From an uncultured bacterium (GTDB lineage Bacteria > Bacillota > Clostridia > Lachnospirales > Lachnospiraceae): DNA of 48,738 nucleotides. Within the stretch, counting starts at the first letter, position 1; each line of letters begins with the position of its first letter. Below the pieces are notes generated by a model. The model did no database searches and was not told the DNA's origin. It saw nothing but the letters and a program-made list of their open reading frames with translations. Position numbers and translations under genes: made by a program. Shown in pieces: positions 1 through 48,738 of the stretch. The DNA lies in the NCBI GenBank assembly GCA_947383005.1, contig CANDBT010000034.1:1-48738 (forward strand), given 5' to 3'.

Positions 1-37
1 AAAGTGTCGCTTAACAGGCAGTTAAGCGACACTTTTG
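1..37. terminator. perfect stem-loop, probable terminator
   Basis: Positions 1-15 (AAAGTGTCGCTTAAC) pair perfectly with 21-35 around a 5-nt loop, and the plus strand continues TTTTGTCTTT. This looks like a rho-independent terminator for a gene to the left of the window, or a bidirectional one. The gene it serves is not visible. Confidence 0.6.
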
Positions 38-305
38 TCTTTCCCGGGAAAACTGGGGGGTTGTGATTTTTATGTGACTAATAAATCGATTTATTACTGT
101 TCACACCCAATGTCAGTTAGTTAAGCAAGATCTGTCAGAGGATTCCTGCCATAAATTAGCCATGTATTGGGATGATAGGGGATTTTGCCAACGGTCAGAA
201 ATTTGATAAGCAGATATTTCATATAATGGAAAGTTTTTGGGCATAGCAAACAGACAGATTGTATATCTGCCTAAAAAATAGTATACTATGAGCAGCAGTT
301 GCGCT

Positions 306-1615
306 TTACAAAAAACGGTAGGCGAAACTGGTTGGTATCTGGAACCTTAGCTGGCGGGCATAGGTTCTCTCTGGCCTGATCGGCAGGATATAACGGCGGA
401 TCAGGTCATTTACATTTCCGGGTCCCATATGGTCGGAAAGGAAAGCAAAGCATATTTTTATCGCTATCGACAGGTTCACCTGGTATTCCCATTTCTCTGT
501 TTTCTTTGAGGTGGGAACCTCCATGGTTATTATGGTGCAAAAGTTATACAAGGTCATCCGGCAGAGGATCTCGAACTCAATAGATTGCGGGGACTTGGAA
601 GGAAAGTTTGTGGTTCCGATGGTATGCTTGAGGTCACGGAAAGAGGTTTCCTGCCCCCATCTCAAATGGTAAATGTGCTTGATCTGTTCCCATGAGAACT
701 CTTCGGATGGGAGGTTGGTGATGATGTTTTCATAAATCCCTTCCCCGATCGGGAAACGGACCATGCGCAGACGCATGTGGTATTCGGGGTGGTTGCCCGT
801 GATGAAGTCAAAGGGAACCGCCTTGCATAGATAACGGTATCGTGATTCCCATTCCGGGTGCAGCCTTTTCTTTTTGGCATTCGGGCGGGTAAGGATGACG
901 TCCACCCACTGGTTCATCTGGCCAGGCAGGTTCCCAACCCCAAGGAGGCGCTTCCCGTTAATGTCCTTTGTCCGGATGACGAAGAAACTGCCTTTCTCAA
1001 TCGCATGCGCGTACACGTTCCAGCAGGCAAACCCCCTGTCTGCCACAAAGATGGGGGAGCCGCCGTAGAGATAGCGGTCTATCATCTGGCAGAGGGCGGA
1101 AAATTCGTTTTTGAGCCTTCCAGGCTGGATGAGGACATCCAGGTACCGCTTAGAAAGCAGGTCATACAAAGAGATGGTGTGGAGGGAGTTAAATCCCTTT
1201 TTGACCTGCCGCTCGTGGGATGGAAGGTGGAAGGGTCCTTGGGATTGCGGGCAATATTAAATTCGCACCCGTCCGCAGCAATGAGGGAATACTTTCCCAT
1301 AAGCCTGCCTGGCGGGAAGCGGAGGTTGAACTGGGAGAGGATGTGGCGGAAGGTTTCCGGGAGGAGCTTGGCCCGCTGTTGGATGAAGGCAGAAGCAGAG
1401 GGGACCTCCTCGGGAAGGAAATAAAAATATTTGAGCAGTTCATGGCTGACACAGCCGCTCCCCATGCAGAGAAAGAAATGGATGATTTGGACAAAGTCCA
1501 GCTTGCGGCTACGGGTAAAATCCTTTTTCGGGTTTTTGACGAACGGGGCAGTGTTGCTGGCCATGGCATCCACAATTGCCCAGAGAGTGGACTTGACCTT
1601 TTGAGGGAAAGACAT
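306..1615 (-). pseudogene. IS4-family DDE transposase, frameshifted
   Basis: This is a DDE transposase in two reading frames. The upstream frame runs from an ATG at 1615 (preceded by GGAGG) and holds the first catalytic Asp in LIAADGCEF. The downstream frame (to 306) holds the second Asp in FVADRGF and the IS4 signature Y-(2)-R-(3)-E-(6)-K in YHLRWGQETSFRDLK. Joining the frames gives about 436 residues, the usual family size. The break falls at a run of five A on the coding strand (plus 1198-1202), where a -1 slip on TCA AAA AGG restores the frame. It could be a disabling indel or programmed frameshifting; IS4 elements are not generally known to need frameshifting, so I favour a broken gene. 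A 3' remnant cannot act alone because the triad is split. Confidence 0.75.
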
Positions 1616-1664
1616 ATCGGTACCTCCTTGAAATTGAAATGATCGTTCTGCACTCAATTTCAAG

Positions 1665-1710
1665 GGCCGCTCTCGCTACCGCTTAAATTCAATCAGTAGC
1701 GAGAGCGGCC
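1665..1710. other. strong stem-loop upstream of transposase
   Basis: GGCCGCTCTCGCTAC (1665-1679) pairs perfectly with 1696-1710 around a 16-nt loop. It lies inside the IS, between its right end and the transposase start. Such structures often shield transposase genes from read-through transcription; that role is inferred. Confidence 0.55.
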
Positions 1711-1840
1711 ACACATTTTTGGCTCCGTGTCAACCCCTTTTTTGAAATTTATTGATAAATTTGAGTTAGACCATAGAATGAGATTTTTTCAATCAGCTTA
1801 ACTTAATGACATTGCGAGTGAACAGTAACCTCGATTTAAA

Positions 1841-1897
1841 TTGACAATTAAATATTTTTGGGGGTATATTGCAATCTGTGTTTGCATATGCTATAAT
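1841..1897 (+). promoter_or_regulatory. tandem sigma-A promoters for antitoxin RNA
   Basis: Two overlapping matches are visible: TTGACA (1841-1846) with TATATT (1865-1870) at 18-bp spacing, and TTGCAA (1869-1874) with a perfect TATAAT (1892-1897) at 17 bp. Both read toward the terminator at 1948-1982. The first -35 box starts three bases after the right IS target duplication, so the IS inserted immediately upstream of this promoter. Confidence 0.65.
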
Positions 1898-1903
1898 GCC
1901 GAT

Positions 1904-1990
1904 AGGCAAATAAAGGTTGTTGTATTATCCATAGGCACAAAAAGAACGAACCCCCGAATGTATGCCAGTACATCGGGGGTTCTTCTTCTT
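1904..1990 (+). ncRNA. candidate type I antitoxin RNA
   Basis: A transcript of about 87 nt is predicted from the TATAAT at 1892-1897 to the T-rich end of the hairpin at 1948-1982. It contains no convincing ORF. Its 5' part (1909-1939) is a direct repeat of plus-strand 2091-2121 (26 matches, 4 mismatches, 2 single-base gaps when aligned). That second copy is the complement of the start codon and first codons of the toxin mRNA, so this RNA could pair with the toxin translation start. Its 3' part shares the terminator of the toxin mRNA. This matches the Fst/par layout, where convergent RNAs share a bidirectional terminator and pair through direct repeats. The function is inferred. Confidence 0.6.
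1948..1982. terminator. bidirectional terminator shared by toxin and antitoxin
   Basis: GAACCCCCGAATGTA (1948-1962) pairs with TACATCGGGGGTTC (1969-1982), with one bulged A and a 6-nt loop. The plus strand continues TTCTTCTTTTT and the minus strand CGTTCTTTTTG, so it can end transcription in both directions. Confidence 0.75.
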
Positions 1991-2027
1991 TTTACGGAGA
2001 AGTCAACCGTTCGGGCCTGGTTACCGG

Positions 2028-2114
2028 CTATTCATCTCCGTCAAGCCACTTGCACAGGTAGTAGGCAACTACACTGGCCAATACAGAGATAATAAAAGGT
2101 TGTAGTAATTCCAT
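2028..2114 (-). CDS. 28-aa Fst/Ldr-like hydrophobic toxin peptide
   Basis: A 28-residue peptide has a strong ribosome binding site (GGAAGGGGGTG) just upstream of its ATG. It starts MELLQPF, has one predicted membrane helix (about residues 7-20, IISVLASVVAYYLC) and ends in the charged tail KWLDGDE. A short membrane helix followed by W-L-D and acidic residues is the pattern of Fst/Ldr-type type I toxins, which insert in the inner membrane. It has its own extended -10 promoter (2161-2189) and ends at a terminator shared with the convergent RNA. It is too short for ordinary gene callers. Toxicity is inferred from architecture and peptide pattern. Confidence 0.7.
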   Translation of the reverse strand: MELLQPFIISVLASVVAYYLCKWLDGDE

Positions 2115-2160
2115 AGACACACCCCCTTCCTGTTGCCAGTATCGGGGCGGTAACAGCATG

Positions 2161-2189
2161 AGTATAGCACAGATAAAATGATTCGACAA
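2161..2189 (-). promoter_or_regulatory. sigma-A promoter for the toxin mRNA
   Basis: On the minus strand TTGTCG (2184-2189) and TATACT (2161-2166) are spaced by exactly 17 bp, with TGC just before the -10 (extended -10). Transcription would start near 2154, giving a leader of about 40 nt before the toxin ATG. Confidence 0.65.
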
Positions 2190-2226
2190 GATTTTACATC
2201 TAATTCAAAATATAGGAGGCCATCGC

Positions 2227-2481
2227 ATGTCACTACCGCAAAAACAAAATCATACAATCGAAGATATTTATGCCCTGCCAGCAGGGCGGCGTGCCGAATT
2301 GATTGACGGCCAGATCTATGACATGGCTCCGCCAAAAAGGATACACCAAAAACTCGTAAACTGTATTGTCAATGTCTTTGATTTTGAAAACAATGAAAAA
2401 ACCAGCCAATACAGTTTTGATAACGACATCAGTTCCTGCATTTTTAACGATTTGCAGATTAAAATTGCAAATTTGCTTTAA
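2227..2481 (+). pseudogene. truncated Uma2-family (DUF820) nuclease
   Basis: The ORF has a good ribosome binding site (TAGGAGG) and begins like Uma2/DUF820 proteins: an N-terminal segment ending in RAELIDGQIYDMAPP, then HQKLV. Family members are about 180-200 residues with a PD-(D/E)XK core. This one diverges after about 45 residues and stops at 84, so the catalytic part is missing. It is best read as a 5' fragment of a dead gene. It directly precedes a structured repeat, which may mark the point where the rest was lost. Confidence 0.6.
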
Positions 2482-2575
2482 ATCGAGTAGGGAGGCCATC
2501 TTCCCCTACTCGCCGCGCGGCCCGCATGCCGCTTTAGCGGCATATTCCTCTGTGCGGGCCTGTGCATAAAAAGAA
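2482..2575. repeat. structured intergenic repeat, copy 1
   Basis: Two hairpins occur in order. The first pairs CGAGTAGGG with CCCTACTCG. The second has an outer stem GGCCCGCA/TGCGGGCC enclosing an inner hairpin TGCCGC-ttta-GCGGCA, with an unpaired TATTCCTCTG on the 3' side only. The same order of parts recurs at 15598-15722 and 18393-18735. Confidence 0.7.
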
Positions 2576-2609
2576 ATAGCATCCCGCCCTGAAAAAGTTG
2601 GATGCTATT
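2575..2609 (-). terminator. probable rho-independent terminator
   Basis: AATAGCATCC (2575-2584) pairs with 2600-2609. On the minus strand the stem is followed by TCTTTTTATG. It would end transcription coming from the decayed gene and nuclease gene at 2.7-4.1 kb. Confidence 0.5.
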
Positions 2610-2714
2610 CTTATAGTTATTCTTTACTGAGGGCAATCGGAGATTCAATTCCGATCACTTCTAAGTAGATTATATACTGGTACTGCTATAATCCAATTTA
2701 AATAAAGCTATGTT

Positions 2715-3100
2715 TCATTGCCCCTGATTCTCCTGTCCGTGCTGCTTCCTTGTATGAGGCTTGGGAACACGCTTATCCTTATCACACGCATTGGCAGCTT
2801 TATGATTTACAACTTCATATACAATCCTGGCTGATATCCTCTTTGGCAAGGTCTATATCATCAAGTCTGTAAGACCAATAGTATCCAGCGCCTGCATTCC
2901 GGGCTTTTCATCATATCATAGGACAGGGTATGAACCGGCATCCCTTCAAAAGGCAGGAGATTCCCTTCCCCGTCAAACTGTAGGGAAAGCTGTTTATAAA
3001 TAACAAGGACATCATGCATTTTAGAATCAAAATCCGAACCACGTTTCTCACAGCAGACTGTTTTCTGATAGGAAAACAATGTCCGCTTCTCTGCATTCAT
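2715..3100 (-). pseudogene. decayed gene of unknown function
   Basis: An ATG at 3100 follows the nuclease stop codon by two bases and opens a 79-residue frame ending LLVLQT. The coding pattern does not stop there: a second frame continues with YYWSYRLDDIDLAKEDI (about 2815-2885), and a third continues from about 2845 with ISARIVYEVVNHKAANACDK to a TGA at 2715-2717. Read together these look like one protein of about 125 residues broken by two indels. I do not recognise the family. The tight spacing implies it was translated with the nuclease gene. Confidence 0.4.
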
Positions 3101-3102
3101 AA

Positions 3103-4077
3103 TTATGCCAATACCGGATCCCCGCCCTTTATGATGGCATCTACTTCCTCCATGCTTTTCCCTGCCACGTCTGCTATCTGTTCTAATGAGTAACCCTTAT
3201 GATACATATTTAAAATAAATCTGACTTCTCCCTCTGCCCTTCCTTCTGCTCTTCCTTCTGCCCTTCCTTTTTCCCTGATTCCCTGTGATAAGTTGCACAT
3301 GACGTCCACTTCCTCTCTTATTTTATCATCTAATGGGATGCTGTACTCCGTTTCCAGAATTCCTAATTTTTCACCAACAGAAAGCTCCATTGACAATGTC
3401 GCGCTTAACAGGCGGTGCAGCTCATATTTATCATCATGTTCCGGAAGTTCGTCCGTTATTCCTATTATGACTATGTTTAACAAGTCAAGTCCGCCTTCCC
3501 ACTGGTGGGAGCCTAATATGTCATCCTTCGTCAAATGCACATGGGCCATGCTGTTCTCGTCCATGCCCATGCATACCCAAATGGAATATACGCGCCGAAT
3601 GTCATCATAATCCATCTTGACAAAATCCCTTTCCTTCTGCGACGAAATCATGCGGCTGACATAAAAAACCGCCCTGTTTAAGATACGGTAGCCTGTGGGT
3701 TCCCCCTTTTGCGCCTCAATATTTACAATCACCTGTGAGATTCCGTCTTTCATCCGCACGTAGAAAATAATGTCAAAACGGATCATTCCCTCGTTTATTT
3801 CTGTATTTTCCGTATTTAACCCAACAATCCGCTGTCCGTCTTTCTCTTTTGCCGCATTTGTCAATCCTGGCTCTAACGGAACCGTGCTGATGAAGGGATC
3901 TCCCTCAATATAAGATACAGACTCTTTTGGGTCCATGCCCAGAAATTCATCAATCGTTTTTACCAAAATATGCGCCAGAATCATTTTATTCCCTAACAGC
4001 CGCTTCGCCTTTTCATCATACTGCGCATCCGTATCCGCCGCATTTACCGCATTTTTTATTTCTGTATCCACATGCAT
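3103..4077 (-). CDS. Rpn/PD-(D/E)XK nuclease family transposase-like protein
   Basis: The 324-residue protein resembles the Rpn/PDDEXK_2 family, recombination-promoting nucleases common in gut Clostridia. Visible features are an N-terminal segment with a short helix (AHILVKTIDEFLG), the nuclease core with RFDIIFYVRM followed by VIVNIEAQKG (the D...ExQ-type active site), and a C-terminal part with three RAEG repeats from a 12-bp tandem repeat. It ends in a HTH-like segment (YSLEQIADVAGKSMEEV). I chose the ATG at 4077 because AAGGGGGT lies directly before it; an in-frame upstream ATG (4095) lacks such a site. The RAEG repeat number may vary between strains. Role in DNA recombination or defence is known only for distant relatives. 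Confidence 0.75.
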   Translation of the reverse strand: MHVDTEIKNAVNAADTDAQYDEKAKRLLGNKMILAHILVKTIDEFLGMDPKESVSYIEGDPFISTVPLEPGLTNAAKEKDGQRIVGLNTENTEINEGMIRFDIIFYVRMKDGISQVIVNIEAQKGEPTGYRILNRAVFYVSRMISSQKERDFVKMDYDDIRRVYSIWVCMGMDENSMAHVHLTKDDILGSHQWEGGLDLLNIVIIGITDELPEHDDKYELHRLLSATLSMELSVGEKLGILETEYSIPLDDKIREEVDVMCNLSQGIREKGRAEGRAEGRAEGEVRFILNMYHKGYSLEQIADVAGKSMEEVDAIIKGGDPVLA

Positions 4078-4241
4078 GACCCCCTTACCATACATCCGGC
4101 AAACGGAAAAGCTATTCCCGAAAAGTATATGGCCTTAAAATTATTATATCCTGAAACTGACGCTGAATCAACTTTTAAATTAAAAACTTTCTAGTACTGC
4201 TTGATTTTCAAGTGGCTCTTTTCATGTCACAACAAAAATAA

Positions 4242-4272
4242 GGCCAAGAACCTATTCTTCCGATTCTTGGCC
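4242..4272 (-). terminator. terminator downstream of the L,D-transpeptidase gene
   Basis: GGCCAAGAA (4242-4250) pairs perfectly with TTCTTGGCC (4264-4272). On the minus strand the stem is followed by TTATTTTTGTTG. It lies 75 bp past the stop codon of the transpeptidase gene. Confidence 0.75.
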
Positions 4273-4346
4273 AATTTAACGCCCATGCCCGCAAGTTACA
4301 CCATTTGGCTTTCTTTTAGTTTTTTACTTCAGCAGCGAAACTGCCT

Positions 4347-6275
4347 TCAGCCCGGCGCCCCCGGTTCAGAAACTACAGTGCCTTCCCCGCTGTTTTCCGG
4401 AACAGGAGCAGGGGCAGGCGGTTCCTCCGCAGGAGCCTGCGGTTCTGCCGGCTGCGGTTGATTTTGCGGTTCTGCCGGCTGCGGCTGGCCTTCCGGCTCT
4501 CCTGGCTGCGGTTGGCCTTCCGGCTCTGTCGGCCCTGCTGGCTCCGTATATCCAGGGCCAACCGGTTCCGTCTGAGTAGGCTCGGCAAAGGCCGGACCGC
4601 CCTCTTCGGGAAATTTTGTTTCCTCTGTCGGAGATTCCAGCTGGGGTTGCTGAGGATCGGCCGATGTTTCTCCTTCAGTTGCTCCTTCTTCCGGATTGGG
4701 TGCTACCGTAGGCACCGGTTCCGACGGAACCGGTGCGGCCGCCGGCACAGCCGGTGCGGCCGCCGCTTTGCCGGGAGAAGAAGTCTTTGCAGGCTCTGTT
4801 CCTTCTAAACGATAACACAAAACCGGATCTCCTGCGGTAATCTGCTCAAAAATCTTTTGAGCGGCTGTACGAGGCAGATTAATACAGCCATGGGAACCGT
4901 TAGTCTTATAAATCCTCCCTCCGAAAGCTCCCCGCCAACTGGCATCGTGAAGGCCAATACCACCGTTAAAAGGCATCCAATAAGACACCGGGCTGGCATA
5001 TCCGGGACCTCTCAAAACGGCATTGCGCTGCTTGTAGTTCAACGGATACGCCCCCGACGGAGTAGTAAATCCCCTGGCTTCGTTTCCCGAGACAAAGTCC
5101 GTTTCCACAACCAGAGAACCATTGACATAAAAATACAAGTGCTGTGCGGTCAGGTTTATCTCCACATACGTATTTCCGTAATCATTTTCCCCGCGGGAAG
5201 CCGCCGTCTGAGAATACACTGGCTCCCTTTCCTGGCTTATCCCGGAACGAATAATTTCGGACAGCGCAGCCGCCTCGGCGCTCTGGTTGATCTTCCAGCC
5301 ATAAGTACCTTTGGATATCGTTACCTCTTCGCCATTGGTCGTTTTAAATACTTTGGGCTTGCTTGCCGTATCATAAGTAGCTGCCAGCTGCGCCACATAT
5401 TCCGCTACCTTTTCTTCATCAAGAACCATGTTTCCCTCTTCGTCTTTGCTTATCCAGGTATGGATAATATCTCCGTTAAGCACTTCTTCCTGATCACCAA
5501 AATGGTAGTCTATGGTAACATTCGTGGAGGAATTCCACAACTCCGCTTCTGCAACCAGATCCGCGTCGTCCGCTGTCACCTGCGCATGCTCATATACATC
5601 CTCTTCTTCCAGGGAAATACTGCTTTTCAAGTTCAAAATACCGTCGGATACGGCTTTCAGCATTTTCTCCGAATCAATCCAGGTTCCCGGCTGATCAGGA
5701 ATAACCGTATATCCGATTCCTTCCTGATAATCGGACAAATACGCATCCACCGGAGCTTCCGTCTTGCTCCGGTCCATAGAATCCAACCCTCCTACCACGC
5801 TTTCCAGCCTGTCCTGGTCATAAATTACCATCGTTTCAATGGTATGTTCCTCATGGTCAAACAAATGAAGACCCCAGCGGAAAGGCTCCTGGCTGGCCAG
5901 AATATTTTCCAGTGAACCGTCATATTCAGGATGCAGGCCGATTTGCTCGCCGACAATCTGCTCCTGAGTCCCTCCCCTTCCTTCCAATGTCAGAGTATAT
6001 TCATCCATGCTGCTGTCAATCATGTCCTTTACTTCCGCCACGGTCTTACCCGAAACATCCAAACCGTTGATGATTGTATTAGGGAAAAATACCTCTTTAT
6101 ATTGTCCGCTTAAATATGTATACAACAGGCCGGCAATCACCACGATGCCTAAAAAGGCCACAGCCGTAATGACAGCAATTTTTTTCCCTTTTCCCGGGGC
6201 GCCGCCCTGATGGCTTTCGCCCCCTTGCCCTTGGTTTCCAGGGCTTTGTTTACTTTCTTTTTCTGTCTGCATCAT
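4347..6275 (-). CDS. L,D-transpeptidase (YkuD) with PG-binding domains and P/E-rich tail
   Basis: A membrane-anchored cell-wall enzyme of 642 residues, expected to form 3-3 peptidoglycan cross-links. After a short cytoplasmic N-terminus there is one membrane segment (IAVITAVAFLGIVVIAGLLY), then two peptidoglycan-binding (PF12229-type) regions. Next comes the YkuD catalytic domain, with GLHDA and SHGCINL; the catalytic Cys is about residue 464. The last 155 or so residues form a low-complexity tail rich in Pro, Glu, Gln and Ala, with repeats such as GQPQPGEPE and NQPQPAEPQ. The start at 6275 is preceded by GGGAGAGGGAG; an upstream in-frame ATG at 6308 is less likely. It is a single-gene unit with its own terminator. 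Confidence 0.9.
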   Translation of the reverse strand: MMQTEKESKQSPGNQGQGGESHQGGAPGKGKKIAVITAVAFLGIVVIAGLLYTYLSGQYKEVFFPNTIINGLDVSGKTVAEVKDMIDSSMDEYTLTLEGRGGTQEQIVGEQIGLHPEYDGSLENILASQEPFRWGLHLFDHEEHTIETMVIYDQDRLESVVGGLDSMDRSKTEAPVDAYLSDYQEGIGYTVIPDQPGTWIDSEKMLKAVSDGILNLKSSISLEEEDVYEHAQVTADDADLVAEAELWNSSTNVTIDYHFGDQEEVLNGDIIHTWISKDEEGNMVLDEEKVAEYVAQLAATYDTASKPKVFKTTNGEEVTISKGTYGWKINQSAEAAALSEIIRSGISQEREPVYSQTAASRGENDYGNTYVEINLTAQHLYFYVNGSLVVETDFVSGNEARGFTTPSGAYPLNYKQRNAVLRGPGYASPVSYWMPFNGGIGLHDASWRGAFGGRIYKTNGSHGCINLPRTAAQKIFEQITAGDPVLCYRLEGTEPAKTSSPGKAAAAPAVPAAAPVPSEPVPTVAPNPEEGATEGETSADPQQPQLESPTEETKFPEEGGPAFAEPTQTEPVGPGYTEPAGPTEPEGQPQPGEPEGQPQPAEPQNQPQPAEPQAPAEEPPAPAPVPENSGEGTVVSEPGAPG

Positions 6276-6313
6276 GCTCCCTCTCCCATCTTGAACTCCA
6301 TCCATCATTTTTC

Positions 6314-6344
6314 GTAACAGTTCAGACGATATCTGAACTATTAC
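6314..6344. repeat. small palindrome related to the dispersed motif
   Basis: GTAACAGTTCAGA (6314-6326) pairs with TCTGAACTATTAC (6332-6344). It shares the GTAACnGTTCAGAC core found at 6448, 11069, 18749 and 46160. It sits in the leader of the transpeptidase gene. Confidence 0.55.
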
Positions 6345-6447
6345 ATAAGCAATAAATGTAAACGCACAACTGCTTCCATTATAGTGGCAACCTTCCCGGA
6401 CGTCAAGAAAAAGAAGGTCATCTATTGCAAATTATCTACTGCAAATT

Positions 6448-6597
6448 GTAACGGTTCAGACGAGTATCTTCTTGCCCGTCTACGCCGGACAAGAAGCATC
6501 GGATGTCCATCCGATGGGGAATTTAACATGAATTTGGGCTTACAAGCAAGCTTGACGCCCAAAATTCATGTTAAATGCCCGCCGTCTGAACTGTTAC
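6448..6597. repeat. 150-bp nested palindrome (MITE-like)
   Basis: GTAACGGTTCAGACG (6448-6462) pairs with CGTCTGAACTGTTAC (6583-6597). Inside, ATTTAACATGAATTT-GGC (about 6521-6538) pairs with the segment at about 6557-6576. CTGCAAATT flanks both sides (6439-6447 and 6598-6606), and related ATTGCAAATTATCT sequence lies nearby. With the small palindrome above, this explains the 356-bp gap between the transpeptidase and TtcA-like genes. No ORF of note is inside. Confidence 0.6.
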
Positions 6598-6631
6598 TGC
6601 AAATTATCTTCTATTGCTGCTCCATAACCGC

Positions 6632-7555
6632 TCAGTCATAATCTTCCAGGAAATGGCATTTATTCCCCTTTTTCTTATAGGCAATTACCGTATCCAAATT
6701 CACGTTCTCCACGCTTTTGAAAATATTGCTTTCCACGAAAGGATTCGTTTCTTTTAATTCGGCAATCAGCCTTTTTATCTCCAAACGTTTGGACATCTCT
6801 CCCCTGTCCGGACGGTCTGCACCGGCAGCTTCGGTAAACCGGCATGCACACTGCAGAAAATGAAGATGGTTGTAATCCCGCCAATGCTTGATGTCTGACT
6901 CCCGAATCAAATACATGGGACGAATCAATTCCATCCCTTCAAAATTTGTACTGTGCAGTTTAGGCATCATCGTCTGTATCTGCCCGCCGTAAAGCATCCC
7001 CATAAGGATAGTTTCAATCACATCATCATAGTGATGACCCAAAGCAATTTTATTGCAACCGCGTTCCTTGGCCTGACGATAAAGATGGCCCCGGCGCATC
7101 CGTGCGCACAGATAGCACGGAGATTTTTCCACATCATAGACAGAGGCAAAAATATCCGACTCAAACACCGTTATGGGAATACGTAACAGCCGGGCATTGT
7201 ATTCAATCATTTGGCGGTTCGCCTCGTTGTATCCGGGGTCCATAACAAGAAACACCAGCTCAAAAGGGAACTTGTTATGACGTCTCAATTCCTGGAATAA
7301 TTTAGCCATCAACATGGAATCTTTTCCCCCGGAAATGCAGACGGCAATACGGTCATTTTCCTGTACCAGCTCATACTCGTTAATCGCCCGGGCAAACCGG
7401 GAAAACAGTTCCTTATGAAAACGTTTCCTCAGGCTTTTCTCCACATCTTCGGCACAAAATGCTGTCCCTTCTGAAGATAGTTTTTCTCCGAATAATTTTT
7501 CTCCAAATAATTCTTCTTCGTTTTGCCGAACGTTCTCTCTGTCCACTTCTTTCAT
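6632..7555 (-). CDS. TtcA-like PP-loop tRNA thiolation enzyme
   Basis: A PP-loop ATPase of the TtcA/TilS superfamily, which adenylates a tRNA base before sulfur transfer. The ATP-binding PP-loop is CISGGKDSM; a CxxC pair (CYLCARMRRG) and a second pair (QCACRF) follow, as in TtcA proteins that bind an Fe-S cluster. GHHYDDVIETILM is also typical. I place the start at the ATG at 7555, after AAAGGGATGGG; a TTG at 7591 extends the frame by 12 residues. The gene follows the Clp/FtsH fusion gene closely, so it is likely co-transcribed with the Ter locus. The acidic 30-residue N-terminus is not typical. Its substrate here (tRNA s2C or another nucleotide) cannot be decided from sequence. Confidence 0.8.
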   Translation of the reverse strand: MKEVDRENVRQNEEELFGEKLFGEKLSSEGTAFCAEDVEKSLRKRFHKELFSRFARAINEYELVQENDRIAVCISGGKDSMLMAKLFQELRRHNKFPFELVFLVMDPGYNEANRQMIEYNARLLRIPITVFESDIFASVYDVEKSPCYLCARMRRGHLYRQAKERGCNKIALGHHYDDVIETILMGMLYGGQIQTMMPKLHSTNFEGMELIRPMYLIRESDIKHWRDYNHLHFLQCACRFTEAAGADRPDRGEMSKRLEIKRLIAELKETNPFVESNIFKSVENVNLDTVIAYKKKGNKCHFLEDYD

Positions 7556-7595
7556 CCCATCCCTTTCAACCTCTGCTTTCCCTTTGCCCAAACCA

Positions 7596-10500
7596 TTACC
7601 ATAGCTCTTTTATCTGTTCCCCTGTCAGCTTATTCTCTTTTAAAAGCGCTTCCGCCAGGCGGTCGGACAAATGACGGTTCTCCCGAATCAACCCTACTGT
7701 TTTTCTCATCTCCCGGTCAAGAATTTGATTGATTTTCTTTTTGACCTCGGCAGTCTCCCCATCCTTTCCGTCCCGGACGCCAAGCCCAAATTCCTCGTCC
7801 ATGCCATAAGAGCAAATCATTGCCTGTGCAATTTTGGTCGCCTGTGCCAAATCACCGGAAGCGCCCGTAGAAAGGCCGCCTTCTTCACCGTAATAAACAA
7901 TCTCTGCCGCTCTCCCTCCCAAAGATATGCGGATTCGGTTCAGCAAATCCTCTTTGGTAGAAATATGGCCCTCCTCCTGCGGAGAGTGCTCCATATATCC
8001 CCCGTGATCACCCCGGGCCACAATCGTCAGATAAGCCGGCTCCCGGCCGCATAGATGACATATCAATCCATGCCCTGACTCATGGCGTGCCACCCGTTCC
8101 AGATATTCGTAACCCCATGTTTTCTGACTTCCGTGTTTAGTGGTTTCATATGCCTCATCCAAAAGCTCATCATCCAAAATCGTCTGCCCTTTCATCGCCA
8201 AACGATTGGCCTGTTCCACAACGGAAGTTAAAGCTGACGGGCTCATGCCGACGGACCGGGAAGCCAGGCGTTTGAGCATCTCATGGGAAACGACATGAAT
8301 CTTATTCCTGCTCACCAGAAGCCGAAGAAGCTGTTCCCGCTCCTCCTGATTGGGTAAGTCAACAGAAATTTTGCAGCTAAAGCGCCGGGACAACGCCGGA
8401 TCGATAACGCCCATTCCCCCTTGGCCGTCCTCTATATCAAAATTTGTCGCTGCCAACACAAATATCGGCCTTTGCGGATCCTGGACAAAACCATCCATCT
8501 CTGCCAAAAGCGCATTTAAAGCCATTTCTTCCCCGTGGCCGGAATTTATCTGCCCCCGTTTCCTTCCTATCGCATCAATCTCGTCAATAAAAATCACAGC
8601 CGGAGCATATTTCCTGGCTCTTCTGAACAGATCCCGCACAGCCTCCGGGCCGCTTCCCTGATATTTTGTCACGAAAGATGTTGCGACAAAAGGAATAAAA
8701 GCCACATCGCTTTCGCCGGCCATAGCCCTTGCCAACATGGTTTTTCCCGTACCGGGAGGGCCATAAAGGAGAACCCCTTTGGGCGGCTGCATCCCCTGGA
8801 CGCTGAACGGACGGGGATTTTTCAGATATTGAATAAAAAACCGCAGTTCCTCTTTTGCCTGCCGGGCGCCGACTACATCGGCAAAACGCACCGACGGCTT
8901 CTCCACATCATCCAATACACTGCTGCTGTCATCGGCGGATACTGCCCTTCTGAGAGTAAAATCCCTGAGCCGGATCATCACCTCCGATTGGTCGGACGAC
9001 ATTTTCGGCGCCGTTTCAAAGGAAAGGACTTTTCTCTCGGAAGCAAGACGGGAAGCTACTCCCTGGATACGCAATTCCCTGCACAGAGAAGAAAGCATAT
9101 CCTCAAACACAGAAAAATCATCCCCTGGCGCCGTCAGCTTTCCTCTCGCTCCTGCCCGGACAAAACTCATTTCCAGCTCCAAATCAATAGGCAATGCTTC
9201 CGTCTCCAAAAGATATATTGGCAGATTCGGCAGACGTTCATGAAGGCTTTTAAATAATAAACTGCCGTCATGAATCGCAGCAGCGGCCATCGGCGCAAAA
9301 TCAAAAGCCCCCTGCCGGTTTACCATAATGGTTCCTTCCCCTTGAGCCATATAGGATTTCTTTATCAAATTAACGGGATTCTTCTCCACACTTTTCTCGG
9401 CAATATCAATCAGGGCAAGACGGATATCCTTCTCCCCGGCAATCATCAGCGCTTCCTGCACGCTCTGAGTGGAATAAATCTCATATTCCGCAAGTTCTTC
9501 GGCGCATTTCCGGGCAAATCCCGGCGTCCCGTAAAGTAAAATTTCCGGCCGCTTTGACTGTTCAAAAAGCGTCCGTACCTGATCCGAAAAGCTCTCGGTC
9601 TGCACGACAAAACGGATCTTTCTAATCTTGGACAAAGCCGAAGAAAAATTTTCCTCTCCCCACAAACGGCAAATCTTAAAAACCTCATTTTTAAAGAACA
9701 GTTCGCTTTGGGCACGCAGTGTCCTGGCATCTGCCTGTCCTCCCTCCTGAAGCAGCAGGGAAACCGGAACAAAATCATCCACCTGAACATGAATGCCATA
9801 CTGTTTTTCAAACAAGCTGCCCATACGTGCAAATTCATTCCGGCTGATTTTTTCCAAGTGATGCGTCTGCAGGTGATTAAACAGCAGCGGCCATCCTGTA
9901 GCCATACGGCTGGTAATTGTTTCTGGGAAAAACGGCCTGCCTGTACGGGGATTAATTTCCGTTTCCAATGCACTGAGTACCGCTGCTCTCGATACAGCAA
10001 CTCCACCGGGTCCTATATTTCTCTCGTATAAAAAGCGGCCTGCATTCGTGGTAAAAATAATAATGGTGTCTTTAAAAGAAATATCTTCCTCCAGAAACCG
10101 GTCAAAAAGCCTTCCCCCATCCAATATCTGCAGAAACAAATTAATGGTATTGGCATGAGCTTTTTCAATCTCGTCAAAAAGAAGAATGCTGTGGGAATGA
10201 GCTTTGACAAAACCGGTAAGAGTCCCTCTCTTTGCCCCCTGGTAGCTCTTTTCAAAGCCTACCAGGCCCATGTAGGACTGATGGTCTGCATAGCTGGACA
10301 TATCAAAACGCCTGAACGGCATATCAAGACCCTCCGCCGCCTGTTCTGCCAAAAAAGTTTTTCCCACACCCGGAGGCCCGGCAAAAACAAAAACCGCCCT
10401 GGGCCGACGCCGCTTTTCGTCGCTGGCCGCCAGAAGCTCCGCGGCAAACATCCCCTCAGCGAAGCCATGGACTACATGATCTTGTCCGTACACTACGGAC

Positions 10501-11018
10501 AGAAGCCTGGCTCTCATTTTGCGGATACGGGATGTCAGAACCGGAAGGAAATCAATACTCATTTCCTCCACTTCCCCGCCGTCCTCCGGCTCTTCCCGTT
10601 TCAATGAGCAGACCTGCAGCATCAAATCTGAAGGGTGTTTGATAATCACTTCCAGCATGTCGGCCGCCCACAACATATCCTTTTTCTCTGCTTTGGCCTT
10701 TTTTTCCGCCAGTTTTGTACATTGTTCCAACGCAAACTCATCCGCCGCCACGCCCCCCGCAATCATATACCGCAAATGTCCGCGGGTTCTTGTGGTATCG
10801 ATATGGTTTTCCTCAAACTTTTTTTTCACCTGACAGATGTCCTCGTCGATGACGGCCAGAACATTTTCCGGCGCGGAAATAAAATCGGCCGCATGAATTT
10901 CCGCCAGTTTTAACAAAGCAAGAAAGATATGTTCAATGCCCAAAGCATCCGAATGGGCGGCTTTCAGCTCGGCATTGGCACGCAACATAATGAATTTCAT
11001 TGAGGGAGAATGATCCAT
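7596..11018 (-). CDS. ClpA/C-like AAA+ fused to FtsH-like AAA+ M41 metalloprotease
   Basis: A 1140-residue predicted soluble protease with two different AAA+ motors. Residues 1 to about 145 resemble Clp N-terminal domains (LGIEHIFLALLK). A Clp-type AAA+ module follows, with Walker A GPPGVGKT at about 214-221, Walker B ILLFDEIEKAH and TTNAG. A middle region of about 300 residues has a possible degenerate receiver-like fold (ILLYGTPGF, IRLALIDIAEK). Then comes an FtsH-type AAA module: FADVVGA, Walker A GPPGTGKT at about 753-760, VIFIDEIDAIGRKR and DPALSRRF. The M41 peptidase has zinc motif HESGH from residue 979 and STGASGDLAQAT supplying the third ligand. No membrane helix precedes the FtsH part, unlike true FtsH. 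The start was chosen at 11018 because of AGGAGGAAAT; the frame stays open 98 codons upstream into the HAD gene. It probably degrades or remodels Ter-related substrates (inference). Confidence 0.85.
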   Translation of the reverse strand: MDHSPSMKFIMLRANAELKAAHSDALGIEHIFLALLKLAEIHAADFISAPENVLAVIDEDICQVKKKFEENHIDTTRTRGHLRYMIAGGVAADEFALEQCTKLAEKKAKAEKKDMLWAADMLEVIIKHPSDLMLQVCSLKREEPEDGGEVEEMSIDFLPVLTSRIRKMRARLLSVVYGQDHVVHGFAEGMFAAELLAASDEKRRRPRAVFVFAGPPGVGKTFLAEQAAEGLDMPFRRFDMSSYADHQSYMGLVGFEKSYQGAKRGTLTGFVKAHSHSILLFDEIEKAHANTINLFLQILDGGRLFDRFLEEDISFKDTIIIFTTNAGRFLYERNIGPGGVAVSRAAVLSALETEINPRTGRPFFPETITSRMATGWPLLFNHLQTHHLEKISRNEFARMGSLFEKQYGIHVQVDDFVPVSLLLQEGGQADARTLRAQSELFFKNEVFKICRLWGEENFSSALSKIRKIRFVVQTESFSDQVRTLFEQSKRPEILLYGTPGFARKCAEELAEYEIYSTQSVQEALMIAGEKDIRLALIDIAEKSVEKNPVNLIKKSYMAQGEGTIMVNRQGAFDFAPMAAAAIHDGSLLFKSLHERLPNLPIYLLETEALPIDLELEMSFVRAGARGKLTAPGDDFSVFEDMLSSLCRELRIQGVASRLASERKVLSFETAPKMSSDQSEVMIRLRDFTLRRAVSADDSSSVLDDVEKPSVRFADVVGARQAKEELRFFIQYLKNPRPFSVQGMQPPKGVLLYGPPGTGKTMLARAMAGESDVAFIPFVATSFVTKYQGSGPEAVRDLFRRARKYAPAVIFIDEIDAIGRKRGQINSGHGEEMALNALLAEMDGFVQDPQRPIFVLAATNFDIEDGQGGMGVIDPALSRRFSCKISVDLPNQEEREQLLRLLVSRNKIHVVSHEMLKRLASRSVGMSPSALTSVVEQANRLAMKGQTILDDELLDEAYETTKHGSQKTWGYEYLERVARHESGHGLICHLCGREPAYLTIVARGDHGGYMEHSPQEEGHISTKEDLLNRIRISLGGRAAEIVYYGEEGGLSTGASGDLAQATKIAQAMICSYGMDEEFGLGVRDGKDGETAEVKKKINQILDREMRKTVGLIRENRHLSDRLAEALLKENKLTGEQIKELW

Positions 11019-11068
11019 GATTATTTCCTCCTGGTAACATGGAAGTTTATTATAAATGCCGGCTTTTT

Positions 11069-11102
11069 GCAACAGTTCAGGCAGATATCCTCTTGCCTGC
11101 GG
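11069..11102. repeat. dispersed 33-bp motif, copy
   Basis: On the minus strand this reads as GCAGGCAAGAGGATATC followed by TGCCTGAACTGTTGC. It aligns with copies at 6448-6490, 18749-18787 and 46129-46163. It lies in the 157-bp gap between the HAD gene and the protease gene, which holds no other clear feature. Confidence 0.5.
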
Positions 11103-11175
11103 CGATGGGCGGCCTGATTCGCTGCCATTACGTGCATCCCCATGCCAGGCAGCGTGTTGCTTGACATGGGAGTGA

Positions 11176-12054
11176 TCAATAACCTGAAGCGTTACATTTT
11201 TGCCAGCAGACAGCCGTTTGCAAAAGGAATTCGGCAAAATTCCGACCTCCTGGACAAACTGCCAGTTCTTTTTTCGAAGAAAAGACAAATTTTTCATCTT
11301 GTCTGACTTCATATATCATTTTTCTCAGACTATCGGGAATAATGGCTAAGTCCGCTTCCAACAACATGGGAATATCCATAATGCTGTCTCCGGCGCTGGC
11401 AACAAAAGAAACTCCCGTCCTTTGACGGAGCCGGAGTAACGCCTGCCCTTTATTCATTTGGGGCGGGAAAAAATAAATTTTCTTTCCCGAGATAACCGAA
11501 GCCAGGGAAATATCTTTCCGATGCACCGGAAAAGTGGCGGATGGCTCCTTTTCCCGGCAGCAAGCAAAGCGATAATCACTCTGTTTTGCGAAATCGCAGT
11601 TTGATGCGGCGAATACTTCCCCTTCCCGACAGCAAGCATAAAGCAGCATCTCATCTACGATTCGAACAGACCGATATGTATTTTGTTTTTCCAGCAAATG
11701 ATGCAACTGGTAAAGTTCCTCCTGAAAAGGTCTGGCAATCTCAAGAGACTGGGCCTGCCATTCCCTGTCTGTCTCCCCGTTGTGTAAAAGCAGCCCTCCA
11801 TTAGTTGTCACCGCATACTCCGGCTGGCAGCCCCCGGGCCACTGAATACGCCGGTACTGATCCGCGGACCGGGAAGTAACGGGAATCAGGCAAATATTTT
11901 CCGTCAACTTTCTGAGAAGCCGAATGGTCTTTGGCGTCATGTAGCCTTGTCTTTTTCCGTTTATCCATTCCACGCAAATATCTCCCGGCTGCCGATACCG
12001 ATAAGAATAAAGCAAGGTATTGTCCAAATCACAGGCAAGGATGATCTTTTCCAT
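11176..12054 (-). CDS. HAD-superfamily phosphatase of the Ter locus
   Basis: A 292-residue HAD hydrolase. Motif I is ACDLDNTLL near the N-terminus, motif II lies in IPVTSRS, and motif IV is SAGDSIMDIPML near residue 238. The middle cap resembles type IIB (Cof-like) phosphatases. It starts one base after the preceding gene's stop codon, so the two are translationally linked. HAD phosphatases accompany the PRTase genes in Ter-associated operons, where they are predicted to dephosphorylate a nucleotide-like product. The true substrate is unknown. Confidence 0.8.
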   Translation of the reverse strand: MEKIILACDLDNTLLYSYRYRQPGDICVEWINGKRQGYMTPKTIRLLRKLTENICLIPVTSRSADQYRRIQWPGGCQPEYAVTTNGGLLLHNGETDREWQAQSLEIARPFQEELYQLHHLLEKQNTYRSVRIVDEMLLYACCREGEVFAASNCDFAKQSDYRFACCREKEPSATFPVHRKDISLASVISGKKIYFFPPQMNKGQALLRLRQRTGVSFVASAGDSIMDIPMLLEADLAIIPDSLRKMIYEVRQDEKFVFSSKKELAVCPGGRNFAEFLLQTAVCWQKCNASGY

Positions 12055-12055
12055 A

Positions 12056-13162
12056 TCAATTATCCGCCATCGAGCGGATTAGGCCGCAGGCCCGGTAACG
12101 TTTTAAAGGATATTCCTCCACGTTCACGCCTTTTTCCTCCGCCAATTGATATAAATGCCCTAAATGCTCCTGATCTTCCAAACTGTGCACCAAAATTTTC
12201 CAGGGAACACGCCGCAAGAGCACCCGTGTCGCCTCGCCGATACTGGGTTTTACCAAATTGATATCGGCAATACCAAATTGTCCGGCAATCTGTTCTACTT
12301 CCCTTAAGCCGCTGCCCGGCTCAAAGCTGCAGTTTTCTTCCGCTTCCAAACACTTGGGCAGGTCCTCTTTATTTTTCTCCTGCGAATGCATTCCGCTCAT
12401 AGGAAATTGCCGTTCTATCTCATGGATGAAAGAATAAGTTACATCCTTCCGAGCCAAATTCCGATAAAACGCCGCTCCGTGAAAATCCGTCGGCCCAATA
12501 ATATCCTCCCGATAAAAAGTACGGCTCAAGAGACCGGATACCGTACAATTCAAGCAGGAACTGGCAATCAGAAAATCGTCGTAAGTCCCTCTCTTCGCTG
12601 CCACGCAAGCTGGATCAGACAGCACAGCCAGTCCCGGATCAACCCCGGGATAATCCTCCATAGCTTCCCTCACCTGCCGCTGAATAGCGCCTTTTCCTGT
12701 CCATCCGTCAACAAACTGGAGACTTTCCGGCACATGTCTGGCCAGCATATAAGCCATGGCATTTTTATCAATACCTCTTCCGCGAATAATGGAAACCGTA
12801 TAATGGCTTACCGATACCTGATACTTTTTTTGCATATAACGTTTAATTAAAATCCCTATCGGCGTTCCCGCACGGGCCAGGGACACTAAAACGGTACGCT
12901 TTCCCTTATCCTGCCAAATCCGATCGCCTACCTGCGCTACCGCCCGGGCTGTCATCCCGGCATAGAGAGACAAAGCCCGCTCATACGCCTGCAAATAAGC
13001 ATCGGAAGGCTCATATTCCAAGGGCAGCAATTCCGAATAATGAACACCCTTCTGAATCAACGCTTCTCTCTCGCCGGCCGCCATCGGTTTTACCATGCCG
13101 GAAATATCCTTGAGAAGAACCGTTACATCTGCCGGGCTGTAAGAACTAAACATGGTTTTCAA
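12056..13162 (-). CDS. PRTase-like protein with C-terminal PELOTA-type domain (StiP family)
   Basis: A 368-residue protein resembling the family annotated as cysteine protease StiP or PRTase_1 plus PELOTA RNA-binding domain, a regular partner in Ter gene clusters. The N-terminal two thirds contain VLVSLARAGTPIGI and the PRPP-loop-like FVDGWTGKGAI; the last 75 or so residues look like an L7Ae/PELOTA fold (ADINLVKPSIGEATRVLL). It overlaps the start of the co-directional TRSP/PRTase gene's end (13146-13162), indicating translational coupling. It is predicted to act in formation of a modified nucleoside or RNA-linked metabolite; this is a family-level prediction, not shown here. Confidence 0.75.
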   Translation of the reverse strand: MKTMFSSYSPADVTVLLKDISGMVKPMAAGEREALIQKGVHYSELLPLEYEPSDAYLQAYERALSLYAGMTARAVAQVGDRIWQDKGKRTVLVSLARAGTPIGILIKRYMQKKYQVSVSHYTVSIIRGRGIDKNAMAYMLARHVPESLQFVDGWTGKGAIQRQVREAMEDYPGVDPGLAVLSDPACVAAKRGTYDDFLIASSCLNCTVSGLLSRTFYREDIIGPTDFHGAAFYRNLARKDVTYSFIHEIERQFPMSGMHSQEKNKEDLPKCLEAEENCSFEPGSGLREVEQIAGQFGIADINLVKPSIGEATRVLLRRVPWKILVHSLEDQEHLGHLYQLAEEKGVNVEEYPLKRYRACGLIRSMADN

Positions 13163-14306
13163 CCTCCCCGGCAGAACTTTTCCCCTCCCAATACAGCAAA
13201 TTTTTGCAGCCGTAATGGTTAAGTGCTTCTGCCAAATTTTTCAGTCCCTGGGGATTTTTCTCCCCGCTGTCCGATACGATAATCACTTGGCCGTATTGGT
13301 CAAGATTGTAAAGATAGGTAATCCTTTCCTCCTCATAAAGGCTGCCAAGCTTGGCTCCGTTTTGGACGGGATAACCCTTCTGGCTGCATATGCCAATAGG
13401 GCTGCGGGTCGTAGCATAGCTGATTACCGGAGAAGCCAGACCTTGTTTCTCTATAGCCCTCCCCAAAATAAGTGCCGGATACATGCACTCTTCCGTTCCT
13501 AAAACCAGTACCTTTTCGTTTTCGGCAAACCGATGCCCTATGGCCGAACATATCTGTGCGGCCGCTTCCTCGCATTTTCGGGTATATTCCCTGGCTAGAA
13601 GCCCTGTCCGGGGATTTGGCAAGCCACCGGGAATCCGCCGTCTTTCTACAGCCGCCGTCCCGGCATACTGACGGAAATCCTCTGCCTCTTCTATCTCATA
13701 GTCTGCTACTCTTTTCGTATAGTCTTCATCCGAAAGCTTCAACAGGCACTCACTGACAATCCCTGCCTGCGCAAAACGGGACAAGTTTTCCTCCGAAAGA
13801 CGGTTGATCAGCGATGCTGCAACCATTGTTTTCCCCTGAGCCTGGGGGAACTGCCGACGAAGCTGATTGACCATATTAATTACCGTCTTTCCCGTGGACA
13901 GCTCGTCATCAATAATAATCACCTGAGGCGTCCGTTCCAGCCATTGGGACAAAAAATCGCCGCATAAATTCTGATCCGTGGCATGGCTGTGCTCTTCCAA
14001 AAAATTCACCCATAAACTTACCTGCTCGATTTTCTCCCTTGTAGTATGGATATAAACACAATCCTCCCCAAAACAATCGGCCACGGCTGCACCGATAGCC
14101 GTGGCTGTCTCCGCAAATCCGATAACAAGCCTGGCCGCCGGATACCTGGCAGCCAGCTTTTCTCCCAGGCATCTCATCATTTCCAACGCTTCTGACGCTC
14201 TTGAGGGCACATGCTTTCCCTGTATGGGATTCACCAGTGAATAAAGCCTTTTGGTATTATTATACCGCTTTGCCAACCGCAAAATTTGTTCTACCGTATA
14301 TTGCAT
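13146..14306 (-). CDS. phosphoribosyltransferase with TRSP domain
   Basis: A 386-residue protein with an orotate-PRTase-like domain in the first 220 residues, whose PRPP-binding motif is VIIIDDELSTGKT. The C-terminal TRSP domain contains the motif for which it is named (YATTRSPIGI) and ends with VIIVSDSGEKNPQGL. Ter-associated PRTase_2/TRSP proteins have this layout. It heads a tightly packed trio with the PELOTA-type gene and the HAD gene. In described Ter operons this trio usually comes with an ATP-grasp enzyme and a citrate-lyase-like aldolase; neither is present in this window. Confidence 0.8.
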   Translation of the reverse strand: MQYTVEQILRLAKRYNNTKRLYSLVNPIQGKHVPSRASEALEMMRCLGEKLAARYPAARLVIGFAETATAIGAAVADCFGEDCVYIHTTREKIEQVSLWVNFLEEHSHATDQNLCGDFLSQWLERTPQVIIIDDELSTGKTVINMVNQLRRQFPQAQGKTMVAASLINRLSEENLSRFAQAGIVSECLLKLSDEDYTKRVADYEIEEAEDFRQYAGTAAVERRRIPGGLPNPRTGLLAREYTRKCEEAAAQICSAIGHRFAENEKVLVLGTEECMYPALILGRAIEKQGLASPVISYATTRSPIGICSQKGYPVQNGAKLGSLYEEERITYLYNLDQYGQVIIVSDSGEKNPQGLKNLAEALNHYGCKNLLYWEGKSSAGEVENHV

Positions 14307-14347
14307 TACGACTCCTCTCTTTACTCGTTATTGTTCGCAGGTACCCT

Positions 14348-15571
14348 TCACTCTACTTCTACGCCGTAACTTTCACATAACTGTTTTAATCCGCTATGAT
14401 AGCCGGCGCCCACAAAATTGAATTTCCATTCGCCCTTATAACGGTATATTTCCAGAGCAACCACAGTCTTTTCCCTGTCCAAATCCGAAAAAACAAACCG
14501 ATAGCATTCCTTTTCCCCATCAAAAACGCGGAGCATCGGCTCATTGGCCAGCGAAAAATTCTGATCAGAGTCATCGCCATACAGGGAAAAGCAAACAGCA
14601 ATTTTATTTACCCAGGCATCTGTTTTTTTCAAATCCACAAAAACCATCGGGCGGACGCTGTCGCTGTTCCCCCAAACATCCCCCTTTTCGGATCGCGGAT
14701 TCCCAAAAAAAATCAAATCCGAATCACTGTGAGTCCTGCCGTCTGCCCCCAGCAGAAAAACATAACTGTCGATCTCCAAGGACTGGCTGGCACTTTGATG
14801 ATCATATACCAGTTTTATAATTTTATTCTGCAAATTCCCCACCGGCATACGCTGGCCACGCCGGATATGTTCTACTTGCACATCGTCTGTAATTGGGGCG
14901 ACAATCTCCAGCGGCGGCTCCACCGGCATCGTCTGACTCACCGGACAGACAACCGGAGCTACCACCGGCTGTTCATGATGCTCAGGCGCCCCTGCCTGAG
15001 CCTTGCCGCTCACATAAATCCGCCGGGTAACACCAGTAATCACCAAAATTTCTCCGTAAAGAATGGTGTTTTCTTTCATACCGGATGTTTTCAAAATAAT
15101 TTTGTTTTTCCCGCAAACCAGCCGATCCGGCATCAATACCGTATCTTTCATTGTACAGCGCAAGGCCGCAGGAGCCGGAGCATCGATTTCCAAAGCAAAA
15201 GTATTTTCCACCCCTGCTGCAAATTTTCCCAAAGCAATCACTGGCGGAAGCTCCCATGATGCAGCTTCATGGGCAAAGCCTTCCAGACGGCCGCTGACTT
15301 CCACCCCGGACAAAACCGTATGGGCATAACGAGTCCTGACCGCTATGGCCGTCTCTTCGTTCTCCGGCCTGCCGGTCACTTCAATCCGGAGATTCTTTAT
15401 CGTAACAGGTTCTGCCTCCACAATCAACACAGGGCCGGTTTTCGCCCACAACGTAGACTGGCCTCCATCCACTACACATGGGCGGTTTATGGTCAGCGGG
15501 CCTTCATACTCTCCCGGCGTCATTTGGAAATCACCGGCACGGCTGTTAAATTCCTCTTGTATGCTGCTCAT
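14348..15571 (-). CDS. TerD-domain protein with beta-helix-like N-terminal region
   Basis: A 407-residue protein. The N-terminal 200 or so residues look like a short beta-helix or carbohydrate-type repeat (GPLTINRPCVVDGG, VTIKNLRIEV), followed by a Pro-rich linker (HHEQPVVAPVVCPV). The C-terminal 170 residues are a TerD domain: LEIDSYVFLLGADGR, DLIFFGNP, GEWKFNFVGAGYHSGL. The Ca2+-binding acidic residues are fewer than in the TerD at 18828. The ATG at 15571 follows GGTGGAGA; the open frame continues upstream 48 codons into the repeat region, which I exclude. TerD fused to such an N-terminal region is unusual. Confidence 0.8.
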   Translation of the reverse strand: MSSIQEEFNSRAGDFQMTPGEYEGPLTINRPCVVDGGQSTLWAKTGPVLIVEAEPVTIKNLRIEVTGRPENEETAIAVRTRYAHTVLSGVEVSGRLEGFAHEAASWELPPVIALGKFAAGVENTFALEIDAPAPAALRCTMKDTVLMPDRLVCGKNKIILKTSGMKENTILYGEILVITGVTRRIYVSGKAQAGAPEHHEQPVVAPVVCPVSQTMPVEPPLEIVAPITDDVQVEHIRRGQRMPVGNLQNKIIKLVYDHQSASQSLEIDSYVFLLGADGRTHSDSDLIFFGNPRSEKGDVWGNSDSVRPMVFVDLKKTDAWVNKIAVCFSLYGDDSDQNFSLANEPMLRVFDGEKECYRFVFSDLDREKTVVALEIYRYKGEWKFNFVGAGYHSGLKQLCESYGVEVE

Positions 15572-15597
15572 TCTCCACCTCACTATTATAAAATCAT

Positions 15598-15792
15598 GTT
15601 TCATAGGACGCATTTTCCTATGGAAATCGAGTAGGGAAGAGCCATCTTCCCCTATACTCGCTGTGCGGCCCGCGTGCTGCGTCAGCAGCAAACTTCCATA
15701 CGCGGGCCTGTGCATAAAAAAGAACCCTGCCCAGCAGGATTCTCCTCCTGCGGAGGAAGAATCCTCAAAATGCTATTGCTTCTTCCTCCGTA
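15598..15792. repeat. structured intergenic repeat, copy 2 plus a degenerate unit
   Basis: TTTCATAGGA-cgcattt-TCCTATGGAA is followed by hairpin I (CGAGTAGGG paired with CCCC-TACTCG) and hairpin II. Hairpin II has outer stem GGCCCGCG/CGCGGGCC, inner TGCTGC-gtca-GCAGCA and 3'-side bulge AAACTTCCATA. From 15721 a further unit starts with AGAACCCTGC-cca-GCAGGATTCT. It fills the 232-bp gap between two TerD genes. Confidence 0.7.
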
Positions 15793-15803
15793 ATCTTTGA
15801 AAA

Positions 15804-16388
15804 CTATACATTCACGCCATAATTCCTGCAAAGAGCTTCCAGCCCGCCCTGATAACCGGCGCCGACAGCATTAAATTTCCATTCATTGCCATATCGATAA
15901 ATTTCGCAAACTACAAGAGCTGTCTCGATAGAAAACTCTTCCGCCAAGTCAAATTTCAGCACTTCCGTACCAACCATATCCGACTCATTGGCCATACGGG
16001 CAACTCTCACGTAAGCATTACTGACCTGGCCAAAATTCTGGCGGCGTACCGGCGCATCATAAATAGTAACGGTAATAGCGATTTTCTGGATATTGGAAGG
16101 AATCTTGGTAAAATCAATAATCAGCACCTCGTCGTCGCCGTCGCCGCTTCCGTCCAGGTTATCCCCGGTATGACGGATGGAGCCGTCCTCGCTGACCAGA
16201 TTGCCATAGAAAATAAAATCTTCATCCTTGCGCACCTTGCCGTTGGCTCCCAGCATAAATGCCGAAGCATCCAGGTCAAAGTCAAAACCGCCATCATACT
16301 GGTTCGTATCCCAGCCGAGTCCGATCAGCGCCATACTCATCCCTTTATCCAGATTTACCCTTTGTCCTTTTGAAAGATTAACCCCCAT
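15804..16388 (-). CDS. terD: TerD-family tellurium/stress protein
   Basis: A 194-residue canonical TerD/TerE/CABP1-like protein. It opens with NLSKGQRVNLDKG and has both acidic Ca2+-binding segments, FDFDLDASAFML near residue 38 and GDNLDGSGDGDDE near residue 77. It ends with EWKFNAVGAGYQGGLEALC. TerD proteins bind calcium and are cytoplasmic stress proteins. It lies in a run of four TerD-like genes and is about 65% like the one at 18828 by eye, so recent duplication is likely. Confidence 0.9.
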   Translation of the reverse strand: MGVNLSKGQRVNLDKGMSMALIGLGWDTNQYDGGFDFDLDASAFMLGANGKVRKDEDFIFYGNLVSEDGSIRHTGDNLDGSGDGDDEVLIIDFTKIPSNIQKIAITVTIYDAPVRRQNFGQVSNAYVRVARMANESDMVGTEVLKFDLAEEFSIETALVVCEIYRYGNEWKFNAVGAGYQGGLEALCRNYGVNV

Positions 16389-16403
16389 AATTACACCCCT
16401 TTC

Positions 16404-16994
16404 CTATACAAACCGGTTCGCCAATTCGCCCACGCTGTTGTCCTGGGTCGGCTGCCCGATAGCGCTGAATTTCCAATCTCCTTTATAACGGTAAATTTCC
16501 CCAAAAACCATAGCCGTCATATTGTCATAATTTTCTGAAAGATTGTATTTGCACAATTCCTGATTATTTTCTGCGTCACAGATACGGATAAAAGCATTGG
16601 CAACCATTCCGAAATGTTGTCTGCGCTGTTTGGCCTGATAGATATTTACCACGAAAATCACCTTATCAAACTGAGACGGAAGCGCGGATAAATCAACAAA
16701 AATTTGTTCGTCATCCCCTTCTCCTGCCCCTGTCAGGTTGTCACCCATATGGCGGACAGCTCCGCACTGATGGGTCAGATTGCCGAAATACACAACATCC
16801 TGCACTCCCTGCAAATGGCCGTTGACACAGAGAAAGGCAGAAGCATCACAGTCAATATCTTCTTGTTTCGGCGCAAAAAAGCCTCTGTGCTGTTTAACCT
16901 CGTCCCATCCAAGACCAACCATAACTCTGCGAAGGGAACCGCCTGTGCTCTTACGCAGCTCCACCTTCTGACCTTTTTGTAAATTAACAGACAT
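16404..16994 (-). CDS. TerD-family protein
   Basis: A 196-residue TerD-domain protein: [55 protein letters not shown] and GDWKFSAIGQPTQ. It carries an insert FFAPKQ before the first acidic segment. A related insert (FFAPKP) occurs in the divergent paralogue at 17754, so these two form a subgroup. It follows the AIM24-family gene and precedes the TerD at 15804 at 15 bp spacing. Confidence 0.85.
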   Translation of the reverse strand: MSVNLQKGQKVELRKSTGGSLRRVMVGLGWDEVKQHRGFFAPKQEDIDCDASAFLCVNGHLQGVQDVVYFGNLTHQCGAVRHMGDNLTGAGEGDDEQIFVDLSALPSQFDKVIFVVNIYQAKQRRQHFGMVANAFIRICDAENNQELCKYNLSENYDNMTAMVFGEIYRYKGDWKFSAIGQPTQDNSVGELANRFV

Positions 16995-17059
16995 AATCCT
17001 GCCCCTTTATGGCTGTATACCTGTCACACAGCCATACCCTTTCTTTGAAAATTGTAAGC

Positions 17060-17743
17060 TTATGAGCCGTTTGGCATCATCCCCCGCAGCCATTGCGCAA
17101 AGGCTTCCGGCTTCCTCGTCTGAATCAAAATGGTTCCCGGCCCTCTGAACCGGCATACCAGGCACTCTCCGGACATTATACTCGAAATCCATCCGTTTGA
17201 AGCTTTTTCTATTCGATACTGCATGTAATCCGGCCAGGCAACCAAATGGCCGTTGTCAATAATGACCTCTTCCCCCGCTTCCAGATTAATGCCATGAATC
17301 GCGCCGAAACTGCTGAGAAAAACCGTTCCTCTGCCATGCACATTCAACACGAAAAGCCCTTCCCGGGAAAAGAGTCCCTGAGCCAGGTTCTGTACAGCCG
17401 TATCCACCTCCACGCCCATGGTGGAAGCCAGGAAACCGTTTTTTTGCACCCTCAGCCCATAAGATCCATCCAATTCCACATCGACGATCCCGCCCGGCGC
17501 CGAATGCGCCAAAATTACATTTCCCGGCCCCCGGGAAGCAACGATTGTCTGAAAGAAAAAACTCTCGCCGGCCAGAAAACGCCGGGCCAAGCCTCCGAGC
17601 ACATTGCCGCCCATCGAACCGTTGACATCCAATGTTGCCGACATGGAAATCATGGCATCCGATTCTGCTTTAATCGACTCACCCTGCTGTAAATCACATT
17701 TGACCACAGGGAAAGCATTTCCATATAAAATCTCGTATTTCAT
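17060..17743 (-). CDS. AIM24/TIGR00266-family protein
   Basis: A 227-residue protein of the AIM24 beta-sandwich family (TIGR00266). Typical elements are a short beta-strand N-terminus, SMSATLDVNGSMGGNVLGG, FFQTIVASRGPGNVILA, and the glycine-rich tail FRGPGTILIQTRKPEAF. Members form trimers and are often found in Ter clusters with no defined biochemical activity. It sits between two TerD genes with gaps of 10 and 65 bp and is clearly part of the operon. Confidence 0.85.
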   Translation of the reverse strand: MKYEILYGNAFPVVKCDLQQGESIKAESDAMISMSATLDVNGSMGGNVLGGLARRFLAGESFFFQTIVASRGPGNVILAHSAPGGIVDVELDGSYGLRVQKNGFLASTMGVEVDTAVQNLAQGLFSREGLFVLNVHGRGTVFLSSFGAIHGINLEAGEEVIIDNGHLVAWPDYMQYRIEKASNGWISSIMSGECLVCRFRGPGTILIQTRKPEAFAQWLRGMMPNGS

Positions 17744-17753
17744 CGAAATTTAC

Positions 17754-18347
17754 TCACTTTCTCCCGGCTACCCAGCGAAGCCCCCAGCCGAAATTCCTGT
17801 CCATCGGCTCGTGGCTGTCGAAAAACCTCACAACCTTTTCCACAGTAAATGTTTCATTGTTGCTGTTTTCCAAAAGAGCAATAGCACACATTCTCTGAGC
17901 ACTTCCGTACTCGTCCATCCTGACAATAATATCTTCGCTGCCAGGACATTTCACCGTAACAATACCGTTGGCCTCCCGCCAGTTGGCCGCCCCTTCATAG
18001 ATAAACGTATAAACCAGCAAACGTTTGATCTGAGGAATCATCGCCCCGTTGACCCGCAGATTTTCGCCGCCGGCAGAGCTGCCCGTGCGGTCGTCTCCGT
18101 CCAAGGCAACATAAGGCGGCTGGTTTAAACTTCCAAAAGCATTGCCAAGAGCCTGAACACACCCCCTTGTCCCGTTCTGCAGTTCAAACAGGCATCCCAA
18201 ATCCAAATCTATGGCCTGAGGTTTGGGAGCAAAAAAACCTTTCCGCCGCTGGGGCTGGCTCCAATTCAGGTTAATCAAAATCTCACCTAAAGAAGAACCC
18301 TTTTTCTCCAAATTTACTTTTTGACCTTTTCTCAGTTCGACTGCCAT
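17754..18347 (-). CDS. divergent TerD/TerA-like protein
   Basis: A 197-residue protein related to TerD by MAVELRKGQKVNLEK, LINLNWSQPQRR and the FFAPKP insert, but strongly divergent later. The first acidic segment reads AIDLDLGCLFEL and the usual GDNLTGxGDGDD segment is replaced by DGDDRTGSSAGGENL, so calcium binding may be altered. The C-terminus (GWGLRWVAGRK) lacks the GxxWKFNAIGxG signature. It may be a TerA-like subunit or a structural paralogue. It lies just before the AIM24 gene. Confidence 0.7.
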   Translation of the reverse strand: MAVELRKGQKVNLEKKGSSLGEILINLNWSQPQRRKGFFAPKPQAIDLDLGCLFELQNGTRGCVQALGNAFGSLNQPPYVALDGDDRTGSSAGGENLRVNGAMIPQIKRLLVYTFIYEGAANWREANGIVTVKCPGSEDIIVRMDEYGSAQRMCAIALLENSNNETFTVEKVVRFFDSHEPMDRNFGWGLRWVAGRK

Positions 18348-18392
18348 GATATCCTCCTCCTATGCAGCTTGCAAGTGAGCCCTGCAAAAATG

Positions 18393-18735
18393 AACAAAGA
18401 ATCCTGCTTCGCAGGATTCTCCGCCTGCGGCGGGTCGCTTCAGCGACATGATTCCTTTCCGCCGCAGTGCGATCCTAAGCGGAGCGTTTTTGTATCATAG
18501 GACGCACTTTCCTATGATAGAACAAAGAGTCCGGCTCGCCGGACTCTCGCGCCGGAGCGCGGTTGCAACAGCAACCATCTTCCTTTGCGCGGAGTGCGCA
18601 TCCACGCGGAGCGTTTAGTATCATAGGACGCACTTTCCTATGATAGAACAAAGAGTCCGGCTCGCCGGACTCTCGCGCCGGAGCGCGGTTGCGACAGCAA
18701 CCATCTTCCTTTGCGCGGAGTGCACGCTTTATCGG
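18393..18735. repeat. tandem structured repeat, three units (about 126 bp)
   Basis: Units start at 18393 (128 bp, diverged), 18521 (126 bp) and 18647 (partial). Unit 2 and 3 are nearly identical. Each holds hairpin I (AGAATCCTGC/GCAGGATTCT in unit 1, AGAGTCCGGC/GCCGGACTCT in units 2 and 3). Hairpin II follows, with inner helix GTCGC-ttca-GCGAC or GGTTGC-aaca-GCAACC and a 3'-side TTCCTTT. Units are separated by the palindrome TATCATAGGA-n7-TCCTATGATA. It explains most of the 480-bp gap 18348-18827. Confidence 0.8.
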
Positions 18736-18748
18736 ATACTCCGCAATC

Positions 18749-18787
18749 ATAACCGTTCAGACAGACATCTCCCTCCCCGCCGTCCAA
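18749..18787. repeat. dispersed 33-bp motif, copy
   Basis: Plus strand ATAACCGTTCAGACAGACAT followed by CTCCCTCCCCGCCGTCC; its reverse complement aligns with copies at 6448-6490, 11069-11102 and 46129-46163. It lies just downstream of a TerD stop codon. Confidence 0.5.
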
Positions 18788-18827
18788 ACGGCTATCCGGA
18801 ATCATCATTGCCGCTGTTTCTGTTTTC

Positions 18828-19406
18828 TTATACGTTCACCCCGTAATTCTGGCAGAGCGCCTTTAAACCGCCCTGGAATCCGCTGCCGATAGCATTGAAT
18901 TTCCACTGGCCGTTGTTGCGGTAAAGTTCGCCGACAACAACCGCTGTCTCAATGGAAAAATCCTCTCCCAGATCATAGCGGATCAATTCGGTATTGTTGC
19001 TCTCATCCATGATATGGATATATGCGTTGTTGACCTGGCCAAAGTTCTGTCTGCGCACATCGGATTCATAAATCGTAACCGTAAAACCGATTTTTTCCAC
19101 ACTGGCCGGAACCAGGCTTAAATCCACCTTAATCTGCTCGTCATCACCGTCGCCGGCGCCGGTCAGGTTGTCGCCCAAATGCTCCACGCCGCCGGAAGCA
19201 TGCTTCAGATTGCCATAAAAAACAAAATCCGCGTCACTTGCCACTTTACCGTTGGCCCCCAGCAGAAAAGCAGCCGCATCCAAGTCAAAATCATATCCTC
19301 CGTCATACTGATTGGTATCCCAGCCCAGACCAACAATAAGCTTACTCAATCCGGGATTGCCTTTTGTCAAATCGACTTTCTGACCTTTTGCCAAACTAAC
19401 TGCCAT
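18828..19406 (-). CDS. terD: TerD-family tellurium/stress protein
   Basis: A 192-residue canonical TerD. N-terminal [13 protein letters not shown], both acidic segments ([12 protein letters not shown] and [13 protein letters not shown]) and the terminal [20 protein letters not shown] are present. The ATG at 19406 is spaced 8 bp from AGGAGG; the ATG two codons upstream at 19412 is too close. It is the first TerD gene after the calcium-type P-ATPase, with a 109-bp gap that has no clear promoter. Confidence 0.9.
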
Positions 19407-19515
19407 TTTCATTTCCTCCTAAATTAAAATTATATAAGAACGCAACTCCCTTTTCGGAAAAGAGTTTTCCCTGAATAAAATTATACCGATAAAAGTTATA
19501 TCCATAAACTCATAA

Positions 19516-22110
19516 TCACTTATTTGACGTAACCAGTTTCCTGACCATATCAATAGGAATAACCAAAAATGCCATGATAATACAAATCAGCCAGGCTTTT
19601 GGACTAAGCGCTTCCACACTCAGCACGCTCCCGCCAAAAGTGACAAACACAAACTGCAGGGCAAAAATCGAAAACATAACTACCAGGAAATTTTTATTTC
19701 TTCCCAGCCCTTCAAAAGGATTCAAATGACTGGTACGGGCATTAAATCCGTTAAAGGTAATCGCCATCATAAAAGTCGCAAACAGCGCCGATTTCAGATA
19801 TGTGGCATCTACCTCCCCGAAAAGCCCCCGGATAGCCGGCACAAACAAAATACTCAAACAAATAAATGTAATATAAAAAGCGCTGATAAGTATTTCTGTC
19901 ATCATATTTTTGCTGATAATGCTGGCCGAGCGGGGAATAGGCTTGTCCTTCATGTATTCCTGCAAAGCCGGCTCGCTGCCAAAAGCAATCGCTGCCAAGG
20001 TATCCATAGCCAAATTAATCAAGAGAAGCTGAATAACCGTCATTACCACATTCTCTCCCAGCAAAGGTCCGATAAAACAAGTCAGAACGGCCGCCACATT
20101 AACCGTAAGCTGGAAAATTAAAAACTTACGGATACTCTTAAACATCGTTCTGCCATAGAGAATCGCCTTTTCAATCGAAGAGAAATTATCGTCAAGAATG
20201 GTAATATCCCCGGCTTCCTTCGCCACCTCCGTGCCGCTTCCCATAGCAAATCCCACATCCGCCTTCTTCAGGGCCGGCGAATCATTGACTCCGTCGCCGG
20301 TCATACCGACAACCAGATTGAGTTCCTGAGCCACTCTTACCAGCCTGCTCTTATCCGTGGGCAAGGCACGGGACACTACCCGCAGACGGGGAAGAAGCGC
20401 TTTCAGCTCGTCATCGCTCAGCTTTGCCATCTCTGCGGAAGTCAGGGCCACATCCTCCTGTCCTGATAAAAGCCCGGCTTCCCTGGCAATAGCCACCGCT
20501 GTCTCCTTACGGTCGCCAGTTACCATCACTACCTGAATCCCTGCATTCTGTACTTCCTCGATTGCCCGAACCGCTTCCTTACGAACGTTATCGCGAATAC
20601 TGAGTACACAAATCAAAGTCAGGTCTTCATCATCCTTATCTCCCTCGGTCACAGCCGCTGCCAAAAGGCGCATGGAACGCCCTGCCTGCGTATCAATATA
20701 ATCGGTAAGAGCCTTTTTATCAGCGAATTCCCTTATCTGACCCTGGTCGTCCATATATTTGGTACATTTTTCGATGATTTTCTCCGGCGCTCCCTTGACA
20801 TAAGTGATTTGCCGTCCCTCATGCACCAAAGTGACGCTGGAACTCTTTTTTGTGGAATCAAACGCTCTGAACTCTTGTACTTCCCTTTTATTTAACGCAC
20901 TGTCTTCCTTAGCCGCCACAAGAAAAGCCATCAGCGCACGGTCCGTACTGTTGCCGCCGATGATATTTCCCTCGCTGACGCTGGCGCTGTTATTTATTCC
21001 TATGCCGGTAATCACATTATCCTTCAGCATCTGAGGCATCCGGCCAAGACCGTCATACACCTTTACATTTCCTGTGGCCATCTCCACAACGGAAAGGCGT
21101 CCCTCGGTAATCGTACCGGTCTTATCGCTGAATAAAATACTCAGGCTTCCGGCAGTCTCAAGACCGTTGATTTTCCTTACCAGCACATTGTCCTTAGCCA
21201 TCTTCAGGCTCTGGAAAGACAACAGGATGGAAGTCAGCATGGGCAGCCCTTCCGGCACGGCACAAACAATAATCGTTACCGCAACCGTAATCGCGTCCAT
21301 TACCAAACGAATCCACTGATAAGCGTCAGCCGGAATACTGCCGGACAACAAGGTTTTGGCCATAATGCCGGCTACAATCGCGATAGCGCCTACATAGCCA
21401 AATGTGGAGATTTGCTTCGCCAACTGTCCCAGCTTTACCTGCAAAGGAGTCTCCCTGGTATCTTCCTGGACTTCCAGCGCCAGTTCTCCGAACAGAGTCT
21501 TATCGCCTACTACCTTTATCTCCATGTAAGCTTCGCCGCTGCACACCACAGTTCCGCGGTAAGCATAATACTCGTTCAGCAAATCTTTGATATCATAGGA
21601 AATCTCCCCGGAAAGAGGACGCTTCCTGGCTTCCTCCGTCTCACCGTTCAAAGCCGCCTGGTCAACCTTCACCATCCCGTCAACGATCTCCCCGTCTGCC
21701 GGAATCTTATCCCCAGCCTGCAGAAAAACGATATCGCCCACCACGACTTCACTGACATGGACTTCCTTAAGCTGGCCGTCACGAATTACTTTGGCCATCT
21801 CCTTGGCTTCCTCCTCTGCCTTTAAGGCCGAGGCTTTCCCTTCCTGTTTGCTCTCGCTGATTGAGGCAACGCCATTGGCAATCATAATCGCAATCAGGAT
21901 TCCCACCGGCTCAAACCATTCCGCCTGCTCCAAAAAGAACAACACGACCTGCACGACAAGAGCCACCAGCAGAATCATAATCATCGGGTCTTTAAATCCC
22001 TCAAGTATCTTTTTCCACAACGGATCCGGGGGAATCTGGGTCAAAGTATTGGCGCCGTTTTTCCTGCGGCTTTCCTCTGCTTCGTGTGTTGTTAAACCTT
22101 GTTGTTTCAT
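19516..22110 (-). CDS. calcium-type P-type ATPase (PMCA-like)
   Basis: An 864-residue P2-type ATPase. Motifs in order are the cation-ATPase N-terminal region, TM helices with VPEGLPMLTSI (the Ca2+ site Pro-Glu-Gly), phosphorylation site SDKTGTITEG, ATP-binding KGAPEKII and hinge TGDGVNDSPALKKADVG. The last six helices end in KLVTSNK. It resembles PMCA/LMCA calcium pumps rather than heavy-metal P1B pumps (no CPC). The start is the ATG at 22110; upstream in-frame extension to 22185 has no ribosome site. It lies between the kinase gene and the first TerD gene, where many Ter loci instead carry terC. Calcium export would match the Ca2+-binding TerD proteins (inference). Confidence 0.9.
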   Translation of the reverse strand: MKQQGLTTHEAEESRRKNGANTLTQIPPDPLWKKILEGFKDPMIMILLVALVVQVVLFFLEQAEWFEPVGILIAIMIANGVASISESKQEGKASALKAEEEAKEMAKVIRDGQLKEVHVSEVVVGDIVFLQAGDKIPADGEIVDGMVKVDQAALNGETEEARKRPLSGEISYDIKDLLNEYYAYRGTVVCSGEAYMEIKVVGDKTLFGELALEVQEDTRETPLQVKLGQLAKQISTFGYVGAIAIVAGIMAKTLLSGSIPADAYQWIRLVMDAITVAVTIIVCAVPEGLPMLTSILLSFQSLKMAKDNVLVRKINGLETAGSLSILFSDKTGTITEGRLSVVEMATGNVKVYDGLGRMPQMLKDNVITGIGINNSASVSEGNIIGGNSTDRALMAFLVAAKEDSALNKREVQEFRAFDSTKKSSSVTLVHEGRQITYVKGAPEKIIEKCTKYMDDQGQIREFADKKALTDYIDTQAGRSMRLLAAAVTEGDKDDEDLTLICVLSIRDNVRKEAVRAIEEVQNAGIQVVMVTGDRKETAVAIAREAGLLSGQEDVALTSAEMAKLSDDELKALLPRLRVVSRALPTDKSRLVRVAQELNLVVGMTGDGVNDSPALKKADVGFAMGSGTEVAKEAGDITILDDNFSSIEKAILYGRTMFKSIRKFLIFQLTVNVAAVLTCFIGPLLGENVVMTVIQLLLINLAMDTLAAIAFGSEPALQEYMKDKPIPRSASIISKNMMTEILISAFYITFICLSILFVPAIRGLFGEVDATYLKSALFATFMMAITFNGFNARTSHLNPFEGLGRNKNFLVVMFSIFALQFVFVTFGGSVLSVEALSPKAWLICIIMAFLVIPIDMVRKLVTSNK

Positions 22111-22195
22111 ATAGCCATTCCTTCTTTCTTTATCGGGGTGCAAACGATACCCGCCCGCATGGCAATCCGCCTGCCTGCCAAACATCCCGCACCTT

Positions 22196-23683
22196 CTATT
22201 TACCGCAGACGACCTCCATGAGAAGACCTTTCTCCTCCGCAGACGCCTGAAACACGGCTCCGTCTTTAAGCTGTACTGCCCGGCCCGCAGGGACCAGGTT
22301 GCCGCCCGGGGAAACCATCCCCTGAATATTATGATTAACCATCAGCCATTGTCCCTGATATTTGCACACGTAAGCCATCATGCTTCGGTCTGCTTTTTCG
22401 TCAGGAAAACAGTTGGCAAACACATGCCATTTGAACAGCGGCATATTGTGGTACACATTAACCACGCCAGCCTCAATCCACTGGCCGCTTCTGCCCCTGA
22501 CCTGGCTTTTCAGCCGGATTTGCACCAGACTATCCTTACTGAGCCGATGGCCGCAAAACGGGCATACGGGCTTTCTCAGATCATGAAGGACAAACCAACC
22601 GGCCGCACAGTCAGGATTTTCACAAGGATGGAGCAAATCCCAGGTCTTTACCAGCGCTTTTTCCCATTCCAACGCCGTAGGGCGTTCGTCAGGATTGTGA
22701 AGCCCATCGACAAAAGCCCGCAAAAACAATTTTTCCAGCAAAGGCCCATGATCTTTGATGGTCACTCCTAAACTTTGCGGCCGATTGCTGCGGTCCTGCG
22801 GATGTTCAATAAACAACGCCTTGGGCCCCATGGCCAAATAATCGTCCTCATCCGGGTCCTGGGAATGGATCTTGGGGCCCCGGAGAGGATGACGAAGAAG
22901 CAAATATTCATAGATCAGCACAGCAAGAGCATGGAGATCCGTATAAGCACAAGGAAGCCTCCGGCCTTTGTCACCGAAAGGCCGGGACAAGGTTTCCAAA
23001 ACTTCCGGGGCAATATAGCCGTTGGTACCGATAACCTCGGGAGGATAAACACCGGGCACCACCAGCGTATCGATATCAATCACCACACAGCTTCCCGACT
23101 TCGGATCAACCAGCACATTATTGCAGGACAGATCCGAGTGGGCCAATCCCGCCTGATGCATCCTCCGTATCGAGCGGGCCAGGGAGATAGACATCTGAAC
23201 CATAGAACGAAAATCCCCCAGTTCCTGCTCCCTCATATATTTTCTCAGCTTGGCCGAGGTAAACCATTTGCTCTTTTTATCTTTCCCCTTCAGTTGGGAA
23301 TTGAGTTCCGGCACCACCGAGGCATTATCCGAAAAAAAATAATTGGCCGGATAAGCCGGGCAGACAATACCGAACTCCGGCCGGGTGACAATCGCTTTCG
23401 GCCAACAGAACTTATCGGCAAAATAGGCCGCCATCTTATCATTGTTCCCTTTAGCGCCGCCGTCTCTTTCGGAAAGAGTCGGATTGTACTTACCGATAAT
23501 GGCCTCCAGCCGCTTTCTCACATTCGGATCCCTCCCGTTCTCCGGCCGGTTAAAAAACTGAACCACATAGGATTTATCCGGGGAAAAATACGTGTATTTC
23601 ATACCGCCCCTGGGAGGGTTGTCCTTGACTACATATGGCAGCCTGGTTCCGTCTGCCAGCGTAGCTTCTTTAATGTTTGCCAT
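22196..23683 (-). CDS. Ser/Thr kinase-like protein with C-terminal zinc knuckle
   Basis: A 495-residue protein of the Ter-associated kinase type. The N-lobe is unusual, with no clear glycine loop. The catalytic loop is HSDLSCNNVL (about residue 182) and the metal motif is VIDIDTL in place of DFG. The activation end GTNGYIAPEVL and HPDE-type C-lobe motifs follow. The C-terminal 140 residues have a Cys pattern (CENPDCAAGW...CPFCG) typical of zinc ribbons, followed by a beta-rich domain. It starts 12 bp after the PP2C gene. Catalysis is probable but the DID motif and missing glycine loop leave doubt. Confidence 0.8.
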   Translation of the reverse strand: MANIKEATLADGTRLPYVVKDNPPRGGMKYTYFSPDKSYVVQFFNRPENGRDPNVRKRLEAIIGKYNPTLSERDGGAKGNNDKMAAYFADKFCWPKAIVTRPEFGIVCPAYPANYFFSDNASVVPELNSQLKGKDKKSKWFTSAKLRKYMREQELGDFRSMVQMSISLARSIRRMHQAGLAHSDLSCNNVLVDPKSGSCVVIDIDTLVVPGVYPPEVIGTNGYIAPEVLETLSRPFGDKGRRLPCAYTDLHALAVLIYEYLLLRHPLRGPKIHSQDPDEDDYLAMGPKALFIEHPQDRSNRPQSLGVTIKDHGPLLEKLFLRAFVDGLHNPDERPTALEWEKALVKTWDLLHPCENPDCAAGWFVLHDLRKPVCPFCGHRLSKDSLVQIRLKSQVRGRSGQWIEAGVVNVYHNMPLFKWHVFANCFPDEKADRSMMAYVCKYQGQWLMVNHNIQGMVSPGGNLVPAGRAVQLKDGAVFQASAEEKGLLMEVVCGK

Positions 23684-23695
23684 GAAAACGCCTCC

Positions 23696-25432
23696 TTACA
23701 GCCGCACAAGCACCAGCGTACGGTCATCAAAGGAACCGCGCTCAACATAATTATCCAGCCAGATTTTCAACCGCTCGCTGGGATCGGCGATTTGATTTTC
23801 TTCCTCTTCTTTCAGTTCAAGCCTGGCCAGTTCCAGAATCCAGGGAGCGTTCCAAATATCCTCCAGGGTAAATCCGACCGACTGGCAAACCCGCTTTGTA
23901 TATTGAACCGGTACTTTCACCTGCTGATCGTTGACCCAGGGATAAGCCAGTGGGTCCGGAAGCTTTTTCAGTATCTTCAACTGCCGGGGAACGGGGAAAG
24001 CTTCTTTAGCCCCTGTCTTTTTCCCTTCGATTATCCCGTTAATAACCAGATCATAATACAACCGGTAAAGTTCTTTTTCGTTAGGGAAATAATCATCCGC
24101 CACTCCATCGCTCATGACCATAACCAAATCTGCCTCGCTTCGGGATATCTTGGTCCTTGTCTGAAGCGTATGGATATTTTTCATTTGCGGCGAAGTCAAA
24201 AAATCCGTTTCGCCGGAAAACTCACCGCTGTCTGCCACCCCCATAAGCTTTAATGAAGAGGCAAACTCACCGCGGGTGTTGAGCAAGGCAATCATCCCGT
24301 CGCCCACCTGGCAGCTTATGGCCAAGTGCTCTTTGGCGCCTTTCCCCACCGGAACCAACACGGCAACCAACAGCGTCCCTGAAAAATCCTTAAATTCCGG
24401 CTCCCGTTTCAGCACTGCCTCATAGGCAGGGTCAGCAGCCCGGGAATAGTAAGCCGCTTCCACGGACTCTGCCGCTTTTATCACCGACTGCTGAACAATC
24501 CCGGCCAGGACCCCGCATGCTTCCATACATTTGGGATCGGACAATTCCCGTCCCAATGCCTCCTCTATCTGAGGCTTCTTTGCATACTCACGTTTAAAAG
24601 CCGTCGCCAGATAGCCCACCGCCGCTTTGCAGGATTCCCTCGCGCCTATGCGGGAAAATTTTTTGGAACCTGCCCCGTCGGATACGGCGACAAAAATAAT
24701 TTCTCCAAAATTTGCCGTCTCATACCAGTCGTCACAATTCGTCCCCTCATGCTTATGCTTTTTCCCTCTCACACGGGCAGCAATGACATCGCCCCCGGGA
24801 AACCGGGCGAACCGATGGACATACTCCGGCATCGCTTCCGGCTCATCATTGGGCACAGGCATATATTTCCATAAACCGGCCGTATGGCCGGTAACCGCCT
24901 CGTCGGCCAAAGGTTTAAGCGAAGCCGGCGCATGGCCGGCAGCCGCCCCCTCGGCCTGAGGTTTAAGCGAAGCCGGCGCATGGCCGGTAGCCGCCCCTTT
25001 GGTCTGAGGTTCGGGCGAAGCCGACGCATGGCCGACGGGCGCCCCTTTGGTCTGAGGTCCGGGCGAAGCCGGCGCATGGCCGGCAGCCGCCCCCTCGGCC
25101 TGAGGTTTAAGTGAAGCCGGTGCATGGCCGGCGGGCGCCGGTTCGGACTGCTCATCCGGAATAGGTTTCTCCAAACGTTTCGGCCCGGGTTCTCCGGTTT
25201 TATCCGGCAGCGGCTCTTCCTGCTGTTTTGACCCGCGATTTTCCCCCTGGCCGCCTTTCGGCTTATCGTATGCCTCCACGCCGACGGACTCACCAAAATG
25301 ATTCATCACATACTCTTTTATCTGAATGTCCATATCGCCGTCGGCACTTTCCGCAGCTTTTGTCCCTTCATCCCTGGCTTCTGTTTCATTCCTGACTTCT
25401 GGTGTCTTGGGAGTTTCGTTTGCTTCTGCCAT
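23696..25432 (-). CDS. PP2C-family phosphatase with repeat-rich N-terminus
   Basis: A 578-residue protein. The first 190 residues are low-complexity, with five 16-residue repeats (GHAPASLKPQAEGAAA-like) from a 48-bp tandem repeat. The rest is a PP2C_2 domain: GTNCDDWYETA, VAVSDGAGSKKFSRIGA, CQVGDGMIALL and MVMSDGVADDYF supply the metal-binding aspartates. PP2C enzymes of Ter loci are expected to oppose the neighbouring kinase. The gene has a strong site (AAGGAGGATGAG) before its ATG and lies 12 bp upstream of the kinase gene. Confidence 0.85.
   Translation of the reverse strand: MAEANETPKTPEVRNETEARDEGTKAAESADGDMDIQIKEYVMNHFGESVGVEAYDKPKGGQGENRGSKQQEEPLPDKTGEPGPKRLEKPIPDEQSEPAPAGHAPASLKPQAEGAAAGHAPASPGPQTKGAPVGHASASPEPQTKGAATGHAPASLKPQAEGAAAGHAPASLKPLADEAVTGHTAGLWKYMPVPNDEPEAMPEYVHRFARFPGGDVIAARVRGKKHKHEGTNCDDWYETANFGEIIFVAVSDGAGSKKFSRIGARESCKAAVGYLATAFKREYAKKPQIEEALGRELSDPKCMEACGVLAGIVQQSVIKAAESVEAAYYSRAADPAYEAVLKREPEFKDFSGTLLVAVLVPVGKGAKEHLAISCQVGDGMIALLNTRGEFASSLKLMGVADSGEFSGETDFLTSPQMKNIHTLQTRTKISRSEADLVMVMSDGVADDYFPNEKELYRLYYDLVINGIIEGKKTGAKEAFPVPRQLKILKKLPDPLAYPWVNDQQVKVPVQYTKRVCQSVGFTLEDIWNAPWILELARLELKEEEENQIADPSERLKIWLDNYVERGSFDDRTLVLVRL
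24884..25130. repeat. 48-bp coding minisatellite in the PP2C gene
   Basis: Five tandem units of 48 bp encode GHAPASLKPQAEGAAA and near variants (GHAPASPGPQTKGAPV, GHASASPEPQTKGAAT). The alternating LKPQAEG and EPQTKG variants suggest unit shuffling. The linker is probably disordered and its copy number likely varies. Confidence 0.75.
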
Positions 25433-25514
25433 TCCTCATCCTCCTTACAAAAGCAACCCTTTTGATACCCGAATTCCATGCCAAATTCCCTGCCGTCTGA
25501 ATTGCTACGTAAAA

Positions 25515-26168
25515 TCAGGGAACGATAACAAACCCCTGTGGTGGCGGCGGAAGCTCCACGGCTACTCCCGGTTTGCCGTCAAGACTTTTGGAAGACATCT
25601 TGATCGAACCGGAAACCCAGGCAAAGAACTGGGCCATATCTCCGGCTGAGAGCGTGTTCATCATCAATACGCTCTCCGTAATCTTCTTCAGATAGGAGGT
25701 ATCGGCGGAAGACCCTGCCGCACAGGCAATGATATTGGCTGTCTTCACTCCTTTAATCTTCTGGACAGCCTGGTTAAACGTTTCGATGTCGGTAGGCGAA
25801 CCGTCGGTCAGGATAAACACCAACGGCCTCCAGTCCCCTTTCTGCGACTCAGTCGATTTACGCACTTCACTGCCAATGCAGTCAATCAGTACATTCAGCG
25901 CTTCGCCAAGAGCCGTCGCGCCGCCTGCATGGAGTTCCGGCTCCTTAAACTGCATCAGCTCCGTAAGCGGAGTAATCTGTCTGGCCTTGCTGTCAAAGGC
26001 TATCACCGACAAATATGCCGTCTCCAATGCCTGGGGATCGCCCCTCAATTCGGAGAGCAGCGCCTTCACTCCCTGCCGGACTGCTTCTATCGGCTCCCCC
26101 ATCATTGAACCAGAACAGTCCAGCAGCAAATATACTGGTAACCTACGGGAAAAATCATTCATGGCCAA
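25515..26168 (-). CDS. terY: TerY-like VWA-domain protein
   Basis: A 217-residue protein with one von Willebrand A domain. The metal-ion site has DCSGSM near residue 18, the Thr in AGGATALGEAL and the Asp in LTDGSPTD, so the MIDAS is complete. The C-terminus ends in a short Pro-rich tail. TerY proteins scaffold the kinase/phosphatase pair in Ter systems. It is the promoter-proximal gene, with TAAAGGAGG before its ATG and a promoter at 26208-26236. Confidence 0.85.
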   Translation of the reverse strand: MAMNDFSRRLPVYLLLDCSGSMMGEPIEAVRQGVKALLSELRGDPQALETAYLSVIAFDSKARQITPLTELMQFKEPELHAGGATALGEALNVLIDCIGSEVRKSTESQKGDWRPLVFILTDGSPTDIETFNQAVQKIKGVKTANIIACAAGSSADTSYLKKITESVLMMNTLSAGDMAQFFAWVSGSIKMSSKSLDGKPGVAVELPPPPQGFVIVP

Positions 26169-26207
26169 ACCTCCTTTATTGTCGATTCATGCAACAAAAT
26201 TTAGTTT

Positions 26208-26236
26208 ATTTTATCACATTCAATATCTTTTTGCAA
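26208..26236 (-). promoter_or_regulatory. sigma-A promoter of the Ter operon
   Basis: On the minus strand TTGCAA (26231-26236) and TAAAAT (26208-26213) are separated by exactly 17 bp, 40 bp upstream of the terY-like ATG. It is the only good promoter I find upstream of the Ter genes. Confidence 0.65.
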
Positions 26237-26264
26237 TGTACATTTCTGACCATTTCTCCCCTGC

Positions 26265-28154
26265 TTACTCCAGTTCGCTGAGCCCGGTATAAAGTTCATA
26301 ATAGCGCCCCTTTTGCGCCAATAATTCCTCATGGTCGCCCCGCTCGATAATCTCGCCCTGCTCCAACACCATGATAGCATTGGCATTGCGCACGGTTGAC
26401 AGGCGATGGGCAATAACCAAAGTAGTCCTGTCGGCCATCAGCCGATCCATGCCATGTTCGATATGTTTTTCCGTGCGGGTATCCACAGAGCTGGTCGCTT
26501 CGTCCAGAATTAAAATCGGGGCCCGTGAAACGGCTGCCCGGGCAATGTTCAATAACTGCCTCTGTCCCTGGCTCAGATTTGCCCCGTCCCCTTCCAGCAT
26601 GGTTTGATAACCTTGGGGAAGGCGGTTGATAAATGAGTGGGCCGAAGCTGTCTTTGCTGCCTGAATAACTTCTTCATCCGTAGCATCCAGCCTGCCGTAA
26701 CGGATATTTTCCATCACCGTACCGGTAAATAAATGGGTATCCTGCAGCACCATGGCAATATTTTGACGCAGATTATCCCGCCGTATCTGGCGGATATCCA
26801 CTCCGTCAACCGTAATTGAACCGTTCTGAATATCATAAAACCGGTTAATCAGATTCGTAATGGTGGTTTTTCCCGCCCCCGTGGAACCGACGAAAGCAAT
26901 CTTTTGTCCCGGTTTTGCATACAAGCTGATATCTTTTAAAATCACTTTATCCGGATTATAGCCGAAAGTCACATGATCCAACACCACATGGCCTTTCATC
27001 GGCGCCAATGTCTTCGCCCCGGGAAGATCCTCCGGCTCCGGCGCTTCATCCATCACGGCAAATACCCTTTCCGCGCCGGCCAAAGCGGAAAACACATTGC
27101 TGACCTGCATGGATATTTCGTTAATCGGGCGGGAAAACTGCCGGGAAAAGTTCAAAAACACCGTCAGGCCTCCCACGTCAAAATTCTTAATAATACACAG
27201 AAGCCCGCCGATACAAGCAGTCAGGGCATAATTCACCTGACTCAGGTTTCCCATGACCGGACCCATAATCCCTCCGAAAAACTGGGCGCGGATCTGATTG
27301 TTCCGCAGCTCTTCGTTGAGCAAATCGAATTCTTCCTGGGCCATATCCTCATGGCTAAATACCTTCACCACCTTCTGGCCGGTTATGATCTCCTCGATAT
27401 AACCATTCAGCGCCCCCAGGGAAGATTGCTGGGCGGAAAAATGCTTATGGCTCTGCTTTGCCACCATGCCGCCCGCCTTTACCATCAGCGGAATCATGGC
27501 CAGAGTCACTAACGTCAGCCAGATATTGGTGTAAATCATCAAAAACAACGTTCCCACAATGCTGAGCAGACCGGCAAAAAGCTGAACCAGCGTATTGCTC
27601 AGCATCATCCCTACCGTATCCACATCATTCGTAAAACGGCTCATCAGATCACCGTTACTGTTGGTATCATAAAAACGCACCGGGAAGCTCTGCATTTTCC
27701 CGAACAAATCATTGCGCAGCTTCCTAAGGGCCGTCTGCGCCACTGTCAGCATTATCCGCGCCTGAAAGTAATTGGCGGCTATTCCCACGGCATATACCAG
27801 CGCCATAACTGCCAAAGCCCGCAAAAGCCCTGCCGCATCGCCTCTGGATCCGTCAGCCGGCGCAATATATATATTGATAATCGGACGCAGCAGATAAGAG
27901 CCGAGAAGAGTCCCTAAAGTATTTAAAATAATGCAGATAAAAGCCGCAAACAATTTCGGCGTGTCCCCTTTCAAATAGGACAAAAGCCGCCGGACGGTAG
28001 CTATGCTGTCCTTGGGACGGCCTTTGCCCATCATCCGCTTTCTCCTTGGGCCTCCCGGCCCCAGTCCAGGCATGCCTCCGGGACCCCCATTGACAAAACC
28101 GCTGTTCCTTCCATAACGTTTATTCAGGCTTTTCAGCTTTTCTTCCCGATTCAT
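26265..28154 (-). CDS. ABC exporter subunit, consensus ATPase site
   Basis: A 629-residue half-transporter: N-terminal Gly/Arg-rich cytoplasmic segment (about 55 residues), six membrane helices, then an ATPase with Walker A GSTGAGKTT, signature LSQGQRQLL, Walker B ILDEATSSVDT with the catalytic Glu, and H-loop IAHRLSTV. It overlaps its partner gene by ATGA, so the two are co-translated. Together they form a heterodimeric multidrug-type exporter. It is 97 bp from the Ter promoter region and may be independent of it. Confidence 0.9.
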   Translation of the reverse strand: MNREEKLKSLNKRYGRNSGFVNGGPGGMPGLGPGGPRRKRMMGKGRPKDSIATVRRLLSYLKGDTPKLFAAFICIILNTLGTLLGSYLLRPIINIYIAPADGSRGDAAGLLRALAVMALVYAVGIAANYFQARIMLTVAQTALRKLRNDLFGKMQSFPVRFYDTNSNGDLMSRFTNDVDTVGMMLSNTLVQLFAGLLSIVGTLFLMIYTNIWLTLVTLAMIPLMVKAGGMVAKQSHKHFSAQQSSLGALNGYIEEIITGQKVVKVFSHEDMAQEEFDLLNEELRNNQIRAQFFGGIMGPVMGNLSQVNYALTACIGGLLCIIKNFDVGGLTVFLNFSRQFSRPINEISMQVSNVFSALAGAERVFAVMDEAPEPEDLPGAKTLAPMKGHVVLDHVTFGYNPDKVILKDISLYAKPGQKIAFVGSTGAGKTTITNLINRFYDIQNGSITVDGVDIRQIRRDNLRQNIAMVLQDTHLFTGTVMENIRYGRLDATDEEVIQAAKTASAHSFINRLPQGYQTMLEGDGANLSQGQRQLLNIARAAVSRAPILILDEATSSVDTRTEKHIEHGMDRLMADRTTLVIAHRLSTVRNANAIMVLEQGEIIERGDHEELLAQKGRYYELYTGLSELE

Positions 28155-29890
28155 GCGCTCACCTCCCGTTCCTTATCCCTCTGAGAATAATAAATCTCCT
28201 GATAAGCTTCACAGGAATCCAGGAGTTCTTCATGGCTTCCCATGCCGATAATTTTCCCCTCATCCAGCACAATGATCTGATCTGCCTCTTCCACAGAACC
28301 GATCCTCTGGGCAATGATAATCTTCGTCGTCTCTCTCAACGTAGTCCTGAAGCACTCCCGTATTTTCGCCTCCGTAGCCGTATCTACCGCGCTGGTAGAA
28401 TCATCCAGGATCAAAATCTTCGGTTTCTTCAGCAAAGCCCTGGCAATACACAGACGCTGCTTCTGCCCTCCGGATACATTGACCCCGCCCTGACCCATAT
28501 CCGTATCATATCCATGGACAAAAGAAGACACAAAACCGTCTGCCTGGGCCGCTCCTGCAAAGGCACGGATTTCTTCCATGGAAGCTTCCTCATTCCCCCA
28601 CCGCAGGTTTTCTTCTATCGTCCCGGAAAACAGCACATTTTTCTGCAGCACCATGCCTACGCCTTCCCGAAGGTTTTTCAAAGAATACTCCCGTACATCC
28701 GTTCCATCTACCAGGACCTGTCCGGCGGTCACATCGTATAGGCGCGGAATCAACTGTACCAGCGAAGTCTTCCCGCTGCCGGTTGCCCCGATAATTCCGA
28801 TAACCTGCCCCGGCTTTGCCGTGAAACTGATATGTTCAAGCACCTGATCCCGACCATTCTTCCCATAACTGAAAGAGACATCCCGGAATTCAATCCTCCC
28901 TTCCTCCACTTTCTTTTCCTTCTTCCCAGCCTCTTTATCCGTCAAATCAATTTCCGTCCTCATCACTTCATTAATCCGCTTTATCGAGGCCATAGCCCGC
29001 GCACTCTGCAGAAACACCATGGACAGCATCATCAGCGACATCAAAATCTGCACAATATAAGTGGTAAAGGCCGTCAAATCCCCCACCGGCATACTCCCGC
29101 CGATAATCAGGTTCCCCCCATACCAAACCACGGCCAGAGTAGTGATATTCATGGCAACCATCATTACCGGCATCGTTAAAATTACCACCCTCATGGCCCG
29201 GAGGCTGTTCTTCTGCAAATCTTCATTTGCCAGGCGGAAACGCTCTTTTTCAAAATCCTCCCGCACAAACGATTTAATCACCCGCACATTTACCAGAGCT
29301 TCCTGAATACCCGAATTTAATTTGTCCAGCTTCGTCTGCATAATCCCAAACCGGGGATAAGCCGTAGTCATAATCATGCCGATGCTCAGCCCCAGCACAG
29401 GTATGACTACCAGAATAATCATTGCCAGCCGGTAATTCATGATAAATGCCATAATCAGCGCGCCAATCAGCATTCCCGGCGCCCGGAGGGCCAGCCGCAA
29501 AAACATGGTCATCACCTGCTGTACCTGCTGTATATCGTTCGTCAGCCGTGTCACCAGGGAACCCGTGCTGAATTCGTCGATATTCCGAAACGAAAAGTGC
29601 TGTACCCGGGCGAACAAATCCCTGCGCAGGTCGCTGGTAAAACAAATAGCGGCTTTGGAAGAAAAATATGCTCCTCCTATTCCGCTGATGCCCATGACAA
29701 ACGCTACGGCTACCATTAAAACTCCCATCCATAAAATATAACGATAATCCCTGTCCGCCACCCCCTGGTTGATAATCAGCGACATCATTTTAGGCAGCAT
29801 AATCTCCCCCAACACCTCCGTAATCATCAGGCAGGGGCCGATAATAAACGCGCTTAAATAGGGTTTTGCATATTTTCCGTATTCTCCCAT
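28151..29890 (-). CDS. ABC exporter subunit, degenerate ATPase site
   Basis: A 579-residue half-transporter with six membrane helices and an ATPase: Walker A GATGSGKTS, signature VSGGQKQRL. Walker B reads ILDDSTSAVDT, so the catalytic Glu is Asp, and the switch His is Gln (IAQRIGSV). This pairing of a degenerate and a consensus subunit is the hallmark of heterodimeric exporters such as BmrCD or TM287/288. It is upstream of its partner and 25 bp after cbiT's start codon on the same strand. Confidence 0.9.
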   Translation of the reverse strand: MGEYGKYAKPYLSAFIIGPCLMITEVLGEIMLPKMMSLIINQGVADRDYRYILWMGVLMVAVAFVMGISGIGGAYFSSKAAICFTSDLRRDLFARVQHFSFRNIDEFSTGSLVTRLTNDIQQVQQVMTMFLRLALRAPGMLIGALIMAFIMNYRLAMIILVVIPVLGLSIGMIMTTAYPRFGIMQTKLDKLNSGIQEALVNVRVIKSFVREDFEKERFRLANEDLQKNSLRAMRVVILTMPVMMVAMNITTLAVVWYGGNLIIGGSMPVGDLTAFTTYIVQILMSLMMLSMVFLQSARAMASIKRINEVMRTEIDLTDKEAGKKEKKVEEGRIEFRDVSFSYGKNGRDQVLEHISFTAKPGQVIGIIGATGSGKTSLVQLIPRLYDVTAGQVLVDGTDVREYSLKNLREGVGMVLQKNVLFSGTIEENLRWGNEEASMEEIRAFAGAAQADGFVSSFVHGYDTDMGQGGVNVSGGQKQRLCIARALLKKPKILILDDSTSAVDTATEAKIRECFRTTLRETTKIIIAQRIGSVEEADQIIVLDEGKIIGMGSHEELLDSCEAYQEIYYSQRDKEREVSA

Positions 29891-29915
29891 TGCTGTTCCT
29901 CCTCTCTTTCTTCAT

Positions 29916-30494
29916 TCAAAGCCTTTCCCCAGACTCGTCAGTTTTACCCTGCAAAGTGACAATATAGACAGGATTCTGCCCTTTCATCATATGATAGCGC
30001 CCTATCCGCTCGGCTTTTGCCACCTGGATGCAGACAATTTCCGCCTCTATGCCCTTTTGGTTTACATATTCGCTAATCTTAGCCAGCGTTTCCAGCGCGA
30101 TCACATTCAATACTACTCTTGCCCGGGAATTCCTGTTCCAAACACAATCCAGAATTTCTTCCAGCCTGCCATCGCTTCCGCCGATAAACACTCTATCCGG
30201 CGGCGGCAGCGCCTCCAAAGCTTCCGGCGCTTTCCCCTGCCTGATGCTCAGATTCCCCACATGAAACTTTTCCCTGTTTTGGGCGATAAGCCTGCAGCCT
30301 TCTTCTTTTTGCTCAACCGCATATACATGCCCCCGCCTGACTGCAAAAGCAGCTTCCACGGATACCGATCCTGTCCCGGCTCCGACATCATAGAAAATAT
30401 CTTCTTCCCTCAACGCCAGTTTCGACAAAGACACTGCCCGGATTTCACTTTTCGTCATCGGTATATTTCCACGGATAAATTGTTCATCTCCCAT
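29916..30494 (-). CDS. cbiT: cobalt-precorrin-6B C15-methyltransferase (decarboxylating) CbiT
   Basis: A 192-residue SAM methyltransferase with motif FYDVGAGTGSVSVEAAF, and an N-terminal IPMTKSEIRAVSLSKL typical of CbiT. It methylates C15 and decarboxylates ring C acetate. It is the last gene of the cobalamin cluster, 30 bp after the cbiJE fusion. Confidence 0.9.
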   Translation of the reverse strand: MGDEQFIRGNIPMTKSEIRAVSLSKLALREEDIFYDVGAGTGSVSVEAAFAVRRGHVYAVEQKEEGCRLIAQNREKFHVGNLSIRQGKAPEALEALPPPDRVFIGGSDGRLEEILDCVWNRNSRARVVLNVIALETLAKISEYVNQKGIEAEIVCIQVAKAERIGRYHMMKGQNPVYIVTLQGKTDESGERL

Positions 30495-30524
30495 TACTCC
30501 CGCCCTTTCTGCTAATCCATGTTG

Positions 30525-32018
30525 TTAGAGCAAAAAAATCCTTTTTTTGCTCAATATTACCGCAGCCAGGGAATCCGCCTCCTGATGCTGCAGGTCAACT
30601 GCTTTCCCTTCCAAAATCCGCTCTTCTTCGTAACCCAGCCGGATACCTGCCTGCACCCAGGCATCACCTAAACCGGCCCGAACCAATCTCCGGCACAAAC
30701 CTTCTAAATTTTGCTGCCCTCCCAGCAAAAGGAACACCCGCTCATGTTCCTGCAGGAGTTTCTCTATGGGACAATCCCGGCCATGAGCGCTGGCCAGATA
30801 AAGATGCTCCCAGGAAATCCCCAGACGGGCACACAGACAAGATACCGTAGAAACTCCCGGATACATTTGTACATCCGGTCCGCTCTTTCCCTTTCCTATC
30901 TGCTCAAGCAAGGAGCGGCATCCGCTGTAAAATCCGATATCTCCGGAATAAATTACCGCCACTTTTCCGTATTCCGGATGGGATTTTATCCATTCAAGCA
31001 CATCTTTCCCCAAATATATCGGCTCCCGGGGTTTTTCCCCGATCCACTTTTCTGCATCCTGCAGCATCCTGGGCGCTCCAAGCACTGCCTCGCTGGCTTT
31101 AAGCGCTTCCAGGGCTTCCCAGGTTATTTGCTTTCCCTGACCCATTCCCACTCCGATAAGGGACAATCTCTGCCGCCTTTTTTGCTCCTGTTTCCTCTGT
31201 CCTAAATATTTTTGTCCCGCCGGTCTCTGTCCGGGTTCTTTTTTCAGCTCTTCCGCCATTTTTTCCAGTTCTTTCCGTGCCCCGGCGGCAAAAATCCCGC
31301 CTTCTTCCTTCTCCTGTCTTTCCATCACAATCACCTGGATCCCACAAGCTTTGGCCGCCTCTACCTTCTCCCTGAATCCCCCCTGGCTGCCAGACTCTTT
31401 TGTCACCAGCCACCCGGCGTCAACCGAATGGATCAGGGCGCAATTCAGCTCCTGTGAAAAAGGCCCCTGCATAGCAATAATATATTTTCCGGCCACACCC
31501 AGTTTTTCACAATCGGCAATCACCTGGCTGGAAGGCAGCACTCTTACGTAAAGACGGCCTTTTAAATCAGACGATTGGGCAAAAACCGCCAATTCTTTGC
31601 TTCCCGTGGCAAGAAGTACAGGCTTTTCATCCTTCCTCAAAAGCTTTACCGCCTCTTCCGGCGTATTTACCGTATGTATCCAGGAAGCATTTTCTCCGCC
31701 ATAATTTTCCCTCTCCCGCAGAACCCGCAAATAAGAAACTCCCTTTTTTTTACATGCAGCCGAGATCTGAACCGTGGCTTCTCTGGCATAGGGATGCGTG
31801 GCATCCAGAACCAAGCGGGGTGTTTCTTGCTCAAAAAGCCGCTCAATGCCTTCTCCGTCAAGAGCGCCGCAACGCACGAAAAGACAGGGTTTGTCCGCCA
31901 GAAGGTTTTGCCCATATTCCGTCGTCACGCTGACCAGGGTCAAAAGCCCCAATCCGGCCGCATATTCTGCTAGTTCCCTGCCTTCCGTCGTCCCTCCAAA
32001 AACAATCACTTCCACCAT
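30525..32018 (-). CDS. CbiJ-CbiE fusion (precorrin-6A reductase / C5-methyltransferase)
   Basis: A 497-residue fusion. The N-terminal 250 residues are a CobK/CbiJ reductase (VIVFGGTTEGRELAEYAA, VLDATHPYAREAT). After a basic linker (GQKYLGQRKQEQKRRQ) the C-terminal 220 residues are CbiE (LIGVGMGQGKQITWEAL, AVIYSGDIGFYSG). It sits directly upstream of cbiT, so the CbiE and CbiT steps (one enzyme, CobL, in the aerobic route) are on one transcript. Confidence 0.88.
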   Translation of the reverse strand: MVEVIVFGGTTEGRELAEYAAGLGLLTLVSVTTEYGQNLLADKPCLFVRCGALDGEGIERLFEQETPRLVLDATHPYAREATVQISAACKKKGVSYLRVLRERENYGGENASWIHTVNTPEEAVKLLRKDEKPVLLATGSKELAVFAQSSDLKGRLYVRVLPSSQVIADCEKLGVAGKYIIAMQGPFSQELNCALIHSVDAGWLVTKESGSQGGFREKVEAAKACGIQVIVMERQEKEEGGIFAAGARKELEKMAEELKKEPGQRPAGQKYLGQRKQEQKRRQRLSLIGVGMGQGKQITWEALEALKASEAVLGAPRMLQDAEKWIGEKPREPIYLGKDVLEWIKSHPEYGKVAVIYSGDIGFYSGCRSLLEQIGKGKSGPDVQMYPGVSTVSCLCARLGISWEHLYLASAHGRDCPIEKLLQEHERVFLLLGGQQNLEGLCRRLVRAGLGDAWVQAGIRLGYEEERILEGKAVDLQHQEADSLAAVILSKKRIFLL

Positions 32019-32081
32019 CGGCTTTTCTTCCTTTCCCCTAACCCCTGACGGCTTTTCTTCACAGTTGCTTGTCTTTTAGGG

Positions 32082-33179
32082 TCATTGAATTTTTTGTTCT
32101 TTTCCTACCTGGTAATTTTCTGCCGCCACCGCTACTGTAACCGAATCGCCCACATGCTTTCTTATCAGCAGATAGCTTCCGTCGCCGGCGCCCAAAAGAG
32201 CTGCCCGCTCACATACATTTCCCGTCCCCGTCACCCGACGCACAAATGCCGATTCCTGCACCGGGGCCTGCACATTTTCCAATTCCGCCGCCGAAAAAGT
32301 AGACAAAGGAACCTTCCAACGCTCCGCCAGCTCGCAAAGCCCCGGCTCCCGCTTCTTCAAATCAATGCTGGCTATCCGGGAAACCGCCTGTTTATCCTGG
32401 CCCGCTTCCCGAAAAACAAATTCCACTTCTTCTTCAATCCGGCTGGCCGGAACCCCCTTTCTGCACCCAATCCCCACGGTCAGTATCGGCGGAACCAATC
32501 GCAGCATTTGTTTATCTGCTGTTTCTCTTGTGGTAATCCACACATTGATATCCTGATGCTTTCCCCAGACATATCCATCCGGCATCGGCTCGGCCAGGGA
32601 AAAATCACTGTAAAAGCCTACTGGTTTTCCTTCAAGAAGCGCGGCAGACACCTGTTTTGCCAGATGCCTGCTGGTGATTTTCAATCCTCTGTCTGCGGCC
32701 CAGGCGTCAACAGCCGTTATTCCCCTCACATCGGTAGCTGTAGTAATGACCGGAACGGCCCCGGCAATCTGCGCAGTCAATTCCGCCAGCCTGTTGGCGC
32801 CCCCCACATGGCCGGACAACAAAGAAATCGCATACCGGCCGGCCTCATCTACCACCACTACTGCCGGATCAGTCATTTTATCCTTCAGGCATGGCCCTAC
32901 AGCCCGGACGGCAATTCCCGCCGCTCCTATGTAAATCAAACCATCGTAAATCAAACCGTTATAAGTCGAGTCATCCGAGTGGCCAAACTGTCTTCTGGTC
33001 CACTCCCCCGCCGACTCCTTAAGCAAACGGATGGGTAAATCCCCTTTTTCCTGTTCTTCATCAAAAAAACGGCTCTTTCCATATCCGTCGCATTCTATTC
33101 CCAATTCCCGGAAACCTTTTATCAATTTTCTGCATAAAGCAGCACCCATCCTGGAAAAGCAGATTACTGCCAGCCTCAC
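32082..33179 (-). CDS. cbiG: cobalt-precorrin-5A hydrolase CbiG
   Basis: A 365-residue CbiG, which opens the lactone of cobalt-precorrin-5A. The middle part has YIGAAGIAVRAVGPCL and LLSGHVGGANRLAE, and the C-terminal part has VGIGCRKGVPASRIEEEV. The start is GTG at 33179, overlapping the cbiD stop as GTGA, with GGAGGA upstream; translational coupling is likely. Confidence 0.9.
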   Translation of the reverse strand: MRLAVICFSRMGAALCRKLIKGFRELGIECDGYGKSRFFDEEQEKGDLPIRLLKESAGEWTRRQFGHSDDSTYNGLIYDGLIYIGAAGIAVRAVGPCLKDKMTDPAVVVVDEAGRYAISLLSGHVGGANRLAELTAQIAGAVPVITTATDVRGITAVDAWAADRGLKITSRHLAKQVSAALLEGKPVGFYSDFSLAEPMPDGYVWGKHQDINVWITTRETADKQMLRLVPPILTVGIGCRKGVPASRIEEEVEFVFREAGQDKQAVSRIASIDLKKREPGLCELAERWKVPLSTFSAAELENVQAPVQESAFVRRVTGTGNVCERAALLGAGDGSYLLIRKHVGDSVTVAVAAENYQVGKEQKIQ

Positions 33180-34474
33180 CTTGCTTCCTCCTGTCCCTTC
33201 TGTCTCTTCTGAAAATAATCCCGCAAAAGCTTTTCTGCGTCCGGTGTTTTTCCCGCTAACTTATGAGCCGAGGAAAATACCATGACTTCTGTCTCCAGGC
33301 GTCCGTCCGTCCATTCTGTAATCTGTTCCTTTACCTGAGCCGCCGCGCAGGCGAGCACCGGCTCAGCCAGCCGGAGCGTCTGCAGATACCCGATAACTTC
33401 CTCCGTAGTATTTGCGTTATGTATCCTCTCCCTGTCCCAGCAAATTTTCCTTGTCCCTGTCCCCTTGTCCCGGCACAAGCTTTCCTTGTCTTTGTCCCCC
33501 TGTTCTGACGCGAGCTCCGTCAGGCGCAGCATCTGCTCCATCCGGTGATCTCCGTATTGCGAGTGGGTATTCGCCATCCCTCCGGCCACTTTCACTAACT
33601 TTCCTATATGCCCCACAAACAAAAGCTTGTCAAACCCTTCTTCCACAGCCATCAGCACAGAAGCGCCGACAAAATTGCTGCACTTCACCCCTTCCCCCAA
33701 AGGGACGCCCAAAACTTTCTGCAAAAACACCTCGCCGTAGTTCCCCGGTGTCATCAAAAGCACACGATGTCCGGCGGCTGCTTTCATTCGCATATCCAGG
33801 CGAATAGTCTCCACCAATGCCTGTTCGCTCATCGGGCAGACAATCCCCGTAGTCCCCAGCACGGAAATCCCGCCCTCAATACCCAAGCGGGGATTAAATG
33901 TCTTCGACGCCAGTACCGTTCCTTCCGGAATAGCAATCCTGATTTCCAGACCGCCTTCATAACCGGCTTCCTTCCGGACTTCCTCCACAGCCTCAAAAAT
34001 CATTGCCCTCGGCACAGGATTGATCGCGTAGTGTCCGGGCGGGCAGGAAAGCCCTTTTTTAAAAGCGATCCCGATTCCTTTCCCCCCATTCAGATAAAGA
34101 CCGGGATACTTGTCTGAAACGTATCCTTTCCCGGCATGGCATAATTCCTGATAGCCGTCTTTTGAGAGAGGAAGCACCGACGCGTACACCCATACCCCAT
34201 TTGTCACATCAGGGTCGTCTCCCGCATCTTTTTTCAATTTCCACCAGCACGGAGCATTTCTTGATTTATCAAGTTTTTTTTCTTTTTCCCCACCCGGGCC
34301 GCCGGGAGCCGGCATCGGCCAAAAGCTTGCTTTTTTCCCGTTTCCCAGACAGACGGCAATCTCACCCGGCTCTTTTTTTGCCAGCAAAAAAACGGCTGCG
34401 GCTTTTGCCGCAGCCGACGCATAAGTCCCCGTAGTATATCCACTCCGCAGCTTTTGCTTTTCTATCCTATCCAT
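33176..34474 (-). CDS. cbiD: cobalt-precorrin-5B C1-methyltransferase CbiD
   Basis: A 432-residue CbiD. It opens with LRSGYTTGTYASAAAKAA and has the diagnostic VFLLA and GVDAAFNPRLGIEGGISVLGTTGIV-like run (here TFNPRLGIEGGISVLGTT). A Lys/Asp-rich insert follows residue 60, and a second insert of about 30 residues (EQGDKDKESLCRDKG) lies near residue 330; both are low-complexity. It overlaps the spore-protein gene by 8 bp. Confidence 0.9.
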   Translation of the reverse strand: MDRIEKQKLRSGYTTGTYASAAAKAAAVFLLAKKEPGEIAVCLGNGKKASFWPMPAPGGPGGEKEKKLDKSRNAPCWWKLKKDAGDDPDVTNGVWVYASVLPLSKDGYQELCHAGKGYVSDKYPGLYLNGGKGIGIAFKKGLSCPPGHYAINPVPRAMIFEAVEEVRKEAGYEGGLEIRIAIPEGTVLASKTFNPRLGIEGGISVLGTTGIVCPMSEQALVETIRLDMRMKAAAGHRVLLMTPGNYGEVFLQKVLGVPLGEGVKCSNFVGASVLMAVEEGFDKLLFVGHIGKLVKVAGGMANTHSQYGDHRMEQMLRLTELASEQGDKDKESLCRDKGTGTRKICWDRERIHNANTTEEVIGYLQTLRLAEPVLACAAAQVKEQITEWTDGRLETEVMVFSSAHKLAGKTPDAEKLLRDYFQKRQKGQEEAR

Positions 34475-34703
34475 CGCTTCGTTCTCCCGCCTCTTTTTGC
34501 ATCTGCCGCTTTCTCTTAGTGATCAAGCCGCCGATTCTCCCGCTTTCTTTGGAAGTCAGGCTTTTCCACCCGTTTTCCAATATCTGCGGACCAAGGCCCA
34601 GCTCTTCCGCAATTTCGAATTTCAATTGTTCCTCCGGCGTCATATTGTTTATATCAAACGGTTTTTTTGATTTTTTTTGATTTTTTAATTTACTAACTGA
34701 CAT
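34467..34703 (-). CDS. small acid-soluble spore protein, alpha/beta type-like
   Basis: A 78-residue protein resembling alpha/beta SASP, the DNA-protecting proteins of spores: LKFEIAEELGL, then WKSLTSKESGRIGGLITKRKRQ matches the conserved G-R-I-G-G-L/M region. The N-terminus is Lys-rich. It is preceded by AAAAGGAG and a promoter-like sequence (34820-34849), and it overlaps the cbiD start codon. This indicates a spore-forming host. A SASP gene inside a vitamin cluster is out of place. Confidence 0.75.
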   Translation of the reverse strand: MSVSKLKNQKKSKKPFDINNMTPEEQLKFEIAEELGLGPQILENGWKSLTSKESGRIGGLITKRKRQMQKEAGERSDG

Positions 34704-34819
34704 AAGACGGCATACTCCTTTTCTGGTTCATGTACTCCTGAATGTTACCGTTCACAGATACCCCGGAAGCTTTCCGGAATGCAGTACTAACTGTTTTTCT
34801 ATCGATAACCTTATGGGAA

Positions 34820-34849
34820 AGTATACCCTTCTTTCTTTTTCTTATACAA
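34820..34849 (-). promoter_or_regulatory. possible promoter before the spore-protein gene
   Basis: On the minus strand TTGTAT (34844-34849) and TATACT (34820-34825) are spaced by 18 bp in the 186-bp gap after cbiP. It would serve the SASP-like gene and cbiD downstream. A forespore-type promoter cannot be excluded by eye. Confidence 0.4.
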
Positions 34850-34889
34850 ACAGTACAGACTCAGCCTCTCCCCCCGCCTGCCATAATTC

Positions 34890-36443
34890 TCAAACACCAA
34901 CATGGACAATCTCATAAATCCGCTCCATATCCAAAGACTTTCTCACCAAATCGGCCAGTTTATTATACTGTCTTTCCTTATACTCTGCCACCGATTCCTT
35001 CTCCTGTCCGTTTTTCCAGGAAATACCCTTCTGCCCTGCCAAATATCCCAGCAAGCTCTTTGTCACCTCATCATTGTCAAACAATCCATGAAGATAACTG
35101 CCGAATACCAGGCCATCGGCCCGTTCCATTCCATCCATCCGGCCGTCTTCCAAAAATACGGCCGGCCAAATATCCCCCGCTTCCTCCTGCCAGCCATCCA
35201 CCAAAAACGTCTTCCCCATATGAATTTCATAACCGAAAAGTTTTTCTCCCCCATATCCGGCAAACATCCGGCTCTTTTCCGACAGCTTACCGCCCGTCTG
35301 CGTACAAGTTTTTTTCGGGGAAAATACCGTTTTCGCCGGCAATAGCCCCATGCCCTGCATATTTCTTCCCGGTATGCCTTCTGCCCCCGCCGGATCCTGC
35401 AGCCATTCTCCCATCATCTGATAACCGCCGCAGATACCGATAACCGGCGTTTTTCCCTCAATCAGCCGAAAAACCGCTTTTTCCAAGCCGTTTTCCCGCA
35501 TCCACGCCAAATCCGCCATGGTATTCTTCGTTCCAGGCAGAATCACCAAATCCGGTTTGCCCAAAACCCATGGTTTCGCCACATAACGGAGATTGACTCC
35601 TTCTTTTCGCTCCAGTGCCTGAAAATCCGTAAAGTTGGAAATATGGGGAAAGCGGACAACAGCAATATCGATCACACTTGCCTTCCCCGGTTCAACCCTG
35701 GCCGATTCGGTACAGGCAAATCTGCCGGAAAGGCTGTCCTCATCGTCCAAATCGATATCTTCCATGGGAATTACCCCCACCACAGGGATGTTCAGCCGTT
35801 CTTCAATCATCCTCAGCCCCGGTTCCAAAAGCTTGACGTCTCCCCGGAATTTATTAATCACCAGCCCCTTGATCATGGCCTGTTCTTCCGGATCCAGCAA
35901 TTTTACCGTCCCATAAAGAGAAGCAAACACGCCTCCCCTGTCGATATCACCCACCAGCAACACCGGGGCATTCGCCATTTTCGCCATTCCCATATTGACC
36001 AAATCATGATCACGCAGATTAATTTCCGCCGGGCTTCCGGCTCCCTCCAGCACAATGATATCAAACTGCCGTTCCAGCCTTTCAAAAGCAGCCCGGACCA
36101 CCGGAATAAATTCGGGTTTACGCCGATAGTAGTCCATCGCTTTCCAATTCCCCGCCACCTGGCCGTTGACAATCACCTGGCTTCCCATCTGGCTGGTAGG
36201 CTTAAGCAGAATCGGATTCATATCCACAGTGGGACAGATTCCCGCCGACTCCGCCTGCATGGCCTGCGCCCGGCCGATTTCCAGCCCATCCTTGGTAATA
36301 AAGGAATTCAAAGCCATATTTTGGGACTTAAAAGGCGCCGCAGAAAATCCGTCCTGGCGAAAAATACGGCATAAGGCTGCCGTCAGAAAGCTTTTGCCCG
36401 AATTGGACATTGTCCCCTGAACCATGATTTTTTTCGCTGCCAT
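34890..36443 (-). CDS. cbiP: cobyric acid synthase CbiP/CobQ
   Basis: A 517-residue amidotransferase that amidates adenosyl-cobyrinic acid a,c-diamide at four side chains. The N-terminal BioD-like domain has IMVQGTMSNSGKSFL; the C-terminal glutaminase has VIGICGGYQMMG and the His/Glu in SYLHGLFDNDE. The ATG at 36443 follows GGGAGGAATAT; an ATG at 36476 lacks such a site. Confidence 0.93.
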   Translation of the reverse strand: MAAKKIMVQGTMSNSGKSFLTAALCRIFRQDGFSAAPFKSQNMALNSFITKDGLEIGRAQAMQAESAGICPTVDMNPILLKPTSQMGSQVIVNGQVAGNWKAMDYYRRKPEFIPVVRAAFERLERQFDIIVLEGAGSPAEINLRDHDLVNMGMAKMANAPVLLVGDIDRGGVFASLYGTVKLLDPEEQAMIKGLVINKFRGDVKLLEPGLRMIEERLNIPVVGVIPMEDIDLDDEDSLSGRFACTESARVEPGKASVIDIAVVRFPHISNFTDFQALERKEGVNLRYVAKPWVLGKPDLVILPGTKNTMADLAWMRENGLEKAVFRLIEGKTPVIGICGGYQMMGEWLQDPAGAEGIPGRNMQGMGLLPAKTVFSPKKTCTQTGGKLSEKSRMFAGYGGEKLFGYEIHMGKTFLVDGWQEEAGDIWPAVFLEDGRMDGMERADGLVFGSYLHGLFDNDEVTKSLLGYLAGQKGISWKNGQEKESVAEYKERQYNKLADLVRKSLDMERIYEIVHVGV

Positions 36444-36488
36444 ATATTCCTCCCCACTCCGTTTCGTCCCGTGCATGAATGCACACTT

Positions 36489-37256
36489 TTACTCACACCT
36501 GCCTGGCCGATATCCATGGCTGAAATTTCCGTCATACAACCGTGAACGTTCGAAATCATCTTGCAAAAACTTTCCCACCACTACCAAAGCCGTCTTCTCA
36601 ATTCCCATAGCCTTTGCCTTCCCCGCAATATCGCCAAGCGTTCCCTTAACTGCCGTCTCTTCCGGCCAGGAAGCTTTATAGACCACAGCCACGGGCGTAT
36701 CCCGCTGGTATCCTCCCTGCTCCAAACGACAGCACAATTCTTCTATCCTTCCCGCGCTCAAAAAAACAGCCATCGATGCCTGATGGGCAGCCAGGCTCTC
36801 AATCTGCTCCCTTTCCGGCACAGGCGTCCGTCCTTCCATCCGGGTAAGAATAACGGTCTGTGTCACTCCAGGCAGAGTATACTCCCGTTTCAGCAAAGCC
36901 GCCGCCGCCAAAAAGGAACTGACTCCGGGAACCACTTCATAATCAATCCCCAAACGTTCGAGTTCTGCCATTTGTTCCCGGACGGCTCCATAAACCGATG
37001 GATCGCCGGTATGTACCCGCGCCACCTGTTTTCCCTGGGCCGTACTTTCTTTTATCTGCGCTATCACCTGCTCCAGAGTCATTGAAGCGCTGTTCACTAT
37101 TTTTGCCCCGGCTTTCGCCCCGGCCAACACCTGCGGATTAACCAGCGAACCCGTATAGATAATTACATCCGCTTCGTCAACCAAACGCTTTCCTTTTATT
37201 GTCATCAGTTCCGGGTCGCCCGGACCGGCCCCGATAAAATAAACCCTACCACTCAC
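36489..37256 (-). CDS. cbiF: cobalt-precorrin-4 C11-methyltransferase CbiF
   Basis: A 255-residue tetrapyrrole methylase: VYFIGAGPGDPELMTIKG, VARVHTGDPSVYGAV and the CbiF-specific GYQRDTPVAVVYKASWPEE. The start is GTG at 37256 after AAGGAGAC. The 200-bp gap on its upstream side (37257-37456) holds no gene. Confidence 0.93.
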   Translation of the reverse strand: MSGRVYFIGAGPGDPELMTIKGKRLVDEADVIIYTGSLVNPQVLAGAKAGAKIVNSASMTLEQVIAQIKESTAQGKQVARVHTGDPSVYGAVREQMAELERLGIDYEVVPGVSSFLAAAALLKREYTLPGVTQTVILTRMEGRTPVPEREQIESLAAHQASMAVFLSAGRIEELCCRLEQGGYQRDTPVAVVYKASWPEETAVKGTLGDIAGKAKAMGIEKTALVVVGKFLQDDFERSRLYDGNFSHGYRPGRCE

Positions 37257-37337
37257 GTCTCCTTAAGCCTCCTCTCTGTTCTCGAAGTATGACTATCCGG
37301 TTTCTTGATCTTTACAAGCAAAGAATCCGTTGAAAAC

Positions 37338-37370
37338 GGGCAAGAAGATGCCCCACCCCGTGAATAACAA
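37338..37370. repeat. partial dispersed motif in the cobT-cbiF gap
   Basis: ACGGGCAAGAAGATGCCCC matches the first half of the dispersed motif; the CGTCTGAAC half is degenerate. It is the only recognisable feature in the gap 37257-37456, which breaks the otherwise tight cluster. Confidence 0.4.
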
Positions 37371-37456
37371 TGAATTTTACCCCCGTTCCACACATCCCTT
37401 GCAGACGGCACAGCAAATACCATTGCTTCGTCTGAGCAGACCCTGCACAAACCCTG

Positions 37457-38530
37457 CTAAAATTTTTCGTAAGCATCGATATGAATATCAGCAAAAGTGC
37501 AGTTTTCTTGGTATACCGCCCTTGCCATATCCAAAAGCGGAAACAAAAGCACCCCTCCTGTTCCTTCTCCCAACGCCAATTGTCCGTCAATCAACGGCCG
37601 AAGTCCCAGCTTTTCCAGCGCCGGCCTGCAGGCCGGCTCCTTGCCTACATGGGAAGCCAGCAAATAGTCCGTCACTGTCGGACAAAACTTCTGTGCCAGC
37701 AGAGCCGCTGCCAGAGAAATCATCCCATCCAGCACTATGGGTATCCGATAGATGGCCCCTCCCAGCATCAGCCCGCACATCCCGGCGATATCCAGCCCGC
37801 CCAGAGCCGCCAATACCTCAAGCGGATTGTCCGGATCCGGATGATGAAGGGCAACAGCCTCTTTTATCACCTGTACTTTTTTCCGCAGCCCTTCTGCGGA
37901 AAGTCCGGCGCCCCGACCAGTTACTGTCTCGGCCGGAAGGCCCAATAGGACGCTGGAAATGGCGCTGCTGGTCGTTGTATTGCCAATTCCCATCTCCCCC
38001 ACGGCAAGGAGACGATAGCCGGCTCCCTGCCTTTCCCCAGCGATGCGGATTCCTTCATGAACCGCCATCAGTGCCTGTTCTCTGCTCATAGCCGGTTCAT
38101 ACCGCAAATTAGCAGTACCGCGGGCAATCTTGCTGATTAATACCCCCGGCTCATGAATATCCCCAGCTACCCCGATATCCACCGGCAGCACATCTGCCCC
38201 TGCCACCAGAGCCATCCGGTTGACGCTCGCTGTCCCTCTGGCAAAATTTTCCGTCACTACCGCCGTCACCGAACTGTCTGTCTGCGTCACGCCTTCTGCC
38301 ACCACGCCATTGTCCGCGCAAAATACCACCACTCCTTTAGGATCTAAGGCAACATCCAATGTCCGCTGAATGCCGGCAACCCTGACAATCATTTCCTCCA
38401 AAAGCCCCAAACCGCCGATAGGCTTGGCAATCCCGTCCCACCGCTTACGGCTGGCTTCCATAACCTCTTTGTCCGCCGGACGCACATTTTTGCAAAGGCA
38501 GTCTAACTGCTGCCGGTAATACTGCTCCAT
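37457..38530 (-). CDS. cobT: nicotinate-nucleotide:DMB phosphoribosyltransferase CobT
   Basis: A 357-residue CobT, which makes alpha-ribazole phosphate for the lower ligand. KPIGGLGLLEE near the N-terminus, VVVFCADNGVVAEGV, GEMGIGNTTTSSA and the catalytic-Glu segment LALGEGTGGVLLFPL are present. The ATG is preceded by GGAGGAATAGC. It lies between cbiH and the 200-bp gap. Confidence 0.94.
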   Translation of the reverse strand: MEQYYRQQLDCLCKNVRPADKEVMEASRKRWDGIAKPIGGLGLLEEMIVRVAGIQRTLDVALDPKGVVVFCADNGVVAEGVTQTDSSVTAVVTENFARGTASVNRMALVAGADVLPVDIGVAGDIHEPGVLISKIARGTANLRYEPAMSREQALMAVHEGIRIAGERQGAGYRLLAVGEMGIGNTTTSSAISSVLLGLPAETVTGRGAGLSAEGLRKKVQVIKEAVALHHPDPDNPLEVLAALGGLDIAGMCGLMLGGAIYRIPIVLDGMISLAAALLAQKFCPTVTDYLLASHVGKEPACRPALEKLGLRPLIDGQLALGEGTGGVLLFPLLDMARAVYQENCTFADIHIDAYEKF

Positions 38531-38545
38531 CGCTATTCCTCCCGA

Positions 38546-39292
38546 TTAGTCTGAACTGCCGCGCTTAATCCCATAACCCCGCGGAGTCACCATTCTCCCA
38601 TGGCACCTCCTGGTCTGAGAATTTCCGATAAAGACCGTAGTGAACATATCAACCTGGCGTTCCCGCAATTCGGAAAGCGTCAGCAGCTCCTGCCCCTGGG
38701 CATCCCTCCCGACGGAATACGCCAGGCCGCATACCCTGCCGCCGTCCATCACGCCAAGCAAAACATCACAGGCCCGTTTCAGATAATCCCATCTTTTCCT
38801 GCTGGACGGATTATAAAGGCAGATTGCCATATCCGCCATGGCCGCTAAATGCAGCCGCTTTTCAATAAGCTCCCAGGGCGTCAGCAAATCACTCAGGCTG
38901 ATTACCGCAAAATCATGGCCTAAAGGCGCCCCCAAAAGAGCGCCGCCGGCCAAAGCCGCCGTCACCCCCGGCACCACCTCCACCTGGCTGCCGGGATACT
39001 CCTCTTCCAATTCTATCATCAGCCCGGCCATCCCGTAGACCCCCGCGTCCCCGCTGCATACCATGGCCACCGAATATCCCTTCTCTGCCTCTTCAAAAGC
39101 CATCCGGCACCGCTCTGCCTCCCGCCGCATGGGAGTTTCCCTATATCTTTTATCCGGAAATATTCTTTTAACCAATGCCACATAAACCGTATATCCCACA
39201 ATAATATCACAAGACTCCAAAATCCGCCTTGCTTCCAGCGTCATTTGTGCTTCGCCCCCGGGCCCAATTCCTACCACATAAATCTTATTCAT
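38546..39292 (-). CDS. cbiH: cobalt-precorrin-3B C17-methyltransferase CbiH
   Basis: A 248-residue tetrapyrrole methylase of the CbiH type: YVVGIGPGGEAQMT, VAMVCSGDAGVYGMAG, GHDFAVISLSDLLTPW and ICLYNPSSRKR. It contracts the ring at C17. The ATG at 39292 overlaps the upstream stop codon as ATGA; GGAGAGGATT precedes it. Confidence 0.93.
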   Translation of the reverse strand: MNKIYVVGIGPGGEAQMTLEARRILESCDIIVGYTVYVALVKRIFPDKRYRETPMRREAERCRMAFEEAEKGYSVAMVCSGDAGVYGMAGLMIELEEEYPGSQVEVVPGVTAALAGGALLGAPLGHDFAVISLSDLLTPWELIEKRLHLAAMADMAICLYNPSSRKRWDYLKRACDVLLGVMDGGRVCGLAYSVGRDAQGQELLTLSELRERQVDMFTTVFIGNSQTRRCHGRMVTPRGYGIKRGSSD

Positions 39293-40809
39293 TCCCAATC
39301 CTCTCCTTTGACAATCAATAAGGAGTAATATCCTGCCTTCTCATCAATCTCACTCGCCGAAGAAAAAACCTGTTCCCCTGGCAATCCGCAGTTTTCCACC
39401 ATAGCCGTTCTCAGTCCCGACTCTTTAAGCCGTTCCTTCACCTGCCCTATATTTTTCCCCATCTTCATGATTACTTTTGTTCCCGGAAGTTTCAGCCCTT
39501 CCTCAATCTGCTCCGGCTGAGGCAAAACATGAAGCTCTTCTGCACCTTCTGCGAGCCCCATTCCCAGTCTGGCGGCGGCAGCGCAGAAAGAAGGAACTCC
39601 GTTGACCAACGCAGTCCCGTAACCGCGGGCTGCTATCAAGCGATGTAAATACAGATAAGAAGCATATATCGTCACATCGCCCAGATTTAAAAAACCTACG
39701 ATTTTCCCTCGCTTTAAATATCCCTCCACCAAATCTGCCGCCGCTTCATGGCTTTTTCTCAGCCTTGCCTGATCCCTGGTCATGGGCAATTCCACACCCA
39801 CACATTCTTTCCCCGCCAGCTCCGGTACTGCCTGCACGGCAATCCGGTACGCAATACTTTCCCGGCAATCCATACCCGGCGCCATAATCACATCACAAGC
39901 CTTAATCAGCCGAACCGCTTTCAGCGTCAGCAATTCCGGATCACCCGGACCCACGCCGATTCCGTATAAAGCGCCCTCTGCCATCTTTCTGGCTGCTATG
40001 GCATGGCGCACATACATCTGACGAATACCTGCATATTCCCCCAGCCCTTTCAGCACACATTTCACCTGATACCCGTTTTTCAAAAAACGGGTCTTCCAGG
40101 ACTCCTCTTCGTCGCCGGCCATATCCTTACAGGCATGGTCCCCGGCCACCACCAAAAAAGGGATCAGCACTACCTGTTTTGACTGGCGGGCCTGTATCAA
40201 CGCCAGCATATTTTCCACAGTAGGCGATGCCTCCACGGTTCCCACCAGGCAATCACCAAAACCTTCTTTGAAAAACGCCTGCTGCAGCCGGGCATAGGAA
40301 GCATTAGCCACATGCTCTGTCCCATGCCCCATCAACACCAAATCTGTCCCGGAACAGCGAAATACTTCCAGTTCACGTCCCATAATCCGGGCCGCTTCCC
40401 GATAATCCTCCTCATCCGTCAGCAAAGGCTCGCCGCATACCAGCCATGTAAAACGATTCCGATACCTGGTCAATGTTTCTCTCATCCGATCATACTCAAA
40501 ACCATGGATGACATGCGTCGTCTGCGCTACCACCTTCCGATAGCCATCTTTAAGAAGCCTTTCCAAAGCTTCTTCTACGCTGTCCACCGAAATCCCGTCC
40601 CTCTCCTTCAATATACGTACAATCGTCGGACTAGTATAAGCCCGACGGAATTCATATCCCTCAAACGCTTTTCGAATATCTTGTTCAATCACATCTATGG
40701 TGCGTTCTCTGGTCTCCCGGAAGCTGGTACCAAAGCTGATCACCAATACTGCCCGTTTCTCCTGTATCTCTTTATTTCGCTGATTTCCTCTTTTTTCCTG
40801 ATTTTCCAT
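39289..40809 (-). CDS. CbiK-CbiL fusion (cobaltochelatase / C20-methyltransferase)
   Basis: A 506-residue fusion of the first two committed steps. Residues 1-280 are CbiK: LVISFGTSFRETRE, the metal His in VAQTTHVIHGFEYD, and MGHGTEHVAN and VAGDHACKDMAGDEEESW with further His. Residues 285-506 are CbiL: LYGIGVGPGDPELLTLKAVR and GFLNLGDVTIYASY. Separate cbiK and cbiL are the common form, so channelling of Co-precorrin-2 is plausible. The start has a weak ribosome site. It is the first gene of the cluster. Confidence 0.9.
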   Translation of the reverse strand: MENQEKRGNQRNKEIQEKRAVLVISFGTSFRETRERTIDVIEQDIRKAFEGYEFRRAYTSPTIVRILKERDGISVDSVEEALERLLKDGYRKVVAQTTHVIHGFEYDRMRETLTRYRNRFTWLVCGEPLLTDEEDYREAARIMGRELEVFRCSGTDLVLMGHGTEHVANASYARLQQAFFKEGFGDCLVGTVEASPTVENMLALIQARQSKQVVLIPFLVVAGDHACKDMAGDEEESWKTRFLKNGYQVKCVLKGLGEYAGIRQMYVRHAIAARKMAEGALYGIGVGPGDPELLTLKAVRLIKACDVIMAPGMDCRESIAYRIAVQAVPELAGKECVGVELPMTRDQARLRKSHEAAADLVEGYLKRGKIVGFLNLGDVTIYASYLYLHRLIAARGYGTALVNGVPSFCAAAARLGMGLAEGAEELHVLPQPEQIEEGLKLPGTKVIMKMGKNIGQVKERLKESGLRTAMVENCGLPGEQVFSSASEIDEKAGYYSLLIVKGEDWE

Positions 40810-40929
40810 ATGTTTACCTAATCATTGGCTCTGTATATCTGCCGCCCCTTTCTGCCTTTCCGGCATTTTACCTGTTTTTTATCTGCCCGAATTGCTTATG
40901 TATTGCCGGAAACAAAACAACCCGAATTT

Positions 40930-40935
40930 ATTATA
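40930..40935 (-). promoter_or_regulatory. extended -10 promoter of the cob cluster
   Basis: On the minus strand TGG-TATAAT lies about 120 bp before the cbiKL start codon, with no good -35 box. The leader that follows can fold TTTCCGGCA...TGCCGGAAA but shows no B12-box (GCCACTG). Confidence 0.4.
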
Positions 40936-41008
40936 CCACCAATTTTTTTAACTTCCTATAGGCATCCGTCATTTTTTGTGCAAATTAAACAATTTCCTTC
41001 TTTTCCTA

Positions 41009-41036
41009 GTGACAATATTCTAATTTGTGGTACAAT
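41009..41036 (+). promoter_or_regulatory. promoter of trkA
   Basis: GTGACA (41009-41014) and TACAAT (41031-41036) are spaced by 16 bp, with TGG before the -10. It lies 46 bp upstream of the trkA ATG, divergent from the cobalamin cluster. Confidence 0.55.
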
Positions 41037-41081
41037 ACACCTGTAAGTATACAGTATCATGTGAAAGATTGGAGACTTTTC

Positions 41082-42440
41082 ATGAAAATTATCATAATAG
41101 GATGCGGTAAAGTCGGTTATGCCCTGGCGGAAGGCCTGATTCAGGAAAATCACGACATAACCATCATCGACTCCTCTGCCGAAAATATGCAGGGAGTGAC
41201 GGAAGAACTGGATGCCATGCCGATAATCGGCAACGGCGCCAGCATCAATACTCTTTTGGAAGCCGGTGCTCCGGATACCAACTTGCTTATTGCCGTAACG
41301 GGTTCGGATGAACTGAATCTTTTATGCTGTCTGATTGCCAAGAAGCAATGGAATTGCCACACGGTTGCCCGCGTGCGTAATCCTGCCTACAACAAAGAAA
41401 TCGAACTGATCAAATCAAGCTTAGGTATTTCTATGATTATCAATCCGGAACTGGCCGCTTCCGCAGAAATTGCCCGGCTGCTGCGTTTTCCATCGGCTAT
41501 TAAGATTGACACTTTCGCCAAAGGCCGGGTGGAATTGCTAAAATTCCGTCTTCTGCCGGAATTTAAGCTAAACCAGATTACTATTGCCGAACTTCCTCGC
41601 CGCGCTAAATGCGACGTGCTGGTAGCTGGTGTTGAGAGAGGCGAGGAAGCCTTCATTCCCAACGGTAATTTCGTCCTCCAGGATGGCGATTTGCTCTCCA
41701 TCATTGCCTCCCCGCAGAATGCCGCCGCGTTTTTCCGCAACATCGGCTTAAAAACCAATCAAGTTAAAAGCTGTATGATTGTCGGCGGGGGAACGATTGC
41801 CGTTTATCTGGCCAGGCAGCTTTTGGAAATGAAAATCCGTGTGGTCATCATCGAGCGGAACGAACGCCGATGCCATGAACTGAACGAATATCTTCCGGAG
41901 GCCACGATTATTCACGGAGACGGCACCAACAGGAAACTTCTGCTGGAAGAGAACCTTGAAGGGGTGGAATCCTTTGTCACCTTGACTAACATGGACGAAG
42001 AAAATATCATGCTTTCCCTGTTCGCCCGGAAAAATTCCAAAGCCAAGTTAATCACCAAAATCAACCGCATGTCTTTTGATAATATTTTAGATCAGCTTGA
42101 TTTAGGCAGTATCATTTATCCCAAATACATTACCGCCGATTATATCCTCCAATATGGCCGTGCCATGCAAAATTCCATTGGCAGCAATGTCGAAACCTTA
42201 TATCACATTTTGGATAATAAAGCGGAAGCTCTGGAATTCTGTATTTTAAAAGAATCTTCCATTGTCGGCGTCCCCCTTAAGGATTTGCGTCTCAAACGCA
42301 ATCTGCTGCTGGGCTGTATCCACCGCAAAGGCAAAGTCATTATCCCGCGAGGCAATGACAGCATCAAAGTGGGCGACACCGTGATTGTTGTTACTACCCA
42401 AAAAGGCCTGGATAATATTCAGGATATTCTGGAAAAATAG
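41082..42440 (+). CDS. trkA: potassium uptake regulator TrkA
   Basis: A 452-residue peripheral subunit with two RCK modules. Each has an NAD-binding fold (MKIIIIGCGKVGYALAEGL at the start, SCMIVGGGTIAVYLARQLLEM in the middle) and each is followed by a TrkA-C domain (IAELPRRAKC and FCILKESSIVGVPL). The ATG at 41082 follows TTGGAG; an upstream in-frame ATG has no site. The gene is 11 bp from trkH on the same strand. Confidence 0.93.
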   Translation: MKIIIIGCGKVGYALAEGLIQENHDITIIDSSAENMQGVTEELDAMPIIGNGASINTLLEAGAPDTNLLIAVTGSDELNLLCCLIAKKQWNCHTVARVRNPAYNKEIELIKSSLGISMIINPELAASAEIARLLRFPSAIKIDTFAKGRVELLKFRLLPEFKLNQITIAELPRRAKCDVLVAGVERGEEAFIPNGNFVLQDGDLLSIIASPQNAAAFFRNIGLKTNQVKSCMIVGGGTIAVYLARQLLEMKIRVVIIERNERRCHELNEYLPEATIIHGDGTNRKLLLEENLEGVESFVTLTNMDEENIMLSLFARKNSKAKLITKINRMSFDNILDQLDLGSIIYPKYITADYILQYGRAMQNSIGSNVETLYHILDNKAEALEFCILKESSIVGVPLKDLRLKRNLLLGCIHRKGKVIIPRGNDSIKVGDTVIVVTTQKGLDNIQDILEK

Positions 42441-42451
42441 AGGACTGACGG

Positions 42452-43891
42452 ATGAATTATCGAATAATATTTTACATAATCGGTTGGGTTCTGAATATTG
42501 AAGCAGCCTTTATGCTGCTCCCTATCTTAACCGGAATTGTCTACGGAGAATCTGCCCTCTGGGCTTTTGTTTGGACCGGCGTCCTTTGCCTGGCCATAGG
42601 CGGATCGCTGACGGTTAAAAAACCGAAACGCCAGTATTTTTACGTCAAAGAGGGATATGTGACGGTTTCTTTGTGCTGGATCATACTAAGCGTTATGGGC
42701 GCCCTGCCTTTTCTTATCAGCGGCTCGATCAGGCATCCCATAGATGCGTTGTTTGAAACCGTTTCCGGATTTACCACTACGGGAGCCAGCATCCTGCCTG
42801 CCGTGGAGGATCTGCCTAAATGCGTATTACTCTGGCGCAGCTTCACCCACTGGATCGGCGGCATGGGAGTTTTGGTCTTTCTTCTTTCCCTGCTTAAGCT
42901 AGCCGGAGGCTCCCATATGAATCTGATGAAAGCAGAAAGTCCGGGGCCTTCCGTGACCAAATTGCTGCCCAAGGTTCATTCGACAGCCAAAATCCTATAC
43001 GGGATTTATTTTGCTATAACCATATTGCAAATATTGGTTCTGGCTGTCAGCGGCATGTCCTTATTTGATGCGATCACTACTTCTTTTGGTACGGCCGGCA
43101 CCGGTGGCTTCGGCATCAAAAACGACAGCATAGCCAGCTATTCTCCCCTGATTCAGGTAGAAGTGACTGTTTTTATGATTTTGTTCGGAGTCAATTTCAA
43201 CGTTTATTTCCTGCTGCTTCTGCGAAAATGGAAGCAAGCCTTCTCAAGCGAGGAAGTGCGCTGGTACTTTATCATTATTCTTGCCTCCATCCTGTTCATC
43301 GGCTGGAATATCCAGGGAATTTATGGCAGTTTCGGAACAGCTCTCCGGCATTCGGCCTTCCAGGTCGGTTCCATCATCACAACTACCGGTTTTGCTACCA
43401 CCGATTTTAACTGCTGGCCGGAGGTTTCCCGGACAATACTAGTCCTCCTCATGTTTATCGGCGCTTGCGCCGGAAGCACCGGCGGCGGCATTAAGGTATC
43501 CCGCATTATTATCCTTTTGAAATCCTCACGGAAAGAACTGAGCCAATATCTTCATCCCCGCCAGGTAAAAAAGATTCACATGGATGGCAAACCCGTCGAC
43601 CGGGAAATCATTCGCAATATCAATGTATTTATGGTTATTTACCTTTTGATTTTCTCTTTTTCCATGCTGGCATTAGCACTGGACGGTACGGATCTGATCA
43701 CCAATTTCACCGCCATCGCCGCCACGCTCAACAATATCGGTCCCGGCCTTGAACTAGTGGGCCCGACAGGGAACTTCAGCTTATTTTCTTCACCGTCCAA
43801 GCTTGTACTGATTTTTGATATGCTGGCCGGACGTCTGGAGATTTTCCCGCTGCTGCTTTTGTTTGTGCGGGATACCTGGAGAAAGTTTTAG
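42452..43891 (+). CDS. trkH: potassium uptake channel TrkH
   Basis: A 479-residue TrkH/TrkG-type membrane protein with four pore repeats: TVSGFTTTGASIL, TSFGTAGTGGFGI, ITTTGFATTDF and AATLNNIGPGL. It has about ten helices and ends in an RCK-free tail. Paired with TrkA it makes the complete Trk uptake system. It is followed by hairpins at 43891-43930 and 43987-44033. Confidence 0.93.
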   Translation: MNYRIIFYIIGWVLNIEAAFMLLPILTGIVYGESALWAFVWTGVLCLAIGGSLTVKKPKRQYFYVKEGYVTVSLCWIILSVMGALPFLISGSIRHPIDALFETVSGFTTTGASILPAVEDLPKCVLLWRSFTHWIGGMGVLVFLLSLLKLAGGSHMNLMKAESPGPSVTKLLPKVHSTAKILYGIYFAITILQILVLAVSGMSLFDAITTSFGTAGTGGFGIKNDSIASYSPLIQVEVTVFMILFGVNFNVYFLLLLRKWKQAFSSEEVRWYFIIILASILFIGWNIQGIYGSFGTALRHSAFQVGSIITTTGFATTDFNCWPEVSRTILVLLMFIGACAGSTGGGIKVSRIIILLKSSRKELSQYLHPRQVKKIHMDGKPVDREIIRNINVFMVIYLLIFSFSMLALALDGTDLITNFTAIAATLNNIGPGLELVGPTGNFSLFSSPSKLVLIFDMLAGRLEIFPLLLLFVRDTWRKF

Positions 43892-43930
43892 GGAAACGCT
43901 GATTCGAGCGTTCCGGTTAAAGCGTTTCCC
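43891..43930. other. stem-loop directly after trkH
   Basis: GGGAAACGCT (43891-43900) pairs with AGCGTTTCCC (43921-43930) around a 20-nt loop. It starts at the last base of the trkH stop codon. It lacks a T-run, so RNA stabilisation or attenuation is as likely as termination. Confidence 0.45.
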
Positions 43931-43986
43931 TAGAGAAAACCCCAATGCTGTAAAACAGCTCCGCAACTAATTTCTGTTTTAAAAAA

Positions 43987-44033
43987 GGATATCACCAAAT
44001 CATCTGGCTAATGATTGAGTGGCATCCTTTTTC
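43987..44033. terminator. terminator after trkAH
   Basis: GGATATCAC (43987-43995) pairs, with two weak positions, with GTGGCATCC (44019-44027); an inner AATCAT/ATGATT stem adds support. It is followed by TTTTTCG on the plus strand and by TTTTTT on the minus strand. The rest of 43892-44216 has no supported gene; a copy of the AGCAATTCAGACGGC motif lies at 44186-44200. Confidence 0.55.
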
Positions 44034-44216
44034 GTATTTTTAACGTGCAGTACCATTTTGCTCCTGTTCATGTCAGGGCTGCTGCCCATTCAAAAACTCT
44101 ACAATATTGACAGAAGTTTGTTTGCATTTGGCAACCTCCTCAATCAAGGCAATTATGGAGCCTGGACATATGCGATTACAGGACAGCAATTCAGACGGCG
44201 TCCATAAAATAACGGA

Positions 44217-44741
44217 TCATTTCCCCTCGTAGACAATCGCCGATTCCACGTCATATCCCGCCAGCTTCTCCCGCCCCTTAAGGCCCGCCAGTTCCATAAT
44301 AAAACAAATCTTTACCACTTCTCCCCCCAACTGTTCCACCAGACCGATAATCGCTTCAATCGTCCCCCCGGTGGCAATCAAATCGTCGATAATCACTACT
44401 TTCTGGCCGGGAAGGATAGCGTCTTTATGAATCTCAATTTCCGCAGTGCCATACTCCAATGCGTACTCGGCCGAAATCGTTTCCCGGGGAAGTTTCCCCT
44501 TTTTGCGCACGGGGACAAAACTTTTATGCTGTGCATAGGCTACCGGCATCCCAAAAATAAACCCCCTTGATTCGGGTCCCAAAACCAGATCATAATCCAC
44601 ATTTTTCAGCATCGCAAGAATCTGGTCAATAGCCAGATGAAGCCCGTCCGCATCCTGCAAAATTGATGTCACATCCCGAAAAATAATCCCGGGTTCCGGA
44701 AAATCCGGAATGCTTTTTACATAATCTTCTAGTTTTTTCAT
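44217..44741 (-). CDS. apt: adenine phosphoribosyltransferase
   Basis: A 174-residue adenine PRTase that salvages adenine to AMP. Motifs are FPEPGIIFRDVTS, VLGPESRGFIFG, KKGKLPRETIS and the PRPP loop VVIIDDLIATGGT. The ATG at 44741 follows AAAGGTGGT. It lies 48 bp after the hydrolase gene, likely on the same transcript. Confidence 0.93.
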   Translation of the reverse strand: MKKLEDYVKSIPDFPEPGIIFRDVTSILQDADGLHLAIDQILAMLKNVDYDLVLGPESRGFIFGMPVAYAQHKSFVPVRKKGKLPRETISAEYALEYGTAEIEIHKDAILPGQKVVIIDDLIATGGTIEAIIGLVEQLGGEVVKICFIMELAGLKGREKLAGYDVESAIVYEGK

Positions 44742-44789
44742 CTCTATACCACCTTTGTTTTTTATGCGCGCCAAAGCATGCCGCCATAC

Positions 44790-46067
44790 TCAATCCTGAT
44801 CATAAGACAGTACCTTCATCAGGTTTGCGACTTCCTCCTGACAGGCTGACTCCTGGAAAGAACTATAAGCATAAAAACAGTAACCGGAAACCTGTCCGCT
44901 GGCCCTTCCCTCCTCTACCTGACGCTTAATGATATCATTGCGGCGCAGCCATTCCGGCACTGTATTGTTATCCGTGCTTCCCGACCCGGCTTTATACATC
45001 GCCAGCCCCAAATACAGCCTCGCCTTGCCCTTATTTTTAAGTTCTATCCAGGTCTGCAGATTATTCGAAAAAGCAAAAGGCGCCGGATTGCCGTCTGACA
45101 GCTTATGTTCAAATCCCCAGTAAATCTGCGGCATGATATAATCCACATAGCCATCCTGAGACAGCCAGGTATCCACATCCGCAAACAACCGGTTTTCACT
45201 GCGCAAATTTTTCACATATCCTTCCGGGCTGATGCCAAACTGCACCTGCGGCTTCAATTCTTTTACCGTTTTGTACACCCCGCGAACCAAAGCATTGATA
45301 TTCTCCCGTCTCCAGTCACCAATGCTCAAAGAACTGCCTGAAAGTTCATACTCCGGTTTGTCAAACCATCGGTTCGGATCTCCATCATCCACCTCAGGAT
45401 AAAAATAATCATCAAAATGAATCCCGTCCACGTCATAATTCTGCACGATTTCCCGTACTCCGCCGATAATCAGCTCCCTAATCTCAGGAATCGCCGGATT
45501 CAGATAATATTCCCCGTCCTGCTTCAGCGCCCAACGGTCATTTGCTTCATTTCCGTCTGTCTGCCACCGGCGGACCGGACTTTGCTCCGACACCTGATTC
45601 CAACGGTTCAGATAACCAGTCACCCGATAAGGATTGATCCAGGCATGGAACTGCAGTCCCCTATTGTGGGCGGCCTGTACAAAATATGCCAATGGATCGT
45701 ATCCCGGATCTTTCCCCTGAACTCCGGTCACAAATCTGGACCAGGGAAAATACGCGGAAGGATACATGGCATCTGCATCGGGCCGTACCTGAACAAAAAC
45801 CGCATTCATCTTCAAATCCACACACCGCTGTAATATCTGCCCGACTGCTTTTTGGTACCCAGCCTGGTCAGACGGCAGCTTTTCCCAGTCCAAATAAGAT
45901 ATCCAAACTCCTCTAAGTTCCCCTCCGGCCGCCCTGGCCGGAAAAATCCCGCTGCAAAACGCCATCGCCATTGCCAGGAAAAGACTGAATACCCGTCTGA
46001 AACATCCTGATTCAAAACCTTTCTTTTGGCCTTCCCTTTTGTCTCTTTTACCGCATACCTCTGTCAT
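44790..46067 (-). CDS. secreted GH10-like (DUF187) glycosylhydrolase
   Basis: A 425-residue protein with a Lys/Arg-rich start and signal peptide (VFSLFLAMAMAFCSG, cut near PARA-AG). The rest is a TIM barrel of the glycosyl-hydrolase-like 10 (DUF187/YngK) type: LRGVWISYLDWEKL, FHAWINPYRVT and VDGIHFDDYFYPE, where the acidic residues resemble a catalytic strand end. LSQDGYVDYIMPQIYWG and GYCFYAYSS follow. The start at 46067 follows TGGAGG at short spacing; the frame is open further upstream. Its substrate is unknown, possibly cell-wall glycans. Confidence 0.85.
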   Translation of the reverse strand: MTEVCGKRDKREGQKKGFESGCFRRVFSLFLAMAMAFCSGIFPARAAGGELRGVWISYLDWEKLPSDQAGYQKAVGQILQRCVDLKMNAVFVQVRPDADAMYPSAYFPWSRFVTGVQGKDPGYDPLAYFVQAAHNRGLQFHAWINPYRVTGYLNRWNQVSEQSPVRRWQTDGNEANDRWALKQDGEYYLNPAIPEIRELIIGGVREIVQNYDVDGIHFDDYFYPEVDDGDPNRWFDKPEYELSGSSLSIGDWRRENINALVRGVYKTVKELKPQVQFGISPEGYVKNLRSENRLFADVDTWLSQDGYVDYIMPQIYWGFEHKLSDGNPAPFAFSNNLQTWIELKNKGKARLYLGLAMYKAGSGSTDNNTVPEWLRRNDIIKRQVEEGRASGQVSGYCFYAYSSFQESACQEEVANLMKVLSYDQD

Positions 46068-46128
46068 ATGTCCTCCATAATTCCAACAGATTCTCCAGTG
46101 AATGGACATCCCGGCCTTTGTCCGATGT

Positions 46129-46163
46129 AAGCGGACAGGAAGATGCCCCGTCTGGACTGTTGC
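46129..46163. repeat. dispersed 33-bp motif, copy
   Basis: Plus strand GCGGACAGGAAGATGCCC then CGTCTGGACTGTTGC. It is upstream of the hydrolase gene and aligns with copies at 6448-6490, 11069-11102 and 18749-18787. Confidence 0.5.
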
Positions 46164-46281
46164 TAATTCCACAAATTTTCCTGGGATTTCCATGTGCAAT
46201 TATAGAAAACAGTATAACAAAAGCCTATAACAAGAGCAATGGCGGAGTTTTTAAATTTTTCTTAAGATGGCCTGAACACTT

Positions 46282-46983
46282 TTACTCTACTTTCATCATC
46301 CGGTATCCGACGCCTATATGCGTCTGTATGTACTGAGGAGAATCCTGTTGCGGCTCCAGTTTTTTTCTGAGTGCAGCCATAAAAACACGCAGGGAAGCAA
46401 CATCATTTTCCCAACTCCTCCCCCAAATATTCTGTGTTATAAACGTATGTGTCAATACCTTACCCACGTTTTTGGAAAGCAGGCATAACAATTTATACTC
46501 AATCGGCGTCAAATGCAATTCCTGACCATCGAGATAAGCACACCCTCCTGCATAATCCACCCGCAATTTCCCATTGGCAAATACGGAACTGGCCACCCGC
46601 ATTTCAGCAGTCATAAAAGAAAGCCTGCGCTGCGTCACTCTCAGCCTGGCCAGCAATTCCTCAACGGAAAACGGTTTTGTCAAGTAGTCATCTGCACCGG
46701 CATCCAGCGCCTCAATTTTATCATTATCCTCACTGCGGGCACTGATAACAATAATCGGAAGATTCGACCAGGAACGGATATTCTGAATCACCTGAACCCC
46801 GTCAATATCGGGCAGCCCCAAATCCAGCAAAACAATATCAGGATTATGTGAAGAAGCCTCTAAAATTGCCATTTCCCCGTTATTGGCAACTAAATAGCGG
46901 TAATCGTTGGTCTTCAATGTTGTTGTGATCAGGTTACGTACCGGTGGATCATCCTCCACAACCAATATTAACGGTTTATTCAT
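46282..46983 (-). CDS. KdpE-like OmpR-family response regulator, orphan
   Basis: A 233-residue regulator. The receiver has the acidic pair EDD, phospho-Asp in VLLDLGLPDIDG and the Lys in LTKPFSVEELLAR; the C-terminal winged helix has LTPIEYKLLCLLSKN and HIGVGYRMMKVE. It resembles KdpE, which senses potassium need with KdpD. No histidine kinase or kdpABC gene is in the window; upstream lie only fragments and a 38-residue peptide. The ATG at 46983 is preceded by GGGGAGG. It is therefore an orphan regulator. Confidence 0.85.
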   Translation of the reverse strand: MNKPLILVVEDDPPVRNLITTTLKTNDYRYLVANNGEMAILEASSHNPDIVLLDLGLPDIDGVQVIQNIRSWSNLPIIVISARSEDNDKIEALDAGADDYLTKPFSVEELLARLRVTQRRLSFMTAEMRVASSVFANGKLRVDYAGGCAYLDGQELHLTPIEYKLLCLLSKNVGKVLTHTFITQNIWGRSWENDVASLRVFMAALRKKLEPQQDSPQYIQTHIGVGYRMMKVE

Positions 46984-47040
46984 GTAATTCATCCTCCCCG
47001 GCGGCATGGCCAAAAATATTTAAATTTTCCACAATATTCG

Positions 47041-47080
47041 CCCGGCAAGCTGTTATGGACTCCCACAATGGCTTGCCGGG
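47041..47080. other. perfect stem-loop upstream of the response regulator
   Basis: CCCGGCAAGC (47041-47050) pairs perfectly with GCTTGCCGGG (47071-47080) around a 20-nt loop. It lies in the 288-bp region between the regulator and the small membrane peptide. It may be an operator or an RNA element; no T-run supports a terminator. Confidence 0.45.
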
Positions 47081-47271
47081 ACTTGTTTTGATATTTCCAA
47101 CTGCTTTCCTCCTGGCAGTCGTATCTGAGAAAGGCACATTAGGCTACGTTGACTGAATGAGGGCCAAATATATCGTAAAACTGAGTGTACAGATAACGGG
47201 AATGGATTTTCACCCCCGCTTTTATCATTATAATACAAACCAACAGGAATATCAGCGTTTTTCGACAAAAA

Positions 47272-47388
47272 TCATTTTATAAAAGGAATAAAAAAACAAT
47301 CTTGAAAAAAACGTTCCAACCTGTCCATCCAAAACCATCCAAAAACAAACATAACGATTATAGCTGCCAGCAATAACAAATCCTGCAT
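47272..47388 (-). CDS. 38-residue membrane peptide
   Basis: A short gene with a good site (GAGGTGAGG) before its ATG. The peptide MQDLLLLAAIIVMFVFGWF is a single membrane helix, followed by the charged WMDRLERFFQDC and an uncharged end. It is too short for usual gene callers. Tiny helices of this kind accompany potassium uptake genes in some Clostridia (my recollection, not checked). It lies just after a potassium-channel fragment and before an orphan KdpE-like regulator, so a link to potassium transport is plausible. Confidence 0.55.
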   Translation of the reverse strand: MQDLLLLAAIIVMFVFGWFWMDRLERFFQDCFFIPFIK

Positions 47389-47422
47389 ATCCTCACCTCT
47401 CTGACCACAATTTCAAAATATT

Positions 47423-47569
47423 CTAAATGCCCCTGGCGCCAAAATCCCAACAAAATACGGACGTCATAATAGCAGCACCCAACAGTTCAATTAACAGCGT
47501 AGCTTTGACAACAAACCAGCCAATCGCAGTATCATATGAAACAGGCCCTGTAATGCAGACTGCGCAGAC
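47423..47569 (-). pseudogene. fragment resembling a KtrB/TrkH-type potassium channel
   Basis: An open frame without a usable start codon encodes AIGWFVVKATLLIELLGAAI and then MTSVFCWDFGARGI before a stop. The sequence TLLIELLGA...WDFGARGI resembles the KtrB/TrkH stretch between helices (IELIGA...DFG..KGI). Only about 48 residues remain. Together with the small peptide and the orphan regulator it suggests a decayed potassium-uptake locus. Identification is by eye. Confidence 0.4.
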
Positions 47570-47656
47570 TCACTGAATAGTTACTTTTTCTTTATTTTTA
47601 TCATACACCATATTCGATAAAGAAAGTGAAAGAATACCCTTGTCTGTATTAAGATC

Positions 47657-47743
47657 ATCTTAAGATGGTGGGGTTGGATTTACAAGGGAAACTGGGGTTT
47701 TTGTGACTTTTATGTGACCGATAAATAATCTTAAATGGTGGGG
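47657..47743. repeat. direct repeats flanking a copied 45-bp segment
   Basis: ATCTTAAGATGGTGGGG (47657-47673) and AATCTTAAATGGTGGGG (47727-47743) flank a segment (about 47684-47727) that is similar to window positions 46-86 (GGGAAA-ACTGGGG, TTTTATGTGAC, ATAAAT). The surrounding 330-bp gap (47570-47900) has no gene. Confidence 0.5.
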
Positions 47744-47817
47744 AATAGTAAGGAATCCGATGTAAGATTTAGTGGCGACTGGATGGTTGCTGGCAATTTG
47801 TAAGATTGCGGAAACGT

Positions 47818-47857
47818 AGAACGGGCAGCAGGGATTATCAATCCTGCCACCCGTTCT
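47818..47857. terminator. probable terminator after the endolysin gene
   Basis: AGAACGGGCAGCAGGGATT pairs with AATCCTGCCACCCGTTCT across a 3-nt loop, with one mismatch and one bulge. It lies 44 bp past the endolysin stop codon on the minus strand. The T-run is weak. Confidence 0.5.
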
Positions 47858-47900
47858 CTTACTGGCACTTAAAAGTTACTTCACACCCTCTTTTTGTAAA

Positions 47901-48692
47901 CTATCCCGCCACAAATTCCCCCGGCTGCTGCACACCGGATGTATCCGTAACATACAGGGCGCATTCCAACGGATGGCCCATCCTGGGTTCAAAATAGTAC
48001 CATTTCCCATCAATTTCCTGCCAGTCAGTAAGGGCGTATCCATCTGGATTGAAATAGTATTTGTGGCCATTGATCACCTGCCAGCAGGATTTCAGGTATG
48101 TAGATCCCGAATCCGCATACCACCAGCCGTTAGCGTCATGGTGCCAGCCTGGATCATAATGCGGTGACTCCACTAGCCACCAGTCCGGGCGACCGTATCC
48201 CGCTATGCCGGGATCTGACAGGGCATAGGATTTTTCCCGTACGCCGCCGCCATTGGCAATAACGCCGGATGCTCCGCTGGTATTGCCCTCAATCGTATAT
48301 ACCTTCCCACCTTCTACTCTCGTTACTATCCCGGTGTGGCAAATGCGCACGGAATTTTTAAAAAATATCTGGTCGCCCGGCTCGGGCCTGTCCACCCGCC
48401 ACTGGCCAATATTTTTGTAATACTGCGCCGATGTTGGCGTATAAGCGCTGAACCCGCCGCCGATGAGCTGCTGAGCTTTAACCTGGCCAAACGCCTGGAC
48501 GAAACACCAGTCCACGAACATATCGCACCATGGCTGGCCCTGCAATGCCGGGTACAAATCACGGGCATATTTTGTGTAATTATTGCTCCCGGCATTACCG
48601 GTCTTGCTGTCCAAATCTTTATTAGATTTCTTTTCCAGATAGCCAACCTCGCCCCTGACTATACTGATTAATTTTTCTACCGCTGGCCTCAC
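47901..48692 (-). CDS. CHAP-domain endolysin with cell-wall-binding repeats
   Basis: A 263-residue lytic enzyme. The N-terminal CHAP domain has the Cys in QGQPWCDMFVDWC (Cys56) and the His in RICHTGIVTRV, then VYTIEGNTSG. The C-terminal 85 residues hold aromatic choline-type repeats (GWHHDANGWWYADSGSTYL, INGHKYYFNPDGYALTDWQE, DGKWYYFEP). It starts with GTG and overlaps the upstream stop codon as GTGA. The order matches a phage lysis cassette. No structural phage genes are visible. Confidence 0.85.
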   Translation of the reverse strand: MRPAVEKLISIVRGEVGYLEKKSNKDLDSKTGNAGSNNYTKYARDLYPALQGQPWCDMFVDWCFVQAFGQVKAQQLIGGGFSAYTPTSAQYYKNIGQWRVDRPEPGDQIFFKNSVRICHTGIVTRVEGGKVYTIEGNTSGASGVIANGGGVREKSYALSDPGIAGYGRPDWWLVESPHYDPGWHHDANGWWYADSGSTYLKSCWQVINGHKYYFNPDGYALTDWQEIDGKWYYFEPRMGHPLECALYVTDTSGVQQPGEFVAG

Positions 48693-48738
48693 AGCTCCCC
48701 CTCCTTCTCCGATTTGCTTTTCAGCACCTCAACCGCCC
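48689..48738 (-). CDS. C-terminal end of an upstream gene, probably holin
   Basis: The last 15 codons (AVEVLKSKSEKEGEL then TGA) of a gene truncated by the window edge. It overlaps the endolysin GTG start by four bases. Holin genes usually precede endolysin genes and end in a charged tail like this one; the family cannot be confirmed from so little. Confidence 0.45.
   Translation of the reverse strand, partial: AVEVLKSKSEKEGEL

Follow-up and report, generated by a model that had tools for sequence, protein, structure and literature searches.

The window analysed here is the whole of contig CANDBT010000034.1 (48,738 nt) from assembly GCA_947383005.1 of a Lachnospiraceae bacterium, an assembly in 136 contigs. 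One frame on its minus strand encodes a divergent Clp_N-like domain, a Clp-type AAA+ module, a receiver-like domain, an FtsH-type AAA+ module and an M41 peptidase domain (Table 1). The longest open reading frame spans 7596-11312 and would specify 1238 residues; its start at 11312 was rejected, since the product would overlap the upstream HAD gene. The start at 11018 is supported because it is preceded by a ribosome-binding site, because the HAD gene stops at 11176, between the two candidate starts, and because nine of 14 relative loci have no possible start in the frame ahead of the equivalent codon. The start analysis thus returned the same interval that a first-pass annotation, made from the DNA alone, had assigned to a single chain, and the domain order it had observed is confirmed as real.

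Table 1. Features of the fusion gene and its neighbours in the window (residue numbers refer to the fusion protein).
Feature	Positions	Strand	Basis or remark
Clp N-domain / Clp-D2 AAA+ / receiver-like / FtsH AAA+ / M41 protein	7596..11018	-	1140 aa
AGGAGG ribosome-binding site	11027..11032	-	8 nt ahead of ATG
N-domain, residues 1-136, Clp_N-like (divergent)	10611..11018	-	all-helical in model
AAA+ module 1, Clp D2 type (AAA_2), residues about 157-466	9621..10550	-	Pfam AAA_2 5.5e-31
Walker A of module 1, GPPGVGKT (214-221)	10356..10379	-	conserved-site alignment
Receiver-like (CheY-fold) domain, residues 491-660, low-confidence insert about 545-582	9039..9548	-	model, Foldseek
Beta-hairpin joining receiver-like domain to module 2, residues 663-691	8946..9032	-	model
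AAA+ module 2, FtsH type, residues about 705-963	8130..8906	-	Pfam AAA 1.4e-46
Walker A of module 2, GPPGTGKT (753-760)	8739..8762	-	alignment
Peptidase_M41 domain, residues about 970-1140	7599..8111	-	Pfam 1.3e-30
HESGH zinc motif, residues 979-983	8070..8084	-	alignment
Third zinc-ligand candidate, Asp1056	7851-7853	-	alignment
HAD-type phosphatase, adjoins fusion gene; also in L020, L028	11176..12054	-	Pfam
StiP-PELOTA protein, Ter biosynthetic module	12056..13162	-	Pfam
PRTase_2-TRSP protein, Ter biosynthetic module	13146..14306	-	Pfam
Kinase, PP2C and VWA genes, proposed control (inferred)	22196..26168	-	Pfam
Kinase	22196-23683	-	Pfam
PP2C	23696-25432	-	Pfam
VWA	25515-26168	-	Pfam

The amino-terminal part had been annotated as a Clp N-domain, an assignment that probably holds, for a divergent form of that domain. 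A profile of the region matched the ClpC N-domain in the PDB at 5.6e-4; it gave 31 PDB matches up to E 10, of which 28 bear a Clp name, one is a "probable ATP-dependent protease" and two are unrelated, all those after the first lying at E 0.12-1.8. Pfam Clp_N appears below threshold in three of the 15 members of the family (best 0.0063), and the window protein has no match. Module 1 is most similar to the D2 modules of ClpE, ClpA and ClpC. Beyond Walker A, it carries Walker B (LLFDE, 279-283), a pore-loop tyrosine (Tyr259) and Arg371, and all 15 members have these sites together with sensor 1. A reading in which Leu252 replaces the pore-loop tyrosine was rejected, as alignment with ClpA places Tyr259 there. 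The intact motifs of a ClpA-like motor are therefore as first annotated, the qualification being that Pfam finds one AAA_2 module only, of D2 type, and no second Clp-type module (D1) in the fusion. In Clp proteins, an IGF/IGL tripeptide in a loop serves for docking to ClpP; inspection of the aligned loop by eye found this tripeptide in none of the 15 members.

What had been left as an unspecified middle region is indeed present and models as a receiver fold. A model of residues 476-705, built from a 15-sequence alignment (m2c11b6c38e9e; pLDDT 78.8), contains a (beta-alpha)5 domain with a low-confidence insert after beta3. In a Foldseek search against the PDB, the best 50 of 115 matches at E 0.001 or better were response regulators, receivers or receiver-containing proteins; six of these 50 are chains of the construct 6oec, with E from 1e-5 and TM scores by target of up to 0.80. 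Sequence comparison agrees weakly with this fold. Pfam Response_reg is matched by six of the 15 members (best 6.9e-4), the window member not being among them, and a PDB profile search with the receiver region returned a response regulator at 0.012. The same profile gave weak partial matches to open reading frames of mostly about 230-280 aa in related genomes.

In CheY, the phosphorylation pocket consists of an acidic pair after beta1, an aspartate after beta3 and a lysine ahead of the proline of beta5. By that pattern, Asp538, which is invariant in 15 of 15 members, occupies the place of the phospho-acceptor aspartate. Across the 15 aligned members the acidic pair after beta1 is not consistently present, and the residue before the invariant proline after beta5 is alanine, glutamate, arginine, valine or glycine, never lysine (0/15). 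Because the receiver fold is present and Asp538 is invariant, but the acidic pair and the lysine are missing, the modelled domain reads as a non-canonical receiver that retains the acceptor aspartate but not the remainder of the pocket.

The carboxy-terminal half was borne out as annotated, an FtsH-type AAA+ module followed by an M41 domain with HESGH. Walker A and B, sensor 1, arginines 878 and 879 and a tyrosine or tryptophan at position 786 of module 2 occur in 15 of 15 members. The peptidase domain scores 107.1 bits against a Pfam cut-off of 29.9 and, with its HEXXH motif, belongs to peptidase family M41; HEXXH and Asp1056, the latter presumably the third zinc ligand as in FtsH, are found in 14 of the 14 members that reach them, L028 terminating at a contig end. 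The NCBIfam FtsH_fam equivalog was hit at 337.6 bits, under its cut-off of 600. No membrane helix was detected in the 15 members by 19-residue Kyte-Doolittle means, in keeping with the first-pass annotation: the means peak at 1.49 for the window protein and at 1.10-1.47 for the 14 relatives, while the single ordinary FtsH from this genome included in the calculation reaches 2.88. The structural matches listed (VIA-align) cover mainly residues 695-1140 and do not bear on the N-domain. The full-length model is poor (pLDDT 68.4, pTM 0.35) and too weak to show ring stacking.

A single scan that covered 84,980 species genomes, by a method that detects close relatives only, yielded 14 relatives that share the Clp_N-like/AAA/receiver/AAA/M41 arrangement, with 49-66% identity, or 48-64% over the best segment. 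They are labelled in their records as Lachnospiraceae, Clostridiales or Clostridia, Christensenella, Deltaproteobacteria, Opitutaceae and Kiritimatiellaeota. All are metagenome assemblies, forming a small sample of partly close kin, and flanks are short in several loci. Reading frames are intact except in L028 at its contig end. In five pairs, dN/dS was 0.097, 0.038, 0.170, 0.059 and 0.173, with dS above 2 in two pairs; by these ratios the fusion gene is under purifying selection. A tree of 35 AAA-M41 parts, in which long branches were flagged and from which the truncated L028 was excluded, separates 19 fusion proteins from 16 ordinary FtsH proteins with 100/100 support.

The core also occurs in other contexts. 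G411 and G334 combine it with different N-terminal regions, and in G036 a Cauli_VI (RNase H1 N-terminal) domain precedes a Clp-type module, a receiver-like region, two FtsH-type modules and M41, giving three AAA+ modules. In G799, a distant paralogue, both ATPase sites are gone and HEAGH is kept, so ATP-driven threading would not be universal in the wider family. At least three of 397 genomes from the window's bacterial family (G000, G411 and G334) contain clear matches to the receiver-region profile; at E 0.001 this search matched 26 of the 397, of which 23 with matches in open reading frames of 132-868 aa were dropped. The match in G334, partial and within a 1163-aa open reading frame, was later borne out as the same core. 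A phylum sample gave at least three of 398 genomes at 1e-5. These counts are lower bounds because the profile missed G036. Across the window's own genome and 60 relatives, a single whole-length match was seen only in G000, and G036 was matched in three pieces within one frame. On these searches the fusion family is rare.

The genes around the fusion differ among members. In the window, it lies behind a Ter set of TerD, PRTase_2-TRSP, StiP-PELOTA and HAD genes, and the PRTase-TRSP, StiP and HAD genes precede it likewise in L020 and L028 (3/15 members in all); L020 also carries ATPgrasp_Ter and C-C_Bond_Lyase genes. No Ter gene matches were present in the flanks examined of the other 12 members. 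A 135-base match links L026 to a dubious 91-aa open reading frame of the window. Within the bacterial family, StiP exceeds its cut-off in 30 of 397 genomes, the window's own included, and the fusion is absent from all 29 other StiP loci, over stretches of about 10-19 kb, some of them ended by contig ends. Since three of 15 members lie in Ter loci and none of the 29 other StiP loci contains the fusion, the fusion accompanies a minority of Ter loci, and the tie to a Ter operon proposed at first stands for the window, L020 and L028 and not for the family in general.

Ser/Thr kinase genes lie beside the fusion in nine of the 14 relative loci, eight recognized by Pfam (L021, L022, L023, L025, L026, L027, L032 and L033) and one, in L024 (12543-13817), by a profile built from the kinases of the other loci. 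Four of these loci (L022, L023, L025 and L032) have FHA-kinase and PP2C genes, and several encode WD40 or TPR fusions. For comparison, the kinase background in the window's own genome, the only one sampled, is 20 matches in 4.99 Mb, or about one per 250 kb. The kinase profile found no match in the remaining five loci, namely the Ter loci L020 and L028 and L029, L030 and L031. The last three share an uncharacterized neighbour family, and L030 and L031 also have Hsp70-like and metallophosphatase genes in common. In the window, VWA, PP2C and kinase genes are located further upstream, on the strand of the fusion gene. The kinase and PP2C profiles, which recognize close kin only, miss the window's own kinase and PP2C, both detected by Pfam, and the window set is for this reason taken to be of another kind. 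As the neighbours are kinase, PP2C and FHA genes, control by phosphorylation is suggested; by analogy, it may be common to the window and the kinase loci.

The simplest reading of this conserved anatomy is the one first proposed, a soluble and self-contained unfoldase-protease with Clp and FtsH motors, its activity being predicted. Specifically, the fusion is probably a single-chain AAA+ metalloprotease of the cytosol that works independently of ClpP and responds to phospho-signals. The N-domain would recruit a substrate or an adaptor. The Clp-D2-type and FtsH-type rings, with the receiver fold as a spacer between them, would then act in series, pulling on the substrate, unfolding it and passing it to the M41 zinc-protease ring to be cut. 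The receiver-fold domain, whose place between the rings suits such a role, would act as a non-canonical control element coupling the machine to a partner. Signals would come from the Ser/Thr kinases in most Clostridia loci, with PP2C and FHA proteins in some, and in the window from the different kinase-PP2C-VWA set plus the Ter module. Hexamer formation, threading through both rings, proteolysis, phospho-control and substrates are inferred. Even chances are given to a broader proposition, that these proteins constitute an undescribed class of cytosolic AAA+ proteases in which Clp D2 and FtsH motors thread into an M41 chamber, the inter-ring pseudo-receiver places them under Ser/Thr phospho-signalling and the wider family exchanges the N-terminal recognition domain and varies the number of motors.

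Other readings were weighed against the predicted protease. The fusion could be an assembly chimera or a decaying gene, given the 136 contigs of the window assembly and the metagenomic origin of the relatives, but the recurrence of one domain order in 14 different assemblies, with frames intact apart from the contig-end case, together with low dN/dS, has already refuted this, and its probability is close to nil; the same grounds exclude that a sequencing error joined two genes. It is highly improbable that the fusion is a component specific to Ter operons, with the turnover of TerD, StiP or biosynthetic enzymes as its task. Its position directly behind the PRTase-TRSP, StiP and HAD genes in three loci would fit that role, as would the clustering of the window and L020 proteins in the tree (97/99, the truncated L028 being excluded), whereas the 12 members with no Ter match in their flanks and the 29 StiP loci that lack it argue against it.

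The motors might instead serve a remodelling machine that moves or disassembles partners such as the kinase-WD40 proteins, with M41 structural or self-acting, as in the pseudo-protease FtsHi. FtsHi is protease-dead. The structural matches listed include the motor complexes Ycf2-FtsHi and Orf2971-FtsHi, and the neighbouring genes encode WD40, TPR and FHA scaffolds. The M41 sites show the opposite of the FtsHi pattern, however, as HEXXH and the later aspartate are invariant where reached and HEAGH persists even in the ATPase-degenerate G799, and such a machine is rather unlikely. An effector of a conflict system, in which kinase/PP2C/FHA or Ter signalling triggers the degradation of essential host or invader proteins, is likewise unlikely. 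It would account for the patchy occurrence of the family (at least three genomes in either sample) and its varying neighbours, and a TerD-dependent anti-phage system is mentioned in PMC3710099. Against it, none of 2219 plasmid records with a match and none of 142 phage records covers 80% of the AAA1-receiver part, and the PADLOC matches of the nine proteins scanned are cross-hits of generic AAA+ or kinase domains, on account of which their labels (IetA, PD-T4-6 and others) were rejected as evidence of defence.

The predicted protease shares features with several known systems. With ClpA, ClpC and ClpE it has in common a putative Clp_N-like domain and a D2-type AAA+ with Walker, pore-tyrosine, sensor and arginine positions; in contrast to those proteins and their partner ClpP, it has one Clp module, no docking tripeptide and a zinc protease in the same chain. 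Like FtsH and the i-AAA and m-AAA proteases, it joins an FtsH-type AAA+ to M41 with HEXXH and a later aspartate, but it lacks a membrane anchor, is preceded by a Clp motor and a receiver-like domain, and stands apart from FtsH in the tree. Ter-dependent systems were reportedly described by Anantharaman in 2012. The window resembles them in its PRTase-TRSP, StiP-PELOTA, HAD, TerD and VWA-PP2C-kinase genes, as L020 does in its ATPgrasp_Ter and C-C_Bond_Lyase genes, and departs from them in the protease, which the other StiP loci lack over the stretches examined.

Of the kinds already described, the nearest is formed by the FtsH ternary systems of MoxR-vWA conflict systems, which have two FtsH-type AAA+ per chain, the first of them dead, and include vWA, ClpN and beta-propeller parts (PMC7159879). 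The fusion likewise places two AAA+ modules, an active FtsH type included, on one chain; unlike the first module of the ternary systems, its own is of Clp type and keeps its sites intact. The 27 window proteins scanned include no MoxR. A precedent for a receiver domain controlling an AAA+ protease is RssB, a ClpXP adaptor with a receiver that is phosphorylated at Asp58 and an effector domain of PP2C-like fold (PMC7226468). RssB is a separate adaptor, whereas the fusion carries its receiver-like domain within the chain, with positions of the pocket lost. None of the titles and abstracts listed, from a collection with few subscription journals and without the 2012 Ter paper, names a Clp-FtsH fusion, and a prior mention is possible. 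The parts of the fusion are known, and their combination was not met in the literature searched.

Among the ATP-dependent proteases of bacteria, Clp, Lon, HslUV and the proteasome are usually counted as the soluble ones and FtsH as the membrane-bound one. If the proposed mechanism is correct, a cytosolic M41 protease that has a Clp motor at its front and a receiver fold inside would add another type, and it would show how unlike motors can be stacked to generate unfolding power. With the fusion it can also be tested directly whether signalling by eukaryote-like Ser/Thr kinases of Clostridia leads to regulated proteolysis.

Domain content varies among the wider relatives of the protease. In the genome G036, the 1608-aa relative contains three AAA+ modules, one of the Clp type and two of the FtsH type, together with M41, and carries at its N-terminus a Cauli_VI domain that recurs both in the small ORF preceding the gene and in the RNase H gene directly following it. 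The distant 961-aa relative encoded by G799 has lost both ATPase sites and retains the M41 motif HEAGH.

Coordinates of the protease relatives and neighboring features
Feature	Location	Position
TtcA-like PP-loop protein gene, directly downstream of protease	window	6632-7591
TerD behind region weakly matching NosD	window	14348-15715
AIM24 protein gene, among TerD genes	window	17060-17743
Stretch upstream of Ter genes	L028	1705-4820
1608-aa protease relative (G036)	L034	8142-12965
Distant 961-aa protease relative (G799)	L059	8573-11458

In the window, the PP-loop protein scores under the TtcA cut-off (193.9 versus 272 bits) and has no match in the 14 loci encoding relatives with the same domain order (L020-L033). 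The NosD match in front of TerD is weak (27.4 bits versus an NCBIfam cut-off of 300), and AIM24 was found in 2 of the 29 other StiP loci of the bacterial family.

The three Opitutaceae/Kiritimatiellaeota loci (L029, L030, and L031) share neighbor family c3, both L031 members of which lack a Pfam match; an Hsp70-like gene and a metallophosphatase gene are common to L030 and L031. At L028, another relative's locus, the stretch upstream of the Ter genes encodes an EspC-domain protein (Pfam match at 1.5e-5) and, as recognized by eye, one ubiquitin-like ORF and several small ones resembling WXG100; together they suggest a type VII secretion neighborhood.
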